Source: Bacteroidota bacterium (GTDB lineage Bacteria > Bacteroidota > Bacteroidia > Flavobacteriales_C > GCA-002722245). From it: a DNA stretch of 64,000 bases. Below, in pieces: positions 1 to 64,000 of this stretch. The DNA lies in the NCBI GenBank assembly GCA_026390935.1, contig JAPLEZ010000153.1, forward strand, positions 68,052 to 132,051, in the 5' to 3' direction. Below the pieces are notes generated by a model that had not been told where the DNA came from, made no database searches, and saw nothing but the letters and a program-made list of their open reading frames with translations. A program made the translations under genes and the position numbers. Numbering within the stretch: the stretch's first letter is position 1; each line of letters opens with the position of its first letter.

Positions 1-1198
1 CTTCTGCTTTGGCGTCGATATCAGGTTTTATTCCACCGCCGTCCATTACCGGTCGACCGTTTTTGGTTTTGAAAAACATCTTTAAAGAATCAGCAATGGT
101 GATAGCTTTTCCTTTGTCGTCTTTGTGCGCATAATCAATGGCTTGAATGCATCTGCCACTTGGAGTATAATACTTGGCAATGGTTACTTTCAACATTGAG
201 TTATAGCTCAATTTGTAAGTTCCTTGCACCAAACCTTTTCCATAAGATTTTTCGCCAATGATCACCGCTCTGTCGAGATCTTGCAAGCTGCCGCTCACAA
301 TTTCAGATGCTGAAGCAGAATGTTCATTGATTAAAATTGTTAGTGGAAGATTTGGCGCTATTGGCGTATTTAAAGTTTTTTTGGATTCACTGCTGTTGCT
401 GAATCTGCCTTTGGTTTCTACCACCAGAGTTCCTTTTTCCACAAAGAGATTCACGATGTCGATGGATTCTCTCAACAAACCGCCACCATTGTCGCGAAGG
501 TCGAAAATCAATCCTGCTAGCGGACCGTTTTTCTGTAGTTTTTCCAAAGCTTCTTTCACATCTTTGCCACATTTGTCGGTAAAGCTGTTGAGTTTGATAT
601 AGCCAACATTGTTTTTAAGCATACCATAATAAGGCACGCTTTTCATTTGAATTTCTTCGCGAGTGATTTCCATTTCAATGATGTCTGTTGTTCCAGGGCG
701 CTCAATTTTAAGTTTCACTTTGCTTCCCGGCTCACCTTTCAATATTTTACTTAAGTCGGCAGTAGATTTTCCTTTGGTAGATTCACCGCCCACTTCCAGT
801 ATTTTGTCGCCAGCGCGCAATCCTGCTTTTTGAGCTGGAAAACCTTCGTAAGGCTCAGAAATGATGATAGCTTCTCCTGCTTTATGAATGGTGGAACCAA
901 TGCCACCGTATTGTCCGGTAGTCATCAATTGAAAATCTTCAATTTCCGATTCCGGATAAAAATTTGTGTATGGGTCTAACGACTCCAGCATGGCGTCAAT
1001 ACCGGTTTTCATGAGTTTACCTGGATCTGTCTGGTCCACATAATGCAAATTCAGTTCGCGGTACATGGAAGCAAATATGTCGAGGTTTTTCGCCATTTCA
1101 AATCGGTCGGTATCGCTAGTAAACGCAACGCTGGTAAGCATCACAACAACAGAGATCCCTAGAAATAATTTGTTTTTTATTTTATTCATCATCATCAT
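1..1198 (-). CDS. S41 family C-terminal processing peptidase (CtpA-like), partial at window edge
   Basis: Reverse-strand reading from an ATG cluster at about 1187-1198 gives MMMNKIKNKLFLGISVVVMLTSVAF...YGGIGSTIHKAGEAIIISEPYEGFPAQKAGLRAGDKILEVGG (PDZ)...LIFDLRDNGGGLLRESIDIVNLF...ILINEHSASASEIVSGSLQDLDRAVIIGEKSYGKGLVQG (S41 catalytic region). Open to window start; not in the supplied ORF list. Confidence 0.9.
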   Translation of the reverse strand, partial: MMMMNKIKNKLFLGISVVVMLTSVAFTSDTDRFEMAKNLDIFASMYRELNLHYVDQTDPGKLMKTGIDAMLESLDPYTNFYPESEIEDFQLMTTGQYGGIGSTIHKAGEAIIISEPYEGFPAQKAGLRAGDKILEVGGESTKGKSTADLSKILKGEPGSKVKLKIERPGTTDIIEMEITREEIQMKSVPYYGMLKNNVGYIKLNSFTDKCGKDVKEALEKLQKNGPLAGLIFDLRDNGGGLLRESIDIVNLFVEKGTLVVETKGRFSNSSESKKTLNTPIAPNLPLTILINEHSASASEIVSGSLQDLDRAVIIGEKSYGKGLVQGTYKLSYNSMLKVTIAKYYTPSGRCIQAIDYAHKDDKGKAITIADSLKMFFKTKNGRPVMDGGGIKPDIDAKAE

Positions 1199-1232
1199 CT
1201 TTTTTCTTTTGACTTTTAACTTTTTCCTTTTT

Positions 1233-1457
1233 TTAAGGCACTGGGTCATATCCTTTTCCTCCCCAAGGGTGGCAGCTAAGGATGCGTTTTAAAGATAACC
1301 AACTCCCACGAAAAATGCCATGTTTTTTTAAGGCATCTACTGCATAATTGGAGCAAGTAGGATCATATCGACACTTGGCACCAAGGAAGGGAGAAATCAT
1401 TCCTTGATACAAACGGACCATTCCAATCAATATTTTCAAGACCAGTTTACGCAACAT
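1233..1457 (-). CDS. yidD: Membrane protein insertion efficiency factor YidD
   Basis: 74 aa with [35 protein letters not shown]...[13 protein letters not shown], typical of YidD; next to rnpA. Confidence 0.95.
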
Positions 1458-1836
1458 TTTTTTTCAGTTGTTCTATCAGGGCAATCATTTTGTTTTCAAT
1501 GTTCTCGTAAGTTAATTCTTCTTTTGCGACATAGATCAACAATAGAGAAATTTTCACGTTTTTTTCATTCAATGTCAAATATAATGAAGCTTTGTTTTTT
1601 CTGTAAGCCTCGCGCACCTTTCTTTTTATGCTATTTCTATCGTGTGCTTTTCTGAAGCTTTTTTTTGGAACAGCCACACACATTTGTACTGGGAATTTGG
1701 ACGCTGTGACTGAAACCGCGGTATCCCAAAGGGCTTTAAATGGGAAGCCATTTTGCACCTTTCCTTTTTCAAAAAGGTGGGTGATGATTTTCCTGCTGCT
1801 TAATCTTTCGCTTTTTCGAAACGTTTGTCGCTCCAT
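1447..1836 (-). CDS. rnpA: Ribonuclease P protein component
   Basis: 129 aa basic protein, [29 protein letters not shown] matches the RnpA RNA-binding motif; overlaps yidD start. Confidence 0.93.
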
Positions 1837-1866
1837 TTGCCAAGATTAATGAAAATAACTATTGTC

Positions 1867-1924
1867 TCCCACAGATTACACAGATTTTCACAGAGTTCTG
1901 TGTTGATCTGTGGAATCTGTGGGA
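1867..1924. repeat. Imperfect inverted repeat in the rnpA/yebC divergent intergenic region
   Basis: Arms TCCCACAGATTACACAGAT (1867-1885) and ATCTGTGGAATCTGTGGGA (1906-1924), 18/19 complementary; inner CACAGA/TCTGTG also pairs. Confidence 0.8.
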
Positions 1925-1969
1925 AATATTTTGTTTTTTTTATCTTAGCTCCCTTCATAAAAATATTTC

Positions 1970-2677
1970 ATGGGAAGAGCATTTGAATTTCGCAAAGCAA
2001 GAAAATTTAAACGATGGGCACACATGGCCCGCACGTTTACACGCATAGGTAAGGATATCGTAATGGCGGTGAAGTCGGGCGGACCCGATCCCGACAGTAA
2101 CGCACGTTTGCGTGCCATCATGCAAAACGCCAAGGCAGCCAATATGCCTAAGGACAACGTTCTGCGCGCCATTAAAAATGCTTCTGATAAAGATGTTTCC
2201 GACTATAAAGAAATTTTGTACGAAGGTTATGCAGCCCATGGTATTGCCGTGTTGGTGGAAACCGCTACCAACAATCACGTGCGCACTGTAGCCAATATTC
2301 GCAGTTACTTCAATAAATGCAACGGAACTCTTGGAACATCAGGTTCCGTAGTGTTTATGTTTGATCATACCTGCAATTTCAAAATCAAAAAAAATGACCT
2401 CGATCCAGAAGAATTGGAGTTGGAATTGATTGATTATGGAATTGATGAAATATTTGTAGAAGAGGATCATATTCTTATTTACGGTCCGTTTGAAAGCTTC
2501 GGAAGCATACAAGGAGCGCTGGAAGCCAAAGGAATTGAAATAGAGACTTCAGGTTTTGAGCGCATTCCGAATGTGACTAAAAAACTTACTCCCGAAGAAG
2601 AGGAAGATGTAAATAAGCTGCTGGAGAAAATTGAGGAGGATGACGATGTGCAGAATGTTTATACCACGATGGGGTAG
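1970..2677 (+). CDS. yebC: YebC/PmpR family transcriptional/translational regulator
   Basis: 235 aa: MGRAFEFRKARKFKRWAHMARTFTRIGKDIVMAVKSGGPDPDSNARLRAIMQNAKAANMPKDNVLRAIKNA. Confidence 0.95.
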   Translation: MGRAFEFRKARKFKRWAHMARTFTRIGKDIVMAVKSGGPDPDSNARLRAIMQNAKAANMPKDNVLRAIKNASDKDVSDYKEILYEGYAAHGIAVLVETATNNHVRTVANIRSYFNKCNGTLGTSGSVVFMFDHTCNFKIKKNDLDPEELELELIDYGIDEIFVEEDHILIYGPFESFGSIQGALEAKGIEIETSGFERIPNVTKKLTPEEEEDVNKLLEKIEEDDDVQNVYTTMG

Positions 2678-2697
2678 CATCATTTTCAAGAGTATAT

Positions 2698-2727
2698 AAT
2701 AAGGTGGAGTTTTTATTCCACCTTATT
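2698..2727. terminator. Bidirectional intrinsic terminator between convergent yebC and M3 peptidase genes
   Basis: AATAAGGTGGA (2698-2708) / TCCACCTTATT (2717-2727) perfect stem followed by T-run; A/T-rich both sides. Confidence 0.75.
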
Positions 2728-4401
2728 TTTTTCTATATAACTCTGAACTTCATTGCTGATTTCAATTAGCACCGCTTCGTTAAATGGGTTTTTTAGTCCC
2801 GCTTTTGTTAACAGATTGATAAATGAGTCACTGCCCCCCATTCTGCATAAAGCAAGATATTTCTCCCACGCTTTGTTTGCGTCCTTTCGACTCTCTAACC
2901 AAAACTGGTAGGCGCAAACTTGCGCTAGAGCATAATCAATGTAATAAAATGGAAAATGGTACAAATGCAATTGTCGCTGCCATTGGCGGCCAGAATTGAG
3001 ATAGGGACTTGAGCTGTTGGTGCGGTATGGCAAATATTTAGATTCTATTTCTAGCCACATTTTATTCCTTACCGCTGGAGTAACTTCATGGTTTTCATAA
3101 ATCCAATGTTGGAATTCGTCGATGGCTGCACCATACGGCAAGAAAAGAAGTTGATTTGACAAATGGGAATATTTGAATTTTTCAGTTTCTTCTTCAAAGA
3201 ATTCATTCATCCAAGGCCATGTCAAAAATTCCATGCTCATTGAATGTATTTCACAGGCATCAGTGGTAGGCCAATAATATTCTGGCAATGGTTGGTTCAT
3301 GCTGCAATATACCTGGAAAGCATGACCAATTTCGTGCGTTAAAACCAATACGTCACCATCAGTGCCGTTGAAGTTAGAAAAGATATATGGAGAGGGGTAG
3401 CTTTCAATGAAAGTGCAATAGCCACCAGCTGCTTTTCCAGGTTTGCTTTCTAAATCCATCATTTTGTTTTTGCTCATAAAACTGAAGAATTCAGCGCTTT
3501 CGGGAGCGAGCTCATTATACATTTTCTGGGCTTTTTCTGTGATCCACTTTGCACCTCCTTTTGGTGTCGCATTTCCTGATTGGAAATTGAAGAACCAATC
3601 GTAATATTCAGGTTTTTCTAAATTTATTCTTGTTGCTTGCTGTTGTTTAAGTTGAGCAGTAACCGGACAAATATGCTTGTGTATAGAGTCGCGAAATCCC
3701 TTTACTTCCTCCGGACCATAATCGGTCCGGTTTAACCGTTTATATGCCAATTCTGTATAATTTTTAAAGCCAAGTTGCACCGCAATTTTATGTCGGATTT
3801 TAACTAAATCATCAAAAATCACATCAAACTCATTTCCTCTCTCCGCGTACCAGCTATGTCCTGCATCGGCTGCAGATTTTCGTACACTTCTATCCTTATT
3901 TACAGAATGGGCTCCGAGTTGAGACATGGTTAATTTTTCTCCTTTGAATTCAATTTCCGCGGAGGCTTGCAATTTGCTGTATTTGGTCACTAACTCATTT
4001 TCTTTTACGAGATCTGATAGAATTGTATCATTAAAAGTTTTGAGCGTACAATCCACTTTTTTTAGAAAGTAATCACCGAATTCTTCATTGATTTCTTTTA
4101 TGAATTTTGAACCAACAATTATTTTGTAAAAGTCGTTGATCAACTGCTCGAACAATGGAATATTCTCATTAAAAAAGGTATTTTCTTGAGAATAGAAATC
4201 ATCTTTGGTATTTATGGAATGCCTGATGCTGTTTGTTGTTCGCGCCGATTCAAATTCTTTTCTTAAGAGATTTATTTTTTTAAATACTGAAATAAATGCA
4301 GCGTATTCTTCAGCTTTTTTTAATTCTACAAACAGTTGAGAAAATTGATTCTTCAACGTTTGCATAGCAGGTCGATGATAAGGAAAAGAATGAAAATCCA
4401 T
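2713..4401 (-). CDS. M3 family oligoendopeptidase (PepF-like)
   Basis: 562 aa with VLVLTHEIGHAFQ (HExxH-type site) and M3 features throughout. Confidence 0.9.
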   Translation of the reverse strand: MDFHSFPYHRPAMQTLKNQFSQLFVELKKAEEYAAFISVFKKINLLRKEFESARTTNSIRHSINTKDDFYSQENTFFNENIPLFEQLINDFYKIIVGSKFIKEINEEFGDYFLKKVDCTLKTFNDTILSDLVKENELVTKYSKLQASAEIEFKGEKLTMSQLGAHSVNKDRSVRKSAADAGHSWYAERGNEFDVIFDDLVKIRHKIAVQLGFKNYTELAYKRLNRTDYGPEEVKGFRDSIHKHICPVTAQLKQQQATRINLEKPEYYDWFFNFQSGNATPKGGAKWITEKAQKMYNELAPESAEFFSFMSKNKMMDLESKPGKAAGGYCTFIESYPSPYIFSNFNGTDGDVLVLTHEIGHAFQVYCSMNQPLPEYYWPTTDACEIHSMSMEFLTWPWMNEFFEEETEKFKYSHLSNQLLFLPYGAAIDEFQHWIYENHEVTPAVRNKMWLEIESKYLPYRTNSSSPYLNSGRQWQRQLHLYHFPFYYIDYALAQVCAYQFWLESRKDANKAWEKYLALCRMGGSDSFINLLTKAGLKNPFNEAVLIEISNEVQSYIEKNKVE

Positions 4402-4646
4402 TGAAATCAGGTTTAGGTTGGTGCTCCAAACTTAATTAATTTGTCGCTATAGCAAAAAAACGAGTACTAAAAGCAGGCTTAAAGTCGGTATTTTCTCCTA
4501 GCCCTTCGTTTATAAATTCCCCTTACGTAATTAACAATTTCACCGACTTTTCAACAATCCTGAAAATAGGCTAGGTATTAATTGAAAAGCCCCCCGCGTT
4601 TTGATAACATTGTACTTTGTTTTCAACCCTATTCACAGCATACAAA

Positions 4647-6170
4647 ATGAGCGAGTTAAGAAAAATTGAAGGAGCGTTGATTTCCGTGTTTGACAAGGAT
4701 AATCTGGAGCCGATAGTTAAAGAATTACATAAATTGGGTGTGATCCTGTACTCAACAGGCGGTACCCAAAGTTTTATTGAAGAGCTGGATATCCCTGTGG
4801 TACCAGTGGAAGACCTGACTTCTTATCCATCTATTTTGGGCGGAAGAGTAAAGACTTTACACCCTAAAGTTTTTGGTGGAATATTAGGTAGAAGAGGTTT
4901 GCAATCAGATGTTGCGCAGTTGGAACAATACGAAATTCCTGCTATTGATTTAGTGATTGTGGATTTATATCCTTTCGAAAAAACTGTTGCTTCTGGTGCT
5001 TCGCACGAAGATATCATTGAAAAAATCGACATCGGTGGAATCTCTTTGATCCGCGCCGCTGCTAAAAATCATAAAGATGTGGTGATCGTTCCGTCAAAGG
5101 AGCAATATCCTACGTTGCTCACTTTGCTGAAAGAAAAACAAGGATTTACTGATATTGAAGATCGCAAAGCATTGGCTAAAGCGGCATTCAACGTGAGTTC
5201 TCACTACGATACTGCTATTTTCAACTATTTCAACCAAGAGGAAGAAGTGGTTTTTAAACAATCTATAAGCGAATCAAAAGTTTTGCGTTACGGTGAAAAT
5301 CCTCATCAAAAAGGATTTTTCTTCGGAAAAATGGAAGACATGTTTGAGCAAGTGCAAGGCAAGGAACTGAGCTACAACAATCTTTTAGATGTTGACGCTG
5401 CAGTGAATTTAATTGCTGAATTTACTGACACCACTTTCGCTATTTTAAAACACAATAATGCATGTGGGGTTGCTACTCGACCAACTGTTTTAGAAGCATG
5501 GACAGCTGCTTTGGCTGGTGATCCGGTTTCGGCTTTCGGTGGTGTTTTGATCACCAACGTGAAAGTGGATAAAGCTACCGCTGAAGAAGTAAGTAAATTA
5601 TTTTTTGAAGTCATCATCGCTCCTGCTTACGATGCCGCAGCCACTGAAATACTGAAACAGAAAAAAAACAGAATCATCCTGATTCAAAAACCAATCGCAT
5701 TGCCGAAGCAACAATTTCGTACTGCGTTGAATGGTGTGTTGGTTCAAGACAAAGATTCAGTGATGGAAGGTGAAAAAGATTTGACACCTGCAACCGATAA
5801 AAAAGCAACTGCGCAGGAAATTGCCGATCTTTTGTTTGCTGCAAAAATCTGCAAACACACAAAATCAAACACCATCGTTTTCGCAAAAAATAATACTTTG
5901 CTTTCTAGCGGAACAGGACAAACTTCCCGCGTGGATGCTTTGCGACAGGCTGTTGTTAAAGCAAATGAATTTGGATTTTCTTTGCAGGGTGCTGTAATGG
6001 CTTCTGATGCATTTTTTCCTTTCCCTGATTGTGTGCAACTGGCGAAAGAAGCTGGAATCACAGCCGTTATTCAACCAGGTGGTTCAATTAAAGATCAGGA
6101 GTCTATCGACTATTGCAATAAAAACGGAGTAGCAATGGTGATCACAGGAATCCGACATTTTAAACACTAA
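4647..6170 (+). CDS. purH: Bifunctional AICAR transformylase/IMP cyclohydrolase PurH
   Basis: ALISVFDKDNLEPIVKELHKLGVILYSTGGTQ, LRYGENPHQKGFFF, HNNACGVA, DAFFPFPDCVQLAKEAGITAVIQPGGSIKDQESIDYCN. Start chosen at MSELRK inside the ORF. Confidence 0.96.
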   Translation: MSELRKIEGALISVFDKDNLEPIVKELHKLGVILYSTGGTQSFIEELDIPVVPVEDLTSYPSILGGRVKTLHPKVFGGILGRRGLQSDVAQLEQYEIPAIDLVIVDLYPFEKTVASGASHEDIIEKIDIGGISLIRAAAKNHKDVVIVPSKEQYPTLLTLLKEKQGFTDIEDRKALAKAAFNVSSHYDTAIFNYFNQEEEVVFKQSISESKVLRYGENPHQKGFFFGKMEDMFEQVQGKELSYNNLLDVDAAVNLIAEFTDTTFAILKHNNACGVATRPTVLEAWTAALAGDPVSAFGGVLITNVKVDKATAEEVSKLFFEVIIAPAYDAAATEILKQKKNRIILIQKPIALPKQQFRTALNGVLVQDKDSVMEGEKDLTPATDKKATAQEIADLLFAAKICKHTKSNTIVFAKNNTLLSSGTGQTSRVDALRQAVVKANEFGFSLQGAVMASDAFFPFPDCVQLAKEAGITAVIQPGGSIKDQESIDYCNKNGVAMVITGIRHFKH

Positions 6171-6178
6171 ATATTGGT

Positions 6179-6233
6179 TCAATGTTCAATGTTGAATGTT
6201 CAAGGTTAGCTGACATTCAACATTGAACATTGA
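6179..6233. repeat. Perfect 21-bp inverted repeat made of TTCAATG heptamers
   Basis: TCAATGTTCAATGTTGAATGT (6179-6199) and ACATTCAACATTGAACATTGA (6213-6233); loop 13 nt. Confidence 0.9.
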
Positions 6234-6250
6234 TCTTTAAACTTGAAATT

Positions 6251-7279
6251 ATGGGATTATTTAGCTTTCTTACACAAGAAATTGCGATTGACTTAGGTAC
6301 TGCCAATACTCTGATCATTGAAAATGACAAAGTGGTGGTGGATGAGCCGTCGATCATTGCGATGAACCGCATTACCGGTGAGGTAATGGCTATCGGTAAA
6401 AAAGCAATGCAGATGCACGGTAAAACCCACGAAAACATTAAAACTATTCGTCCGCTGAAAGATGGTGTTATTGCCGATTTTCACGCTGCCGAAGAGATGA
6501 TTCGCGGGTTTATCAAAATGATCAATTTGAACCGCCGAAGAATGTTTGGTCCATCCAATATTCGTATGGTAATTTGTATACCATCAGGTATTACTGAAGT
6601 TGAAAAGCGCGCTGTAAAAGATTCAGCAGAACATGCTGGAGCTAAAGAAGTTCGTTTGATTCAGGAGCCTATGGCTGCTGCGATTGGTATTGGTATCGAC
6701 GTGGAAGAGCCAATGGGTAACATGGTGATTGACATCGGTGGTGGTACTAGCGAAATTGCGGTAATCGCATTGGGTGGTATTGTTTGCGACAAATCTATTC
6801 GTGTTGCAGGAGATGAATTCACTCAAGACATTGAAGATTACATGCGTCGTCAACACAACATTTTAGTTGGAGAAAGAACGGCCGAAAGAATTAAAATTGA
6901 AGTGGGTGCTGCATTGCCTGAATTGGACAATCCGCCACCTGATTTCGCAGTTCACGGTCGCGACTTAATGACTGGTATCCCTAAAGAAATTACAGTTTCA
7001 TATTCGGAGATCGCACACTGTTTGGATAAATCTATTTCAAAAATTGAAGCCGCTATTTTAAGTGCATTGGAGATGACTCCTCCTGAACTTTCTGCAGATA
7101 TTTTCCGCACCGGAATTTATTTGGCTGGTGGTGGATCTATGTTGAGAGGTTTGGACAAACGTATTTCCAAAAAAACAAAGTTGCCAGTTCACGTTGCTGA
7201 AGATCCTTTGAGAGCTGTGGCAAGAGGTACAGGCATCGCTTTGAAAAACTTCGACAGGTTCCCATTCTTAATCAAGTAA
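6251..7279 (+). CDS. mreB: Rod shape-determining protein MreB
   Basis: MGLFSFLTQEIAIDLGTANTLI...NMVIDIGGGTSEIAVIALGGIV...YLAGGGSMLRGLDKRIS; first gene of mreBCD-mrdA-rodA. Confidence 0.97.
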   Translation: MGLFSFLTQEIAIDLGTANTLIIENDKVVVDEPSIIAMNRITGEVMAIGKKAMQMHGKTHENIKTIRPLKDGVIADFHAAEEMIRGFIKMINLNRRRMFGPSNIRMVICIPSGITEVEKRAVKDSAEHAGAKEVRLIQEPMAAAIGIGIDVEEPMGNMVIDIGGGTSEIAVIALGGIVCDKSIRVAGDEFTQDIEDYMRRQHNILVGERTAERIKIEVGAALPELDNPPPDFAVHGRDLMTGIPKEITVSYSEIAHCLDKSISKIEAAILSALEMTPPELSADIFRTGIYLAGGGSMLRGLDKRISKKTKLPVHVAEDPLRAVARGTGIALKNFDRFPFLIK

Positions 7280-7283
7280 ATTA

Positions 7284-7370
7284 AGTTCAATGTTCAAGGT
7301 TCAATGTTCAAAGTTAGCACTATCTGTTGCAACTCCGGAACTATGAACTTTGAACATTAAACATTGAACT
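7284..7370. repeat. Heptamer-based inverted repeat between mreB and mreC
   Basis: Left AGTTCAATGTTCAAGGTTCAATGTTCAAAGTT (7284-7315), right AACTTTGAACATTAAACATTGAACT; inner 13-bp arms 7303-7315/7346-7358 perfect. Confidence 0.85.
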
Positions 7371-7376
7371 AATAGC

Positions 7377-8225
7377 ATGAAGAACTTATTAGCAATTCTT
7401 TATAAAAATCACCTGCTACTGCTTTTTCTTTTTCTTGAAATTACTGCCGTTACTTTTGCTATTCAGCACAATAATTTTCAACGCGCTTCCTTTATCAATT
7501 CTGCATCATACATCACTGGTAATACCTATGAAGTGATGAATAATTTTGATTCCTATATGGACTTGAAGGAAAAAAATAAATTGCTGGCCGATTCTTTAGC
7601 AAAGTTAAAAGGGCAAACTTTAAGTGCGTATTTAAAAAAGGATACATCGATTACAAAAGTGAGCGACACGCTCTATAAACAAAGGTATACTTATATTACT
7701 GCGGAGGTGTTGCATCAAACCATTCATAAAGTAAATAATTTTTTAACGCTCAATAAAGGAAGCGAGGATGGTATTGAAGTGGACATGGCTGTGCTGGGTG
7801 TGAATGGTGTGGTAGGAAAAGTGAATGGCGTCACAAGTAATTTTTGTTCTGTACTTTCATTGCTTAACAGTCAGAGTTCTCTTTCCTGTAAATTCAAAAA
7901 AAATAATGCTCTAGGTTCATTGGTGTGGAATGGAAAAATGCAAAGTGGACTTACTTACCGACAGGCTTTGCTGGTGGATGTGCCACTCACCACAAAAGTT
8001 ACTGTTGGAGATACCGTTGTCACCTCTGGTTTTTCTGATAATTTTCCAGGAGGGATTCCTGTTGGAAAAGTTGTGGATTTTAAAATTGAGGATGAAGGAC
8101 AATCGCAGGAAGTAAGGCTTGAGCTTTTTTTAGATTTCAATATTCTTGATCATGTTTTTATTGTGCGTGATATATTCCGTCAAGAAAAGGATTCGTTGCA
8201 TATTAAATATCAAAACGCCAACTGA
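7377..8225 (+). CDS. mreC: Rod shape-determining protein MreC
   Basis: N-terminal TM, coiled region, ...NNFLTLNKGSEDGIEVDMAVLGVNGVVGKV... MreC beta-domain; between mreB and mreD. Confidence 0.93.
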   Translation: MKNLLAILYKNHLLLLFLFLEITAVTFAIQHNNFQRASFINSASYITGNTYEVMNNFDSYMDLKEKNKLLADSLAKLKGQTLSAYLKKDTSITKVSDTLYKQRYTYITAEVLHQTIHKVNNFLTLNKGSEDGIEVDMAVLGVNGVVGKVNGVTSNFCSVLSLLNSQSSLSCKFKKNNALGSLVWNGKMQSGLTYRQALLVDVPLTTKVTVGDTVVTSGFSDNFPGGIPVGKVVDFKIEDEGQSQEVRLELFLDFNILDHVFIVRDIFRQEKDSLHIKYQNAN

Positions 8226-8737
8226 TGTTAGAGCAATTACCAAGATATATTATCGCTTTTTTGCTCCTTGTTTATTGTCAGGTGGTGGTGTTCAATTACA
8301 TCCATTTTTCCAATGTCATCAGCACTTATCCTTACATATTGTTTTTGCTTCTTTTGCCCAGCAACACCAATACTGCACTGTCGTTGGCATTGGCTTTTGT
8401 ACTTGGAATTACTGTAGATTATTTTTCTGATGCTGGTGGAATGCATGCTGCTGCTTGTGTACCCATCGCATACATTCGTCCCTTTATTTTGCGCACTGTT
8501 GGTACTGAAAGTAAAAAAGATAATTACACTCCAACTATCAAGGATTTGGGATTTAATCGCTACGTGATGTATGCTGCAATTATGGTTTTGATTCATCATA
8601 CTATTCTGTTTTATTTTGAGGCATTTGAGTTTTCTCTTTTCTTCAGCACTTTTCTAAAAATGTTAGGTAGTTCAGTGTTGACTTTAATTTTCATTGTTCT
8701 GCTCCAATACATTTTCATTAAAGAACCAGGCAAGTGA
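8225..8737 (+). CDS. mreD: Rod shape-determining protein MreD
   Basis: 170 aa multi-TM protein; overlaps mreC stop and mrdA start. Confidence 0.85.
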   Translation: MLEQLPRYIIAFLLLVYCQVVVFNYIHFSNVISTYPYILFLLLLPSNTNTALSLALAFVLGITVDYFSDAGGMHAAACVPIAYIRPFILRTVGTESKKDNYTPTIKDLGFNRYVMYAAIMVLIHHTILFYFEAFEFSLFFSTFLKMLGSSVLTLIFIVLLQYIFIKEPGK

Positions 8738-10539
8738 ATCCTACGTCCGACAGGCAATATGTGATCGTTGGTATATTTTCTACCCTGGCCATTATTTTTG
8801 TTTTCCGTTTGTTTTATTTGCAGGTAATCAATCCCGAATTTCAGGATAAGGCCCTCAATATGGGGAGGAAGGTGGTGGTTGAATTTCCTATGCGCGGAAC
8901 CATTTACGATCGCAACGGACACATCATGGCCCACAATGAAATTGCTTATGATTTAATTGTTTTGCCCAAGGAAGTGAAGGTGGATACTTTTGAGTTTTGC
9001 AAATTGTTGAACATCGATACTGCCGAGTTCAATCGCCGTTTGAAAATTGCAAAGACGTATCCCAATGCAGCATACAAAGAATCAGTTTTTCAAGAACTAA
9101 TTTCTGTAGAAGATTTTGCGAGAATTAGTGAGCAGCTGTATCGCTATAAAGGATTTTCGGCGCAGAGAAGAAACGTGCGAAACTATCCAAAGCCAAGCGG
9201 CGCGCATGTTTTGGGATACATGCAAAAGGTAAGCGTAAACGATAAACAGAGAGATGAATTTTACGTGAACAATGATTACATCGGCAGAAGTGGACTGGAG
9301 ATGTACTACGAAAAAGATTTACGCGGAGTCAAAGGAATTAAATATTTGCGTCGCGACAGAAACAACAACATCAAGGGGCCATATAAAGAGGGAACGCTGG
9401 ATGAGAAATCTGCTCCCGGTAAAGATTTGTATACATCCATTGATGCCGTTTTACAAGAATATGCCGAGCAATTGATGCAAGGGAAGCGCGGAAGCATTGT
9501 GGCTATTGATCCGTCAACAGGTGAAGTATTGTGTATGGTTTCGGCGCCGACCTACAATCCCAATGATTTGGTTGGACGATATTTCAGTAAAAATTACGAT
9601 ACCATTTTTAACAGTCCGGGACAGCCTTTATTCTTTCGAAGCATTGCGGCCACTCAACCTCCTGGATCTATTGTGAAAACCATGCAGGCCGCCATTGCTC
9701 AGCAATTTGGTGTAGCAAACCCAAACACCAGATATCCTTGCAATAAAAGTTTAGTGGGTTGCCACGATCACCCTGGTCCATTAAATTTGCCGCAATCGGT
9801 GCAAAGTTCATGTAATCCTTATTATTACAATTTAGTGAAAACGATTTTGTATGCCGAAAAATCGGGTAATGAGTTCACAACAATTGAGCATGGATTGAAC
9901 AGATGGGAAGATGTTGTGCGTTCTTTCGGTATGGGAAATCCTTTGCATATTGATCTCGCAGGAGAGAAGGATGGAAATGTACCTGATTCACGAGAATACA
10001 ATAAAACATATGGACGTGGACACTGGAATTACCGTACAGTTTACTCTTTAAGTATCGGTCAGGGAGAATTTGCATTGACACCTTTGCAAATGACTAATCT
10101 AGCAGTTATCATAGCCAATAAAGGAAAATATTACACGCCGCATGTGGTGAAAAAAGTGGGTGATAGAGAATTGAATTACAAAGATTCAGTACACGTTGTT
10201 AAGGTGGAATCAAAATATTTTGATGTGGTGCAGGATGGGATGCAATGGGTGATTGAAGAACGCGGTGGAACTGCCGGTCGTGCAAAAATTGATAGCTTAC
10301 ATTATTGCGGTAAAACCGGTACATCCCAAAATCCGCACGGTGAAGATCACTCGGTTTTCATTGCCTTTGCGCCACGTGAAAATCCTAAAATTGCAATTTC
10401 AGTGTATATTGAAAACGCAGGAAAGGGTGGTTTATGGGCAGCTCCCATCGCCAGCTTGGTGATTGAAAAATATTTACGTGGACAGATTTCAAGGAAGGAA
10501 TTGGAAGAAGATATGTTGAAAGGAGTAATCAAATATTAG
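8734..10539 (+). CDS. mrdA: Penicillin-binding protein 2
   Basis: FPMRGTIYDRNGHIMAHN; the predicted acylation site reads QPPGSIVKTMQAAIA (SxxK region) and YCGKTGTSQNPHGEDHSVFIAFAP (KTG). Confidence 0.93.
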   Translation: MNPTSDRQYVIVGIFSTLAIIFVFRLFYLQVINPEFQDKALNMGRKVVVEFPMRGTIYDRNGHIMAHNEIAYDLIVLPKEVKVDTFEFCKLLNIDTAEFNRRLKIAKTYPNAAYKESVFQELISVEDFARISEQLYRYKGFSAQRRNVRNYPKPSGAHVLGYMQKVSVNDKQRDEFYVNNDYIGRSGLEMYYEKDLRGVKGIKYLRRDRNNNIKGPYKEGTLDEKSAPGKDLYTSIDAVLQEYAEQLMQGKRGSIVAIDPSTGEVLCMVSAPTYNPNDLVGRYFSKNYDTIFNSPGQPLFFRSIAATQPPGSIVKTMQAAIAQQFGVANPNTRYPCNKSLVGCHDHPGPLNLPQSVQSSCNPYYYNLVKTILYAEKSGNEFTTIEHGLNRWEDVVRSFGMGNPLHIDLAGEKDGNVPDSREYNKTYGRGHWNYRTVYSLSIGQGEFALTPLQMTNLAVIIANKGKYYTPHVVKKVGDRELNYKDSVHVVKVESKYFDVVQDGMQWVIEERGGTAGRAKIDSLHYCGKTGTSQNPHGEDHSVFIAFAPRENPKIAISVYIENAGKGGLWAAPIASLVIEKYLRGQISRKELEEDMLKGVIKY

Positions 10540-12032
10540 TGGCAAAAAGAAACAACATAATAAATAATATTGATTGGGTATTGCTCTCGATCTTTTTGTT
10601 GTTGATGCTCATCGGCTGGATAAATATTTATGGTGCTGTTTTCGATGAGGTTCATCCAAGTATTTTTGATACTTCGCAACGTTATGGCAAGCAGTTGTTG
10701 TGGATTGGCGGGGCGCTGTTTTTAGCGTTTTTAATTTTATCTCTCGATAGTAAAGTTTTCACCTACTCGGCCTATATCATTTATGGTGTTAGTCTGTTTG
10801 CCTTACTCGTCACCATTTTTGTGGCGCGAGAGGTGAATGGTGCGCGCTCATGGTTGGAGATAGGTTCATTTAAAATCCAACCTTCGGAGTTTGCCAAGTT
10901 TGCTACCAGTTTAGCACTGGCGAAGTATTTATCTACTCTTCAAAATTTAAAGGCAAATACTGGTTCCTTGTTTGAGTTGGGCTATCAAGTGAGTAGGATC
11001 TTTACAGGAAAGGCGGTTTTTCGTTTGCAGTATATCGATTGGAAAACTCAAGTGGCGCCAATGGCGATTATTTTGGTGCCTATGATTTTAATTCTCGGAC
11101 AAAAAGATACTGGATCAGCGCTCGTTTATTTGGCTTTCATTTTCGTGTGGTATCGCGCCGGATTTTCGGGTAGTATTTTACTCATCGGTTTTTACTTAAT
11201 GGTTTTGGCTGTTTTAACTTTAATGGTGGATGCCGATTCGGTGATCGCTGCAGTGTGTACCATCGCCTTAATTTTGTATACCATTTTCATTAAAGACACG
11301 CTAATGGCGGTAATTCTCATTGGTTCTATCTTTTTGTATTATGTGCTTTATTTTATTTTCGACTGGAACAGTTCCATCACCAATTATTTGTTTTTTGCGG
11401 CGATAGGCATTTTTTTTCTGGCCAATTTTGCGCTGGAAAATGTATGGAGGAAATTCGAAAAAAACTTTGTTCTTTTTTCTCTCGTCGGCAGTTTGATGTT
11501 TATTGGAAGTGTTCAGTTTTTGTTTGATAATGTGTTGCAGCCTCATCAGAAAGACAGGATTTTAGTGCTCTTTGGAAAGAAGGAAGATATTCATGGTGTG
11601 GGCTACCAGGCGCACGTTGCCAAAATAGCAATAGGGTCGGGTGGCTTTGCTGGTAATGGTTTGCTGGAGGGAATCATCACCAAAGGTAATTTCGTGCCTG
11701 AACAGGGAACGGATTACATTTTTTGTACGGTGGGAGAGGAGTGGGGTTTTTTAGGTTCTACTTTCGTGATTATTTTATACCTCGCGCTCATTTTGCGTAT
11801 TATTTTCCGAGCTGAAAAACAGCGCTCTAATTTCACGCGGATTTACGGTTATTGTGTGGCTTCTATTTTATTTATTCACTTTATGATTAACATCGGAATG
11901 GTGATCGGATTGGCGCCGGTGATCGGGATTCCTTTGCCCTTCCTGAGTTACGGAGGTTCGTCACTTTGGGCCTTTACTATTTTGCTTTTCTTGTTTGTGA
12001 AGTTTGATTCGCAGCGATTGGAGATTTTGTAA
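10539..12032 (+). CDS. rodA: Rod shape-determining protein RodA (SEDS family)
   Basis: NGARSWLEIGSFKIQPSEFAKFA...GKKEDIHGVGYQ...PEQGTDYIFCTVGEEWGF...GIPLPFLSYGGSSLW. Confidence 0.94.
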   Translation: MAKRNNIINNIDWVLLSIFLLLMLIGWINIYGAVFDEVHPSIFDTSQRYGKQLLWIGGALFLAFLILSLDSKVFTYSAYIIYGVSLFALLVTIFVAREVNGARSWLEIGSFKIQPSEFAKFATSLALAKYLSTLQNLKANTGSLFELGYQVSRIFTGKAVFRLQYIDWKTQVAPMAIILVPMILILGQKDTGSALVYLAFIFVWYRAGFSGSILLIGFYLMVLAVLTLMVDADSVIAAVCTIALILYTIFIKDTLMAVILIGSIFLYYVLYFIFDWNSSITNYLFFAAIGIFFLANFALENVWRKFEKNFVLFSLVGSLMFIGSVQFLFDNVLQPHQKDRILVLFGKKEDIHGVGYQAHVAKIAIGSGGFAGNGLLEGIITKGNFVPEQGTDYIFCTVGEEWGFLGSTFVIILYLALILRIIFRAEKQRSNFTRIYGYCVASILFIHFMINIGMVIGLAPVIGIPLPFLSYGGSSLWAFTILLFLFVKFDSQRLEIL

Positions 12033-12044
12033 TTATTTTTGTTC

Positions 12045-12269
12045 TTAATTATATCTGAGCTGATATAAGGCAATCAAAATAATAAATACAACTAGGGATA
12101 GAAGTAGAGTTATTTTCTTTCTTTCCGTTTTACGAAAAGCTATTTTCTGGAGGTTTGGTTCGGTATCCGACTCTTTGTTCACTTTGAATGAGCGGTGTCG
12201 GTAATTTCTACTAATTCTCAACGAAAAGAAAATAGGTACAAAACAAGCTATAAGCATTAATGGTAACAT
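12045..12269 (-). CDS. Small two-TM hypothetical protein
   Basis: 74 aa ORF with N- and C-terminal hydrophobic segments; no family recognised. Confidence 0.4.
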   Translation of the reverse strand: MLPLMLIACFVPIFFSLRISRNYRHRSFKVNKESDTEPNLQKIAFRKTERKKITLLLSLVVFIILIALYQLRYN

Positions 12270-12297
12270 GATTCAAAAATAATAATATGTTTTGTAA

Positions 12298-12431
12298 TAT
12301 GAGTAGTGGCGATAGATCCTTCCTTCGTCAGGAGGACATACTCATCCATTATTAAAATTCAGCGCTTATTTTTTTGGTGTCGGTTGGGTCTGTCCTCCTG
12401 ACGAAGGAAGGATCTATCGCCACTACTCATA
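12298..12431. repeat. 41-bp perfect inverted repeat overlapping the recJ stop codon
   Basis: TATGAGTAGTGGCGATAGATCCTTCCTTCGTCAGGAGGACA (12298-12338) is the exact reverse complement of 12391-12431; 52-nt loop. Confidence 0.95.
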
Positions 12432-14124
12432 ATTCAATATCCTTTATATCCATCTGCATTGTTGTTTTTCCTTTGTAATTATTGAGATTCAAAGTAAAAC
12501 AAACGCTAATGATTTTGCCTTCACAAATGGGCGAACAATATTTGGCCATTTTAAATGCTACGCCGGTGATTTTTTTGTCGGGATAATCATTGTCGGATAG
12601 TAACATGCGCAAATGCTCGGTGCCTACAACGCGGCATTCACCAACATCAACAAGATTGTCGGCAACAAATAATGGTGTTTCATTATCGGGGCCGAAAGGT
12701 TCAAACTGTCGGAGAATGCGGTAAAACCTATCATCTATGTCGTTGAGAGGTATGTGTGCTTCTACTTTCAATTTAGGAATTAAAAGCTCGGGCGTAATTT
12801 TTCTATCAATTACCTTTTCAAGTCTTGCTTTGAAAGCTGCGTAATTTTTTGGCAATAAACTGATGCCTGCCGCGTGATCATGTCCGCCGAATTGCTCCAG
12901 TAGATCTCCACATTCTTCAATGGCTTCCAAAATGTTAAACCCTTTGACGGATCTCGCGCTACCAGTGATTTTACCATCGGCCTGAGTAAGCACTAAAGTG
13001 GGACGGTAATACTGATCCTGCAGGCGTGACGCAACTATGCCAACTACGCCTTTGTGCCAGTTTTCGCTAAACACAATACTACTGGTTTTTTCTTCTTGAT
13101 TTTTTAAAATGGCCAGTGCTTCTTCTGTGGTTTGCTTCTCTGTTTTTTTGCGTTCTTCATTGTATAAATGAATATCGTCGGCCAATGAATTTCGCAATTC
13201 CTTATCAGTGCTGATGAGCAGTTCTACCACGTGCATGGCAGAGTACATGCGGCCTGCAGCGTTAATTCGCGGACCGATACCGAAGCCCACATCCATCATG
13301 GTGAGTTCGCCTTCGCGCTTGGCGATATGAATGATGTTTTTCAATCCGGGCAGTGGATTGCTGTTTAATTTTTTCAATCCGAAATGCGCCAACACCCTGT
13401 TTTCACCTACCATTGGCACCATATCGGCGCCGATGCTCACCGCCACCAAATCTAAAAACTCAAGATAGTTTTCTTCTTCCAGTTCGTGTTTCTGACAATA
13501 GGCCTGAATGAATTTAAATCCAACTCCAGCTCCCGATAAAAATGAAAATGGATACTGACAATCGGCTTGCTTTGGATTGAGCAAGGCAACAGCATTTGGT
13601 ATAATTTCACCAGGATTGTGATGGTCGCAAACAATGAAATCAATGCCCATTTCCTTAGCTTTTGCGATATGCTCCACGGATCGCGTTCCACAGTCGAGGG
13701 CGATGATTAAGGAAAATCCATTGTCGCTAGCGAAATCAAGGGAATCATTGGAAATTCCATAACCTTCCTTGTATCGGTCGGGAACATAATACGATAAATT
13801 TTCGGTGAGTTTTTTCAAAAACAAATACATCATCGCAACGGAAGTAGTGCCGTCTACATCGTAATCGCCGAAGACTAAAATTTTCTCGTTATTGAGCAAA
13901 GCCTCTTCCAAGCGAGTGACCGCTCTATCCATGTCCTTCATTAAAAAAGGATCGTGCAAACTTTTCAAATCGGGACGGAAAAATTTCCTGGCTTCTTCAA
14001 AATTTTTGATGCCACGGTGTACTAGCAATCTGGCTAAAACCGGGTGAATGGCCAAAACATCAGCCAGCTCTTTCACAAGAGCGGGATCTGCATCGGCATA
14101 ATCTTCCCGGATTTTCTTTACCAT
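12427..14124 (-). CDS. recJ: Single-stranded-DNA-specific exonuclease RecJ
   Basis: KILVFGDYDVDGTTSVAMMYLFL, LIIALDCGTRS, DFIVCDHHNPGE (DHH), GPRINAAGRM, QFGGHDHAAGISL (DHHA1). Confidence 0.95.
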   Translation of the reverse strand: MVKKIREDYADADPALVKELADVLAIHPVLARLLVHRGIKNFEEARKFFRPDLKSLHDPFLMKDMDRAVTRLEEALLNNEKILVFGDYDVDGTTSVAMMYLFLKKLTENLSYYVPDRYKEGYGISNDSLDFASDNGFSLIIALDCGTRSVEHIAKAKEMGIDFIVCDHHNPGEIIPNAVALLNPKQADCQYPFSFLSGAGVGFKFIQAYCQKHELEEENYLEFLDLVAVSIGADMVPMVGENRVLAHFGLKKLNSNPLPGLKNIIHIAKREGELTMMDVGFGIGPRINAAGRMYSAMHVVELLISTDKELRNSLADDIHLYNEERKKTEKQTTEEALAILKNQEEKTSSIVFSENWHKGVVGIVASRLQDQYYRPTLVLTQADGKITGSARSVKGFNILEAIEECGDLLEQFGGHDHAAGISLLPKNYAAFKARLEKVIDRKITPELLIPKLKVEAHIPLNDIDDRFYRILRQFEPFGPDNETPLFVADNLVDVGECRVVGTEHLRMLLSDNDYPDKKITGVAFKMAKYCSPICEGKIISVCFTLNLNNYKGKTTMQMDIKDIEL

Positions 14125-14166
14125 TTAAATTGGATTAACTTTGAAGCTTAAAGATCACGTTTTTTT

Positions 14167-14595
14167 ATGAGAGGAAAGAATACGAAATACTTAATTTTCA
14201 TCATTGTTTTGAGTGTTTTCTTTTCTTGTGGTGGTGATGTGTCAACGGGGAATTCCGGACATTTATCGGGCACATGGATTTTTACGGCAGTGCTTCAGTC
14301 ATCTAATAAGTCGGGGTACACTCCCAATGATACAAGGTATAACAAGTACAAGTATTTGGATTTGAATTCAAGTGGAAAAGGGGTGTTGTGGGGAGGTAAT
14401 AATTTGATGGACGGAGTGGCTACTTGGGATGAAAAAAACAAATGGATAGAATTGCAAGCGAAAGATAGTGCAGCCGTGCTAATGGATTTTGAAAAATTTA
14501 CGGTGGATTCGGTAGGAAGTACTTATTTGAAAATTTCGCATCTTGCTTTTTTTCATGATACCACGGTGACGAAGGAAATATTTTTTAAGAAATAA
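14167..14595 (+). CDS. Hypothetical lipoprotein
   Basis: Signal peptide with lipobox-like FFSCGGD; 142 aa. Confidence 0.6.
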   Translation: MRGKNTKYLIFIIVLSVFFSCGGDVSTGNSGHLSGTWIFTAVLQSSNKSGYTPNDTRYNKYKYLDLNSSGKGVLWGGNNLMDGVATWDEKNKWIELQAKDSAAVLMDFEKFTVDSVGSTYLKISHLAFFHDTTVTKEIFFKK

Positions 14596-14598
14596 GGA

Positions 14599-15261
14599 AT
14601 GAGATTTTTAGCTTTTTTTGTAGTTGTTGTTTTGTATTCCTGTGGTTCAAGGGAAGCAAAGGAAACAGTGGTTGATCCTTGGGCAACGGAAGTGCTTGTT
14701 CAGCCAAAAAGCTGTGCTGATTTTTTGAATAGGTTTAAAGATTTTTCTTCTGACACTTTTAAAATTGTGTCGCCCGAACAGGATGATGATTTAAATGATG
14801 ATGTTTTTTTTGGAACCGAATTGGATTCAACTTATTATTCTTTTATTGATAAAAACGTTGCAGAGTATACTCAAGGTATGTACAAGATTTTTGCCTGCTT
14901 CAAAAGGAAAGTATCCCCAGGAAAATATTTAATTTTACTCAGAACGCCTGGTGAATATTGGGAAAGTAAAATCAAACTTTACGTTTTTGATTCTTTGTTG
15001 CAAAGAAACATCGCCTCTCTCGAAGTTGCGGAAAACTGGGGTGATGCAGGAGATTCAATGTCGAAAATATCTTATCTGCTTTTTAAGCAAGGAGCATGTT
15101 CACTTGTTTTGTTTAAAAATGAATCCTATTCTACAGACGATGAATACAAAGACTTTACATCCACAGACAGTGTTTTCTTTTATAACATCAACGAAGGAAT
15201 TTCCTTTGTAAAAGGAGGTCTGTATGATTCAACAGCTACCTATAATCACCTGTTTAAGTGA
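14599..15261 (+). CDS. Hypothetical lipoprotein
   Basis: MRFLAFFVVVVLYSCGSREAKE lipobox; 220 aa; 3 nt downstream of previous ORF. Confidence 0.6.
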   Translation: MRFLAFFVVVVLYSCGSREAKETVVDPWATEVLVQPKSCADFLNRFKDFSSDTFKIVSPEQDDDLNDDVFFGTELDSTYYSFIDKNVAEYTQGMYKIFACFKRKVSPGKYLILLRTPGEYWESKIKLYVFDSLLQRNIASLEVAENWGDAGDSMSKISYLLFKQGACSLVLFKNESYSTDDEYKDFTSTDSVFFYNINEGISFVKGGLYDSTATYNHLFK

Positions 15262-15474
15262 ATTTTTTTCGCGCAATTTTGTGCATTAAGTGTAAAAATT
15301 GCAAAGTCACATATCATTCAAATATTTGACTCACAGCACTTTGAAAATTCGAATTATTGCCCATTAACCGCAAATCAATAACAATATAAATATCTGAAAA
15401 TCAATTACATAGACTGTAACTTTTTGTTATTTCCAATTGTTTTCACTAAGATTAACGCGTAATTTGCACTTATA

Positions 15475-18400
15475 ATGAGTAAAAAAGGTACTAGTATATT
15501 TTCGTTTGTTTTCCTGTTGATGTTTGCAAACTCGTTTGCGGGTGTGAATACTCCCTTTGAAAAATCGATAGGTTTTGGTGATGTGTTTAATCAAAGCGCT
15601 CGCTTCACAGAAAACAAAGGTCAGTTGAAACATTACAAGATCGACTGGTCACAATGTGGAAATATTGTCTTTTACACCCAGTCGTTTGGTGGTACCGCGT
15701 ATTTCGCCGAGAATGGAATTGGTTTTGGATTCATCAAGGAAAACCTCGACCAGAAAAAACATCCTAAAAAGCTGGAGAGTGAAGAAGAGGAGGAAGAAAG
15801 ATCTTATACAAGCACCGGATTTTTTTTAGAATTTATAGGGAAAAATACAAATTCCCGAGTAGTTGGCGTTGGTAAACAAATTTCGAAATTCAATTATTAC
15901 TGTGGTTCAAGTCACATCAGCGACGTGTCCAATTACGATCAGGTGTTGTATGAAAATCTGTACAACAATATTGACTTGAAATATTACATGGGCAAGGGCC
16001 AGTTGAAATTCGATTACATTGTTAAGCCGGGTGCCGATATCAGTCAGATTCAATTGCAATACAACGGCATGAAAGAAGTGTCGGTGAATAAAAAAGGAGA
16101 GCTGGAAATTTTAACCAACTGGGGCATTTTAATCGACAAAAAACCTTATTCCTACCAAATTATTAACGGTCAGCAAGTGCCGGTAAACATCACTTACAAA
16201 GAATATGAGAATGGCAGGATTGGTTTTGAAGGAAGCTACGATCACAGCATAGAATTGATCATTGATCCGCCAACATTAACATGGGCAACGCTGATAGGCG
16301 GACCTAATGGCGACGGTTATTTTTATGACATCACTATGGATGAAAGTGGAAATATATATGGTACGGGGTGGTACAGTAATTCTTTTCCAAAAGTGAGTGC
16401 AGCTGATAATGTTAGTAATGGAGTTGAGCCTTTTGTTTTTAAACTTACACCCGATGGAACAACTTTGCTTTATGCTACTTTTTTAGGAGGAAATGCCAGC
16501 GGGAATGATGAAATAGGAACCGGCATCGCAGTAAATAAATTGGGAGAAGCTTTTGTGTGCGGACATACTACAAGCGCAGTGAGTTTTCCTACCGCAGGTA
16601 GTCCCGTGCAATCTGTAATTGCAGGCGGATTTGACATTTTTGCAGCAAAATTCAGTGCTACCGGGGCATTGATTTACTCTACTTTTTATGGAGCAACTGG
16701 TGATGACAGGGCTTATGCCATCGACATTGATGCGCTAAACAATGCATTTATTACCGGATATACCACTTCAACAAGCGGATTTGCAAGCGGCGGGGCTTTT
16801 CAAACGGTTCATGGTGGTGCAATGGATGCTTTTGTATTGAAATTAAACCCTGCCGGAAGCGCCGTTTTATTTTGTACTTATTTCGGAGGAACAGGCAATG
16901 ATTTAGGAAGAGATATTGTGGTGGATTTAGCAGGCAGTCCATACATTGGAGGAGGAACAACATCGGCCACCGGAATTGCAAGTGTGGGTTCATACGACGC
17001 TACTCTTGGCGGCGATGTAGATGGTTTTGTGGCTAAGTTTAGTACCAACGGAGCATCAAGAATTTATGGAGCTTATGCTGGTGGGACCAATCAGGATAAG
17101 GTTGAATCGGTAGATGTTAAATGTAATGGAGAACTGGTGATGTCGGGTTATACCCGTTCGGATTCCCCGTCTTTTGTAAGTGTAAATGCTATCCGGATGA
17201 ATAATGCTGCGCCAGGCGGAGGTCCTCGTGATGCTTTCATGCGCAGGGTTAGTCCCGATGGAAGCACCTTACTCAATTCAACCTTTATGGGTGTTTGGGG
17301 TGAGGATGCAACCAAAAACGGAGATCCTTTTGGGTTAACTGTACAACAAAGAGGGACTTCAGTTAGCGTGAACCGAAGAGGGAATATTGCAGTAGCATTT
17401 TGTACGGGAACAAATGGTCATCCTTTGGTTTCGCCTGTTCAGGCCACCGTTGGCGGAGGCGCTCCTGATTTAGGGGATGCGTATTGTTTTGTCACCGATT
17501 CATTGGGATCAAGTATTGTTTTTTCAACTTATTTTGGAGGAACTCAAAACGATTATCCAACAGCAGGAGTAAAGTACCATCCTGTTAACGACCACATCTT
17601 TGTCATTGGAGGATCATCCCATTCTTTGAATGGTTCATTGCCATTGACACCCGGAACTTATTTAACCGCAGGAACTGGTACGGGGGATTATCCTTATGTG
17701 GTTTTATATACCAATGTTCCCTGTGAAATTAAAGTGGATCTCCCTCTTCCGGCTGCTGTGTGCAAAGGAGAAAACATGACTTTTTCGGCGGATACTTTAT
17801 GTGGTGATAATGCACCTACTTTTCAATGGTTGGTGAATAATGTAGTGCAGGTGGGGGCAACAGCAAAAACTTTTACCACCAATACACTCAATAACAACGA
17901 TGAGGTATGTGTTGTTTTTAGTAAAATAATTCCAGGTTGTTTTCCGGTGGTGGAAGACGATACTGCTTGTGTGAATGTGGTCATTAAACCTTTGCCGGTG
18001 GTGACTTTGGCCGATGATTCTATTTGTGCAGGTAAGAATGCTGTGATTGATGCAGGTACCGGTTTCGACGATTATTTATGGTCGAGTGGGGAAGCTACTT
18101 CCAGCATTACAAAATCAGTGGCGGGAACGTATTGGGTAGAAGTCACGAAAAATGGCTGTAAAGACAGGGATGCCATGAATCTTTTGGAGCGACCGGTTTT
18201 ATTTATTTTACCCGATTCTGCTAAAACCTGCAATGTAAGTAACAGCGGTTATGTAGTTACTTTTAAAATTGGTGGAGGTGATCCAACATCTTATAAAGTT
18301 ACGGGATTGGCAGGGACTTTAACAGGAAATTCTTTTACAAGCAATCTTATTACTTCCGGAAATTCTTTCTCTTTAATTGTTACCGACAAACACAATTGTG

Positions 18401-20439
18401 ATACAGTAACCTTCAGCGGAACTTTATCCTGCGGATGTAATCCTGTAGTGACTTTAACATCGGATACCTTAATTTGTAAAGGCGCCAGCGCTCCAATTAA
18501 ATTTAATTTGTCGGGAGCGGTTTCTCCTTACGATGTAGTGTATACCGATGGCACGAGCAATTTTACCTTAACAGGAATTTCTGATGGATTTGTGCAAAAT
18601 GTGAGTCCGGGAAGTACCACCGTTTACACTGCGGTTTCCATTACCGATAAGAACGGATGCACAGCTTTGTCAACAAACAAAATGACGGTTACTGTGGCTC
18701 CTGTTTTTCAGTTGCTGGTTTCTCCATCACACGTTACTTGCTTTGGAGCGTGCAATGGTTCGGCGGAAGCTACGCCGTTAAATGGCGACGGACCCTATAC
18801 TTACTTCTGGTCGCCGACACCTCCTTCCGGACAAGGAACTGCCACTGCTTCGCAATTGTGTGCGGGAACTTATCAGGTTTTGGTAACCGATAAACATGGC
18901 TGTAAAGATTCTGTTTCACCTGTATTGATAGAGCCTCAAAAATTAAATTACACTTTGGATTCCACTGTGGCGCATTGTGGCCAGTCGGATGGAAGTGCTG
19001 GAATCACAGTTGTTTCAGGAGGAAACGCTCCTTTTGATTATCAGTGGGACAGCAAAACGGGCGCGCAGGTTACGCCAACAGCCAGCAACTTGAAACCCGG
19101 TGTTTATACGATAGTACTCACTGATAATAAAAATTGCGTCACCACCGATTCTGTTGAGGTTTTGAATGTTCCAGCGGTTACTTTTTCATCAGTATTTACG
19201 AATCCATTATGTACTTCCGATTGTAATGGAAGCGCTGCGTTAAGTAATATTACCGGCGGTACGCGACCATTTACTTACACCTGGACGAGTCCGCTGGGTG
19301 TCACGCCAACTATCGTCGATTCCTCTGCATTGGCGATGTGCGCTGGAAATTACAAAGTGGTTTTAAAAGATAAATTCAACTGTAAAGATTCTACTACTTT
19401 TAATCTTGTTGATCCAACGCCGGTGCAAATTTCTGTGAGTCCATCTGTAAGAACTTGTGTAAGCATATCTCAGCAACTTACAGCGCTTGCTAATGGTGGA
19501 ACTCCAAATTATAGCTACACTTGGTTGAATGATGCAACTTTAAGCAGTACTGTCATTGCTAATCCTTTGGCCACTCCAGGAGGAATAAAAAAATATACGG
19601 TGAGCGCCAAGGATGTAAACAATTGTCAGTCGCCAAGTGTGTCTGTAGTTTTGATTTCAAATCCTTTGGCCGATTTTTCTTTTGATTCGGTTCCAGATTG
19701 TAATTCAGTTGAAGTTACTTTTACTAATACTACAACAGCATCTACAGTAAATCATTCTTGTTCCTGGGATTTCGGCAATGCAACTACTTCAGCAATATGT
19801 GATCCTATTGTTGACTTTGCTCCTGGAAATTATAGTGTGAAGCTTACTGTGACTGATGATAGTTCATGTGTAAATACTATAACGAAAAATTTATATCTCA
19901 AAACTCATGCGCTGCCAATTCCTGCATTTACAAGTGCACCGCAGCCAACCACTATTTATGATCCATTGATTTCCTTTGTAAATCTTTCTTCAGGCGCAAG
20001 TTCTTATTCATGGCATTTTGGAACTGGTGATAGTTCTAAGTTGATCAATCCGTATTACACCTATGCTGATACTGGTTCTTACAATGTTTGTTTGAGGGTT
20101 GTAAATTCTTTAGGCTGTTACAGAGATACCTGTTCCATTGTTCGAATAAATCCTGTTGTGTCTTTTTTTATTGCTAATGCTTTCACGCCAAACGGTGATA
20201 ATGTAAATGACGATTTCAAACCTTTCATGACAGGATATGCTACTGACGATTACGAGTTTTTAATTTTCGATCGTTGGGGAGAATTGATTTTCAAAACAAA
20301 TGATATTAATGCAGGATGGGATGGATCCTACAAGGGACAAACGGTGCAGAATGATGTATACGTGTGGAAGATAAGATCGCGTGAGGAGTATAACCACGAT
20401 TTACATCACAGAATAGGGAGAGTTTCTGTGGTCAGATAA
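15475..20439 (+). CDS. Giant secreted SBBP-repeat/PKD-domain protein with gliding-motility-type (T9SS type B) C-terminus
   Basis: 1654 aa; repeated FYGATGDDRAYAIDIDALNNAFITGYT / YFGGTGNDLGRDIVVD SBBP repeats, CSWDFGNATTS PKD-like, C-terminus FFIANAFTPNGDNVNDDFKP...YEFLIFDRWGELIFKTNDINAGWDGSYKGQTVQNDVYVWKI. Confidence 0.92.
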   Translation: MSKKGTSIFSFVFLLMFANSFAGVNTPFEKSIGFGDVFNQSARFTENKGQLKHYKIDWSQCGNIVFYTQSFGGTAYFAENGIGFGFIKENLDQKKHPKKLESEEEEEERSYTSTGFFLEFIGKNTNSRVVGVGKQISKFNYYCGSSHISDVSNYDQVLYENLYNNIDLKYYMGKGQLKFDYIVKPGADISQIQLQYNGMKEVSVNKKGELEILTNWGILIDKKPYSYQIINGQQVPVNITYKEYENGRIGFEGSYDHSIELIIDPPTLTWATLIGGPNGDGYFYDITMDESGNIYGTGWYSNSFPKVSAADNVSNGVEPFVFKLTPDGTTLLYATFLGGNASGNDEIGTGIAVNKLGEAFVCGHTTSAVSFPTAGSPVQSVIAGGFDIFAAKFSATGALIYSTFYGATGDDRAYAIDIDALNNAFITGYTTSTSGFASGGAFQTVHGGAMDAFVLKLNPAGSAVLFCTYFGGTGNDLGRDIVVDLAGSPYIGGGTTSATGIASVGSYDATLGGDVDGFVAKFSTNGASRIYGAYAGGTNQDKVESVDVKCNGELVMSGYTRSDSPSFVSVNAIRMNNAAPGGGPRDAFMRRVSPDGSTLLNSTFMGVWGEDATKNGDPFGLTVQQRGTSVSVNRRGNIAVAFCTGTNGHPLVSPVQATVGGGAPDLGDAYCFVTDSLGSSIVFSTYFGGTQNDYPTAGVKYHPVNDHIFVIGGSSHSLNGSLPLTPGTYLTAGTGTGDYPYVVLYTNVPCEIKVDLPLPAAVCKGENMTFSADTLCGDNAPTFQWLVNNVVQVGATAKTFTTNTLNNNDEVCVVFSKIIPGCFPVVEDDTACVNVVIKPLPVVTLADDSICAGKNAVIDAGTGFDDYLWSSGEATSSITKSVAGTYWVEVTKNGCKDRDAMNLLERPVLFILPDSAKTCNVSNSGYVVTFKIGGGDPTSYKVTGLAGTLTGNSFTSNLITSGNSFSLIVTDKHNCDTVTFSGTLSCGCNPVVTLTSDTLICKGASAPIKFNLSGAVSPYDVVYTDGTSNFTLTGISDGFVQNVSPGSTTVYTAVSITDKNGCTALSTNKMTVTVAPVFQLLVSPSHVTCFGACNGSAEATPLNGDGPYTYFWSPTPPSGQGTATASQLCAGTYQVLVTDKHGCKDSVSPVLIEPQKLNYTLDSTVAHCGQSDGSAGITVVSGGNAPFDYQWDSKTGAQVTPTASNLKPGVYTIVLTDNKNCVTTDSVEVLNVPAVTFSSVFTNPLCTSDCNGSAALSNITGGTRPFTYTWTSPLGVTPTIVDSSALAMCAGNYKVVLKDKFNCKDSTTFNLVDPTPVQISVSPSVRTCVSISQQLTALANGGTPNYSYTWLNDATLSSTVIANPLATPGGIKKYTVSAKDVNNCQSPSVSVVLISNPLADFSFDSVPDCNSVEVTFTNTTTASTVNHSCSWDFGNATTSAICDPIVDFAPGNYSVKLTVTDDSSCVNTITKNLYLKTHALPIPAFTSAPQPTTIYDPLISFVNLSSGASSYSWHFGTGDSSKLINPYYTYADTGSYNVCLRVVNSLGCYRDTCSIVRINPVVSFFIANAFTPNGDNVNDDFKPFMTGYATDDYEFLIFDRWGELIFKTNDINAGWDGSYKGQTVQNDVYVWKIRSREEYNHDLHHRIGRVSVVR

Positions 20440-20447
20440 AAAATATC

Positions 20448-20505
20448 TGAACCTTGATTGATTTAACCTTTAAAAGAAAATAAAGATAAAATCAATCAAG
20501 GTTCA
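20448..20505. terminator. Long hairpin between convergent genes
   Basis: TGAACCTTGATTGATTT (20448-20464)/AAATCAATCAAGGTTCA (20489-20505), 17-bp perfect arms. Confidence 0.6.
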
Positions 20506-20570
20506 TAAGAAATTGCAGAAACCTGTTCTGTATAAAATACTTTGCCAGGTTCAATTGGTATAAAACGAAT

Positions 20571-21839
20571 TTACTTGTTCAGCACAATTTTCTGTTGAGA
20601 AATTCCTACTTCATTTCTAATGCTTACTACATAAATGCCATTTGCGATTTCATCTTTCAATGAAATTTTTAAGTTCTTTTCAGTGAAAGAAAATGCTTTG
20701 TAAACAGTTTCTCCATCGAGGTTGGTGATGTTTATTTCTTTCACGGATGATGGATCATTGAGATAAATATTGAGTTCACCATCGGAAGGATTTGGATAGG
20801 GAATGAAAGCATTTTTTTGCTGGAGATTTTCAATTTCAGTGGAAGAGCAATTCAGTGTTGTGAATAAAGTTGGAGATGCTTTAAGCCAGAAGGACGTGTT
20901 GATTTCGGCCAGCCATTTTGTTTTGATGGTGTTGCTGTTTTCTATTCTGGTGTCGCCCCAATTTTGTCCGGCCCACATGGATTGTCCGTTCCAGTTTGCA
21001 TTGATATACGCCAATGCCTTTATCACATCTTTGTTGTTTTGAATATGCTGAAACAAAGGCGCAAACCAACCATTCCACGAATAACCCGAATTGATGATAT
21101 CCCCTTGCGGAGTGGCTTCTGCAATCATTAATGGTTTGTGATGTTTTCTGGCCAAGGCCATTTCGGGAACTCCCATGTTGGTGTATTTAAAATGTGAGTA
21201 GGCCATCCAATCTACGTAGTTATCGCCTGGATACCATTTTAATAAAGTGGTAGTGTCATTGGTGTAGCCCGAACTTTGCCATACATAGGCGCAGTTGGTG
21301 ACTTCGTTTGCACGAAATTTATCTACTATTCTTTTGTAAGCTAATTTGTAATCGGCAGGATTGTAGTTGTTCCATTGACCATCATATTCGTAGCCGATGC
21401 GTAGGAAAACTGGTTGATTTCTGCTTTTGATCCAATCGCCCAATTGCTTGATCAATCCATCGCGCTGACCGCTGTTGATGGCGCTCAGTTCGTTTACCAA
21501 ATACAAACCAATGGCCAGTACTGAATTACTGAAGTTACTGTTGTCGGTGATGCATTGTGCGCATATGTCGCCAGCACCGTAATTGGCAGTGGTGGTGAGT
21601 CCTTGCAGGTAAGGGAAATCGGTGTAAGTGGTAATTCCTGCGGGAGTGGGGCCTCCTACATTTTCCATGTAGCCATTGTTGTGAGAAGTAAATCCGCCAA
21701 CAGATCCAAGATCTTGTCCGAGGATCAATAAAGCAGTGCCATTGGGCGGTTCAAATTTTGCGCATTGAGAGAATGCTGTTGCGCTAATCAAAAAGGTAGG
21801 CAACAGCAGGTAAAGTGATTTAAGGTTTAGCATAGTCAA
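20571..21839 (-). CDS. Secreted GH26-like glycoside hydrolase (mannanase-like) with T9SS type A sorting domain
   Basis: NQPVFLRIGYEYDGQWNNY and KPLMIAEATPQGD resemble GH26 acid/base and nucleophile regions; C-term IPYPNPSDGELNIYL...GIYVVSIRNEVGISQQKIVLNK. Confidence 0.7.
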   Translation of the reverse strand: MTMLNLKSLYLLLPTFLISATAFSQCAKFEPPNGTALLILGQDLGSVGGFTSHNNGYMENVGGPTPAGITTYTDFPYLQGLTTTANYGAGDICAQCITDNSNFSNSVLAIGLYLVNELSAINSGQRDGLIKQLGDWIKSRNQPVFLRIGYEYDGQWNNYNPADYKLAYKRIVDKFRANEVTNCAYVWQSSGYTNDTTTLLKWYPGDNYVDWMAYSHFKYTNMGVPEMALARKHHKPLMIAEATPQGDIINSGYSWNGWFAPLFQHIQNNKDVIKALAYINANWNGQSMWAGQNWGDTRIENSNTIKTKWLAEINTSFWLKASPTLFTTLNCSSTEIENLQQKNAFIPYPNPSDGELNIYLNDPSSVKEINITNLDGETVYKAFSFTEKNLKISLKDEIANGIYVVSIRNEVGISQQKIVLNK

Positions 21840-21992
21840 TAGGTTTAGGTTGTGTTATTGTAATATATACACAAACTAAAAAATATATTTGAGAAAAGCA
21901 AATATATCATCGCGCGCGTTTTCAGCGCAAGCGGATTTATTCAGGTATTGAAATGCCCAAAATAGTAAGCAATATAAATGCTAAGATAAATT

Positions 21993-22015
21993 CGCACGCG
22001 TTGAAAACGCGTGCG
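21993..22015. repeat. GC-rich hairpin CGCACGCGTT-GAA-AACGCGTGCG
   Basis: 10-bp perfect arms with 3-nt loop, downstream of the minus-strand acyl-CoA dehydrogenase gene; a related sequence (cgcgcgcgttttcagcgcaagcg) lies near 21911. Confidence 0.8.
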
Positions 22016-22033
22016 AGGGGGGATGGAAAGATC

Positions 22034-23212
22034 TTATTTAAAAGCAGGAATCCCGGTTATATCATTTCCGGTGATAAGTAGATGAATATCGTGAGTTCCT
22101 TCATAAGTAATCACCGATTCAAGGTTCATCATATGGCGCATAATAGGATATTCGCCTGTGATGCCCATGGCGCCATGAATTTGTCGAGCCTCACGTGCAA
22201 TTTCCAAAGCCATATTCACATTGTTTCTTTTGGCCATAGAGATTTGTGCTGATGTGGCTTTGCCCTGATTTTTCAGAGTTCCCAATCTCCAGCACAAGAG
22301 CTGCGCCTTGGTGATTTCTGTAATCATTTCGGCTAGCTTTTTCTGTTGCAATTGAAATGAAGCAATAGGTTTTTCAAATTGCTGACGTTCCAACGAATAG
22401 CGCAAAGCCGAGTCGTAGCAGTCCATTGCGGCACCAATGGCTCCCCATGCAATACCATATCTAGCTGAATCAAGGCAACCCAGAGGTGCGCCCAATCCAT
22501 CTTTATTTGGTAAAATATTTTCCTTTGGAACTTTCACGTTATCAAAAACCAATTCTCCCGTAGCCGATGCACGAAGCGACCATTTGCCGTGTGTTTCAGG
22601 AGTAGAAAACCCTTTCATTCCACGTTCAACAATAACGCCGGTGATTCTTCCTTTTTCATTTTTTGCCCATACCACAGCAATGTCGGCGAAGGGCGCGTTG
22701 GAAATCCACATTTTAGCACCATTCAATAAAAGGTGGTCGCCTTTGTCCTTTATGTTGGTCACCATTGCAGAAGGGTTAGAACCATGATCAGGTTCTGTCA
22801 ATCCGAAGCAGCCCATCATTTCACCGCTAGCCAGTTTTGGTAAATATTTTCTTTTTTGTTCTTCCGATCCGTAGGCAAAAATTGGGTACATCACCAGAGA
22901 AGATTGAACGGAAGCCGTGGATCTGATTCCCGAATCACCGCGCTCCAATTCCTGCATGATGAGTCCGTAGGAAATGTGATCGAGTCCGGCACCGCCATAT
23001 TCTTGTGGAATATAGGGTCCGAAAGCCCCAATTTCGCCCAATCCTTTCAACAAATGTTTGGGGAATTGTGCTTTCTGGCAATAGTCTTCAATCACTGGAG
23101 ATACTTCTTTGCTCACCCACTGCCGGGCAGCATCTCGCACCATTTTTTGTTCATCGGTGAGTAGTTCGTCGATGTTGTAATAATCGCAGCCTTTAAATTG
23201 ATTTTTGCTCAT
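22034..23212 (-). CDS. Acyl-CoA dehydrogenase (glutaryl-CoA dehydrogenase-like)
   Basis: 392 aa; GCFGLTEPDHGSNPSAMVT, KMWISNAPFADIAVVWAK, RQIHGAMGITGEYPIMRHMMNLESVITYEGTHDIH. Confidence 0.9.
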   Translation of the reverse strand: MSKNQFKGCDYYNIDELLTDEQKMVRDAARQWVSKEVSPVIEDYCQKAQFPKHLLKGLGEIGAFGPYIPQEYGGAGLDHISYGLIMQELERGDSGIRSTASVQSSLVMYPIFAYGSEEQKRKYLPKLASGEMMGCFGLTEPDHGSNPSAMVTNIKDKGDHLLLNGAKMWISNAPFADIAVVWAKNEKGRITGVIVERGMKGFSTPETHGKWSLRASATGELVFDNVKVPKENILPNKDGLGAPLGCLDSARYGIAWGAIGAAMDCYDSALRYSLERQQFEKPIASFQLQQKKLAEMITEITKAQLLCWRLGTLKNQGKATSAQISMAKRNNVNMALEIAREARQIHGAMGITGEYPIMRHMMNLESVITYEGTHDIHLLITGNDITGIPAFK

Positions 23213-23300
23213 GTTGTTTCTTTCTTATAAAATGAAGATACAGTTTTGTTGCAATTTCAATTATTTTGAGCCAAATAATTTTTTTACTTTTCCTGCTGAT

Positions 23301-23681
23301 ATGAAACAATTGAAAATTGTCTTTTCCGGAACTGTGCTTGTTTTCATTCTTTGTGTTATCACATTGATGCAGGAATCTTGCTCCTATAATAAGATTGATG
23401 ACAATAAGGTGGTGACTAATTTTTGTGATACTGCAAATGTTACGTACAATGGCAGTGTGAAAGCCATTATTGCATTGGAATGTGCGTATTCCGGATGTCA
23501 TGATGCTACATTTGCCGGTGCTGATTTTAATACTTACAATGGCTTGAAACCATATATTGATAATGGAAATTTTAAAACAAAGGTTTTTACAAATTCGAGT
23601 ATGCCGCCCGGTGGATTTTCTAAGGCAGTGAATAAAGACATTTTAAAATGCTGGCTCGATAATGGAGCAGCAAACAATTAA
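23301..23681 (+). CDS. Small exported protein with CX4CH heme-like motif
   Basis: Signal peptide then VKAIIALECAYSGCHDATFAGADFNTYNGLKPYID...NSSMPPGG; putative cytochrome c-like domain. Confidence 0.65.
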   Translation: MKQLKIVFSGTVLVFILCVITLMQESCSYNKIDDNKVVTNFCDTANVTYNGSVKAIIALECAYSGCHDATFAGADFNTYNGLKPYIDNGNFKTKVFTNSSMPPGGFSKAVNKDILKCWLDNGAANN

Positions 23682-23694
23682 AAAATATCTACAT

Positions 23695-24240
23695 ATGAAA
23701 AAATTTCTGCCAATAGTTTTAGTGGTTAGTGCGATACAAATGAGTGCTCAAACTTTTAAAAGCACATCCAGTAAAATTTCTTTTTTTTCAAAAACGCCAG
23801 TAGAAAACATTTCTGCCGTTAACACCACTTCTCAAAGTGCAATTGATACCAAGAAAAAATCAATATTGGTTTTGGTAAAAGTGATTGCCTTTAAATTTGA
23901 AAAGCCTTTGATGGAAGAGCATTTCAATGAAAAATATTTGGAAACTGACAAGTTTGCCGATGCGGTATTTAAAGGCACAATTACCAATCCTATTGATTTT
24001 ACGAAAGATGGCGTATACACTGTGAAAGCTGAAGGAAATTTTACCATGCATGGCGTTACCAAAGCGCAAAAATTTGAAGGTACACTGGAAATTAAAAAAG
24101 GTAAAATGATTTTGCATTGCAAGTTCAACGTAAAATTGGCTGATTATAAAATTGAGGTTCCTTCAGTGGTTACCGAAAAAATTGCAGAGACAATTGAAGT
24201 GGACGTGAATTTCACCTACGAGCCATATAAAAAATCATAA
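23695..24240 (+). CDS. YceI family protein
   Basis: SSKISFFSKTPVENI...VIAFKFEKPLMEEHFNEKYLETDKFADAVFKGTI...GNFTMHGVTKAQKFEGTLEIKKGKM. Confidence 0.88.
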   Translation: MKKFLPIVLVVSAIQMSAQTFKSTSSKISFFSKTPVENISAVNTTSQSAIDTKKKSILVLVKVIAFKFEKPLMEEHFNEKYLETDKFADAVFKGTITNPIDFTKDGVYTVKAEGNFTMHGVTKAQKFEGTLEIKKGKMILHCKFNVKLADYKIEVPSVVTEKIAETIEVDVNFTYEPYKKS

Positions 24241-24242
24241 AG

Positions 24243-25217
24243 ATGAGATTGAATTTCTTTTTAGCGTTGATGTTGTTTAGTTCTGTTACTGCTTTTGCTC
24301 AGGACACTTTAAAAGATGCTTTTGTTCAGGATAGTTCAAAGAATTTTGCTGCAGACACTACCGGGCAAATTGATTTAATGGATATGCTGTCAGCAGATGT
24401 TCCCGACAACCCGAAGATTTTTGCCACATTTAAATCCACGTATTTGATTAACGCACAAACCAACGAAACTGTAAAGAAGTGAACTTTGGATTTTCGCATC
24501 ACCCATCGTTTCGGTGATGTAGCTGGAGCAAGCGGAGGAGTTCATAATTTTTATGGATTTGATAACGCCAGCAATATTCGATTCTCTTTTGATTATGGTG
24601 TTACAGATCGTTTGCAGTTGGGATTTGGAAGGAGTAAGATCAGCGAAAATCTGGATTTTTCTGTCAAGTACAAATTTTTGGAGCAGCTTGAAAAACATTG
24701 TCCTTTGTCGATTATTGGTTATGCCAATACGGTACTAACACCTAAAAAGGATGTGAACAATGAGTTTTCTACTTTCACCAATCGAATGTCGTATTCTTAT
24801 CAGTTGGTGCTCACCAGTAAAATCAGCAGAGAATTATCCCTGGCGGTATTGCCCACTTATATTCACCGAAACATGATTCACGCAGCTACTAATTCAGCCA
24901 ATGGTGCTGCGGAAACCAATGATCTTTTTTCAATGGGTGTTATGGGGCGCATGAAAATAACACGTTCTTTAGCCGTGATTGCTGAGTACTTTTATACTTT
25001 TTCCGATTTTAGAAGTAACAATAGTGCCACTCCTTATTATATGCCATTGGGAGTTGGTGTTGAGATTGAAACTGGCGGACACGTATTTCAAATTAATCTC
25101 ACCAACACCGGTGGAATTGTCAATCAGGATTTCATCCCTACTTCAGGCGACAGCTGGTTGAAGGGGCAGTATAAATTGGGCTTTACAATTTCAAGAGTTT
25201 TTGGTGTGCTGAGATAA
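24243..25217 (+). pseudogene. DUF5777-like beta-barrel protein interrupted by in-frame TGA
   Basis: ORFs 24243-24482 and 24486-25217 are in the same frame: ...STYLINAQTNETVKK*TLDFRITHRFGDVAG...; separated only by TGA at 24480-24482. Confidence 0.75.
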
Positions 25218-25909
25218 TGGAAGCCATTTCCCGTCATATTGTTAACCATGATTGGGTGTTGGGTATTTTGCTTTTGCTGCTGGCACTGATGGCTGTGATG
25301 GTATCATCATATAGGGCCTTGATTTATAAAATTTTGATGGCCACTTTTTTTAAGCAGTATTACATTTTGTTGCAGCGGGAGGAAAATGAGATATATAGGA
25401 AGGTATCCATGTTTTTGAACTTTATTTCTTTCATAAGCATTGCGTTGTTTTTTTATTTTCTCTTCGCAAAATATTCATGGAATCCAGTGCCACTTGGAGG
25501 ATTTTATTTTTTTCTTTTGGTTTTTGCAATGGTGTTGCTAACTGTGTTTTTGCAGTATGGCTTGGTAAGTTTAACTGGCTGGATCTTCAAGTCGGAAAAT
25601 GAAAGCAAAGAATACCAGTTTAACATCTTCCTTACCTATAAATTGTTTGGCATTTTCCTGATTCCCATTCTTTTTTTTATTCAGTACAGCGCTGGCAGTA
25701 GTCCATTTTTCTTCCTTAAAATTGGCTTGTTTCTACTTGCAGTGATAACGGTTAAAAGGTACTTCGTCGGGTTTCAGTTAGGATTTAGTATTACATCGTT
25801 TCCTAAAATCTATTCGTTTTTATATATTTGCACTTTAGAACTGTTGCCGCTTGCGATCCTTTTTAAGGAGTATGAGGCAGAGTTTTTAATGAAAATACTA
25901 GGCATTTAA
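25217..25909 (+). CDS. DUF4271-like multi-TM membrane protein
   Basis: 230 aa, several TM helices; adjacent to hemD-like gene, a typical Bacteroidota neighbourhood. Confidence 0.6.
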   Translation: MEAISRHIVNHDWVLGILLLLLALMAVMVSSYRALIYKILMATFFKQYYILLQREENEIYRKVSMFLNFISFISIALFFYFLFAKYSWNPVPLGGFYFFLLVFAMVLLTVFLQYGLVSLTGWIFKSENESKEYQFNIFLTYKLFGIFLIPILFFIQYSAGSSPFFFLKIGLFLLAVITVKRYFVGFQLGFSITSFPKIYSFLYICTLELLPLAILFKEYEAEFLMKILGI

Positions 25910-25919
25910 AATTGTATAG

Positions 25920-26666
25920 ATGAAAAAAGTGCAGAGCATACTGGTTTCACAGCATCCGGAAAACGACAATGCCAAAACACCTTATTCGGATCTGGCCGCG
26001 AAATACAAATTGAAAATTGATTTCCGTTCGTTTATTCAGGTACAAGGCGTGGATATCAAGGATTTCAGAAAGCAAAAAGTAAATATTCCCGAATATACTG
26101 CTGTTATTTTAACGAGTAAAAATGCGATAGATTATTTCTTTCGTACCTGCGAAGAAATCCGACATACTGTGCCCGACACGATGAAGTATTTTTGCATGTC
26201 GGAAACAATAGCCAATTATTTGCAGAAGTACGTAGTGTACCGCAAAAGAAAGATATTCCATGGGAAACAGACCTTTGCTGATTTGATGGATTTGATCAAG
26301 AAGCATAAAACCGAAAAGTTTTTGTTGCCTTCTTCTGATATCTTGAAATCGGTTATTCCCGAATCATTGGAAAAAGCAGGCATTGATTACACTCGAGTGA
26401 TATTGTACAATACGGTAGCAAGTGATCTTTCTGATCTTGAAAATGTATTTTACGACGTGTTGGTGTTTTACAGTCCGGCTGGAATTGAATCTCTTTTCAA
26501 AAACTTTCCTAAGTTCAAGCAAAAAGATACATTGATTGCGGCTTTTGGAGAAAGCACGAAGAAGGCAGTGGAAAATGCCGGATTGAAATGCAATATCCCA
26601 GCGCCTCAGGTAGATGCGCCGTCAATGACCGGTGCTATTGAAAAGTACATCAAGCAAACTAAATGA
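25920..26666 (+). CDS. hemD: Uroporphyrinogen-III synthase
   Basis: 248 aa: VILTSKNAIDYFFRTCEE...MKYFCMSETIANYLQKYV...FLLPSSDILKSVIPESLEKAGIDYTRVILYNTV...DVLVFYSPAGIESLF...IAAFGESTKKAVENAGL. Confidence 0.8.
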   Translation: MKKVQSILVSQHPENDNAKTPYSDLAAKYKLKIDFRSFIQVQGVDIKDFRKQKVNIPEYTAVILTSKNAIDYFFRTCEEIRHTVPDTMKYFCMSETIANYLQKYVVYRKRKIFHGKQTFADLMDLIKKHKTEKFLLPSSDILKSVIPESLEKAGIDYTRVILYNTVASDLSDLENVFYDVLVFYSPAGIESLFKNFPKFKQKDTLIAAFGESTKKAVENAGLKCNIPAPQVDAPSMTGAIEKYIKQTK

Positions 26667-26845
26667 CACATAAGATTTTTGAGAAAATCTGGTTGCTTAT
26701 AGTGGCCCTATGCGCTATTATTTTTGTGTACAATCTTATTCAAAAGGGTATTGGTGAAGCATATATTTGGTTAATTTGGATGGTGCTTTCACTATTGTTC
26801 TTCCTACGTCGAAGAAAAATCAGATTGAAATCCACGAAAGAATAG
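26663..26845 (+). CDS. Small two-TM hypothetical protein
   Basis: 60 aa, overlaps hemD stop (ATGA); positional evidence. Confidence 0.5.
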   Translation: MTHKIFEKIWLLIVALCAIIFVYNLIQKGIGEAYIWLIWMVLSLLFFLRRRKIRLKSTKE

Positions 26846-26848
26846 TAA

Positions 26849-28105
26849 ATGGATACTTTTATAATCATTGGTCTCTCACTTCTTTTTTCTGCTATTTTTT
26901 CGGGAATGGAGATCGCTTTTGTGTCGGCCAATAAAATGGAAATCGAGCTCGAAAGTAAGTCGGGATCAATGATAGCAGGCATCTGCTCCCGTTTTGTAAG
27001 TACTCCTTCACGTTTTTTGGCTACCATGCTCATTGGAAATAATCTGGCCCTTGTTGTTTATAGTACCTACATGGAACAATTGCTGGAAGGTCCTGTTGAG
27101 GAATTGGTGACCAATGTTTTTCTGATTTTATTTTTTCAAACCATTATTTCTACCCTCATCATTTTGATTTTAGGGGAATATATTCCTAAAAACATTTTTC
27201 ACTCCTCACCAATTAAGGCCCTAAAGGTTTTTGCACTAGTAGTGTATCCTGTTTATTTTTTATTGAAATGGGTGGTGGCCTTTACCATTTGGGTTTCCAG
27301 GATGTTTTTAAAAATATTTTTTAAGGTGGATGTGGAGGATGAACCACCAATTTTTGATCGTCTCGATTTAGAAAAGTATCTGGAGGATCGCACCCGTCAG
27401 TTGGATCATAGTGAGACAGTGGATCATGAAATTCGAATTTATAAAAATGCACTGGATCTTTCCCGCATCAAAGCGCGTGAGTGTATGGTACCGCGCACCG
27501 AGTTGGTGGCGCTGGATGTGCAGGCGAGTATTCCTGTTTTGGTGAAAACCTTTACCGACACAGGCTTATCTAAAATTTTGATCTACCGTGGCTCCATCGA
27601 CAACATCGTTGGTTTTGTGCATTCCATGGAGATGTTCAAAAGACCAGCCGATATCAATTCCATGATTCTTCCGGTGTTTTATATACCCGAAACCATGCCT
27701 GCCGATCAGTTGCTTACTGCGTTTATTCAAAAGAAAAAAAGCATTGCCGTGGTGGTAGATGAATTTGGTGGGACTTCCGGAATGATTACTGTGGAAGATG
27801 TGATGGAAGAGATTTTTGGTGAAATTGAAGATGAGCACGATACCCAAGAGATGATTGAGCAGCAAATTACTACAGAGGAATATTTGTTTTCAGCTCGCAT
27901 TGAAATTGATTACATCAACCAGCATTATGGATTGGAACTCCCTGTTTCCGATGCTTACGAAACCTTAGGCGGACTGATCTTTTCCATGCATGAAACCATT
28001 CCGCAAGATGGCGCTCACATACAAATCGGGCAATTTGATTTCCTTATTGAAAAGGTGAGCAACACCCGTATTGAGCTCGTGAGGGTGTTTGTCCAGTCTA
28101 AATAG
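26849..28105 (+). CDS. CNNM/CBS-domain hemolysin (CorC) family transporter-like protein
   Basis: SAIFSGMEIAFVSANKMEIE, ARECMVPRTELVALDVQ, KKSIAVVVDEFGGTSGMITVEDVMEEIFGEIEDEHD. Confidence 0.92.
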   Translation: MDTFIIIGLSLLFSAIFSGMEIAFVSANKMEIELESKSGSMIAGICSRFVSTPSRFLATMLIGNNLALVVYSTYMEQLLEGPVEELVTNVFLILFFQTIISTLIILILGEYIPKNIFHSSPIKALKVFALVVYPVYFLLKWVVAFTIWVSRMFLKIFFKVDVEDEPPIFDRLDLEKYLEDRTRQLDHSETVDHEIRIYKNALDLSRIKARECMVPRTELVALDVQASIPVLVKTFTDTGLSKILIYRGSIDNIVGFVHSMEMFKRPADINSMILPVFYIPETMPADQLLTAFIQKKKSIAVVVDEFGGTSGMITVEDVMEEIFGEIEDEHDTQEMIEQQITTEEYLFSARIEIDYINQHYGLELPVSDAYETLGGLIFSMHETIPQDGAHIQIGQFDFLIEKVSNTRIELVRVFVQSK

Positions 28106-28170
28106 CCCCAAATACCTATTTTTTCTTTCAATTGAACTGTGTATATTCGTGCCTCTAAAAAAATTAGTCA

Positions 28171-30318
28171 ATGGCAATTATTCAAAAAATCAGAAACAGA
28201 TCAGGCTTGATGTTAGTGGTAATCGGCGGCTGTTTGGTACTTTTTATACTCAATGATGCTTTGTCCAAAAGTGGCGGCATGAGCGACGGAGATCCAAATT
28301 CTGTTGGTGAAGTAGACGGAGTTAAAATTTCTCGTGAAGAGTACAACCAGTTTGTAACTAGCATGGAAAACAATGCGCAGCAACGCGGACAAACGCTTAG
28401 CGATTACAACAAACAACAATTCAATGAGCAGGCTTGGAACACTTTAGTGGATCTGGCTATCAGAGATGAGGAGTACGATGCCGTTGGTATTTCTTCCTCT
28501 GATGATGAAGTAACCGATATGTTTTTTCAAGATCAGTACGTTCAGTATTTCTCTAGAAAACTAGGCGTTAAAGCCGAAGCGGAAACACTACGAGAAGCTA
28601 TTAAGAATACCGACAATAAAGAAGTGCTTGCTGAAGTGGATTTGTACGAGCATGAAATTCGCCGTCAATTGAATTACATGAAATACCAACGTTTGGTACA
28701 AGCTGGTTTTATCCCAACTCAGGCTGAAGCAAAATATCAGTACGAGTTGAATACAATTACTAATGCTTTCAGAGTGGCGATGCTTCCTTATTCCACTGTT
28801 GTGGATTCAACCATCAAAGTGTCTGAAGATGAAATTAAAGAAGCTTATAACAAAGAGAAAGACAATTACAAACAAAAAGAAAGCAGAGATATTCGTTTTG
28901 TAGCTTTCAGAGTAGAAGCATCTGCTGCTGATGAGGCAAAAGTTAGAGCCAAACTTGATGAAGTTAAAACCCGTTTCGCAGCTTTTAAAGGCAATGACGC
29001 TATTTTTGTGAATACAGAATCCGATGGAGCTAGCGCAGCAGAAAACACTTATTTCGCTAAAGGGAAAGGACTTCCTGCAATTATGGATAGTTCCTTCGCT
29101 GCTTTACAAGAGGGGCAAATTTTTGGACCATACATGGAATTCAATGGTTCTAAAAAAGTGCTGAAATTGGCTAAGGTAAGTAAGGTGAAAATGTTGGCCG
29201 ATTCTGTGAAAGTGAAACACATTCTTATTTCTGTAAGAGGCGCGGAAAACATCCCTGGAAGCGAAAACTTCCATTTGACCACTCAACAAAGAATGATGGA
29301 TGTGACAGATTCACTGGAGAAAATATTGAAAACAAAACCTGAGCTTTTTGACCAAATGGTGATGAAGCATTCTGACGATATTATGAGCGCCATTAAAGGT
29401 GGTGACATAGGATGGATAAGTAAAAGCTCACAATATGAGGCTTTGTTTGATTCATGCATGCTGGCGAAAGAAGGAACAGTTGTGAAAGTGTTTTCCAACA
29501 GAGATGGTATGCACCTTGTGAAAATTGTTCAACAAGGAACTCTGATGAAGAAAGTAAATGCTGGAATTATTTCCCGTGAATTGCGTCCGTCACAAGAAAC
29601 CTTGAATCAATTGTATGTTACTGCCAACGATTTTTCAGATGCTTTGAAAGGTGGTAAAAATATTGACACCGTGGCTGCTGATCGTCATTTAACCGTTGCG
29701 CAACATGGTGGTTTAACTAGAAACGACTTATATGTTAATGGTTTGGAAGGAGCAAGAGGAATTGTTAAATGGACTTTCAATGCTAACGTAGGTGAGGCTT
29801 CTTCTGTTTTTCAACTAAGCGAAAATTATGTTGTTGCTGTAGTTGAAAAAGAATTCAAAGAAGGAGTTAAGTCAATAGAGGACGTGAAAAAAGAACTTGA
29901 AGCGAAGTTGAATCTTGAGAAAAAAGGAGTGATGCTTGCTGAAAAAATTAACGCAGCTTTAGCAAAGGGAGAAAATTTGGATCAATTGAAAGCTAAATTT
30001 CCTGAATTGATTTTAGATAGCATTCCAGCAACACCAATCGGTGGAAGTTTGGCTCAATTTGGTAATGAGCCTGACGTAATGGGAATGGCAGCTGCAATAC
30101 CCGTGAATAAGCTTTCAAAAGCTATAGTTGGCAAGCAAGGTGTTTATGTGGTGTTGGTGCACAAGCGTGATGGGGGATCTTTCCATAAAATTAAAGATTA
30201 CTCTCCTGAGCAAAATGATATAGCACAAAAAACAAAGACTTTGGTAGAGCAGTTTATAAGTGAAGCACTTAAAACTGGCGTAGATATTGAAGATGGTCGC
30301 TTTGAAAAAATGGACTAA
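28171..30318 (+). CDS. SurA/PpiD-like peptidylprolyl isomerase
   Basis: 715 aa, N-terminal TM (SurA N-like) and parvulin segment VKVKHILISVRG...MVMKHSDDIMSAIKGGDIGWISKSS. Confidence 0.9.
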   Translation: MAIIQKIRNRSGLMLVVIGGCLVLFILNDALSKSGGMSDGDPNSVGEVDGVKISREEYNQFVTSMENNAQQRGQTLSDYNKQQFNEQAWNTLVDLAIRDEEYDAVGISSSDDEVTDMFFQDQYVQYFSRKLGVKAEAETLREAIKNTDNKEVLAEVDLYEHEIRRQLNYMKYQRLVQAGFIPTQAEAKYQYELNTITNAFRVAMLPYSTVVDSTIKVSEDEIKEAYNKEKDNYKQKESRDIRFVAFRVEASAADEAKVRAKLDEVKTRFAAFKGNDAIFVNTESDGASAAENTYFAKGKGLPAIMDSSFAALQEGQIFGPYMEFNGSKKVLKLAKVSKVKMLADSVKVKHILISVRGAENIPGSENFHLTTQQRMMDVTDSLEKILKTKPELFDQMVMKHSDDIMSAIKGGDIGWISKSSQYEALFDSCMLAKEGTVVKVFSNRDGMHLVKIVQQGTLMKKVNAGIISRELRPSQETLNQLYVTANDFSDALKGGKNIDTVAADRHLTVAQHGGLTRNDLYVNGLEGARGIVKWTFNANVGEASSVFQLSENYVVAVVEKEFKEGVKSIEDVKKELEAKLNLEKKGVMLAEKINAALAKGENLDQLKAKFPELILDSIPATPIGGSLAQFGNEPDVMGMAAAIPVNKLSKAIVGKQGVYVVLVHKRDGGSFHKIKDYSPEQNDIAQKTKTLVEQFISEALKTGVDIEDGRFEKMD

Positions 30319-30343
30319 TTAATAAAATAATGCATTCAAAAAG

Positions 30344-30373
30344 CCGCGAAAAGTACTTTCGCGGTTTTTTTTT
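30344..30373 (+). terminator. Intrinsic terminator
   Basis: CCGCGAAA-AGTAC-TTTCGCGG (30344-30364) followed by T9. Confidence 0.92.
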
Positions 30374-30380
30374 GCATGCT

Positions 30381-30411
30381 CAGGCAGCGTTAAGTAAATT
30401 CATATTGTCTT
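30381..30411 (+). promoter_or_regulatory. Putative ECF promoter upstream of sigma gene
   Basis: CAGGCAGCGTTAAGTAAATTCATATTGTCTT; same blocks and spacing recur at 33583 and 34800. Confidence 0.7.
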
Positions 30412-30443
30412 GTTGTTATAGTAGTTTTATTTGCGCACTATAA

Positions 30444-31016
30444 ATGAACGAAAAGGAAGTAATAGAAGGTTGTATTAAGGGCAATGAAAGGGATTTTAAA
30501 ACCTTTTACAGCCACTTCTATGGGAAAATGTTCCATGCCTGTGTGCGCTATGCAAAAGATAGAGAAGAGGCGAAGGATATCGTGCAGGAAGGATTTTTGA
30601 GGGTTTTTAAAAATTTGGATCAGTTTGATTTTAAAGGTTCTTTAGAAGGTTGGGTGCGAAGGGTGATGGTGAATTCGGCAATTAATCATTACAGGAAGCA
30701 AATGAAGGACATTATCAATTATATGGAAGACGATAAAGTGGTGTATCTTGAAAAGCACGAGGAGGAGAGTTATGAGTCGCCCGAAAATATTTCCTCGGAG
30801 CAACTTTTGGCTATGGTTCAAAGTCTGACTCCCGTTTATCGCACCGTTTTTAATTTGAGTGTGATGGAAGGATTTTCTCACAAGGAGATTAGTGAATCTT
30901 TGGGAATTACTGAGAGTACCTCGCGATCAAATTTGGCTAAGGCACGAATTAAATTACAAGAAATGGTGAATAAGCAGTTGGTGAAAATTAATACCCATGA
31001 AGCGCATGGAAAATAA
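30444..31016 (+). CDS. ECF RNA polymerase sigma factor
   Basis: 190 aa; AKDREEAKDIVQEGFLRVFKNLDQFDFKGSLEGWVRRVMVNSAINHYRK (region 2) and SVMEGFSHKEISESLGITESTSRSNLAKARIKL (region 4). Confidence 0.94.
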   Translation: MNEKEVIEGCIKGNERDFKTFYSHFYGKMFHACVRYAKDREEAKDIVQEGFLRVFKNLDQFDFKGSLEGWVRRVMVNSAINHYRKQMKDIINYMEDDKVVYLEKHEEESYESPENISSEQLLAMVQSLTPVYRTVFNLSVMEGFSHKEISESLGITESTSRSNLAKARIKLQEMVNKQLVKINTHEAHGK

Positions 31017-32445
31017 AATAGACGACTTATTTAAATCTGGTTTGAATAATCTTCCTGAAGAATTTCCTTCAGAGCAGGATTGGTCGGCACTTAAAAAAGA
31101 GCTGAACAATGCCGGATTGATAGATAAAAAGGACAATAATAAAAGGAGATTTTTCTTTTGGATGTTCAGCGGATTGCTGATCACTGGCCTTGCTGCATTT
31201 GCTCTTTATAATAGCAATACAAAGAATGCTGATGCAAAAAATGAGGTTGCAAAAGAGAACCTTGCTGTTGCGGAAATGCAATATTCAAAAGAGGAAAATT
31301 CAGCAAATGAAAGTGTGGAATCTGTAAAGGAATTTCACGAAGCTGTGTCCAAAAATCATGAGCAGGTTGAAGTGCCCGTTGACAAAAAAGAAGAAAAGTC
31401 TACAGTGCATAAATCCTCAGTTTCTTCTGCTCCTACTGCATTAAAACAGAAATTTACTACTGTAAAAAATAACAATGAGTATTATGAGAAAAAAGATGCG
31501 GAGAGTACTTCTCCTGTTGAGCCGATAGCGCAAAATCCAGAGTCTAAAAATGAAGTTCAACGCGAAGATAATTCTGCTTCAAATTTTAATGAGGTTAAAG
31601 TTAATGAGCCTGCAGAAGAAATAGTTGTTTCGGAAAATGTAAATAATAGTAATCCCATCGCTGCTGATACTGCATTTGGTGCATTGGTATCATTGGGCGA
31701 TTCTTCAGTTGTTGTTGCAAAATTGGATACTCCTGCAGTTGATATTGAAAAAGATGATAAGGTTGTTGATGACGTTTTATATCGTAAATTTTGGGGTGGA
31801 GGAATGCTTTCTTTGGATTATGATAATTACAATGTAAAGGCTGCAAATGACCAAGGTTCATATTTGTTGCATTCTTATGAAAGTGGGAATCAAGGAGCTT
31901 TAAAATACAGTGCCGGACTTTCTTTCGGTTATCGTTCTAGTAAATGGTTTGCTGTTTCTGCGGATGTTTTGTACTCGCAAAAGAAGGTGGTTGATGAACA
32001 TTTTGAAGCACCTGCAGATTCATTGACTTCTGATGCCAATTTCAATCTCTATCATTACAATCTGCAAGCAAAATATTTGGATGTGATTGTGAAACCAAGA
32101 GTTTATGTGTGGCATAAAAAATTCTCAGCTTACGTTTTTCCTGGCGTGGTAGCTTCGTTTAATTTGCCGGGGATGAAAGACAAAAGTTATTTCACTAAAT
32201 CGCAAATTACTGCTGATGGTTATATACAAGATAAAATCAATCTTGAGTTTTGGTCGGCAGGATTTTCATTGCTTGGTGGAGTAGGCGTTGAATACGATTT
32301 AAAAAATAATTGGAAAATTTCAGGAGAATTCTCTTATCGTCAGAGTTTAACTCCTGTAATTCAACATGCAACATACACAGGTATGCCATTGACGTTTTAT
32401 TCCAATTCTGTTAATGCAAACGTGGGCATCTATAAATATTTTTAA
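31006..32445 (+). CDS. Probable dual-membrane anti-sigma protein: N-terminal cytoplasmic segment, TM, periplasmic linker, C-terminal OM beta-barrel
   Basis: MENKIDDLFKSGLNNLPEEFPSEQDWSALKKELNN...RRFFFWMFSGLLITGLAAFALY (TM), low-complexity Glu/Lys/Ser/Val linker, then KFWGGGMLSLDYDN...AGLSFGYRSSKWFAVSADVLYSQKK...SAGFSLLGGVGVEYDLKNNWKISGEFSYRQSL...NANVGIYKYF. Overlaps sigma gene. Confidence 0.75.
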   Translation: MENKIDDLFKSGLNNLPEEFPSEQDWSALKKELNNAGLIDKKDNNKRRFFFWMFSGLLITGLAAFALYNSNTKNADAKNEVAKENLAVAEMQYSKEENSANESVESVKEFHEAVSKNHEQVEVPVDKKEEKSTVHKSSVSSAPTALKQKFTTVKNNNEYYEKKDAESTSPVEPIAQNPESKNEVQREDNSASNFNEVKVNEPAEEIVVSENVNNSNPIAADTAFGALVSLGDSSVVVAKLDTPAVDIEKDDKVVDDVLYRKFWGGGMLSLDYDNYNVKAANDQGSYLLHSYESGNQGALKYSAGLSFGYRSSKWFAVSADVLYSQKKVVDEHFEAPADSLTSDANFNLYHYNLQAKYLDVIVKPRVYVWHKKFSAYVFPGVVASFNLPGMKDKSYFTKSQITADGYIQDKINLEFWSAGFSLLGGVGVEYDLKNNWKISGEFSYRQSLTPVIQHATYTGMPLTFYSNSVNANVGIYKYF

Positions 32446-33492
32446 ATGAGAAGTCTTGTTCTAATAGTTTTCGGTGTTTTGGTGTTGAGCATTTTTCCAG
32501 TGTCTTGCAAAAAAGATACGTTGGAAAGTACCATCACAAAATCCGATACGACTGTGGTTCGCGAAAGACTGCATCAGTTTGAGCCCGAAACACAAACATT
32601 TGAAATTCCTTCAAATCAAGCAGCAATACTTACTGGAAAAAATGGAGTAGTGATTCATGTTCCTGCCAATGCTTTTACCGATGATAAAGGAAATTTGATC
32701 AATGGAATTGTGAATATTGAACTTAAAGAAATGCTCACATTGAGAGATCAAATCACCACTGGTTATCGTGCTTCATCACTTCATAAGACTTTAATATCAG
32801 GCGGTGCTTTTTTTCTAAATGCGCAAATCAACGGACAGAAAGTTACGCTTGCCGATAGTCAGTTCATTAGTGTTGAAGTTCCTGCTTTAAAAGTGGACAG
32901 CACCATGAATGTTTTTATTGGAAATGAATTGGGTGTATTTAAAACTGCAACTTCCTTTGATTGGGTGCTTGCAGATGCTACTTTTAAAAAGCTCATTACT
33001 GATACGGCCGGTTGGGATACCATTACCAAGGCTTGGAAAATTGATTCATCATATGTAAATGCTTACGACCTGTCTTTTGGAGTAAATAAGTATATTTTGA
33101 AAATACACGATATGTTTAATTCTAACTTATATAATGTTGATCGTTTTGCAAATCTTAATCCTGTTTTTTCAATATTGCCTTGCACTATAAATGCTGTCAG
33201 TGATGCAACTCAGGAAGTCATAGATTTTAACGTGCAAATTTTGTATAAGCAATATTCAAGTGTTGGTTGGGGTGAAACAATGGGGCTTGTTACCAATAAC
33301 ATTGTTGTTAATGTTGAGCAAGAGTGGGCCGCAGGTGAAGAAGTAATTGTGGTGGTAATTGGCGTTGGCAAAACAAGTAAGAAAAGTTATTTCGGTAAAA
33401 CCGCTTTTAAAATTGCTGCCAATTCAAAACCTGTAATTGATATTGTTCCGATGAGCGACGAAGAGTTGTCGACTGCATTAGATAAGCTATAA
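32446..33492 (+). CDS. Lipoprotein, paralog 1 of 3
   Basis: FPVSCKKD lipobox; NGVVIHVPANAFTDDKGNLINGIVNIELKEMLTLRDQITTGY (ZU5-like strand pattern); VVVIGVGKTSKKSYFGKTAFKI; starts immediately after preceding stop. Confidence 0.8.
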   Translation: MRSLVLIVFGVLVLSIFPVSCKKDTLESTITKSDTTVVRERLHQFEPETQTFEIPSNQAAILTGKNGVVIHVPANAFTDDKGNLINGIVNIELKEMLTLRDQITTGYRASSLHKTLISGGAFFLNAQINGQKVTLADSQFISVEVPALKVDSTMNVFIGNELGVFKTATSFDWVLADATFKKLITDTAGWDTITKAWKIDSSYVNAYDLSFGVNKYILKIHDMFNSNLYNVDRFANLNPVFSILPCTINAVSDATQEVIDFNVQILYKQYSSVGWGETMGLVTNNIVVNVEQEWAAGEEVIVVVIGVGKTSKKSYFGKTAFKIAANSKPVIDIVPMSDEELSTALDKL

Positions 33493-33516
33493 TTTTTTTT
33501 GTTTAGTTTTTTTTTT

Positions 33517-33551
33517 AACCTGCTTCACTTTTGTGAAGCAGGTTTTTTTAT
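33517..33551 (+). terminator. Intrinsic terminator after lipoprotein paralog 1
   Basis: AACCTGCTTCAC-TTTT-GTGAAGCAGGTT (12-bp perfect) plus T-run. Confidence 0.9.
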
Positions 33552-33582
33552 TTCTTAATTTTTTTTCAAAAAAGTTTTTTTT

Positions 33583-33613
33583 CAGGCAGCGACATTGATT
33601 TTCATTTTGTCTT
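33583..33613 (+). promoter_or_regulatory. Putative ECF promoter upstream of lipoprotein paralog 2
   Basis: CAGGCAGCGACATTGATTTTCATTTTGTCTT, identical to 34800-34830. Confidence 0.72.
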
Positions 33614-33638
33614 ATAAGAAGATAAACTAAACATTAAA

Positions 33639-34718
33639 ATGGAAATTATGAATTACAAATCAACATCTATCAAAACTATGATGCTCGGGGCAATTGCCTT
33701 AAGTATTTTCGCTGCATCGTGCAAAAAAGATACGCAAGAAATATCTAAAGCAGATGTAGAAGCGGTAGACAATCTTTTAAGCAAAATGGATCCTGAAATG
33801 CAATCGTTTACGATTGATGCATCCCAACCCCAAACCATTACCGGCACAGAAGGAACGGTAATTAATATTCCTGCCAATGCATTTGTTGATGCCAACGGAA
33901 ATGCGGTAACGGGCAATGTTACTATTTCATTAAAAGAAATTCTAAGTCTGAAAGATCAAATTACTTCAGGTGCTTATGCTGTTTCAAATGGTGAGTTGTT
34001 GAAATCTGGCGGAGAATTTTTCTTCGAGGCAACAGCCAATGGAGCAAAATTAAAATTGGCTATGAATCAATACATTACTTTCGATATTCCAGCTAGTGAA
34101 GTAGATTCTACAATGCAGGTGTTTATAGGGCAGGAAGTAAGCGACGATTCTACAGGATCAAATGTGAATTGGGTTCCTGCCGACACGTCCGAATACAAAA
34201 CCGCTGTTTTGGATACTGTATGGAATCCAAAGGACACGATCTGGACAACCGATACTGCTTATCAGGCTACTTACCAGTTGTTTATGGGTTTGAATAGTTA
34301 TACTATGAGGGTTTATGATATTTATAATACTTCTTACTACAATTGTGATCATTTTTACGGCTCCCCAAAATTGATTTCGGAGCTGCCTGTTACCATCACA
34401 AGTACCAACAAGGAACTAGACGAAGTAATTGATTATAGGATTCAATTAGTTTATAAGCAATTGGGTAGTGTAGAAGGTGCTTATAGCTCTGAATTTGGGT
34501 ATAATATGCAGATTTTTGATAATACATTTTCGGGCAACATTTATTCTTCTTGGTTAACAGATGAAGATGTAACCGTGATTGTGGTGGGTGTGGGAAGCAA
34601 ATCTAAGAAAGCATACTTTGGTAAAACAAGCTTGAATATTAAATCTAATTCAAATCCTTCTATATCAATAAGTACGATAAGTGATGCTGAATTAGCGACA
34701 GCTTTGGATAATTTATAG
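33639..34718 (+). CDS. Lipoprotein, paralog 2 of 3
   Basis: MNYKSTSIKTMMLGAIALSIFAASCKKDTQE...GTVINIPANAFVDANGNAVTGNVTISLKEILSLKDQITSG...VGSKSKKAYFGKTSLNI. Confidence 0.82.
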   Translation: MEIMNYKSTSIKTMMLGAIALSIFAASCKKDTQEISKADVEAVDNLLSKMDPEMQSFTIDASQPQTITGTEGTVINIPANAFVDANGNAVTGNVTISLKEILSLKDQITSGAYAVSNGELLKSGGEFFFEATANGAKLKLAMNQYITFDIPASEVDSTMQVFIGQEVSDDSTGSNVNWVPADTSEYKTAVLDTVWNPKDTIWTTDTAYQATYQLFMGLNSYTMRVYDIYNTSYYNCDHFYGSPKLISELPVTITSTNKELDEVIDYRIQLVYKQLGSVEGAYSSEFGYNMQIFDNTFSGNIYSSWLTDEDVTVIVVGVGSKSKKAYFGKTSLNIKSNSNPSISISTISDAELATALDNL

Positions 34719-34742
34719 AGCCTATACTTTGATTGTTTTTTT

Positions 34743-34774
34743 ACCTGCTTCATTTACTTGAAGCAGGTTTTTTA
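34743..34774 (+). terminator. Intrinsic terminator after lipoprotein paralog 2
   Basis: ACCTGCTTCA/TGAAGCAGGT stem plus T-run; same core as terminators at 33517 and 35938. Confidence 0.88.
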
Positions 34775-34799
34775 TTTTTTTTCAAAAAAAACTTTTTTT

Positions 34800-34830
34800 C
34801 AGGCAGCGACATTGATTTTCATTTTGTCTT
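34800..34830 (+). promoter_or_regulatory. Putative ECF promoter upstream of lipoprotein paralog 3
   Basis: CAGGCAGCGACATTGATTTTCATTTTGTCTT. Confidence 0.72.
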
Positions 34831-34854
34831 ATAAGAAGATAAACAACCTCTAAA

Positions 34855-35916
34855 ATGATAATTATGAATTACAAATCAACATCCATTAGAACTATAATGC
34901 TAGGCGCAATTGCCTTGAGCATTTTTGCCGCGTCTTGTAAAAAGGATACACAAGAAACAACTAAATCAGATCCTGCTGCTATAGATAATCTCTTAAGTCA
35001 ACTGGATTCCGAAACGCAGTCATTTACAATTGATCCTTCACAGCCCAACACCCTTACTGGTGCTGATGGAACCGTGATTCACATCCCAGCAAATGCTTTG
35101 GTAGATGCCAATGGTAACGTAGTGAGTGGAAATGTAACCATCACTTTGAAAGAAATGCTTTCTATTAAAGATCAAATCACTAGCGGTTTTTCTGCTACAT
35201 GCAATGACAGTATATTGAAATCGGGCGGACAGTTTTTCTTTGAAGCAAATGCCAACGGTCAAAAATTGAACGTGGCTGTAAATCAAGAAATAACTTTCGA
35301 GATTCCGGCCGAAAAAGTGGATACTACTATGCAAGTATTTATTGGAAATAATCCGAAAGGCGATGAGGACTTCACCTGGTTGCCTGCTGATGATTCTGCT
35401 AATGCGGTATTAGTAGTTGATAGTGTATGGAATAATAAGGATACTGCATGGAACGTCGTTAATTCTTATCAACCAGCTTATGGATTGGAGTTTGAATTGG
35501 GTAAGTATATCATGAAAGTGTCTGATTTATATTACACATCTTATTTCAACGTTGATCAATTTATTGATTATGCTACCTATCAAGGTTGGGTAAGCGCGAT
35601 GCCATGCACAATCACCGCAACAGGCAACACAGAAGAAGAATCTATCGATTTCACTGTGAAATTAGTGTATAAAAAATATGGCGCTTCTGAATTCTTTACC
35701 AATCAAGGTGTGGTAGTTAAAAGTACGAACATGACTGTTAATGATGAATTTCCTGTAGGAGAAGATGTGGTAGTGTTAGTGATTGGAATAGGACAAAAAT
35801 CGAAGAAGACCTATTTTGGAAAAAGCGCATTTAAAATCGCAAATGAATCAGCACCAACTATCAATGTTAGCTCAATGAGCGATGCTGAATTGTTGACGGC
35901 GTTAGATAATTTGTAA
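34855..35916 (+). CDS. Lipoprotein, paralog 3 of 3
   Basis: MNYKSTSIRTIMLGAIALSIFAASCKKDTQE...GTVIHIPANALVDANGNVVSGNVTITLKEMLSIKDQITSGF...IGQKSKKTYFGKSAFKI. Confidence 0.82.
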   Translation: MIIMNYKSTSIRTIMLGAIALSIFAASCKKDTQETTKSDPAAIDNLLSQLDSETQSFTIDPSQPNTLTGADGTVIHIPANALVDANGNVVSGNVTITLKEMLSIKDQITSGFSATCNDSILKSGGQFFFEANANGQKLNVAVNQEITFEIPAEKVDTTMQVFIGNNPKGDEDFTWLPADDSANAVLVVDSVWNNKDTAWNVVNSYQPAYGLEFELGKYIMKVSDLYYTSYFNVDQFIDYATYQGWVSAMPCTITATGNTEEESIDFTVKLVYKKYGASEFFTNQGVVVKSTNMTVNDEFPVGEDVVVLVIGIGQKSKKTYFGKSAFKIANESAPTINVSSMSDAELLTALDNL

Positions 35917-36954
35917 GATTTTTTGTTGGATAAGTTTGGCCTGCTTCATTTTTTTGAAGTGGGCCTTTCTTTTGGAGAGGATTTTTATTATTTCGTTCAT
36001 TATTTCATTTCTTTCTTCTTCATTTAATCCGGGAGGAAGATAAAGACAGCGTTCACTGCCTTTTAAGATATTTTGTTGCTGCAATTTTTTTAGTGCCCTG
36101 TTACAGCCAAAATTATTCAGCCATAAAATGCTCCCAAAATTATTCATCAGTCCGAAAGGAAATTTGTTTTTTAGTTTTTTGTTGAGCGACTCGCAAAGTT
36201 CGGTGCCTTGTGCGTTCCATTCTAAAAAAGAGCGATGAGCGGTGTTGTTTAAATTCTCTGTAATTTTTTTGCAAGCTAACAATCCTTCTGCCTTAGGAGC
36301 AAATGTTCCGGGTAGGAAAGCTTCATCAAAAAAATCGGGAGAGTGGGCTAAGGCACCGAGGGGAATGCCAAGGGAAAGATTTTCACCAAGCAACAGGGCG
36401 TCTGCTTGAAATTGAAAAATAAAATTAAGCCCTTTTTGATGAATGCGTGCGATAGTTTTTCTTTCGTCGAGAAAGAAAGGAATATCGCTCCCGGAACATA
36501 ATGTCCTAAGAGAGTGGATCCTTTGATTGTAATCAACTGATTTTTGGATCAGCAACAAAGGATCAAGAATTAAGGCAGCCACTTCGCTGGTTCTTTCAGA
36601 AAGAAAGGCCTTTGCGCCACGCAGCTGATATATATAGGAAAAGTTAGGCTGGGAGAATTTTTGAGGAAAACCCAAATACAAAATTTTTTTGTTGGGTTCT
36701 TTCTTCTTGTAGTACTCACTTAAAAATTGGAAGGTGCTTTTTTCTGATCGGAAAAATGAAGTGCTTTCAAATCCTGTAATTGTTGTTAATGCGCTTTCAT
36801 TCTCTCGAATCAATGAGGAGACTTTGCCTTCGATATGTCCGATTTCTAAATTTTGCTGAATGAAATTTTTGATGTCTCGTTCTGAAGGAAGAAAATTCTT
36901 TCGCTCCTGCTTCTGACGATTTAATACTGATGTATTTGTTTTTTGATCTTTCAT
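35902..36954 (-). CDS. PLP-dependent transferase fold type I (class III aminotransferase-like) protein, apparently lacking the catalytic Lys
   Basis: PFFLDERKTIARIHQKGLNFIFQFQADALLLGENLSLGIPLGALAHSPDFFDE resembles the DE...LGK(x)GGGxPxGA region of glutamate-1-semialdehyde-type aminotransferases, but with E/N where K is expected. Confidence 0.55.
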   Translation of the reverse strand: MKDQKTNTSVLNRQKQERKNFLPSERDIKNFIQQNLEIGHIEGKVSSLIRENESALTTITGFESTSFFRSEKSTFQFLSEYYKKKEPNKKILYLGFPQKFSQPNFSYIYQLRGAKAFLSERTSEVAALILDPLLLIQKSVDYNQRIHSLRTLCSGSDIPFFLDERKTIARIHQKGLNFIFQFQADALLLGENLSLGIPLGALAHSPDFFDEAFLPGTFAPKAEGLLACKKITENLNNTAHRSFLEWNAQGTELCESLNKKLKNKFPFGLMNNFGSILWLNNFGCNRALKKLQQQNILKGSERCLYLPPGLNEEERNEIMNEIIKILSKRKAHFKKMKQAKLIQQKILQII

Positions 36955-37052
36955 TCGTGCTCAATAGAGTGAGGCAAAAATGAAGGATAGGCTGTGAAAA
37001 TTTATATTGATTTTTTCAAACGATGGGAATTGTTTTGCGGAAAATGCAAAAA

Positions 37053-38996
37053 TTAATTTCTCCCCAAAATCGCCGACAATTGTTTCTTAGCTTCATTGTA
37101 CAACATCAATTCTTGTATGTCATTGTCGTTGGATTGCTCTTTTATTTTGAGTTGCAATTCGTGAATGTTGCGTTGAACGGTGGCGAGTTTTAATCGGTTT
37201 ACTGCGGTTTCTACAGCGGTAGTTAGCAAATCATCTTCTCTGATAACCGTGATATGGTGTTGCTCCCAATTGTTGAGTTCGTACTTAAATTCCATCAGGT
37301 TGATGATGGCATTGTTGATTTCCATGTCCTGAGAATTCAAAAAATGTTTTTCATCAGGAACAGTGTTGTTCACCAATTGCTTTTTGTATTCGTTGTAAAT
37401 GGCTTGGTAAACGGGATTTTCAAAGGTGATGTTGTCTTCGTCTAAGGCACTCGTAATAAATTCTGCGATGTGAATATTTATTTCTTCTTCATTCTCTCCA
37501 TCAATTTGTATGCTGTGATGACCATATTGCAAAAGAATACGAATGAGTTCATTTTCCTGAGCTTTCAGAAAAAGATCTTCTTTGTTTTCGGGAACAACTA
37601 CTTCTTCAATTGGAACAGAGAAAAATGGTTCATCGCCAGCCAGTGAAACGGGCGCTGTGGTTGTTGTTTCTCCTCTTTTTTTCGCTTGATCTTTAAAATC
37701 TTTCGCGCGAATTTTATTGAGCTCGTTGATGAGTGTTTGCTCGGAAATATCCATCAATCTGCTTGTTTCCTGAGTAAAAACGGTGCGTTTGATAGGGTCG
37801 GGAATTTTAGCTACTGAGGTAACGATATCACGTATGAGTTCTGCTTTTTTAATTGGATCTCCGCCGGCTTCATCCAGTAGCACTTTACATTTAAAGTGGA
37901 TGAAATCTGTTGCGTCGTCCAAATATTTTTGAAGTGCTTCCGGTGAATTTTTGCGCGAGAAAGAATCCGGGTCTTCGCCATCAGGAAAGAGAATTACTTT
38001 TACGTTCAATCCTTCTTCCAAAAACATATCAATACCGCGGAAAGCTGCGCGGATACCTGCTGCGTCACCATCAAAGAGAACAGTCACGTTTTCTGTAAAT
38101 CTCTTGATGAGCTTAATTTGTTCTGCTGTCAACGCGGTTCCCGATGAAGCTACTGCATTTTCCACTCCCGCCTGATGCAAGGAAATAACATCCGTGTAGC
38201 CTTCAACGAGCAAACATCTGTCGTTTTTTATAATGGATTTTTTCGCCTGAAAAATTCCATAAAGGACTTTGCTTTTATGGTAAATGTCGGTTTCCGGACT
38301 GTTTACATACTTGGGAACTGTTTTGTCCTTTTTGAGTGTTCTTCCGCCGAAACCAATGATTCGTCCCGATAAATTGTGAATCGGAAACATTACTCTCGCC
38401 GCAAATCGATCGTTGAGATAATCGCCTTTTTCCAAAATAATTCCTGATTTCAGCAACAACTCCTTTTTATATCCCTTCGCTAATGCCCGTCCGGCCAAGA
38501 AATTCCTGTCTTCCGGACTATATCCCAGCTCAAATTTCTTGATCGTATCCAAAGTGAAACCTCTTTCTTTGAAATAACTCATTCCTATTGCGCGACCTTC
38601 CTGCAGTTCGGTAATGTTTTCTTTGTACAAATTTCCCGCAAACTGATGGATGAGGTACAGTGCCTCCCGTTCGTTTTCCAGTTGAACTTGTTCCGGACTT
38701 TGTTCTTCTTCCTGAATTTCAATGTTGTACTTTTTGGCCAGGAATTTCAGTGCTTCAGGATAGGTGAAATGCTCGTGTTCCATCAAAAAGGTAACAACAC
38801 TTCCTCCTTTGCCCGAACTAAAGCATTTAAAGATTTGTTTTGCCGGTGAAACGTAGAAGGACGGTGACTTTTCTTCGGTAAATGGGCTAAGGCCCTTAAA
38901 ATTACTCCCCGACTTTTTTAAGTTCACAAATTCACCAATCACCTCCTCGATGCGGGATTCTTCAAATATCTTATCTATGGTTTCCTTTGGAATCAC
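37053..38996 (-). CDS. dnaG: DNA primase DnaG
   Basis: 647 aa; FVNLKKSGSNFKGLSPFTEEKSPSFYVSPAKQIFKCFSSGKGGSVVTFLMEHEHFTYPEALKFLAKKYNIEI; LVEGYTDVISLHQAGVENAVASSGTALTAEQ (TOPRIM). Confidence 0.96.
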   Translation of the reverse strand: MIPKETIDKIFEESRIEEVIGEFVNLKKSGSNFKGLSPFTEEKSPSFYVSPAKQIFKCFSSGKGGSVVTFLMEHEHFTYPEALKFLAKKYNIEIQEEEQSPEQVQLENEREALYLIHQFAGNLYKENITELQEGRAIGMSYFKERGFTLDTIKKFELGYSPEDRNFLAGRALAKGYKKELLLKSGIILEKGDYLNDRFAARVMFPIHNLSGRIIGFGGRTLKKDKTVPKYVNSPETDIYHKSKVLYGIFQAKKSIIKNDRCLLVEGYTDVISLHQAGVENAVASSGTALTAEQIKLIKRFTENVTVLFDGDAAGIRAAFRGIDMFLEEGLNVKVILFPDGEDPDSFSRKNSPEALQKYLDDATDFIHFKCKVLLDEAGGDPIKKAELIRDIVTSVAKIPDPIKRTVFTQETSRLMDISEQTLINELNKIRAKDFKDQAKKRGETTTTAPVSLAGDEPFFSVPIEEVVVPENKEDLFLKAQENELIRILLQYGHHSIQIDGENEEEINIHIAEFITSALDEDNITFENPVYQAIYNEYKKQLVNNTVPDEKHFLNSQDMEINNAIINLMEFKYELNNWEQHHITVIREDDLLTTAVETAVNRLKLATVQRNIHELQLKIKEQSNDNDIQELMLYNEAKKQLSAILGRN

Positions 38997-39063
38997 TTGT
39001 TAAAAATAGAAAGATTCGGCCTGAATTGAAAGGGTTTTGTTTTATCTCACTACCTTTAGGGCC

Positions 39064-40104
39064 ATGAGCGCCGAAAAGAAAAATATAAGGAGTCTGTCAA
39101 TAGACGAATTGAAAGAGGAATTAAACTCTTTTGGGGAGAAGGCTTTTCGCGCAAAACAAATTTATGAGTGGTTGTGGAAGAAGTCGGTGACTTCCATTGA
39201 TCAAATGACCAGTTTATCCATTCCCCTAAGGAATCAGCTCAATGAAAAATTCACCATTCCGGCGGTGAAAGTCCATAAATGCCAAATCAGTAAAGATCGA
39301 ACCATCAAAAATGCTTTTCAATTGCACGATGGTTATATAGTGGAAGGTGTATTAATTCCTACAGATTCAAGGATGACCGCCTGTATTTCTTCGCAGGTAG
39401 GTTGCAGCTTAACTTGTAAGTTTTGTGCTACTGGTCGCATGAAAAGAGAGCGAAATATTGAATTTGATGAGATTTACGATCAAGTGGTTTTGATTAAGAA
39501 TCAGGCCATGGAAAAATACAATACTCCTTTGACTAATATTGTATACATGGGAATGGGAGAGCCTTTGCTGAATTATAAAAACACTTTGGCATCGATTGAA
39601 AAGATCACCTCTCCTGAAGGTTTGGGGATGTCGCCACAGCGCATCACAGTATCTACAGCAGGTGTAGCCAAAATGATACAAAAATTGGGAGATGATGAGG
39701 TGAAATTCCATCTCGCCCTATCGTTACACGCCGCCAATGATGAGAAAAGAAACAAGATTATGCCCATCAATGAGCAAAACTCCTTGGAATCCTTGGCTCA
39801 GTCACTAAAGTATTTTTACGAGAAAACCGGCACGCGTCCGACTTTTGAATTCATTGTCTTTAAAGACTTTAACGACAGCGTTGAAGATGCAGCTGATTTA
39901 GCCAAATTCGCTAAAAATGTTCCGTGTAAAATCAATATCATAGAATACAATCCTATTGAGGACGGGGAATTCCAACAAACCACCCCAGAGCGTTTAACCC
40001 GTTTTGCTGCTCATTTGGAAAGCAAAAATTTGGTGGTTAATATCCGTAGAAGTCGAGGAAAAGATATAGATGCAGCCTGTGGCCAACTCGCCAACAAGCA
40101 CTGA
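39064..40104 (+). CDS. rlmN: 23S rRNA (adenine-C2)-methyltransferase RlmN
   Basis: CISSQVGCSLTCKFCATGRMKRERNIEFDEI (radical SAM CxxxCxxC), NIVYMGMGEPLLNYKNTL, HLALSLHAANDEKRNKIMPIN. Confidence 0.96.
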   Translation: MSAEKKNIRSLSIDELKEELNSFGEKAFRAKQIYEWLWKKSVTSIDQMTSLSIPLRNQLNEKFTIPAVKVHKCQISKDRTIKNAFQLHDGYIVEGVLIPTDSRMTACISSQVGCSLTCKFCATGRMKRERNIEFDEIYDQVVLIKNQAMEKYNTPLTNIVYMGMGEPLLNYKNTLASIEKITSPEGLGMSPQRITVSTAGVAKMIQKLGDDEVKFHLALSLHAANDEKRNKIMPINEQNSLESLAQSLKYFYEKTGTRPTFEFIVFKDFNDSVEDAADLAKFAKNVPCKINIIEYNPIEDGEFQQTTPERLTRFAAHLESKNLVVNIRRSRGKDIDAACGQLANKH

Positions 40105-40211
40105 TTATAAAAAATATTCATCTGACAGTAAGTTCGTTGCAAATTATTTACATAGTTTTGTAACCATGGGTCTTTCTTCTCCGTACGGAGGCATCCCTAA
40201 ACTTAACTTGT

Positions 40212-41231
40212 ATGAAAAATCGTATTTTAATTGCCTTACTATTTAGCGCCTTTTATTGTAATGCCGCAGATTATTGGTCAATAAGTACAAACACTTGGTC
40301 AAACACCGATGGTGGAGCAGATTGTTTGTGTTCCCCTGGGAACTTAACCACAGGAGATAATGTGTATGTGAAGCATTATATTGATAGTCCGGTAATGACT
40401 TTATCGGGTACTCCATCAGTTACAATTTATAGTGCTGGTCGCTGGACTTTAACCGGAGGAGCTATGGACATTAATGCCGGCTCTTGGACAATCAATTCAG
40501 GCGGAACTTTAAAAGTTAGTGATGGTGATTTGACAAGTGGTGGCTTTACTACATTTGCTATTAATGGCAGGTTGGAAGCAGTAAATTTGACAAACAGCGG
40601 AGCTATCACTGGGGCGGGAATCATATCTTACAGTGGTGGTTTGGTGAATACAGGGACCATTGCTCCCTTGACTGCTTTGCCTGTTTCTTTGATTGATTTC
40701 AATGCGACACAAAGTAGTGGGGTTGCAGAAATAAAATGGTCAACAGCTTCAGAAATTAGTAGCGATTATTTTACTGTTCTGCGTTCAACAAACGCTACCG
40801 ATTTTGAGTCGGTAGCAATAGTGAAAGCCCAAGGTAATAGTGAGTTTATTGTGAATTATTCTTGCATAGATCAATTGCCGGTAACAGACCTAGTGTATTA
40901 TCAATTGCTAGAAACAGACATTAATGGCAGTACTCAAAAATCAAAGATCATTGCTTTGCAGCTGCAAGGGAGTTTGGATCTTGCGTCACGTGTTTATCCA
41001 AATCCAGCAGTGGAAGAAACCAATGTGATTTTTTCCACAGTAAAGGCAGGGTTTTATAAATTACAATTATCAAATGTTGATGGTCAAATTCTCTATGCTG
41101 GCTCTACGTATGCTTTAGAGGGAGAAAATAGTGTGGTAATTTCTTTGGGTGAGTATACTGACAATTTTTATGTGCTCACATTGAGTAATTCTGATAATGT
41201 TAGTTCTCGTGTTCAAATTGTAAAAAAATAG
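40212..41231 (+). CDS. Secreted protein with T9SS type A sorting domain
   Basis: Signal peptide; LPVSLIDFNATQSSGVAEIKWSTASEISSDYFTVLRSTNATDFESV; C-term VYPNPAVEETNVIFS...SSRVQIVKK. Confidence 0.85.
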   Translation: MKNRILIALLFSAFYCNAADYWSISTNTWSNTDGGADCLCSPGNLTTGDNVYVKHYIDSPVMTLSGTPSVTIYSAGRWTLTGGAMDINAGSWTINSGGTLKVSDGDLTSGGFTTFAINGRLEAVNLTNSGAITGAGIISYSGGLVNTGTIAPLTALPVSLIDFNATQSSGVAEIKWSTASEISSDYFTVLRSTNATDFESVAIVKAQGNSEFIVNYSCIDQLPVTDLVYYQLLETDINGSTQKSKIIALQLQGSLDLASRVYPNPAVEETNVIFSTVKAGFYKLQLSNVDGQILYAGSTYALEGENSVVISLGEYTDNFYVLTLSNSDNVSSRVQIVKK

Positions 41232-41250
41232 GACTTCCTGTTCGTTTTGT

Positions 41251-42258
41251 TTGCTGGTGATTTTGTACTTTCACCTTTCATTGGCAACAATACAATCCAT
41301 ACAGGCACCCATCTTGAAAGAGATGGATTTGTTTGAAAAAACTTTCAAACAATCAATGAAGAGTTCAACGCCCTTGTTGGATAAAATCACGTATTTTATT
41401 GTAAAGCAAAAAGGAAAGCATGTTCGTCCGATGTTTGTGTTTTTAACTGCCAATTTGTGTGGTGGAATAACAGAGCGAACATATAGAGCTGCCGGCCTCA
41501 TTGAAATGATACATACCGCTACTTTGGTGCACGACGATGTGGTGGATGACGCGAATTTGCGCAGAGGATTTTTTTCAATTAATGCCCTTTGGAAAAATAA
41601 AATTGCGGTATTGGTAGGCGATTATCTGCTCTCTAAGAGTTTGCAATTGTCTGCTGATAATGATGATCTCGATTTTCTCAAAATTCTTTCGGCTACCACC
41701 AAGGAAATGAGTGAAGGAGAATTGTTGCAAATTGAAAAAGCACGGCGTTTGGACATTGATGAAGCTGTGTATTTTGAAATCATTCGTCAGAAAACAGCCA
41801 CGTTAATAGCTTCCTGTTGTGCGTGTGGTGCTGCATCTGCAGGAGCCAACAGCGAATTGGTTTTAAAGATGAAATTGCTAGGTGAAAAAATAGGCATTGC
41901 TTTTCAAATCAAAGATGATTTGTTTGATTATGAAGCACAGTCCAGTATTTTAGGAAAACCTGTGGGTATCGATATTAAGGAAAAGAAGATGACCTTGCCT
42001 TTAATTCATGTATTGAGTAAAGCACCGCGCAGTGAAAAAAAGTGGATCATCAACATCATGAAAAATCACAATGAGGATTCTAAAAAAGTGAAAGAGCTTA
42101 TTCAATATGTAAAAGACAAGGGAGGCATTGAATATGCAACACAAAAGATGATGCTCTATAAAAAATCAGCCATTGATATTTTACATACCTTTCCAGATAC
42201 CGATTCACGTGCATCTTTTATTGATTTGATTATTTTTACTACCGAAAGAACAAAATGA
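41251..42258 (+). CDS. Polyprenyl synthetase family protein
   Basis: TATLVHDDVVDDANLRRG (first Asp-rich motif), GIAFQIKDDLFDYEAQ (second). Confidence 0.93.
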   Translation: MLVILYFHLSLATIQSIQAPILKEMDLFEKTFKQSMKSSTPLLDKITYFIVKQKGKHVRPMFVFLTANLCGGITERTYRAAGLIEMIHTATLVHDDVVDDANLRRGFFSINALWKNKIAVLVGDYLLSKSLQLSADNDDLDFLKILSATTKEMSEGELLQIEKARRLDIDEAVYFEIIRQKTATLIASCCACGAASAGANSELVLKMKLLGEKIGIAFQIKDDLFDYEAQSSILGKPVGIDIKEKKMTLPLIHVLSKAPRSEKKWIINIMKNHNEDSKKVKELIQYVKDKGGIEYATQKMMLYKKSAIDILHTFPDTDSRASFIDLIIFTTERTK

Positions 42259-43061
42259 TGAGCAAAATCAGTAAGTTGATAAAAGGAATCGCTGCTTTGC
42301 TAAAGCAGCCTTATCTTTTGAATCTTGTGCTTGAATCATCGGAATACCATCAAAAAATTATACAAAAAAAGTATCCTGAAATTGCCCAGGGATTGCCACA
42401 AATTTCATTTTTGGACATTACACATAAAAAGCAAATTTCAGTTTCTCCATTTGCTTTTTTAGAAGGCGGATCTTTATCCACTGATCTTGGATTATTAAAG
42501 ATTTTAGCAGAAAAGAAATCAAATACTTCTTATTTTGAAATTGGTACCTGGAGAGGAGAAAGCGTTGCCAATGTTGCTGCTGTTGCTGAAAAATGCTATA
42601 CGCTAAATCTTTCTGCTGAAGAAATGCAGCGCATGGGTTTGGCGCAACGATATATTGATTTACATGGATTTTATTCAAAAAATTTATCCAATGTATCTCA
42701 TTTGAATGGCCATTCACACTCTTTTGATTTTGCTCCATATCATAAAAAAATGGATTTGGTTTTTATTGATGGCGATCATCATTACGATAGTGTTTTAAAA
42801 GATACGCAAACTGCTTTTTCCTTGCTAAAAGATGATAACTCTATCATAGTATGGCACGATTACACTAACGGACCAGAAACCATTCGTTGGGAAGTTTTTC
42901 GTGGTATTTGGGAAGCCACTCCTCACGATAAAAGAAAGCATTTGTATAAGGTAGCCAATACGCAATGTGCGGTGTATTATCCATTTTCAGTGCCTTCAAA
43001 AATTGCTAAATACCCCGAAACTCCTGCCATTGAGTTCAAAGTCGATATGACTTTTCATTGA
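42255..43061 (+). CDS. Class I SAM-dependent methyltransferase
   Basis: YFEIGTWRGESVANVAAVAEKCYTLNLS...MDLVFIDGDHHYDSVLKDTQTAFSLLKDDNSIIVWHDY. Confidence 0.85.
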   Translation: MMSKISKLIKGIAALLKQPYLLNLVLESSEYHQKIIQKKYPEIAQGLPQISFLDITHKKQISVSPFAFLEGGSLSTDLGLLKILAEKKSNTSYFEIGTWRGESVANVAAVAEKCYTLNLSAEEMQRMGLAQRYIDLHGFYSKNLSNVSHLNGHSHSFDFAPYHKKMDLVFIDGDHHYDSVLKDTQTAFSLLKDDNSIIVWHDYTNGPETIRWEVFRGIWEATPHDKRKHLYKVANTQCAVYYPFSVPSKIAKYPETPAIEFKVDMTFH

Positions 43062-43166
43062 TCCCTCCCGCCGAATTTTATAACAAATCTGCTCTAAAGT
43101 ATAACAACTTGGGTTGATTTTGCCGCGTTCTTCGATTGCAACACTTTCATCTAAAATTTTGCAATC

Positions 43167-43697
43167 TTGAACTTTGAAGCACTATATCATCAACACAAGC
43201 GCATGGTTTACAACCTTGCTTTGAGTTATCTTCAAAATCATGAAGATGCTCAGGAGGTCACGCAGGATGTTTTCGTGTCGGTACATCAATCCATTGAAGG
43301 GTTTAATAAGCAGTCGACATTCAGCACGTGGATTTACAGAATCACCATCAACAAAGCGCTGGATTTTATTCGTGCTAAAAACAGAAAAAAACGCTTTGCA
43401 TTTTTCTCTTCTCTGTTTCATGAAAATAGCGGTGAAGTTAAATATGAAAGTGTGGGCTTCGACCATCCCGGAGTGGAACTGGAAAACAAGGAAGCGTTGG
43501 AAAATATTTTTGCCCAAATCAACACTTTGCCAGAAAATCAGAAGACAGCATTGATCTTAAGTAAAATTGAAAAATTGTCGCAAGTGGAAGTGGCCGAAAT
43601 AATGAATTTATCGGCGAAAGCTGTGGAGTCATTGCTAGGAAGAGCAAAGGAGAATCTCATGAAAAAATTGAATGAACGAAGGATCAACGAAAATTAA
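43167..43697 (+). CDS. ECF RNA polymerase sigma factor
   Basis: QNHEDAQEVTQDVFVSVHQSIEGFNKQSTFSTWIYRITINKALDFIRAKNRKKR; LSKIEKLSQVEVAEIMNLSAKAVESLLGRAKENLMKKL. Confidence 0.94.
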   Translation: MNFEALYHQHKRMVYNLALSYLQNHEDAQEVTQDVFVSVHQSIEGFNKQSTFSTWIYRITINKALDFIRAKNRKKRFAFFSSLFHENSGEVKYESVGFDHPGVELENKEALENIFAQINTLPENQKTALILSKIEKLSQVEVAEIMNLSAKAVESLLGRAKENLMKKLNERRINEN

Positions 43698-43705
43698 TCG
43701 TCTAA
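43678..43705 (+). promoter_or_regulatory. Putative second-type ECF promoter (GAAGGAT-N14-CGTCTAA)
   Basis: GAAGGATcaacgaaaattaatCGTCTAA just before ORF 43724; same pattern at 44455-44482. Confidence 0.62.
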
Positions 43706-43723
43706 ATGTAAAGAGCCGTATTT

Positions 43724-43996
43724 ATGGAAAAAAATTACGAAAAATTAGACCTCTTAAATAAGATACATAAAGTGGATCCACCGCCGTTTTTGTATACGCG
43801 TATTTTACAAAAAATTGAAAGTGCGGTGGATCCATACTATAACAAAGGAATAGCGCGTAGCATAGTGCTTTCTCTTTTTGTAGTGTTGATGATAAACTTT
43901 ATGGTGATAGGCGCAAGCTCAAAAAATACTGCTAATGAAAGCACTATTGTGGATGACATGAATTTAATGCCAAATAACACTTTGTATCATGAATAA
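43724..43996 (+). CDS. Small single-TM protein, candidate anti-sigma factor
   Basis: 90 aa, N-terminal cytoplasmic segment then TM SIVLSLFVVLMINFMVIGA; directly after sigma gene. Confidence 0.65.
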   Translation: MEKNYEKLDLLNKIHKVDPPPFLYTRILQKIESAVDPYYNKGIARSIVLSLFVVLMINFMVIGASSKNTANESTIVDDMNLMPNNTLYHE

Positions 43997-44441
43997 AGTA
44001 AAACTCCTCAGTTATATTTCAGTGGGTTTACTGCTCACTAATATTTTGGTGCTTTGCTTTTTGTTTTTTGGAAAGCCAAAACATCATGGTCCACCTAATG
44101 TTCGCGAAGAAGTGATTGAAAAATTAGACTTTAATGAAAATCAGATCTTGATTTATGATCAATTGATTCAATGGCATCAGCATGAAATTATGAAAGCAGA
44201 AAAGGAGATGCTGCGCTTGAAAACTCAGTTGTATGTTGGATTAGCAAGTAATTCCGATGAATGTGTGAAAGATTCAATAGTTAGAGAAATTGCAAATGTT
44301 GATATTGAAATTGAAAACATTCATTATAAACATTTTCAAGATATAAACGATTTGTGCTCTGAGGAGCAAAAGGTTAAGTTTCAGGAATTGGTGTTACAAA
44401 TTTCGAATTATTTTCGACCACAAATGAAAAGGAAAAAATAA
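43989..44441 (+). CDS. CpxP/Spy/CnrX-like periplasmic sensor protein (membrane anchored)
   Basis: TM then HHGPPNVREEVIEKLDFNENQILIYDQLIQWHQHEIMKAEKEMLRLKTQLYVGL; helical, His/Met-containing. Confidence 0.6.
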   Translation: MNKVKLLSYISVGLLLTNILVLCFLFFGKPKHHGPPNVREEVIEKLDFNENQILIYDQLIQWHQHEIMKAEKEMLRLKTQLYVGLASNSDECVKDSIVREIANVDIEIENIHYKHFQDINDLCSEEQKVKFQELVLQISNYFRPQMKRKK

Positions 44442-44454
44442 TTTAATTTCTTCC

Positions 44455-44482
44455 GAAGGATGTTAAAATGATGAGCGTCTAA
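44455..44482 (+). promoter_or_regulatory. Putative second-type ECF promoter (GAAGGAT-N14-CGTCTAA)
   Basis: GAAGGATgttaaaatgatgagCGTCTAA upstream of the YHYH-domain gene. Confidence 0.62.
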
Positions 44483-44515
44483 TTTTAAAAACCATTATAA
44501 ACTAAATTCCCAACT

Positions 44516-45346
44516 ATGAAAAAATTAATCATTCCAGTTTTAGTAATTAGCTTGACAGCTTGCTCTAAAACCGACACTTCATCTGATGATTCAAGCACCA
44601 CATCAGAAACAGCAACAACTAGCGATTTCACTCGCTTGTATGATAAAATGTATAATGTTACTTCTGTGGATTACAGCGGATCGAGCAACGTAATAATAAA
44701 AACTACTGACGTGCCCGATCACAAAACACCTTTCTTTGGTGTTAACAATGCGAAGTACGAAGCATACAATGGAGATAATCCTGATTTTAGCACCAAAATA
44801 AGTTTGATGGGAAATATTTCCGATCCTACTTTATTGTCGCAATCCTACACTTTTACGTTGCCAAAAAATCCTACTCAAGCAAGTTCGCACACCTCTACAA
44901 GCGGCGGAGCGATGGGAGTTGCCAGAAATGGTGTGGTTTTTTTCAATCAATACAATGGAGCCAATGCTGCTTTAGATGAATTGGAAATTAACAATGCCGA
45001 TCAGTATTTAGGACATCCTACGCCTTCAGCAGGAAATTCAGGTGCGATTTACCATTACCATTACGAACCGAAATACCTTACTACAAAATTTGGGACATCA
45101 GGATTTATGGGCTTTTTGCTAGATGGTTTTCCGGTATATGGCCCCTATGAAAACGGCACAAAAATTACTACGGATATGTTGGATGAGTACAATGGTCACG
45201 TGAGTAGCACAGAAGATTATCCTAATGATAAAATTTATCATTATCATGTTATTTCTGCCACATCAAGTGTTGCTTCTGTTTTGAAGTTGGCCGCACCTTA
45301 CATCAATGGAGGAAAATATTACGGCAAAAAAGGAACTGTTAATTAA
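44516..45346 (+). CDS. YHYH domain-containing lipoprotein
   Basis: LTACSKTD lipobox; GAIYHYHYEPKYLTTKFGTSGFMGFLLDGFPVYGPYENGTKI...NDKIYHYHVIS. Confidence 0.88.
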   Translation: MKKLIIPVLVISLTACSKTDTSSDDSSTTSETATTSDFTRLYDKMYNVTSVDYSGSSNVIIKTTDVPDHKTPFFGVNNAKYEAYNGDNPDFSTKISLMGNISDPTLLSQSYTFTLPKNPTQASSHTSTSGGAMGVARNGVVFFNQYNGANAALDELEINNADQYLGHPTPSAGNSGAIYHYHYEPKYLTTKFGTSGFMGFLLDGFPVYGPYENGTKITTDMLDEYNGHVSSTEDYPNDKIYHYHVISATSSVASVLKLAAPYINGGKYYGKKGTVN

Positions 45347-45903
45347 TGAAAGTTTCTTTCGTCATATTATTTTTAGCTGTATTCTGCTACTTCTTTTTAA
45401 GTAGCGGGATACAGCTTCCTCCACAAGTGTTTGTTGTGAATTCAGATCCACAATTGAAAAATATAAATGGCACCTGGATGTATCACAATGAAGAATTCAA
45501 CGGTTACATTGTTGAAAAGGATAGTGGAGTGGTTTCAGCAAAATTGCCCGTGCTAAACGGAAAGGAAAATGGCATTGCATACGGTTGGTTTAAAAACGGA
45601 CAAAAAAAATATGAGTTCGGATATGAAGATGGTAATAGAGAAGGCTACCATAAAAGCTGGTATGACAATGGAACTCTTGCGTTTTGCTATTTTTTTCACA
45701 ACGATAAGTATGAAGGAGAACAGCGTACTTACTATAAAAGCGGTCACCTGTGGCAAAGTTTGAATTACGTTGAAGGATATGAAGAAGGAAAGCAAATTTC
45801 CAAAAATGACAGTGGCAGAGTAGTTAATAATTTCACAATTAAAAACGGAAAATTATATGGAGTCGTTGGTAGATTTGATTGCATGTCGGTACATAAAGAG
45901 TAA
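45346..45903 (+). CDS. MORN-repeat (YwqK-like) protein
   Basis: NGKENGIAYGWFKNGQKKYEFGYEDGNREGYHKSWYDNGTLAFCYFFHNDKYEGEQRTYYKSGHLWQSLNYVEGYEEGKQ. Confidence 0.8.
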   Translation: MKVSFVILFLAVFCYFFLSSGIQLPPQVFVVNSDPQLKNINGTWMYHNEEFNGYIVEKDSGVVSAKLPVLNGKENGIAYGWFKNGQKKYEFGYEDGNREGYHKSWYDNGTLAFCYFFHNDKYEGEQRTYYKSGHLWQSLNYVEGYEEGKQISKNDSGRVVNNFTIKNGKLYGVVGRFDCMSVHKE

Positions 45904-46534
45904 GATATTTTTCTTTATTGTAATGAGTGTTTCTTTGTTTTCTTGTGCGGAAGAGGAACAAGAAGTTTTGCCTTTTTACAACAGTGCGCAATTTGATGCC
46001 GAGTGGATAAAGAGCGATGAAGCGCGTTATGATAGCATTCATTTGGTGGATACCTTTTCTCTTAAAAATCAGTTGGGACACACCATCACAAAAGATTCAT
46101 TGGATGGATATATTTACGTGGCCAATTTTTTCTTTACAACTTGTTCAAGTATTTGTCCGAAAATGGTAAGTAATTTACAAGTGTTGCAAGATTCCTTCGC
46201 TACTAATTCGGCAATAAAACTAGTTTCATTTTCTGTAATGCCTTGGGTGGATTCTGTTCCTGCATTGAAGGAGTACGGCGAAATCCACGATGTTAATCCC
46301 AACAAATGGCATTTGCTCACGGGATCCAAAGAACGTATTTATGATTTGGGTAGAAAATCGTATTTCGCTGAAAAAGGTTTGGGTTTGCAAAAGACAACAG
46401 ATGAGTTTTTACACACCGAATCAATGTTGCTCATTGATAAAAAAGGAAGATTGCGTGGAATTTACAATGCCACGCAAAAGGTTGATATAGGAAGGGTTTT
46501 GGAGGATATTCAAGTTTTACTTTGTGAAGAATAA
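45857..46534 (+). CDS. SCO family protein (SCO1/SenC copper-chaperone family)
   Basis: YIYVANFFFTTCSSICPKMVSNLQVLQDSF (CxxxC)...EYGEIHDVNPNKWHLLTGSKERIYDLGRKSY...FLHTESMLLIDKKGRLRGIYN. True start may be downstream (e.g. near 45923). Confidence 0.9.
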   Translation: MESLVDLIACRYIKSKIFFFIVMSVSLFSCAEEEQEVLPFYNSAQFDAEWIKSDEARYDSIHLVDTFSLKNQLGHTITKDSLDGYIYVANFFFTTCSSICPKMVSNLQVLQDSFATNSAIKLVSFSVMPWVDSVPALKEYGEIHDVNPNKWHLLTGSKERIYDLGRKSYFAEKGLGLQKTTDEFLHTESMLLIDKKGRLRGIYNATQKVDIGRVLEDIQVLLCEE

Positions 46535-46595
46535 AAATAGTTTGTAACTAATAGGGGAGCTGGGTGTTCTACACTTGCCCCTAATAATACACACT

Positions 46596-46691
46596 ATGAA
46601 CCGAAAAACATTATTGATAGGCCTGTTTGGCTGTGCCTTAAAGATTCCTGATCCAATCCCCATTTTTTTTATAAATAGTCAATGCCCCTGA
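46596..46691 (+). pseudogene. 31-codon ORF resembling the 5' end of the adjacent C10 peptidase gene
   Basis: MNRKTLLIGLFGCALKIPDPIPIFFINSQCP* versus MNKKILLLGLLGYALNAPAQVP; preceding CCCCTAATAATACACACTATGAA also resembles CCCCCTAAATATACACTATGAA at 46733-46750. Confidence 0.55.
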
Positions 46692-46717
46692 TATCGGTGC
46701 ATTGACTATGTCTTTTT
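46675..46717 (+). terminator. Terminator-like hairpin between the leader ORF and the C10 peptidase gene
   Basis: ATAGTCAATGC (46675-46685)/GCATTGACTAT (46699-46709) perfect arms followed by gTCTTTTTT. Confidence 0.7.
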
Positions 46718-46745
46718 TGTAATCTACCCCCCCTAAATATACACT

Positions 46746-48680
46746 ATGAACAAGAAAATTTTACTCTTGGGCTTGCTGGGCTATGCCCTAAACGCTCCCG
46801 CACAAGTTCCCCAACTTTTAACTACCGAATGGGATCAACTCTGTCACTACAACACCTTATGTCCCACTGATCCGGAAGGTTATTGTGGTAAAACTCCCGC
46901 AGGTTGTTATGCTACAACCGCTGCTCAAATTATGAAGTATTGGAATTGGCCGAGTTCCGGAACGGGCTCAAACACTTACACGCCGGGTTCTTACCCAACA
47001 CAAACTGTAGATTTTTCTGCTCAAACGTACAATTGGTCGGCTATGACCAATACTGTTGCAACAGAGAATACAGAAGTGTCAAAAATTATTTATCATACAG
47101 GTGTGGCTGCAAACATGGCTTATACTGCAGAGAAATCAGGTGCCGACGTGGATAAATATCATGATGCTCTTTTTGTGAATTTCAGATATTCTATGAAATC
47201 TAAATTTGTGAAGAAAAGTAATTATACTGCTGTTGAGTGGGAAAATATGTTGAAAGCAGAATTGGATGCTGGTCGACCGGTGATGGTTGGAAGTGAAGAT
47301 CATATTTATATTGTAGATGGATATCAAACGAGTCCCACCTTAAAATTTCATTGTAATATCGGTTGGGGTGGATGGTTGAATAAATTCTACAAAATTGACA
47401 GTGTCATGTTGTCGGGTAAAAACTATGCTCCAATAAATGCAATCATCGGAGTAAAGCCCCTCGAGCATTTGGAAACCAATTCGGATACTTTAAATGCAAG
47501 TACAACAGGAGGTTTAAGCACTTTTAAACTCGCTTCATTGAAAAACTGGAACATCACTTCTAATCAAAGCTGGTGTGTTCCCGCCGTGTTATCCGGCACC
47601 GATGGTTACGGCATATACTCCACCAATATTTCGGAAAACCTTACTTATTTAACGCGTTTTGCTACAATGAAAATTGTGAGCGGAACGGATACCGCATTCA
47701 TTGTAGTAAAGCAATCCGGAAAGTATGCTTTTTTGTATGCCAGCACTTCTTCTTTAACGAGTTCTTCGTCGGGAGAAGCTTTGTCGGTTAATATTACATG
47801 TGATAGTAGTTGGACGGCCAATAGTGCTGAGTCATGGATCAATGTTGTTACAAAAAGTGGCGTAGGAAATTCAAGCGTTGCTTTAATTATTGCTGCAAAC
47901 TCTGGCGCGAGCAGAACAGGAAAAGTGATTTTCACGCGTGGAAAAAGCACCTCGGAAGTTACAGTTTTTCAAGCAGCATCAGGAAGTTTCTGGTGTGTTC
48001 CGTCCATCACTAAAACCAGTGGAAATGGAATTACAAAAGTTTTACTCAATGATTTAAGCAGAACATCTGTAGTGAATGAAGGATATGTAAATACAGGCGA
48101 AAGCGCAAATTTAGCGATTGATAGTGCCTACACTTTATCGGTAACATTTGGCGGCAATAATGCTCCCGCAGTTTGGATTGATTGGAACATGGATGGTGAT
48201 TTTAGTGATGCCAGTGAAGCGGTGGTTGCGCCATCAGGATCATGGTATCCTACTTTTTCATCAACAAAAACAATGAAATTCACTGTGCCTTATTCTGCCG
48301 CGGAAGGCATTACACGTATGAGAATTTACGCAAAATATTTCAGTACCGGTCCCATCTCCGGCCCTTGTAACACAAGTGACGCAGGTGGTGATATTGAAGA
48401 TTATGATGTAGTGGTGACTAAAAACATAACAACAGAAATAAAGGATTTGAGTAGCAGTATTTCAGTTCTTGTTTTTCCAAATCCGTCCAGCAATTTCTTT
48501 ATCCTCAGTGCGGAAGGATTTTTCACCTTTGCGCTTAGTGATTTAAATGGAAAAGTGGTTGAACAAGGAAGTGGTTTTCAAAACACTTTTTTTGGCGAGA
48601 CCATTTCCAGCGGAATGTATTTACTGCATATCACATCGGGAAATGAAAGTCAGGTGATGAAAATTGTGAAGAGCAATTAG
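46746..48680 (+). CDS. Secreted C10 family (streptopain-like) cysteine peptidase with BACON-like and GEVED-like domains and T9SS sorting domain
   Basis: GCYATTAAQIMKYWNWP (catalytic Cys), PTLKFHCNIGWGGWLNKFYKID (His region); WNITSNQSWCV / SWTANSAESWINV BACON-like; GGNNAPAVWIDWNMDGDFSDASEAV...GGDIEDYDV; C-term VFPNPSSNFFIL...QVMKIVKSN. Confidence 0.88.
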   Translation: MNKKILLLGLLGYALNAPAQVPQLLTTEWDQLCHYNTLCPTDPEGYCGKTPAGCYATTAAQIMKYWNWPSSGTGSNTYTPGSYPTQTVDFSAQTYNWSAMTNTVATENTEVSKIIYHTGVAANMAYTAEKSGADVDKYHDALFVNFRYSMKSKFVKKSNYTAVEWENMLKAELDAGRPVMVGSEDHIYIVDGYQTSPTLKFHCNIGWGGWLNKFYKIDSVMLSGKNYAPINAIIGVKPLEHLETNSDTLNASTTGGLSTFKLASLKNWNITSNQSWCVPAVLSGTDGYGIYSTNISENLTYLTRFATMKIVSGTDTAFIVVKQSGKYAFLYASTSSLTSSSSGEALSVNITCDSSWTANSAESWINVVTKSGVGNSSVALIIAANSGASRTGKVIFTRGKSTSEVTVFQAASGSFWCVPSITKTSGNGITKVLLNDLSRTSVVNEGYVNTGESANLAIDSAYTLSVTFGGNNAPAVWIDWNMDGDFSDASEAVVAPSGSWYPTFSSTKTMKFTVPYSAAEGITRMRIYAKYFSTGPISGPCNTSDAGGDIEDYDVVVTKNITTEIKDLSSSISVLVFPNPSSNFFILSAEGFFTFALSDLNGKVVEQGSGFQNTFFGETISSGMYLLHITSGNESQVMKIVKSN

Positions 48681-48694
48681 AATTTGTAATAGAG

Positions 48695-48741
48695 AATGGA
48701 CCTGTTTATTTACGTGAACAGGTCCATTTAATTTTTTTTTA
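48695..48741 (+). terminator. Intrinsic terminator after C10 peptidase
   Basis: AATGGACCTGTT (48695-48706)/AACAGGTCCATT (48717-48728) then TAATTTTTTTTT. Confidence 0.88.
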
Positions 48742-48769
48742 AAACAGCGTCCATTCATCATTAGAAAAG

Positions 48770-48801
48770 AAAAAGTGCAAGAAAAACGATAAATTGTGCA
48801 A
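48770..48801 (+). promoter_or_regulatory. Paired GTGCAA operator-like boxes upstream of araC-type gene
   Basis: AAAAAGTGCAA (48770-48780) and AAATTGTGCAA (48791-48801), 21 bp apart. Confidence 0.6.
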
Positions 48802-48850
48802 GGACTTCTGCTTTTGAATTTTTACTTTAGCGCAAAGCAGATTCATTTTC

Positions 48851-49693
48851 ATGAAATCAAATTTCCCCATTCATACTTTTACCGATAATGTTCCTGAAGG
48901 GTATTTGATCAATGTTGAAAAGGTAGAGTTTTTAAATCCTTACGAAAATGTAAATCCTCACCGTCACGACTATTACGAGTTGTTTGTTTTTGCCGATATG
49001 AACGGTCAGCATTTTGTGGATTTTGAACGCTTCCCAATTCAAAAGCAATCCGTTCATTTACTGTTGCCCAATCAGGTTCACCGTGTGGAGCGCAACGTAG
49101 GAAACGGATTTGTCATCATGTTTAAAAAAGAAGTGTTGAAAGAATTCAACGCTCATCATCAATGGTTTTTAGAAGCGCCTTTTTTTAATCGCGGCAAGTC
49201 GTTGTTTACCGCTTGTTTTTCCGATGAAGAATTTAGTTTTATCTGGCAATTGTGCACTACTATAGTAAGTGCATTTTCGGCACAGCAAGAGCGCAACAAA
49301 GAAGTAATTCAAACTTTATTAGAAGCATTACTTTTGAAAATTAAAACCAGCAATGAGAGCGCCGATTCAGTGAATGCAGTGCTGATAAGACACTATTTAT
49401 TGTTGCTCGATCAGCATTTTATAGATAAACAATCGGCGGCAGATTATGCGCGCTTATTGAAAGTTAGTCCCGCACAACTCAATTCAGAATGCAATAAAAC
49501 ACTAGGTATTTCAGCCAGTCAGCTGATTTATGAAAAGTTGATTTTAGAAAGTAAGCGCTTGTTGGTGAGCACCAGCTGGACGGCCAAAGAAATTGCTTAT
49601 CACTTAAATTTTTCGGACCCGGCCTATTTCAACCGCTTTTTTAAAAGGCACAGTTCCATGAGTCCTGCTGCTTTCAGAAAAAGGAAGTTGTAA
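48851..49693 (+). CDS. AraC family transcriptional regulator (N-terminal cupin-like sensor)
   Basis: NPHRHDYYELFVFADMNGQHFVDFERFPIQKQSVHLLLPNQVHRVE cupin; STSWTAKEIAYHLNFSDPAYFNRFFKRHSSMSPAAFRKR HTH. Confidence 0.93.
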   Translation: MKSNFPIHTFTDNVPEGYLINVEKVEFLNPYENVNPHRHDYYELFVFADMNGQHFVDFERFPIQKQSVHLLLPNQVHRVERNVGNGFVIMFKKEVLKEFNAHHQWFLEAPFFNRGKSLFTACFSDEEFSFIWQLCTTIVSAFSAQQERNKEVIQTLLEALLLKIKTSNESADSVNAVLIRHYLLLLDQHFIDKQSAADYARLLKVSPAQLNSECNKTLGISASQLIYEKLILESKRLLVSTSWTAKEIAYHLNFSDPAYFNRFFKRHSSMSPAAFRKRKL

Positions 49694-49723
49694 AAAGTGC
49701 AATGAATGTCTAGAAAAGTGCAA
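49692..49723 (+). promoter_or_regulatory. Paired GTGCAA operator-like boxes upstream of T9SS protein gene
   Basis: AAAAAGTGCAA (49692-49702) and GAAAAGTGCAA (49713-49723), 21 bp apart. Confidence 0.6.
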
Positions 49724-49782
49724 TAACCATCAATCTATATGTTGTTACTTTGATACAGATCAATTTTTAAATTCAAATCTGT

Positions 49783-50454
49783 ATGAAAACTAAATTATCT
49801 TATCTGTTAAAAGTTTGTTTCTTGTTTCTTTTTGTTTTCTTTTTCAAGGGAAACGGCAGTGCACAAACATTAGATTTTTGCAAAAGCATTCAACTGCTCA
49901 AGGATACTGTAGAAGTAGATGTAGCTAAAGATGAAACGGATTTAAAGTTTACTATTTCAGGGGACTTGAAGCCATATCCCAACTATCTGTTTGAGTCTTT
50001 TGATGATCGATTGATCATTGATGAGGGTTTTAATCAAACCTATATTTTTTCTGGTGACAATTGCATTGGTGACGATTGTGCAGAATTTACTCCGTTTCAT
50101 TTTGGAGTTGATTTTAAAAGTAATATTTCTGAAACGGTTTATGTAAAAGGTCGATTTTCAATTGGATATTTAAATGGGAATACTTGTCCGTTTGATGTGG
50201 TGTATCTCCTGAGTCCGGCAAATTCATTGTCGCTGGAGATGATGAATGAATCCAATTTCTCTATTTTCCCGAATCCTGTAGTTGACATTCTGCGTGTTTC
50301 TGAAGACAGCAACAGTTTCTATGTTTTAATCAATATGCATGGAGATGAAATACAAAATGGAGTTGTGGGAGATAGCATAAATATGGAAAAAGTACCGTCG
50401 GGATTATATTTTCTGAAAATCAATAACAAGATTAATAAAATAGTAAAACAATAA
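49783..50454 (+). CDS. Secreted protein of unknown function with T9SS type A sorting domain
   Basis: Signal peptide; C-term FSIFPNPVVDILRVSEDSNSFYVLINMHGDEIQNGVVGDSINMEKVPSGLYFLKINNKINKIVKQ. Confidence 0.8.
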   Translation: MKTKLSYLLKVCFLFLFVFFFKGNGSAQTLDFCKSIQLLKDTVEVDVAKDETDLKFTISGDLKPYPNYLFESFDDRLIIDEGFNQTYIFSGDNCIGDDCAEFTPFHFGVDFKSNISETVYVKGRFSIGYLNGNTCPFDVVYLLSPANSLSLEMMNESNFSIFPNPVVDILRVSEDSNSFYVLINMHGDEIQNGVVGDSINMEKVPSGLYFLKINNKINKIVKQ

Positions 50455-50652
50455 AATTGTGCCTTTTAATTAAAAATTGTTGACTCCTTTACCGATTGTA
50501 TTTGTTGTGATCAATGATTATAATAACTCAACAAGAACAGAGCGTTTGGTGGTTCAGCATTAAAATGAATTAGAGTTGGTTTTGTGTCCCCTCTAATTTT
50601 ATTTCCAATTTAAAATTGTAAATTGGTTGATAGGGTAGTTTTAAAAAACACA

Positions 50653-51732
50653 ATGTCCATCACCAACAAAAATATACTTATCAGTATTTCTCTTGCTGCA
50701 GTCATTTTGATAGCTGGTAATTTGCTTTTGTATCGCCCTGTAGTAGATGTTGTAGATGAGCTCCAAAATTTAAAAGTAACTACTTATAGCGATGCAAGCA
50801 ACGGTGGAAATTCTTTTGTGAGTTATGTTCCTAACGATAGCAGCATCAAGTGGACTTACCGAAGAGAAAAAGGTATTCCATTTCCATACATGGGTATTTT
50901 TATTGAAAAAAAAGATCATTCTTTTTTCTCTGCAGAAGGTTGTGATGTGCGATTGATTGCAAGGACTTCCGGATCAAGTTCTACATTATTGCGCTTTGAA
51001 ATTTTTGGTGAAAATTTTACCGATCCTAACATTCAAAACAGTTTTGTGTACAATCAAAGGATGGTTACCGGGGCCAACAATTTTATCGACGAGATGATTG
51101 ATGTGAAAACAATGGAAGTTCCGTCTTACTGGACGGTGGATAGAGGGATCACCACTGAGCAAATGCCAAAATATTCATTTGCGAAAATTGGACATATTGT
51201 TTTTGATCACGATCCAAGTACGCCCTATTCAAAAGCCGCAACTTTTGAATTGATTTCTCTGCAATTTGTTCCTAAAAAAACAACCTTGATTGTGTTTAAT
51301 GTTGCTATGGTTGTGCTGACTTCTATACTTGTATTTTTCATGTACCGGAAGTCGGAGAAGAAAAAGTTGGTAGTGGTAGCTCCCCTGCAAAGAACAACGT
51401 TGGAAGATGGTCCTAATGCTTCAGCAGATATCTTGGTAGTGAATTACCTGGCCGCAAATTATGTTAACAGTTCGTTATCGGTGAATGATGTTGCCGACGC
51501 ACTGAAATTGAATGCGCGTGAAGTGTCGAGTATCATCAAAAATAAATACAACTTGTCCTTCAAACAGTATTTAAATTTTTTACGAATGGAGGAAGCAAAA
51601 CACTTGCTGAAAACGACCAACATGCAGGTGAAGGAAATTTCAATTGTTGTTGGATATGAAAATTTACAACACTTTTTACGGGTGTTTAAATTAACTCAGG
51701 GACAAACACCTTCGGAGTTTAAAAAAGAATAG
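50653..51732 (+). CDS. Membrane-anchored AraC-type regulator with predicted periplasmic sensor domain
   Basis: TM at N-term ILISISLAAVILIAGNLLLY, about 190-aa extracytoplasmic segment, TM TTLIVFNVAMVVLTSILVFFMY, then AraC HTH LSVNDVADALKLNAREVSSIIKNKYNLSFKQYLNFLRMEEAKHLLKTTNMQVKEISIVVGYENLQHFLRVFKLTQGQTPSEFKKE. Confidence 0.88.
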   Translation: MSITNKNILISISLAAVILIAGNLLLYRPVVDVVDELQNLKVTTYSDASNGGNSFVSYVPNDSSIKWTYRREKGIPFPYMGIFIEKKDHSFFSAEGCDVRLIARTSGSSSTLLRFEIFGENFTDPNIQNSFVYNQRMVTGANNFIDEMIDVKTMEVPSYWTVDRGITTEQMPKYSFAKIGHIVFDHDPSTPYSKAATFELISLQFVPKKTTLIVFNVAMVVLTSILVFFMYRKSEKKKLVVVAPLQRTTLEDGPNASADILVVNYLAANYVNSSLSVNDVADALKLNAREVSSIIKNKYNLSFKQYLNFLRMEEAKHLLKTTNMQVKEISIVVGYENLQHFLRVFKLTQGQTPSEFKKE

Positions 51733-51907
51733 TAATCCCGTCCGGATTTTTAAGCATCACAAAATCAGTTAGTTGAAAATTAACCATTTCAAAAATTCTG
51801 CATGCAAAACAATAATGTGAGTTCATCTTACAAAAATGTTAGCGCAAAAACGTCTTTAAGATGGCATCTTAGCAGTGTATATTTATTAACCCCTAATCTC
51901 TGTTAAG

Positions 51908-53311
51908 ATGAAAAAATTGCTACTGCTTGTTGTATGCCTTTGGACGACATTTTCTGCCTTTGCCCAAACGGTCACTATCGCGAACAAAAAATTTGTAGTG
52001 GATGGAAATGGTGCTTGTCCGATTTATTTCAACGGAGCCAATACGCCCTGGGAAAGTTGGAATGATTTCGGAGGATCATACAATCAAAGCAAATGGGCAC
52101 AGGATATGGCTGATTTAAAAGCCAAGGGAATTAATTCCTCGCGCATTTGGTTCACTTGTAATGGAGGAGGACAACCCACTATTGCTAACGATGGAACGTG
52201 CACAGTGAGTCAGGCTTTTTGGAACAATTGTGATCATTTGTTCACTCAAGCGAAAAACAATGGAGTGTACATTATGGCTACTATGATGTCGTTTGATCAC
52301 ACCAAACCAGCAAACCCTAACGCCACCAATTGGCAAAATATGTTGGCCGATTCTGCAAAAACACGCAAGTTCATTAATGCTTTTTTAATTCCCTTTGTCA
52401 ACAGATATAAAACAAATCCTTACTTGTGGAGCATCGATTTGTGCAATGAAATTGAGTGGATCTATGAAAATCGCGGTAACGACAATTGGCCATCAGCCAG
52501 TTATGCTGTTTTGCAGCGTTATGTTGCCATGGCGTCGGAAGCCTTGCACAGCGCAAGTGTTGCTCGTACAGACGGTTCGCATGTTTTAATCACAATGGGT
52601 TCTGCATGTACAAAATGGAATGGCACTAAAATGCGCAATGGAAGTAATGGTGCCGGCTGGCAAAACAATTCCGATGGAAATAAGTGGAGTGATGCTGCTT
52701 TAAAAGCACAATACAACAAAACAAATGTTGGCTTAGATTTTTACTCTCCTCATTTTTACGGCTGGGTTGATGCTTGGTATTCATCGCCTTTTGTGAAGAG
52801 TCCTACTGATTTCGGAATGGACGAAAAGGCGTGTATGGTTGGAGAAATGCCTTCCAGAGATCCTATGATTACACCTTCCATGAGTTTAACTACGGCGTTC
52901 AATAATTTAAAAACTTTGGGATGGCTGGGACATATGCCTTGGACTTCAAATCTTAAAACCAATTTAACCGATGAAGTGGGAACTTTATCTGATTTTGGTG
53001 CTGCAGCTTTAGCATTTAAAACGGCTAACTCATTGTTGGTGGTGCCAACCAATTGCACAACAACTGGGGTAGTGACCCTCTCGTTTTCAAATAATCTGAA
53101 ATGTTTTCCTAATCCGTCAACGTCTTCTTTCACTATTCAAGCAAAAGGAAATTTCAATTATGTGCTGATGAATATGGACGGACAATTACTAGAAAAGGGA
53201 AGTGCTGTTCAGGAAACTACGGTTGGAGAGTCGCTTTCCAGCGGGATATACTTGTTACAAATTACCAATGGTGTTGAAGTAGAGATGATGAAGATTGTAA
53301 AAAGCAACTAA
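51908..53311 (+). CDS. Secreted GH5-like (cellulase/mannanase superfamily) glycoside hydrolase with T9SS sorting domain
   Basis: IYFNGANTPWESWNDFGG...LWSIDLCNEIEWIYENRG (acid/base E), GMDEKACMVGEMPSRD (nucleophile E); C-term CFPNPSTSSFTIQ...EMMKIVKSN. Confidence 0.85.
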   Translation: MKKLLLLVVCLWTTFSAFAQTVTIANKKFVVDGNGACPIYFNGANTPWESWNDFGGSYNQSKWAQDMADLKAKGINSSRIWFTCNGGGQPTIANDGTCTVSQAFWNNCDHLFTQAKNNGVYIMATMMSFDHTKPANPNATNWQNMLADSAKTRKFINAFLIPFVNRYKTNPYLWSIDLCNEIEWIYENRGNDNWPSASYAVLQRYVAMASEALHSASVARTDGSHVLITMGSACTKWNGTKMRNGSNGAGWQNNSDGNKWSDAALKAQYNKTNVGLDFYSPHFYGWVDAWYSSPFVKSPTDFGMDEKACMVGEMPSRDPMITPSMSLTTAFNNLKTLGWLGHMPWTSNLKTNLTDEVGTLSDFGAAALAFKTANSLLVVPTNCTTTGVVTLSFSNNLKCFPNPSTSSFTIQAKGNFNYVLMNMDGQLLEKGSAVQETTVGESLSSGIYLLQITNGVEVEMMKIVKSN

Positions 53312-53354
53312 AATTCTTTTACCCACATTTGGCGCTTATCTCTGTTGATGTGCG

Positions 53355-54350
53355 TCATCTGTGGGAATTTTTGCTTTCAAAAATAGCGCCCATCAAATCT
53401 TTGTAGGTAGTCCACAAGTCCGAAAAAATGCCTTTTTGGTTGTAGGGATTTTCAGTGAGTCCCACTTTTTCTACCACTGCATTTTCTTTAAAAGTGCCCA
53501 TCAACCGGTCCCAAATGGTTAAGAAGTTGGAGAAATTGTAATTGTAGTGTGCAGCATCTACTGAGTGATGAATGCGGTGCGCCATTGGAGAAACTAAAAC
53601 ATATTTTCCAAACCATCCCCAATCCGATTTGATTTCGGAATGAATCAATAAATTGTGCAGCTCCGTGATGAAGTAATAAATCACATAAGATTCCAAGGGC
53701 ATTCCAAAAACAATAAAGGGAATAACTTTAAAAAAGGTATTGAGTTGATCTTCTATAAAATGAACTCTGTAGTAAGTTAAGGTGCCCATTTCATTGGCTG
53801 AATGGTGAAAGCGGTGCACCATCCACCACCATTTTACCGAATGTGCAAAACGATGGATCCAGTATGCAATTAATTCGCTGTACAAAGCCACAACAATAAA
53901 TTGCAGCCAAGGCCAATGAATGTAGCTTCCAAAATTCATTTGTAAAGAATCTCCTACTATACCAAAAGCTAAATAAGCGATTCCAAAGGTGAGTACTACG
54001 GATAAAAATTTAAAGGAATTGGTGATTGCTAGAGCAAAGAAGAATAGATCAGTTTTCAGTGATTTATTTTTGAGGTGCAACAATTTTTTTAGCGAACAAT
54101 TTTCCCAACCCACCCAAATGGTTTCAATGGTGAGGGCTGCAGCCACAATATAAATATCAGTGAAAAGATGTTTCCAGTTGAAATTCAATAAGGCAAGCAC
54201 ATTTGAAATTCGCTTTGAAATAAAGGCTCGCAAGCTTTCGGGGTCATTCCACGCAATTACAAGTTGTTCCCAAAAATGATAGACAAAAATTGCCAAGGCA
54301 ATCCCGATGATCCAAATCCATCGGGGAATATTTTTTTTAGGTTCAGGCAC
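53355..54350 (-). CDS. Sterol desaturase/fatty acid hydroxylase family protein
   Basis: Histidine clusters WIHRFAHSVKWWWMVHRFHHSANEM and HNLLIHSEIKSDW...MAHRIHHSVDAAHYNYNFSN. Confidence 0.92.
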   Translation of the reverse strand: MPEPKKNIPRWIWIIGIALAIFVYHFWEQLVIAWNDPESLRAFISKRISNVLALLNFNWKHLFTDIYIVAAALTIETIWVGWENCSLKKLLHLKNKSLKTDLFFFALAITNSFKFLSVVLTFGIAYLAFGIVGDSLQMNFGSYIHWPWLQFIVVALYSELIAYWIHRFAHSVKWWWMVHRFHHSANEMGTLTYYRVHFIEDQLNTFFKVIPFIVFGMPLESYVIYYFITELHNLLIHSEIKSDWGWFGKYVLVSPMAHRIHHSVDAAHYNYNFSNFLTIWDRLMGTFKENAVVEKVGLTENPYNQKGIFSDLWTTYKDLMGAIFESKNSHR

Positions 54351-54352
54351 TT

Positions 54353-55024
54353 TTAGTCTTTATTGCTTAACAAGGCTTCAGCAAAAAGTAAATCGGAAGG
54401 ATAAGTAATTTTAATGTTGTGTTCGTCGCCCTTCACCAAATTTATTTTACCACCTAAAAATTCAAAAACAGAGGCATCATCGGTAAATTGAGGTTCTTCT
54501 TCTGCGAAGTATCCTTTTTTAATTTTCGACCACCAGAAGCATTGTGGCGTTTGAATCAATACAAATTGTTCACGTGGAACTGCTTTGTTTTTGCCGTTTT
54601 CTACTTTGCGTAAAGAGTCTTTGCAAGGAGTATAGGGAATGGCATTTCCGTTTTTTTCGGCGGCAGAAAATATTTGCTTTATATTTTTTTCAGTGATGAG
54701 CGGTCGCACTGCATCGTGGATTCCAACAACACATTCTTCGGTGATGAGCGACATTCCGTTTTTCACCGATTCAAATCGCGATTTTCCTCCGGCAACAATT
54801 TGGTGGGGAAGAGTGAAATGGTATTTTCTTTTCAGTTCCTCCCAGTATATCACTTGTCGTTTGGGCAAAACCACAATAATTTTCATGTGGTGGAAGGCCT
54901 CATGAAATTTTTCAATGGTGTGAAATAAAATTGGTTTCCCATTCAGTTTTAAAAACTGTTTAGGAATATCGCTTCCCAAGCGGGAGCCACTTCCTCCGGC
55001 AACAATAATTACGGCTTTTTGCAT
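54353..55024 (-). CDS. ispD: 2-C-methyl-D-erythritol 4-phosphate cytidylyltransferase
   Basis: VIIVAGGSGSRLGSDIPKQFLKLNGKPILFHTIEKF...VGIHDAVRPLITEKNIKQ...FTDDASVFEFLGGKINLVKGDEHNIKITYPSDLLFAEALL. Confidence 0.94.
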   Translation of the reverse strand: MQKAVIIVAGGSGSRLGSDIPKQFLKLNGKPILFHTIEKFHEAFHHMKIIVVLPKRQVIYWEELKRKYHFTLPHQIVAGGKSRFESVKNGMSLITEECVVGIHDAVRPLITEKNIKQIFSAAEKNGNAIPYTPCKDSLRKVENGKNKAVPREQFVLIQTPQCFWWSKIKKGYFAEEEPQFTDDASVFEFLGGKINLVKGDEHNIKITYPSDLLFAEALLSNKD

Positions 55025-55040
55025 ACAGCGATTAAGGTAT

Positions 55041-55075
55041 AAAAAAAGGTCTAAAGTTTTAAGCTTTAGACCTTT
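55041..55075 (-). terminator. Intrinsic terminator downstream of queA (minus strand)
   Basis: AAAGGTCTAAAG (55045-55056)/CTTTAGACCTTT (55064-55075), with A-run on + strand giving U-tract on minus. Confidence 0.8.
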
Positions 55076-55094
55076 AAATTTAAATATTTCTACA

Positions 55095-56144
55095 TTACAG
55101 AATTAGCATTGCGTCACCGTAAGAATAGAATTTGTATTTGTCTTTGATGGCTTTTTTGTAAGCTTCGTTGATCAAATCATAACCTCCAAAAGCTGATACC
55201 ATCATCAATAACGTTGATTCAGGCATGTGGAAATTGGTGATCATACAGTTGGCAACACTGAAATCGTAAGGAGGAAAAATAAATTTATTGGTCCATCCGT
55301 CGTAAGGCTTCAATAATCCATCAGTAGATACTGATGTTTCAATGGCTCTCATGGTTGTTGTTCCAACAGCACAGATTTTTTTTCTATCTGCTTTTCCTTT
55401 ATTCACGATATCAGCAGCTTTTTGTGGGATGATCACTTTCTCCGAATCCATTTTGTGTTTCGTTAAGTCTTCCACTTCTACAGAACGGAATGAACCTAAG
55501 CCAACATGTAAAGTCAATTCAGCGAAGTTCACGCCTTTCAATTCCAAACGTTTCAATAAGTCTTTACTAAAGTGCAAGCCAGCAGTAGGAGCGGCAACCG
55601 CGCCTTCGTTTTTCGCGAAAATAGTTTGGTAGCGCTCTTCGTCAGCAGCTTCTACTTTACGAGTGATGTATTTCGGAAGTGGAGTTTCTCCTAAATCTCT
55701 AAGGATTTTTCTGAATTCTTCATACGGACCGTCGTGTAAGAAACGCAAAGTTCTTCCACGGGAAGTAGTATTGTCGATTACTTCTGCAACGAAATCATCG
55801 TTTTCACCGAAGTACAATTTATTGCCAATTCTAATTTTTCTTGCTGGATCCACTAAAACATCCCAAAGCAGGGATTCGCGGTCCAATTCTCTCAACAAAA
55901 ACACTTCAATTTTAGCGCCTGTTTTTTCTTTGTTACCATACATTCTTGCTGGAAATACTTTGGTATCATTCAAAACCATTACATCACCATCATCGAAATA
56001 CGAGAGAACATCTTTAAATTTTTTGTTTTCAATTTTACCGGTTGCGCGGTTCACTACCATGAGTTTACATTCGTCTCTTACAGTTGACGGATGCATGGCC
56101 AATAATTCTTTTGGAAAGGAAAATTTGAACTGGGATAATTTCAT
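55095..56144 (-). CDS. queA: S-adenosylmethionine:tRNA ribosyltransferase-isomerase
   Basis: [33 protein letters not shown]...[26 protein letters not shown]...[21 protein letters not shown]. Start at internal Met; ORF extends to 56255. Confidence 0.95.
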
Positions 56145-56339
56145 ACTTTTTTGTCTGTTTGTCCGTAAGGAAATATGAATTAGGAGTCTGCGGACCGGCT
56201 CATTTTCACAAATCTTACGGGATTTATGATTAAAATAAATAATGACGAGGCACAAATGTAATACAAGAAGGAGGCGAAATCAATAGCTGGGGAAAATAAA
56301 TGTTGTTAGCTATTTGTAAAATCCCTCTTGCCAACACAC

Positions 56340-56450
56340 AATTCCCTCACACTCTCCCTTTTACAAAGGGAGAAGCCCGTACTCATCTGTTTTCACGAAG
56401 TGCTAGCTAACTAACTTCCTCCTTTGGAAAAGGAGGAGTGTGAGGGAATT
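56340..56450. repeat. Nested inverted repeat between truB and queA
   Basis: 36-nt arms 56340-56375 and 56415-56450 (AATTCCCTCACACTC... / ...GAGTGTGAGGGAATT), each arm also self-complementary (CTCCCTTTTACAAAGGGAG; CCTCCTTTGGAAAAGGAGG). Confidence 0.85.
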
Positions 56451-56469
56451 GCGCGTTTGGAAGGAGGAT

Positions 56470-57210
56470 TTATTGGAAAGAATTCACAAACTCTTCAATC
56501 GTCATAGCATCAGCCAACTTGAAATTCCCAATGCGTGTTCTGCACAAAGCGCTCAAATGAGCGCCACTATTAAGCTCTTCGCCAAAATCACGAGCTAAAG
56601 ATCGAATGTACGTTCCTTTGCTGCACACAATGCGGAAATCCACTTCGGGCAATGAAATGCGCGTGATTTCAAATTCGGAGATGGTAATTTCTTTGGCCTT
56701 TATTTCGGCGGTTTTTCCGGCACGCGCTATTTTATAAGCTCTTCTGCCGTTGATGCGAATGGCAGAAAATATAGGTGGAACTTGCTCAAAGGTGCCAGTA
56801 AATTTTTTGGCAGTTTCCTGTATCATTTCTTTGGTGATGTGATCAGTCGGATAGTATTGATCAATTTCTTTTTCCAGGTCGTAGCAGGGAGTGGTAGCGC
56901 CCAACACAAAGGTTCCGGTGTATTCTTTTTCTTCGGCCTGGTATTTATCAATGTTCTTGGTTTCTTTTCCTGTGCATATGATGAGCAAGCCGGTGGCTAA
57001 GGGATCCAAGGTGCCCGCGTGACCAACTTTCAATTTAAACTTTTCTTTTTTTTGGGTAGAAATAACTCCGGGAGTGTGATTGATGTAGGTTTCCGGACTC
57101 AGATATTGCTTCACCGTAAATTTAACCTTGTACACCGCGTTGAAGGAAGTCCAGTGTAGCGGTTTATTGATGAGGACAACTTTTCCTGTGAGATAGTCTG
57201 ACTGGCTCAT
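56470..57210 (-). CDS. truB: tRNA pseudouridine(55) synthase TruB
   Basis: GKVVLINKPLHWTSFNAV...KVGHAGTLDPLATGLLIICTGKETKNIDKYQ. Confidence 0.95.
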   Translation of the reverse strand: MSQSDYLTGKVVLINKPLHWTSFNAVYKVKFTVKQYLSPETYINHTPGVISTQKKEKFKLKVGHAGTLDPLATGLLIICTGKETKNIDKYQAEEKEYTGTFVLGATTPCYDLEKEIDQYYPTDHITKEMIQETAKKFTGTFEQVPPIFSAIRINGRRAYKIARAGKTAEIKAKEITISEFEITRISLPEVDFRIVCSKGTYIRSLARDFGEELNSGAHLSALCRTRIGNFKLADAMTIEEFVNSFQ

Positions 57211-58001
57211 TATACAATATTCAACTCAATACCAGCGAGGTAAAGTATGATGATCAGGGCACCCATGATAATTCTATAGTACCCAAATGCTTTGAAGCCA
57301 TGTTTGCTCAAATAGCCAATGAAAGTTTTGATGGCCAGCATGGCTACAACGAATGCCACTAAATTACCAATTATCAACAAATTGATTTGGTGTGAATCCA
57401 GAGCAACACCTTCTTGGTAAAAGTCGAGAGTTTTTTTAGCCGTAGCAGCAAACATAGTAGGTACAGCCAGGAAGAATGAAAATTCTGCTGCAGCTTTTCT
57501 GGTAAGGTTTTGCGATAAACCACCGATGATGGTGGCAGCTGAGCGGGAAACTCCAGGGATCATTGCTATGACCTGGAAAAATCCAATTTTTAATGCCGAA
57601 GGATAGCTTGGTGCAGCATCGCTTTTTCCTTGATCGTTGAATAATTTATCCAGCATTAAAAACACTATTCCTCCAAGAAAAAGCGTAATTCCAACTACCA
57701 ATACATTTTCCAGGAGTGCGTCAATAAAATCGTTGAACAGAACACCAAATACAGCAGCAGGAATAAAGGCTATAAAGAGTTTGAAATAAAATTCCTTTGT
57801 TTGAAAGAATCTTTTCCAATACAAAACCACTACTGATAAAATGGCTCCGAATTGAATGGCGATGGTGAACAATTTAGTGAATGATTCATGTGCAATTCCC
57901 ATGGCTGATGAGGTGATAATCATGTGGCCAGTAGAAGAAATGGGAAGAAATTCAGTGATACCTTCTACGATAGCAATGATGATGGCTTCAAAAAATGTCA
58001 T
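57210..58001 (-). CDS. uppP: Undecaprenyl-diphosphatase UppP
   Basis: [19 protein letters not shown]...[16 protein letters not shown]. Confidence 0.95.
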
Positions 58002-58004
58002 GAT

Positions 58005-58238
58005 CTATTCAGGTTTTTTTAAAACTCCAAAAAGAACAATTCCCAATCCTATTAATACCGTGATTGGTCCGCCGGTAATTCTTCGTGCGCTGAATAACTC
58101 GTCGGGATTGAACTGGTTGGGATCTTCAGTTCCACCGCCTGAAAGCATAATAAAACCAATCGCCATCACTACTACACCCGCAATAATGAGGAGGTAGTTT
58201 TTCTTGCCAAATTCAAAAGCTTCTTCTTTCTTTTCCAT
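58005..58238 (-). CDS. DUF3098-like small membrane protein
   Basis: FGKKNYLLIIAGVVVMAIGFIMLSGGGTEDPNQFNPDELFSARRITGGPITVLIGLGIVLFGVLKKP; between ftsX and uppP. Confidence 0.8.
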   Translation of the reverse strand: MEKKEEAFEFGKKNYLLIIAGVVVMAIGFIMLSGGGTEDPNQFNPDELFSARRITGGPITVLIGLGIVLFGVLKKPE

Positions 58239-58240
58239 GT

Positions 58241-59125
58241 TTAATAATATAGTTCGTCAGTTTTTAGTCGAAGGAATTTATTTACCGCAATAATTGTCGA
58301 CAAGCCCGTGATGAGTATTCCTAATCCCATCAGTCCGGCGTACAACATTAAGTTCAATTCGGTGTTTTGTATTTCTGCAAAATCAGGTTGGTGATCAATT
58401 AAAAACGACAGGAAGCCCATTAGCATAATGATGGCCAATAAGGCGCCAATAATACCTTGCAGCAAAGCACTGAATATAAATGGTTTTCGGATGAAGGACC
58501 ATTTTGCACCAATGAGCTGCATGGTTCTAATAAGAAATCTTTGAGAGTAAACTTTTAATCGAAGCGTATTGTTGATTAAAACGATGGCGATAAACAGCAA
58601 TACTGAGCTTACGCCCAAGAGCCATGGCTTTGCTTTTTCAACGTTTTCGTGAATTTTCATCAAATTACCACCATCGTATTTCACATCGGAAACAACAGCG
58701 TTTTTCAAAAGTTCAGTTTCTAGTTTTTTGAGGGAATCAGGATGGGTATATTCAGCCTTCATCTTAATGACGATAGAGGCTTCCAGCACCTGCTCATCAC
58801 CAACAATGTCATCAAATTGTTCTTCTGGGTCGAGTTCTTCGGCCAGAATTTTTTTTGCCGAATCTTCATCGATGTAATTGGTGCTGATGACGAAATCCTT
58901 CGCTTCCATCATTTTTTTAAATTGCATGAGGTCAGCTTTCTTTGCGTCGTCTTTCAAGTAAATATTGCATTCAAAGTTCTCTTTCACCTTGTCGGAAATC
59001 GACTTAACATTGATAATCATCAGTCCCAGCAGGCCAATCACAAATAAAACCAGTGAAATACTGATGACGGTAGAGATGTACGATATCCTCGTGCGCCAAA
59101 CGTTTATGTTACTTTTCCATTCCAT
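58241..59125 (-). CDS. ftsX: Cell division protein FtsX
   Basis: 294 aa, 4 TM, NINVWRTRISYISTVISISLVLFVIGLLG...FIAIVLINNTLRLKVYSQRFLIRTMQLIGAKWSFIRKPF. Confidence 0.9.
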   Translation of the reverse strand: MEWKSNINVWRTRISYISTVISISLVLFVIGLLGLMIINVKSISDKVKENFECNIYLKDDAKKADLMQFKKMMEAKDFVISTNYIDEDSAKKILAEELDPEEQFDDIVGDEQVLEASIVIKMKAEYTHPDSLKKLETELLKNAVVSDVKYDGGNLMKIHENVEKAKPWLLGVSSVLLFIAIVLINNTLRLKVYSQRFLIRTMQLIGAKWSFIRKPFIFSALLQGIIGALLAIIMLMGFLSFLIDHQPDFAEIQNTELNLMLYAGLMGLGILITGLSTIIAVNKFLRLKTDELYY

Positions 59126-59156
59126 TCAGCGGCTAAAATAATAGTTTTTGGTTGAT

Positions 59157-59203
59157 AGTTCACAGCTAACAGATTTTTTCTGTTAACTGTTAACTGTGAA
59201 CTC
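59157..59203. repeat. Inverted repeat with TTAACTG heptamers in ftsX/leuS divergent region
   Basis: AGTTCACAGCTAACAG (59157-59172) versus CTGTTAACTGTTAACTGTGAACT; tandem TTAACTG at 59183 and 59190. Confidence 0.8.
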
Positions 59204-59247
59204 TCTACTTTTCTCTATTTTCGCAACATACATTAAAAGATAAGTCA

Positions 59248-61965
59248 GTGGAATATAATTTCAGAGAGGTAGAAGCCAAATGGAGAGCTAAATGGGCTGT
59301 CGATAAAACATTTAAAACAGGAGTTGAAGCAGGTAAACCTAAAAGTTATGTGCTCGATATGTTTCCTTATCCTTCGGGAGCGGGCTTGCACGTTGGACAT
59401 CCGCTGGGCTACATCGCAAGTGATATTTACGCTCGTTACAAACGACTAAAGGGATTTAATGTTTTGCACCCAATGGGCTACGATTCCTTCGGTTTGCCTG
59501 CCGAGCAATATGCCATTCAAACCGGCCAACATCCTGCCATCACTACAAAAGAAAACATTGATCGTTATAGAGATCAACTGGATAAAATTGGATTTTCCTT
59601 CGATTGGGACCGTGAGGTGCGCACCAGTGATCCTTCGTATTATAAATGGACGCAGTGGATTTTCATTCAGTTGTTCAATTCCTGGTACAACCCTGTAACC
59701 AAGAAAGCCGAAAAGATAGAAACGCTGATCGTTCAAATTGAAATGGAAGGAAAATACCAATGGGAAACTCTTTCTGAAAAAGAAAAATCGGATCTTTTAT
59801 TGGAGCATCGTTTGGCTTATCTATCTGAAACGATGGTGAACTGGTGTCCTACGTTAGGTACAGTGCTCGCCAACGATGAGGTGAAAGATGGCGTTTCCGA
59901 GCGAGGCGGATATCCTGTTGAGCGAAAAAAAATGCTGCAATGGAGTTTGCGCATCACGGCTTATGCGGAAAGATTGCTGAATGATCTGGAAGGAATAGAC
60001 TGGACTGAAAGTATTAAAGAAGCACAACGCAACTGGATAGGAAAATCTACTGGTTGCTCTCTGCAATTCAAAATTCAAAATTCAGAATTCAACATTGAAG
60101 TCTTCACCACTCGTCCTGATACCATATTTGGCGTGTCGTTCATGGTGATTGCGCCAGAGCATGATTATGTAGCACAACTCACTTCAGTGCATCAAAAACA
60201 CGAGGTGGAAGCCTATGTTGAAAAAGCAAAAAACCGTTCGGAGCGCGAAAGAATGGCCGATGTAAAAACTGTTACTGGTGTGTTCACTGGGTCGTATGCT
60301 GTGCATCCTTTTACCGGAAAAAATATTCCAATTTGGATTGGTGATTATGTTTTGGCTGGTTATGGAACGGGCGCTGTAATGGCTGTTGCTGGTCATGATT
60401 CTCGCGATTATGCTTTTGCAAAAACTTTCAATCTGCCTATTATTCCTGTGGTGGAAGGTGGAAATATTGAAGAAGAAGCCTACGAATCCAAAACAGGAAA
60501 AATGATCAATTCCGATTTCTTAAACGGATTGGAAGTGAAAGACGCAATGAAAAAAATCATTGCGGTAATTGAAGAAAAAAATCTCGGAAAAGGAAAAACC
60601 AATTATCGTTTGCGCGATGCAATTTTTGGGCGTCAACGGTATTGGGGTGAACCGATTCCTGTATATTACAAAGATGGAATTCCAGAAGTTTTGCAGGAAA
60701 GTGAATTGCCTTTGATTTTGCCATCGGTAGATAAATATTTGCCAACTCTTGCCGGAGAGCCGCCATTAGCGCGCGCCGAAAATTGGAAGTATCATGGTAA
60801 ATACGAATATGAATACAGCACCATGCCAGGATGGGCAGGCTCATCATGGTATTTCCTGCGTTACATGGATCCCCACAACGACAAGGAATTTGTGTCGAAA
60901 GAAGCGGTAAACTACTGGCAAAATATCGACTTATACATTGGTGGAAGTGAACACGCCACCGGACATTTATTGTATGTGCGTTTCTGGACAAAATTCCTTT
61001 TTGATTTGGGACATATTCCGGTGAATGAACCAGCGAAGAAGTTGATTAATCAGGGGATGATACAGGGTACCTCTTGCATGATTTATAGAGTTAACGGAGA
61101 AAACAAAGTTGTTTCATTTGGTTTGAAAGATCAGTATGAAACTACTGCAATTCATATTGACGTTAATATTGTTGAGAATAATGTTGTTGATGTTGAGCAA
61201 TTGAAAAAGTGGAGAGATGATTTTAAAGAGACAGCTTTTGAGCTAGAAAACGGAAAACTAATTTGTGGAACTGCGGTTGAAAAAATGAGCAAGCGTTGGT
61301 ACAATGTTGTTAATCCTGATGACATCGTAGAAAAACACGGTGCCGATTGCTTGCGCTTGTACGAAATGTTCCTCGGACCATTAGAACTCTCCAAACCTTG
61401 GAACACCAATAGCATTTCCGGAACTTCTAACTTCATTCGTAAACTATGGAGATTGTTCCATGATGCCAGCGGAAACTTTGCGGTGTCCGATGAAAAACCT
61501 GTGAAAGAAGAATTCAAAGCCCTCCATAAAATCATCAAAAAAGTTCAGGAAGACATTGAGAATTTTTCTTTCAATACCTCTGTGTCGTCCTTTATGATTG
61601 CGGTGAACGAGCTGGGAGCATTGAAATGCAACAAGAGAGAAATTTTGTCCGACTTGGTAATTTTGATTTCTCCTTACGCACCTTTCGTTGCTGAAGAATT
61701 GTGGGAGAAACTCGGCAATACCGCTAGTATTACCTTCGCATCTTTCCCTGTTTTTAAGGAAGAATACTTAGTGGAAAGCACTTTCAATTATCCGATTTCT
61801 TTTAATGGAAAAACCCGATTCTTTCGAGAATTCGACTTGTCCTTAACCAAGGAATTGGTGGAAAAGGAGGTCATCGGAATGGAAGATACGCAGCGCTACT
61901 TGGAAGGAAAGACGCCGAAAAAGGTGATTGTAGTAACCGGTAAGATCGTCAATATTGTAGTTTAA
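59248..61965 (+). CDS. leuS: Leucyl-tRNA synthetase
   Basis: [30 protein letters not shown] (HIGH-like), [21 protein letters not shown] (editing), [36 protein letters not shown] (KMSK). Confidence 0.97.
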
Positions 61966-62019
61966 TTTGTTTGTCCCGATGATGGGAAAGTAGTATATTG
62001 TATGTTTTACACTAAGTAA

Positions 62020-62502
62020 GTGCTAAAACATCTGATATACTATTTTTTCGTTTTTGGTTTTGCTTGTACTTCAGCGAAGCCGGAGTCGCTCACATTGGCA
62101 CCCGCCAATCCGGAATATGTTGGGGATGGCATTGTATTTATTTCCCTAAAATTTACAAAAGAAGGTGAATCTGTTGCTGTATCCTATGTTGAAACATTAA
62201 GAAGTAGCGGCGTGCTGAAAACTTCCAACGAGTACAAAAGAACTAGTGAATCCAAATATCTCATTCAACTGCAGGACGAAAAGGGGAGAGCTCTTGTTGA
62301 TTGTTACATAGAAGATCCTTTGGCGGAGCACAAGGATGTTTTTAGTGAAGAAGGAAAAATAGAAAAGGGTATCGTTAATTACGATGAAAAAATCATCAGT
62401 CTGAGAGTGCGGAAGGTATCAAAAGAAATCGCCAAAGTTTCTGTGTACGAAGTTATTGTTTGCAATCAACCCAAACATATCATAACCCTAAATTGTAAAT
62501 AA
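62020..62502 (+). CDS. Hypothetical exported protein
   Basis: Signal/lipobox-like FGFACTSAKPE; 160 aa; 1 nt upstream of the M64 gene. Confidence 0.55.
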   Translation: MLKHLIYYFFVFGFACTSAKPESLTLAPANPEYVGDGIVFISLKFTKEGESVAVSYVETLRSSGVLKTSNEYKRTSESKYLIQLQDEKGRALVDCYIEDPLAEHKDVFSEEGKIEKGIVNYDEKIISLRVRKVSKEIAKVSVYEVIVCNQPKHIITLNCK

Positions 62503-62503
62503 C

Positions 62504-63931
62504 ATGAAAAAAATCTACACCCTTTTAAGTTTGATACTATGTTCTGTAGCCCTGTCGGCACAGGTATTTGATGTGGACACTATTTATTGGTCGGGGCCTT
62601 CCTCCAACAGAGTGAATATTGTCATTCTCGGAGATGGATATACTTCCGGTGAACAGGCGAAATTTATTACTGATGCAACTGCAATCAGTAACGCATTTTT
62701 TACCACCTCTCCTTATTTAGAATACAAAAACTACATCAATGTGCTGGCCATCAAAGTGATTTCCAATCAGAGTGGTGCCGGCCATGCAAAAAATTCTTCC
62801 GATAATGCCTGTGGTTCTCAACCTGCAGCAACGGTAGACAATTACTTCGGTTCTGCTTTCGATTGCGGAGGCGGATCTTACCACCGCTTGCTTTGTGCAG
62901 GAAAATCTTATAAAGTACCAGGGGTGATGGCGGCCAACTGGCCGGATTACGATCAGGTGCTGCTTGTCGCTAATTCTACTTATTATGGTGGAGCAGGTGG
63001 AACTTATGCGGTTACTTCCGTGAATGGTTCTGCCACTGAAATTGCCATTCATGAAGTTGGTCATTCTTTCGCTTATTTGGCCGATGAATATTGGGCAGGT
63101 AGTCAGTATGCCACTAATGCAAAACCCAATATGACCAATGTTGCCGATGTTAATTCGGTTAAATGGAAACCTTGGGTTGGTCATGTTGGATTGATGAATG
63201 TTGGATTGTATTCACACAGTGGTGATGCATCCTGGAAAAAACCAGTGAACGGCCAATGCAAAATGGAGTACTTGGGAACAAATTATCCTTTTTGTCCGGT
63301 TTGCGCTGAGGCACATACCATGAAATTTCTTGATTTAACAAAACCATACGACGCGTATACTCCTTCAAATGCTGCAACTATTGATGGTTCAAACGATATC
63401 ATATTTGGTATTAGCACTTTGTTGCCTATTCCAAATACGCTGGAAATTCAATGGACAGTAAATGGTAACGTAGTAAGCACGGGGATTTCAAAAACCTATA
63501 CCGCATTGGTTTCTGCGTTAATTGATGGTGACAATACCGTTCAGGCCCGATTGCTTGATAAAACAACCTTAATCAGAAGTGCTTCTCATGTTACTGCACA
63601 TTCCTTTTTAATCAATTGGACGGTGAATAAGTCGGCTACTACAGGCATAAGCACCACGGCTACTACTGATGATTTTAAATACACTTTATATCCCAATCCT
63701 ACCAGTAATGAAACGAATCTATTGTATCATTTAAATGCTGCAGGGGCTGTCAGCATTACTTTGTATGATCTTTATGGAAAAGCTATTCCGGTGCTCAATG
63801 AGCAGCAGAAAATGGGCGATCATCAATTGAATGTGAATGCTTCAAGGTTGGGCTTGAGTTCGGGCGTGTATCTTGTTTCTTTTGTGAAAGACGGGATTGA
63901 GCTCAGCACCGAAAGAATAATTGTTGAATAA
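62504..63931 (+). CDS. M64 family (IgA peptidase-like) metallopeptidase with T9SS type A sorting domain
   Basis: RVNIVILGDGYTSGEQAKFITDATAISNAFFTTSPYLEYKNYINVLAIKVISNQSGAGH...ATEIAIHEVGHSFAYLADEYW (HExxH); C-term LYPNPTSNETNLLYHL...GVYLVSFVKDGIELSTERIIVE. Confidence 0.92.
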   Translation: MKKIYTLLSLILCSVALSAQVFDVDTIYWSGPSSNRVNIVILGDGYTSGEQAKFITDATAISNAFFTTSPYLEYKNYINVLAIKVISNQSGAGHAKNSSDNACGSQPAATVDNYFGSAFDCGGGSYHRLLCAGKSYKVPGVMAANWPDYDQVLLVANSTYYGGAGGTYAVTSVNGSATEIAIHEVGHSFAYLADEYWAGSQYATNAKPNMTNVADVNSVKWKPWVGHVGLMNVGLYSHSGDASWKKPVNGQCKMEYLGTNYPFCPVCAEAHTMKFLDLTKPYDAYTPSNAATIDGSNDIIFGISTLLPIPNTLEIQWTVNGNVVSTGISKTYTALVSALIDGDNTVQARLLDKTTLIRSASHVTAHSFLINWTVNKSATTGISTTATTDDFKYTLYPNPTSNETNLLYHLNAAGAVSITLYDLYGKAIPVLNEQQKMGDHQLNVNASRLGLSSGVYLVSFVKDGIELSTERIIVE

Positions 63932-64000
63932 GTTATCGAAATTAAAGCAACTTTAACGCCCTCTCTTCGTTTTTAATGTGGAACGGTTTTTGTTTTCACA

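Follow-up and report, generated by a model that had tools for sequence, protein, structure and literature searches.

Can a single protein inform a cytoplasmic sigma factor of the state of the outer membrane? The question is raised by two overlapping genes in the window, by which we mean the whole 64,000-nucleotide stretch of DNA analysed here, which comes from an uncultured member of the Flavobacteriales. An ECF sigma gene (30444..31016, + strand, 190 aa) is followed by a second gene on the same strand (31006..32445, 479 aa), whose product an earlier note on this DNA had put forward as a candidate anti-sigma protein reaching across both membranes. Signalling of the FecI-FecR-TonB receptor type passes the state of the outer membrane to an ECF sigma factor. 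The present locus would share with that type a sigma factor kept informed of the outer membrane, but a single polypeptide seems to reach across both membranes here, and the operon is without a TonB receptor gene. This gene content would agree with the suggestion in the earlier note that the protein could act without a separate receptor of that kind.

In what follows, we describe the predicted architecture of the protein, its relationship to known systems, the lipoprotein genes behind it and the promoter motif that they have in common. Our reading, which we hold with a probability of roughly three in four, is that the locus encodes an envelope-signalling circuit of the Dma/Reo type (Dma, dual membrane-spanning anti-sigma) with a compact, autoregulated lipoprotein regulon. 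Its observed basis is the gene order, the predicted fold, homology and a common promoter motif limited to the locus.

Architecture of the sigma factor and its neighbour

Both reading frames were recovered at the positions given in the earlier note. The sigma protein matches the Pfam models for region 2 (Sigma70_r2, E = 1.3e-15) and region 4 (Sigma70_r4_2, E = 3.5e-16) and has SigH, SigW and RpoE as its relatives in the PDB, while its family matches are to general ECF families only. The gene that overlaps the sigma stop codon starts at 31006 (MENK...) or, alternatively, at 30997 (MKRMENK...). Its product had been described as a charged N-terminus, one transmembrane (TM) helix, a low-complexity stretch and a barrel-like C-terminus, and hydropathy, Pfam and AlphaFold2 all bear this description out.

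The predicted sigma-binding part is the N-terminal cytoplasmic segment (residues 1-40; 31006..31125, + strand). AlphaFold2 places helices at residues 3-14 and 23-35, Pro21 and Trp26 are conserved, and in the alignment of relatives this cytoplasmic segment is better conserved than the TM helix or the tether. The short N-terminus is followed by a single predicted inner-membrane TM helix (residues 41-68; 31126..31209, + strand), which has its hydropathy peak at residues 49-67 and is spanned in the model by a long helix that begins at residue 41. The periplasmic tether (residues 71-254; 31216..31767, + strand) comprises about 184 residues rich in Glu, Val, Lys, Ser, Asn and Ala. It is predicted to be disordered: no confident structure was obtained for any part of it (pLDDT near 30 and below 50 throughout), and its mean pairwise identity among relatives is 0.19.

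The C-terminal domain (residues 261-479; 31786..32442, + strand) matches both PF13505 and PF13568 above their cut-offs (E = 1.1e-7 and 4.4e-7). It is modelled as a barrel of eight membrane strands, seen as blocks with a pLDDT of 93-96, with short turns (2-4 residues) on one side, long loops on the other and alternating hydropathy in most strands; the protein ends in KYF. Foldseek matches of this domain include OmpA, OmpX, Ail, NspA and OmpW. Structure prediction, which the earlier note had named as the check on a C-terminal barrel, thus came out in favour of one of the OmpA/OmpX type, and its location in the outer membrane is a prediction. The AlphaFold2 model was built from a 14-sequence alignment and has an overall pTM of 0.45, a low value that is expected because the middle of the protein is disordered. 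A sequence search of solved structures gave nothing convincing for this protein.

Relationship to known dual-membrane systems

The two-membrane architecture itself is already known, and the Bacteroides family mentioned in the earlier note does exist. Bacteroides thetaiotaomicron has the dual membrane-spanning anti-sigma proteins Dma1 and Dma2, together with Das1 and Das2, and removal of dma2 raises the expression of the das2 sigma gene and its neighbouring genes (PMC13088901). In the EcfO-Reo system of Phocaeicola vulgatus and B. fragilis, the anti-sigma protein spans all compartments, the system is needed for three nigD lipoproteins, and the anti-sigma mutant has 15 differentially expressed genes (PMC9308784, PMC13114119).

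A search against Bacteroides-type relatives, also proposed earlier, connected the protein to this group at both ends. The comparison set consisted of five Bacteroidales-type loci in which the sigma-Dma pair has a NigD gene as its neighbour, identified by that nigD linkage and not as the named B. thetaiotaomicron Dma1/2. Profile alignment (hhalign) of six window-clade proteins with these five gave a probability of 96.7% for the barrel and 83.8% for the first 75 residues, the E-values being those of single comparisons. Homology and predicted structure therefore support the identification of the 31006-32445 protein as an anti-sigma candidate of the Dma type.

With the Dma family the candidate has in common an N-terminus with a predicted anti-sigma role, a TM helix, a disordered tether, a C-terminal barrel and an adjoining ECF sigma gene. 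The neighbours differ: dma2 stands next to DUF4943/DUF4858 genes and dma1 has NigD1 as its effector, whereas here the partners belong to an unnamed lipoprotein family and the predicted promoter sites lie only at the locus. EcfO-Reo likewise pairs a sigma factor with an anti-sigma protein spanning all compartments and has three paralogous lipoproteins in its regulon, as is predicted here. Its lipoproteins are NigD proteins and its regulon is wider, whereas the window lipoproteins are not NigD; by Pfam, the NigD_N domain is absent from this genome.

Lipoprotein genes

Downstream of the sigma-Dma pair lie three paralogous lipoprotein genes, all on the + strand. The first (32446..33492, 348 aa) is part of the sigma operon, its ATG abutting the stop codon of the dma gene; the second is at 33648..34718 (alternative start 33639) and the third at 34864..35916 (alternative start 34855). 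Each of the three transcription units is closed by a terminator-like hairpin, with predicted intrinsic terminators 3' of lipoprotein 1 (33517..33544), lipoprotein 2 (34743..34768) and lipoprotein 3 (35938..35965), all on the + strand.

The lipoprotein cysteine, found in lipoprotein 1 within SCKKDT, is invariant in 20 aligned relatives. The mature start CKKDT is a partial fit to the surface-export signal of Bacteroidetes, with one acidic residue compared to the optimal C-X-K-(D/E)2. Lipoprotein 1 is modelled confidently (pLDDT 86, pTM 0.81). No Pfam model matched the family above its cut-off, Foldseek returned nothing at an E-value of 0.001 or better (only a partial likeness to the pilotin fold), and a sequence search of solved structures gave nothing convincing. 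The family domain occurs in 205 of 395 genomes, often not adjoining a Dma pair.

A promoter motif limited to the locus

Comparison of upstream regions brought out a common ECF-type motif, CAGGCAGCG-N15-TTGTCTT, and the predicted promoters described here are matches to it. It stands before the sigma operon (P1, 30381..30411, + strand), lipoprotein 2 (P2, 33583..33613, + strand) and lipoprotein 3 (P3, 34800..34830, + strand), with its 3' end 32-34 bases upstream of the start codons used; none would be expected from shuffles of the window. Because P2 and P3 have the same sequence, they amount to a single observation, P3 being likely a duplicate of P2. A looser form, CAGGCAGC-N15-20-GTCTT, has three matches in the window against 0 in shuffles, and its only matches in the 3.76-Mb genome are three, all at the locus. 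Even when as many as two mismatches are tolerated, the stricter 31-bp form finds the same three genome sites only. Reversed controls in the genome gave none for the looser form and one match for the stricter form (up to two mismatches). The regulon may extend beyond three units, since sites that are more degenerate could exist.

The motif recurs in relatives. It is present in exact form at the sigma operons of three genomes (G002, G004 and G016), as a 30-bp variant in G692 and with one mismatch in G662; in G002 and in G004 it is also found at a lipoprotein gene. The exact motif is absent from G001, G003 and G005-G007, relatives that have no Dma ortholog. One-mismatch matches away from the locus in G662 and G002 have no window-type lipoprotein beside them and were treated as chance.

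Gene neighbourhoods and sigma clades

Relatives have sigma-adjacent proteins of the same architecture with 27-52% identity. The close relatives, which come from two congeneric species and from a single genome in a different family, all have the order sigma, Dma, lipoprotein. The same-genus relatives are labelled Flavobacteriales, and the feature thus falls within Bacteroidota. Triads of sigma, Dma and lipoprotein genes in the same direction were found in G002, G004, G016, G662 and G692. Two other arrangements, one with two lipoproteins upstream of the sigma-Dma pair (G623) and one with a divergent lipoprotein (G712), were rejected as members of the same subfamily, as their sigma factors fall outside the triad clade on long branches. 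Sigma-Dma-like pairs without a window-type lipoprotein are common in other families, and several of these are followed by LVIVD, PKD or YceI proteins. The A3 profile has matches in 343 of 395 genomes, but since it also catches plain barrels, this figure was not accepted as a tally of Dma proteins.

A tree of 31 sigma factors places the six from same-direction triads in a single clade (98/97), and among the labelled rows one origin is needed for each of the LVIVD-, PKD- and YceI-linked groups. As judged from this tree, sigma clades follow the partner gene, be it the window-type lipoprotein, LVIVD, PKD or YceI. The predicted promoter type also varies from sigma clade to sigma clade. GCAGC-N17-21-GTCTT is found in 6/6 sigma upstream regions of the triad clade and in 0/25 others, and GGCAACC lies upstream of seven of the eight sigma genes in the clade to which the YceI-linked systems belong (shuffled mean 0.02).

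A single-sequence search found no Dma paralogs in the genome, and the family profile found two further sigma-Dma-like pairs on other contigs (L105:2179-4154 and L106:2498-4409, contigs 9 and 69), which are sisters in the sigma tree and are without the promoter motif described above. One odd candidate for an anti-sigma protein is encoded 3' of an ECF sigma gene (L026:1495-3288); it is a TM protein that combines the Plug domain of TonB receptors with a von Willebrand A domain. A search of plasmid records gave no match.

Other genes of the window were recorded alongside. A SurA/PpiD-like periplasmic chaperone gene (28171-30318) lies directly upstream of the locus; it was rejected as a member of the system, its neighbourhood being kept in the genus and not in G016. 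A second ECF sigma gene (43167-43697) is, by position, unrelated to the sigma-Dma system. The gene at 15475-20439 encodes a product of 1654 aa that carries DUF7948, SprB repeats and PKD domains and has a type IX secretion signal of the CHU_C type.

The proposed circuit and its alternatives

By analogy with Dma2 and EcfO-Reo, we propose a circuit of sigma sequestration, release on disturbance of the outer membrane and autoregulation. In the resting state, the N-terminal helices of the Dma protein would keep the ECF sigma factor at the inner membrane, with the barrel seated in the outer membrane; sigma binding by this segment is suggested by homology and gene linkage. The trigger may be a disturbance of the outer membrane or of the surface loops of the barrel, or a failure of barrel assembly. 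The tether would then relay the change inward and the sigma factor would be freed. Once free, it would transcribe its own operon (sigma, anti-sigma and lipoprotein 1) as well as lipoproteins 2 and 3 from the predicted promoters. The lipoproteins would be the output, in a role that matches that of the NigD lipoproteins in Phocaeicola.

Output is the most likely role of the lipoproteins, and the main rival is that they act as co-sensors on the barrel, reporting the external state, with their induced synthesis damping or reinforcing the circuit. The barrel has features that would suit such contacts, as invariant residues lie in or at the edges of loops L3 and L4 (F385-P388, Y395, F396, P450, Y457 and P461). 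Furthermore, the N-terminal domain of the lipoprotein is found within larger TM proteins encoded directly 3' of sigma-like genes (L031, L032 and L035, all in the same genome, L085 and L094), so that it recurs in sigma signalling; these proteins resemble anti-sigma proteins of the single-membrane kind or related signalling proteins. However, work on the best-studied relative treats its stress-induced surface lipoproteins (NigD) as outputs of the regulon (PMC13114119), and we regard the co-sensor role as unlikely.

We give considerably less credence to a reading in which the TM helix is a cleaved, extended signal peptide, with the barrel an outer-membrane protein in its own right and only the N-terminal fragment acting on the sigma factor. 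Alanine motifs such as ADA do occur some residues past the TM helix, where signal peptidase could cut, but their position is not fixed in relatives, the order of TM helix, tether and barrel is constant in the 14 family members compared, and the Dma/Reo relatives have been described as crossing both membranes. Least credible of all is a reading without anti-sigma function, in which an ordinary outer-membrane protein is simply encoded behind a sigma gene: the Pfam family in question includes many plain barrels, which the A3 profile catches as well, but the linkage to sigma genes is conserved in many families, the gene overlaps the sigma gene, and the conservation of the cytoplasmic N-terminus exceeds that of the TM helix and tether.

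Implications

A Dma/Reo-type circuit with lipoproteins as its output thus remains our preferred reading, and the locus has the look of a small surface-signalling circuit that is complete in itself. Dma/Reo proteins have so far been studied in a few gut Bacteroidales, with NigD lipoproteins dominating. The same design appears here in another lineage, with a sharply defined motif and only three transcription units in the predicted regulon. What is new is the compact and (by prediction) autoregulated circuit, the new lipoprotein partner and the clade-specific promoter, all without NigD. With a predicted regulon of only three units, the signal of the barrel and the role of the lipoproteins could be addressed without interference from a wide regulon.

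A broader and quite speculative reading, which we think improbable as a whole, is that anti-sigma systems of the dual-membrane type are built as modules throughout Bacteroidota, with a separate promoter signature and envelope partner for every sigma clade (window-type lipoprotein, LVIVD, PKD, YceI or NigD), and that in the window clade the surface lipoproteins are both product and ligand of the barrel, closing a feedback loop across the outer membrane. For the family at large, the way in which promoter and partner gene go with the sigma clade offers a route to predicting the output of other dual-membrane systems from sequence.
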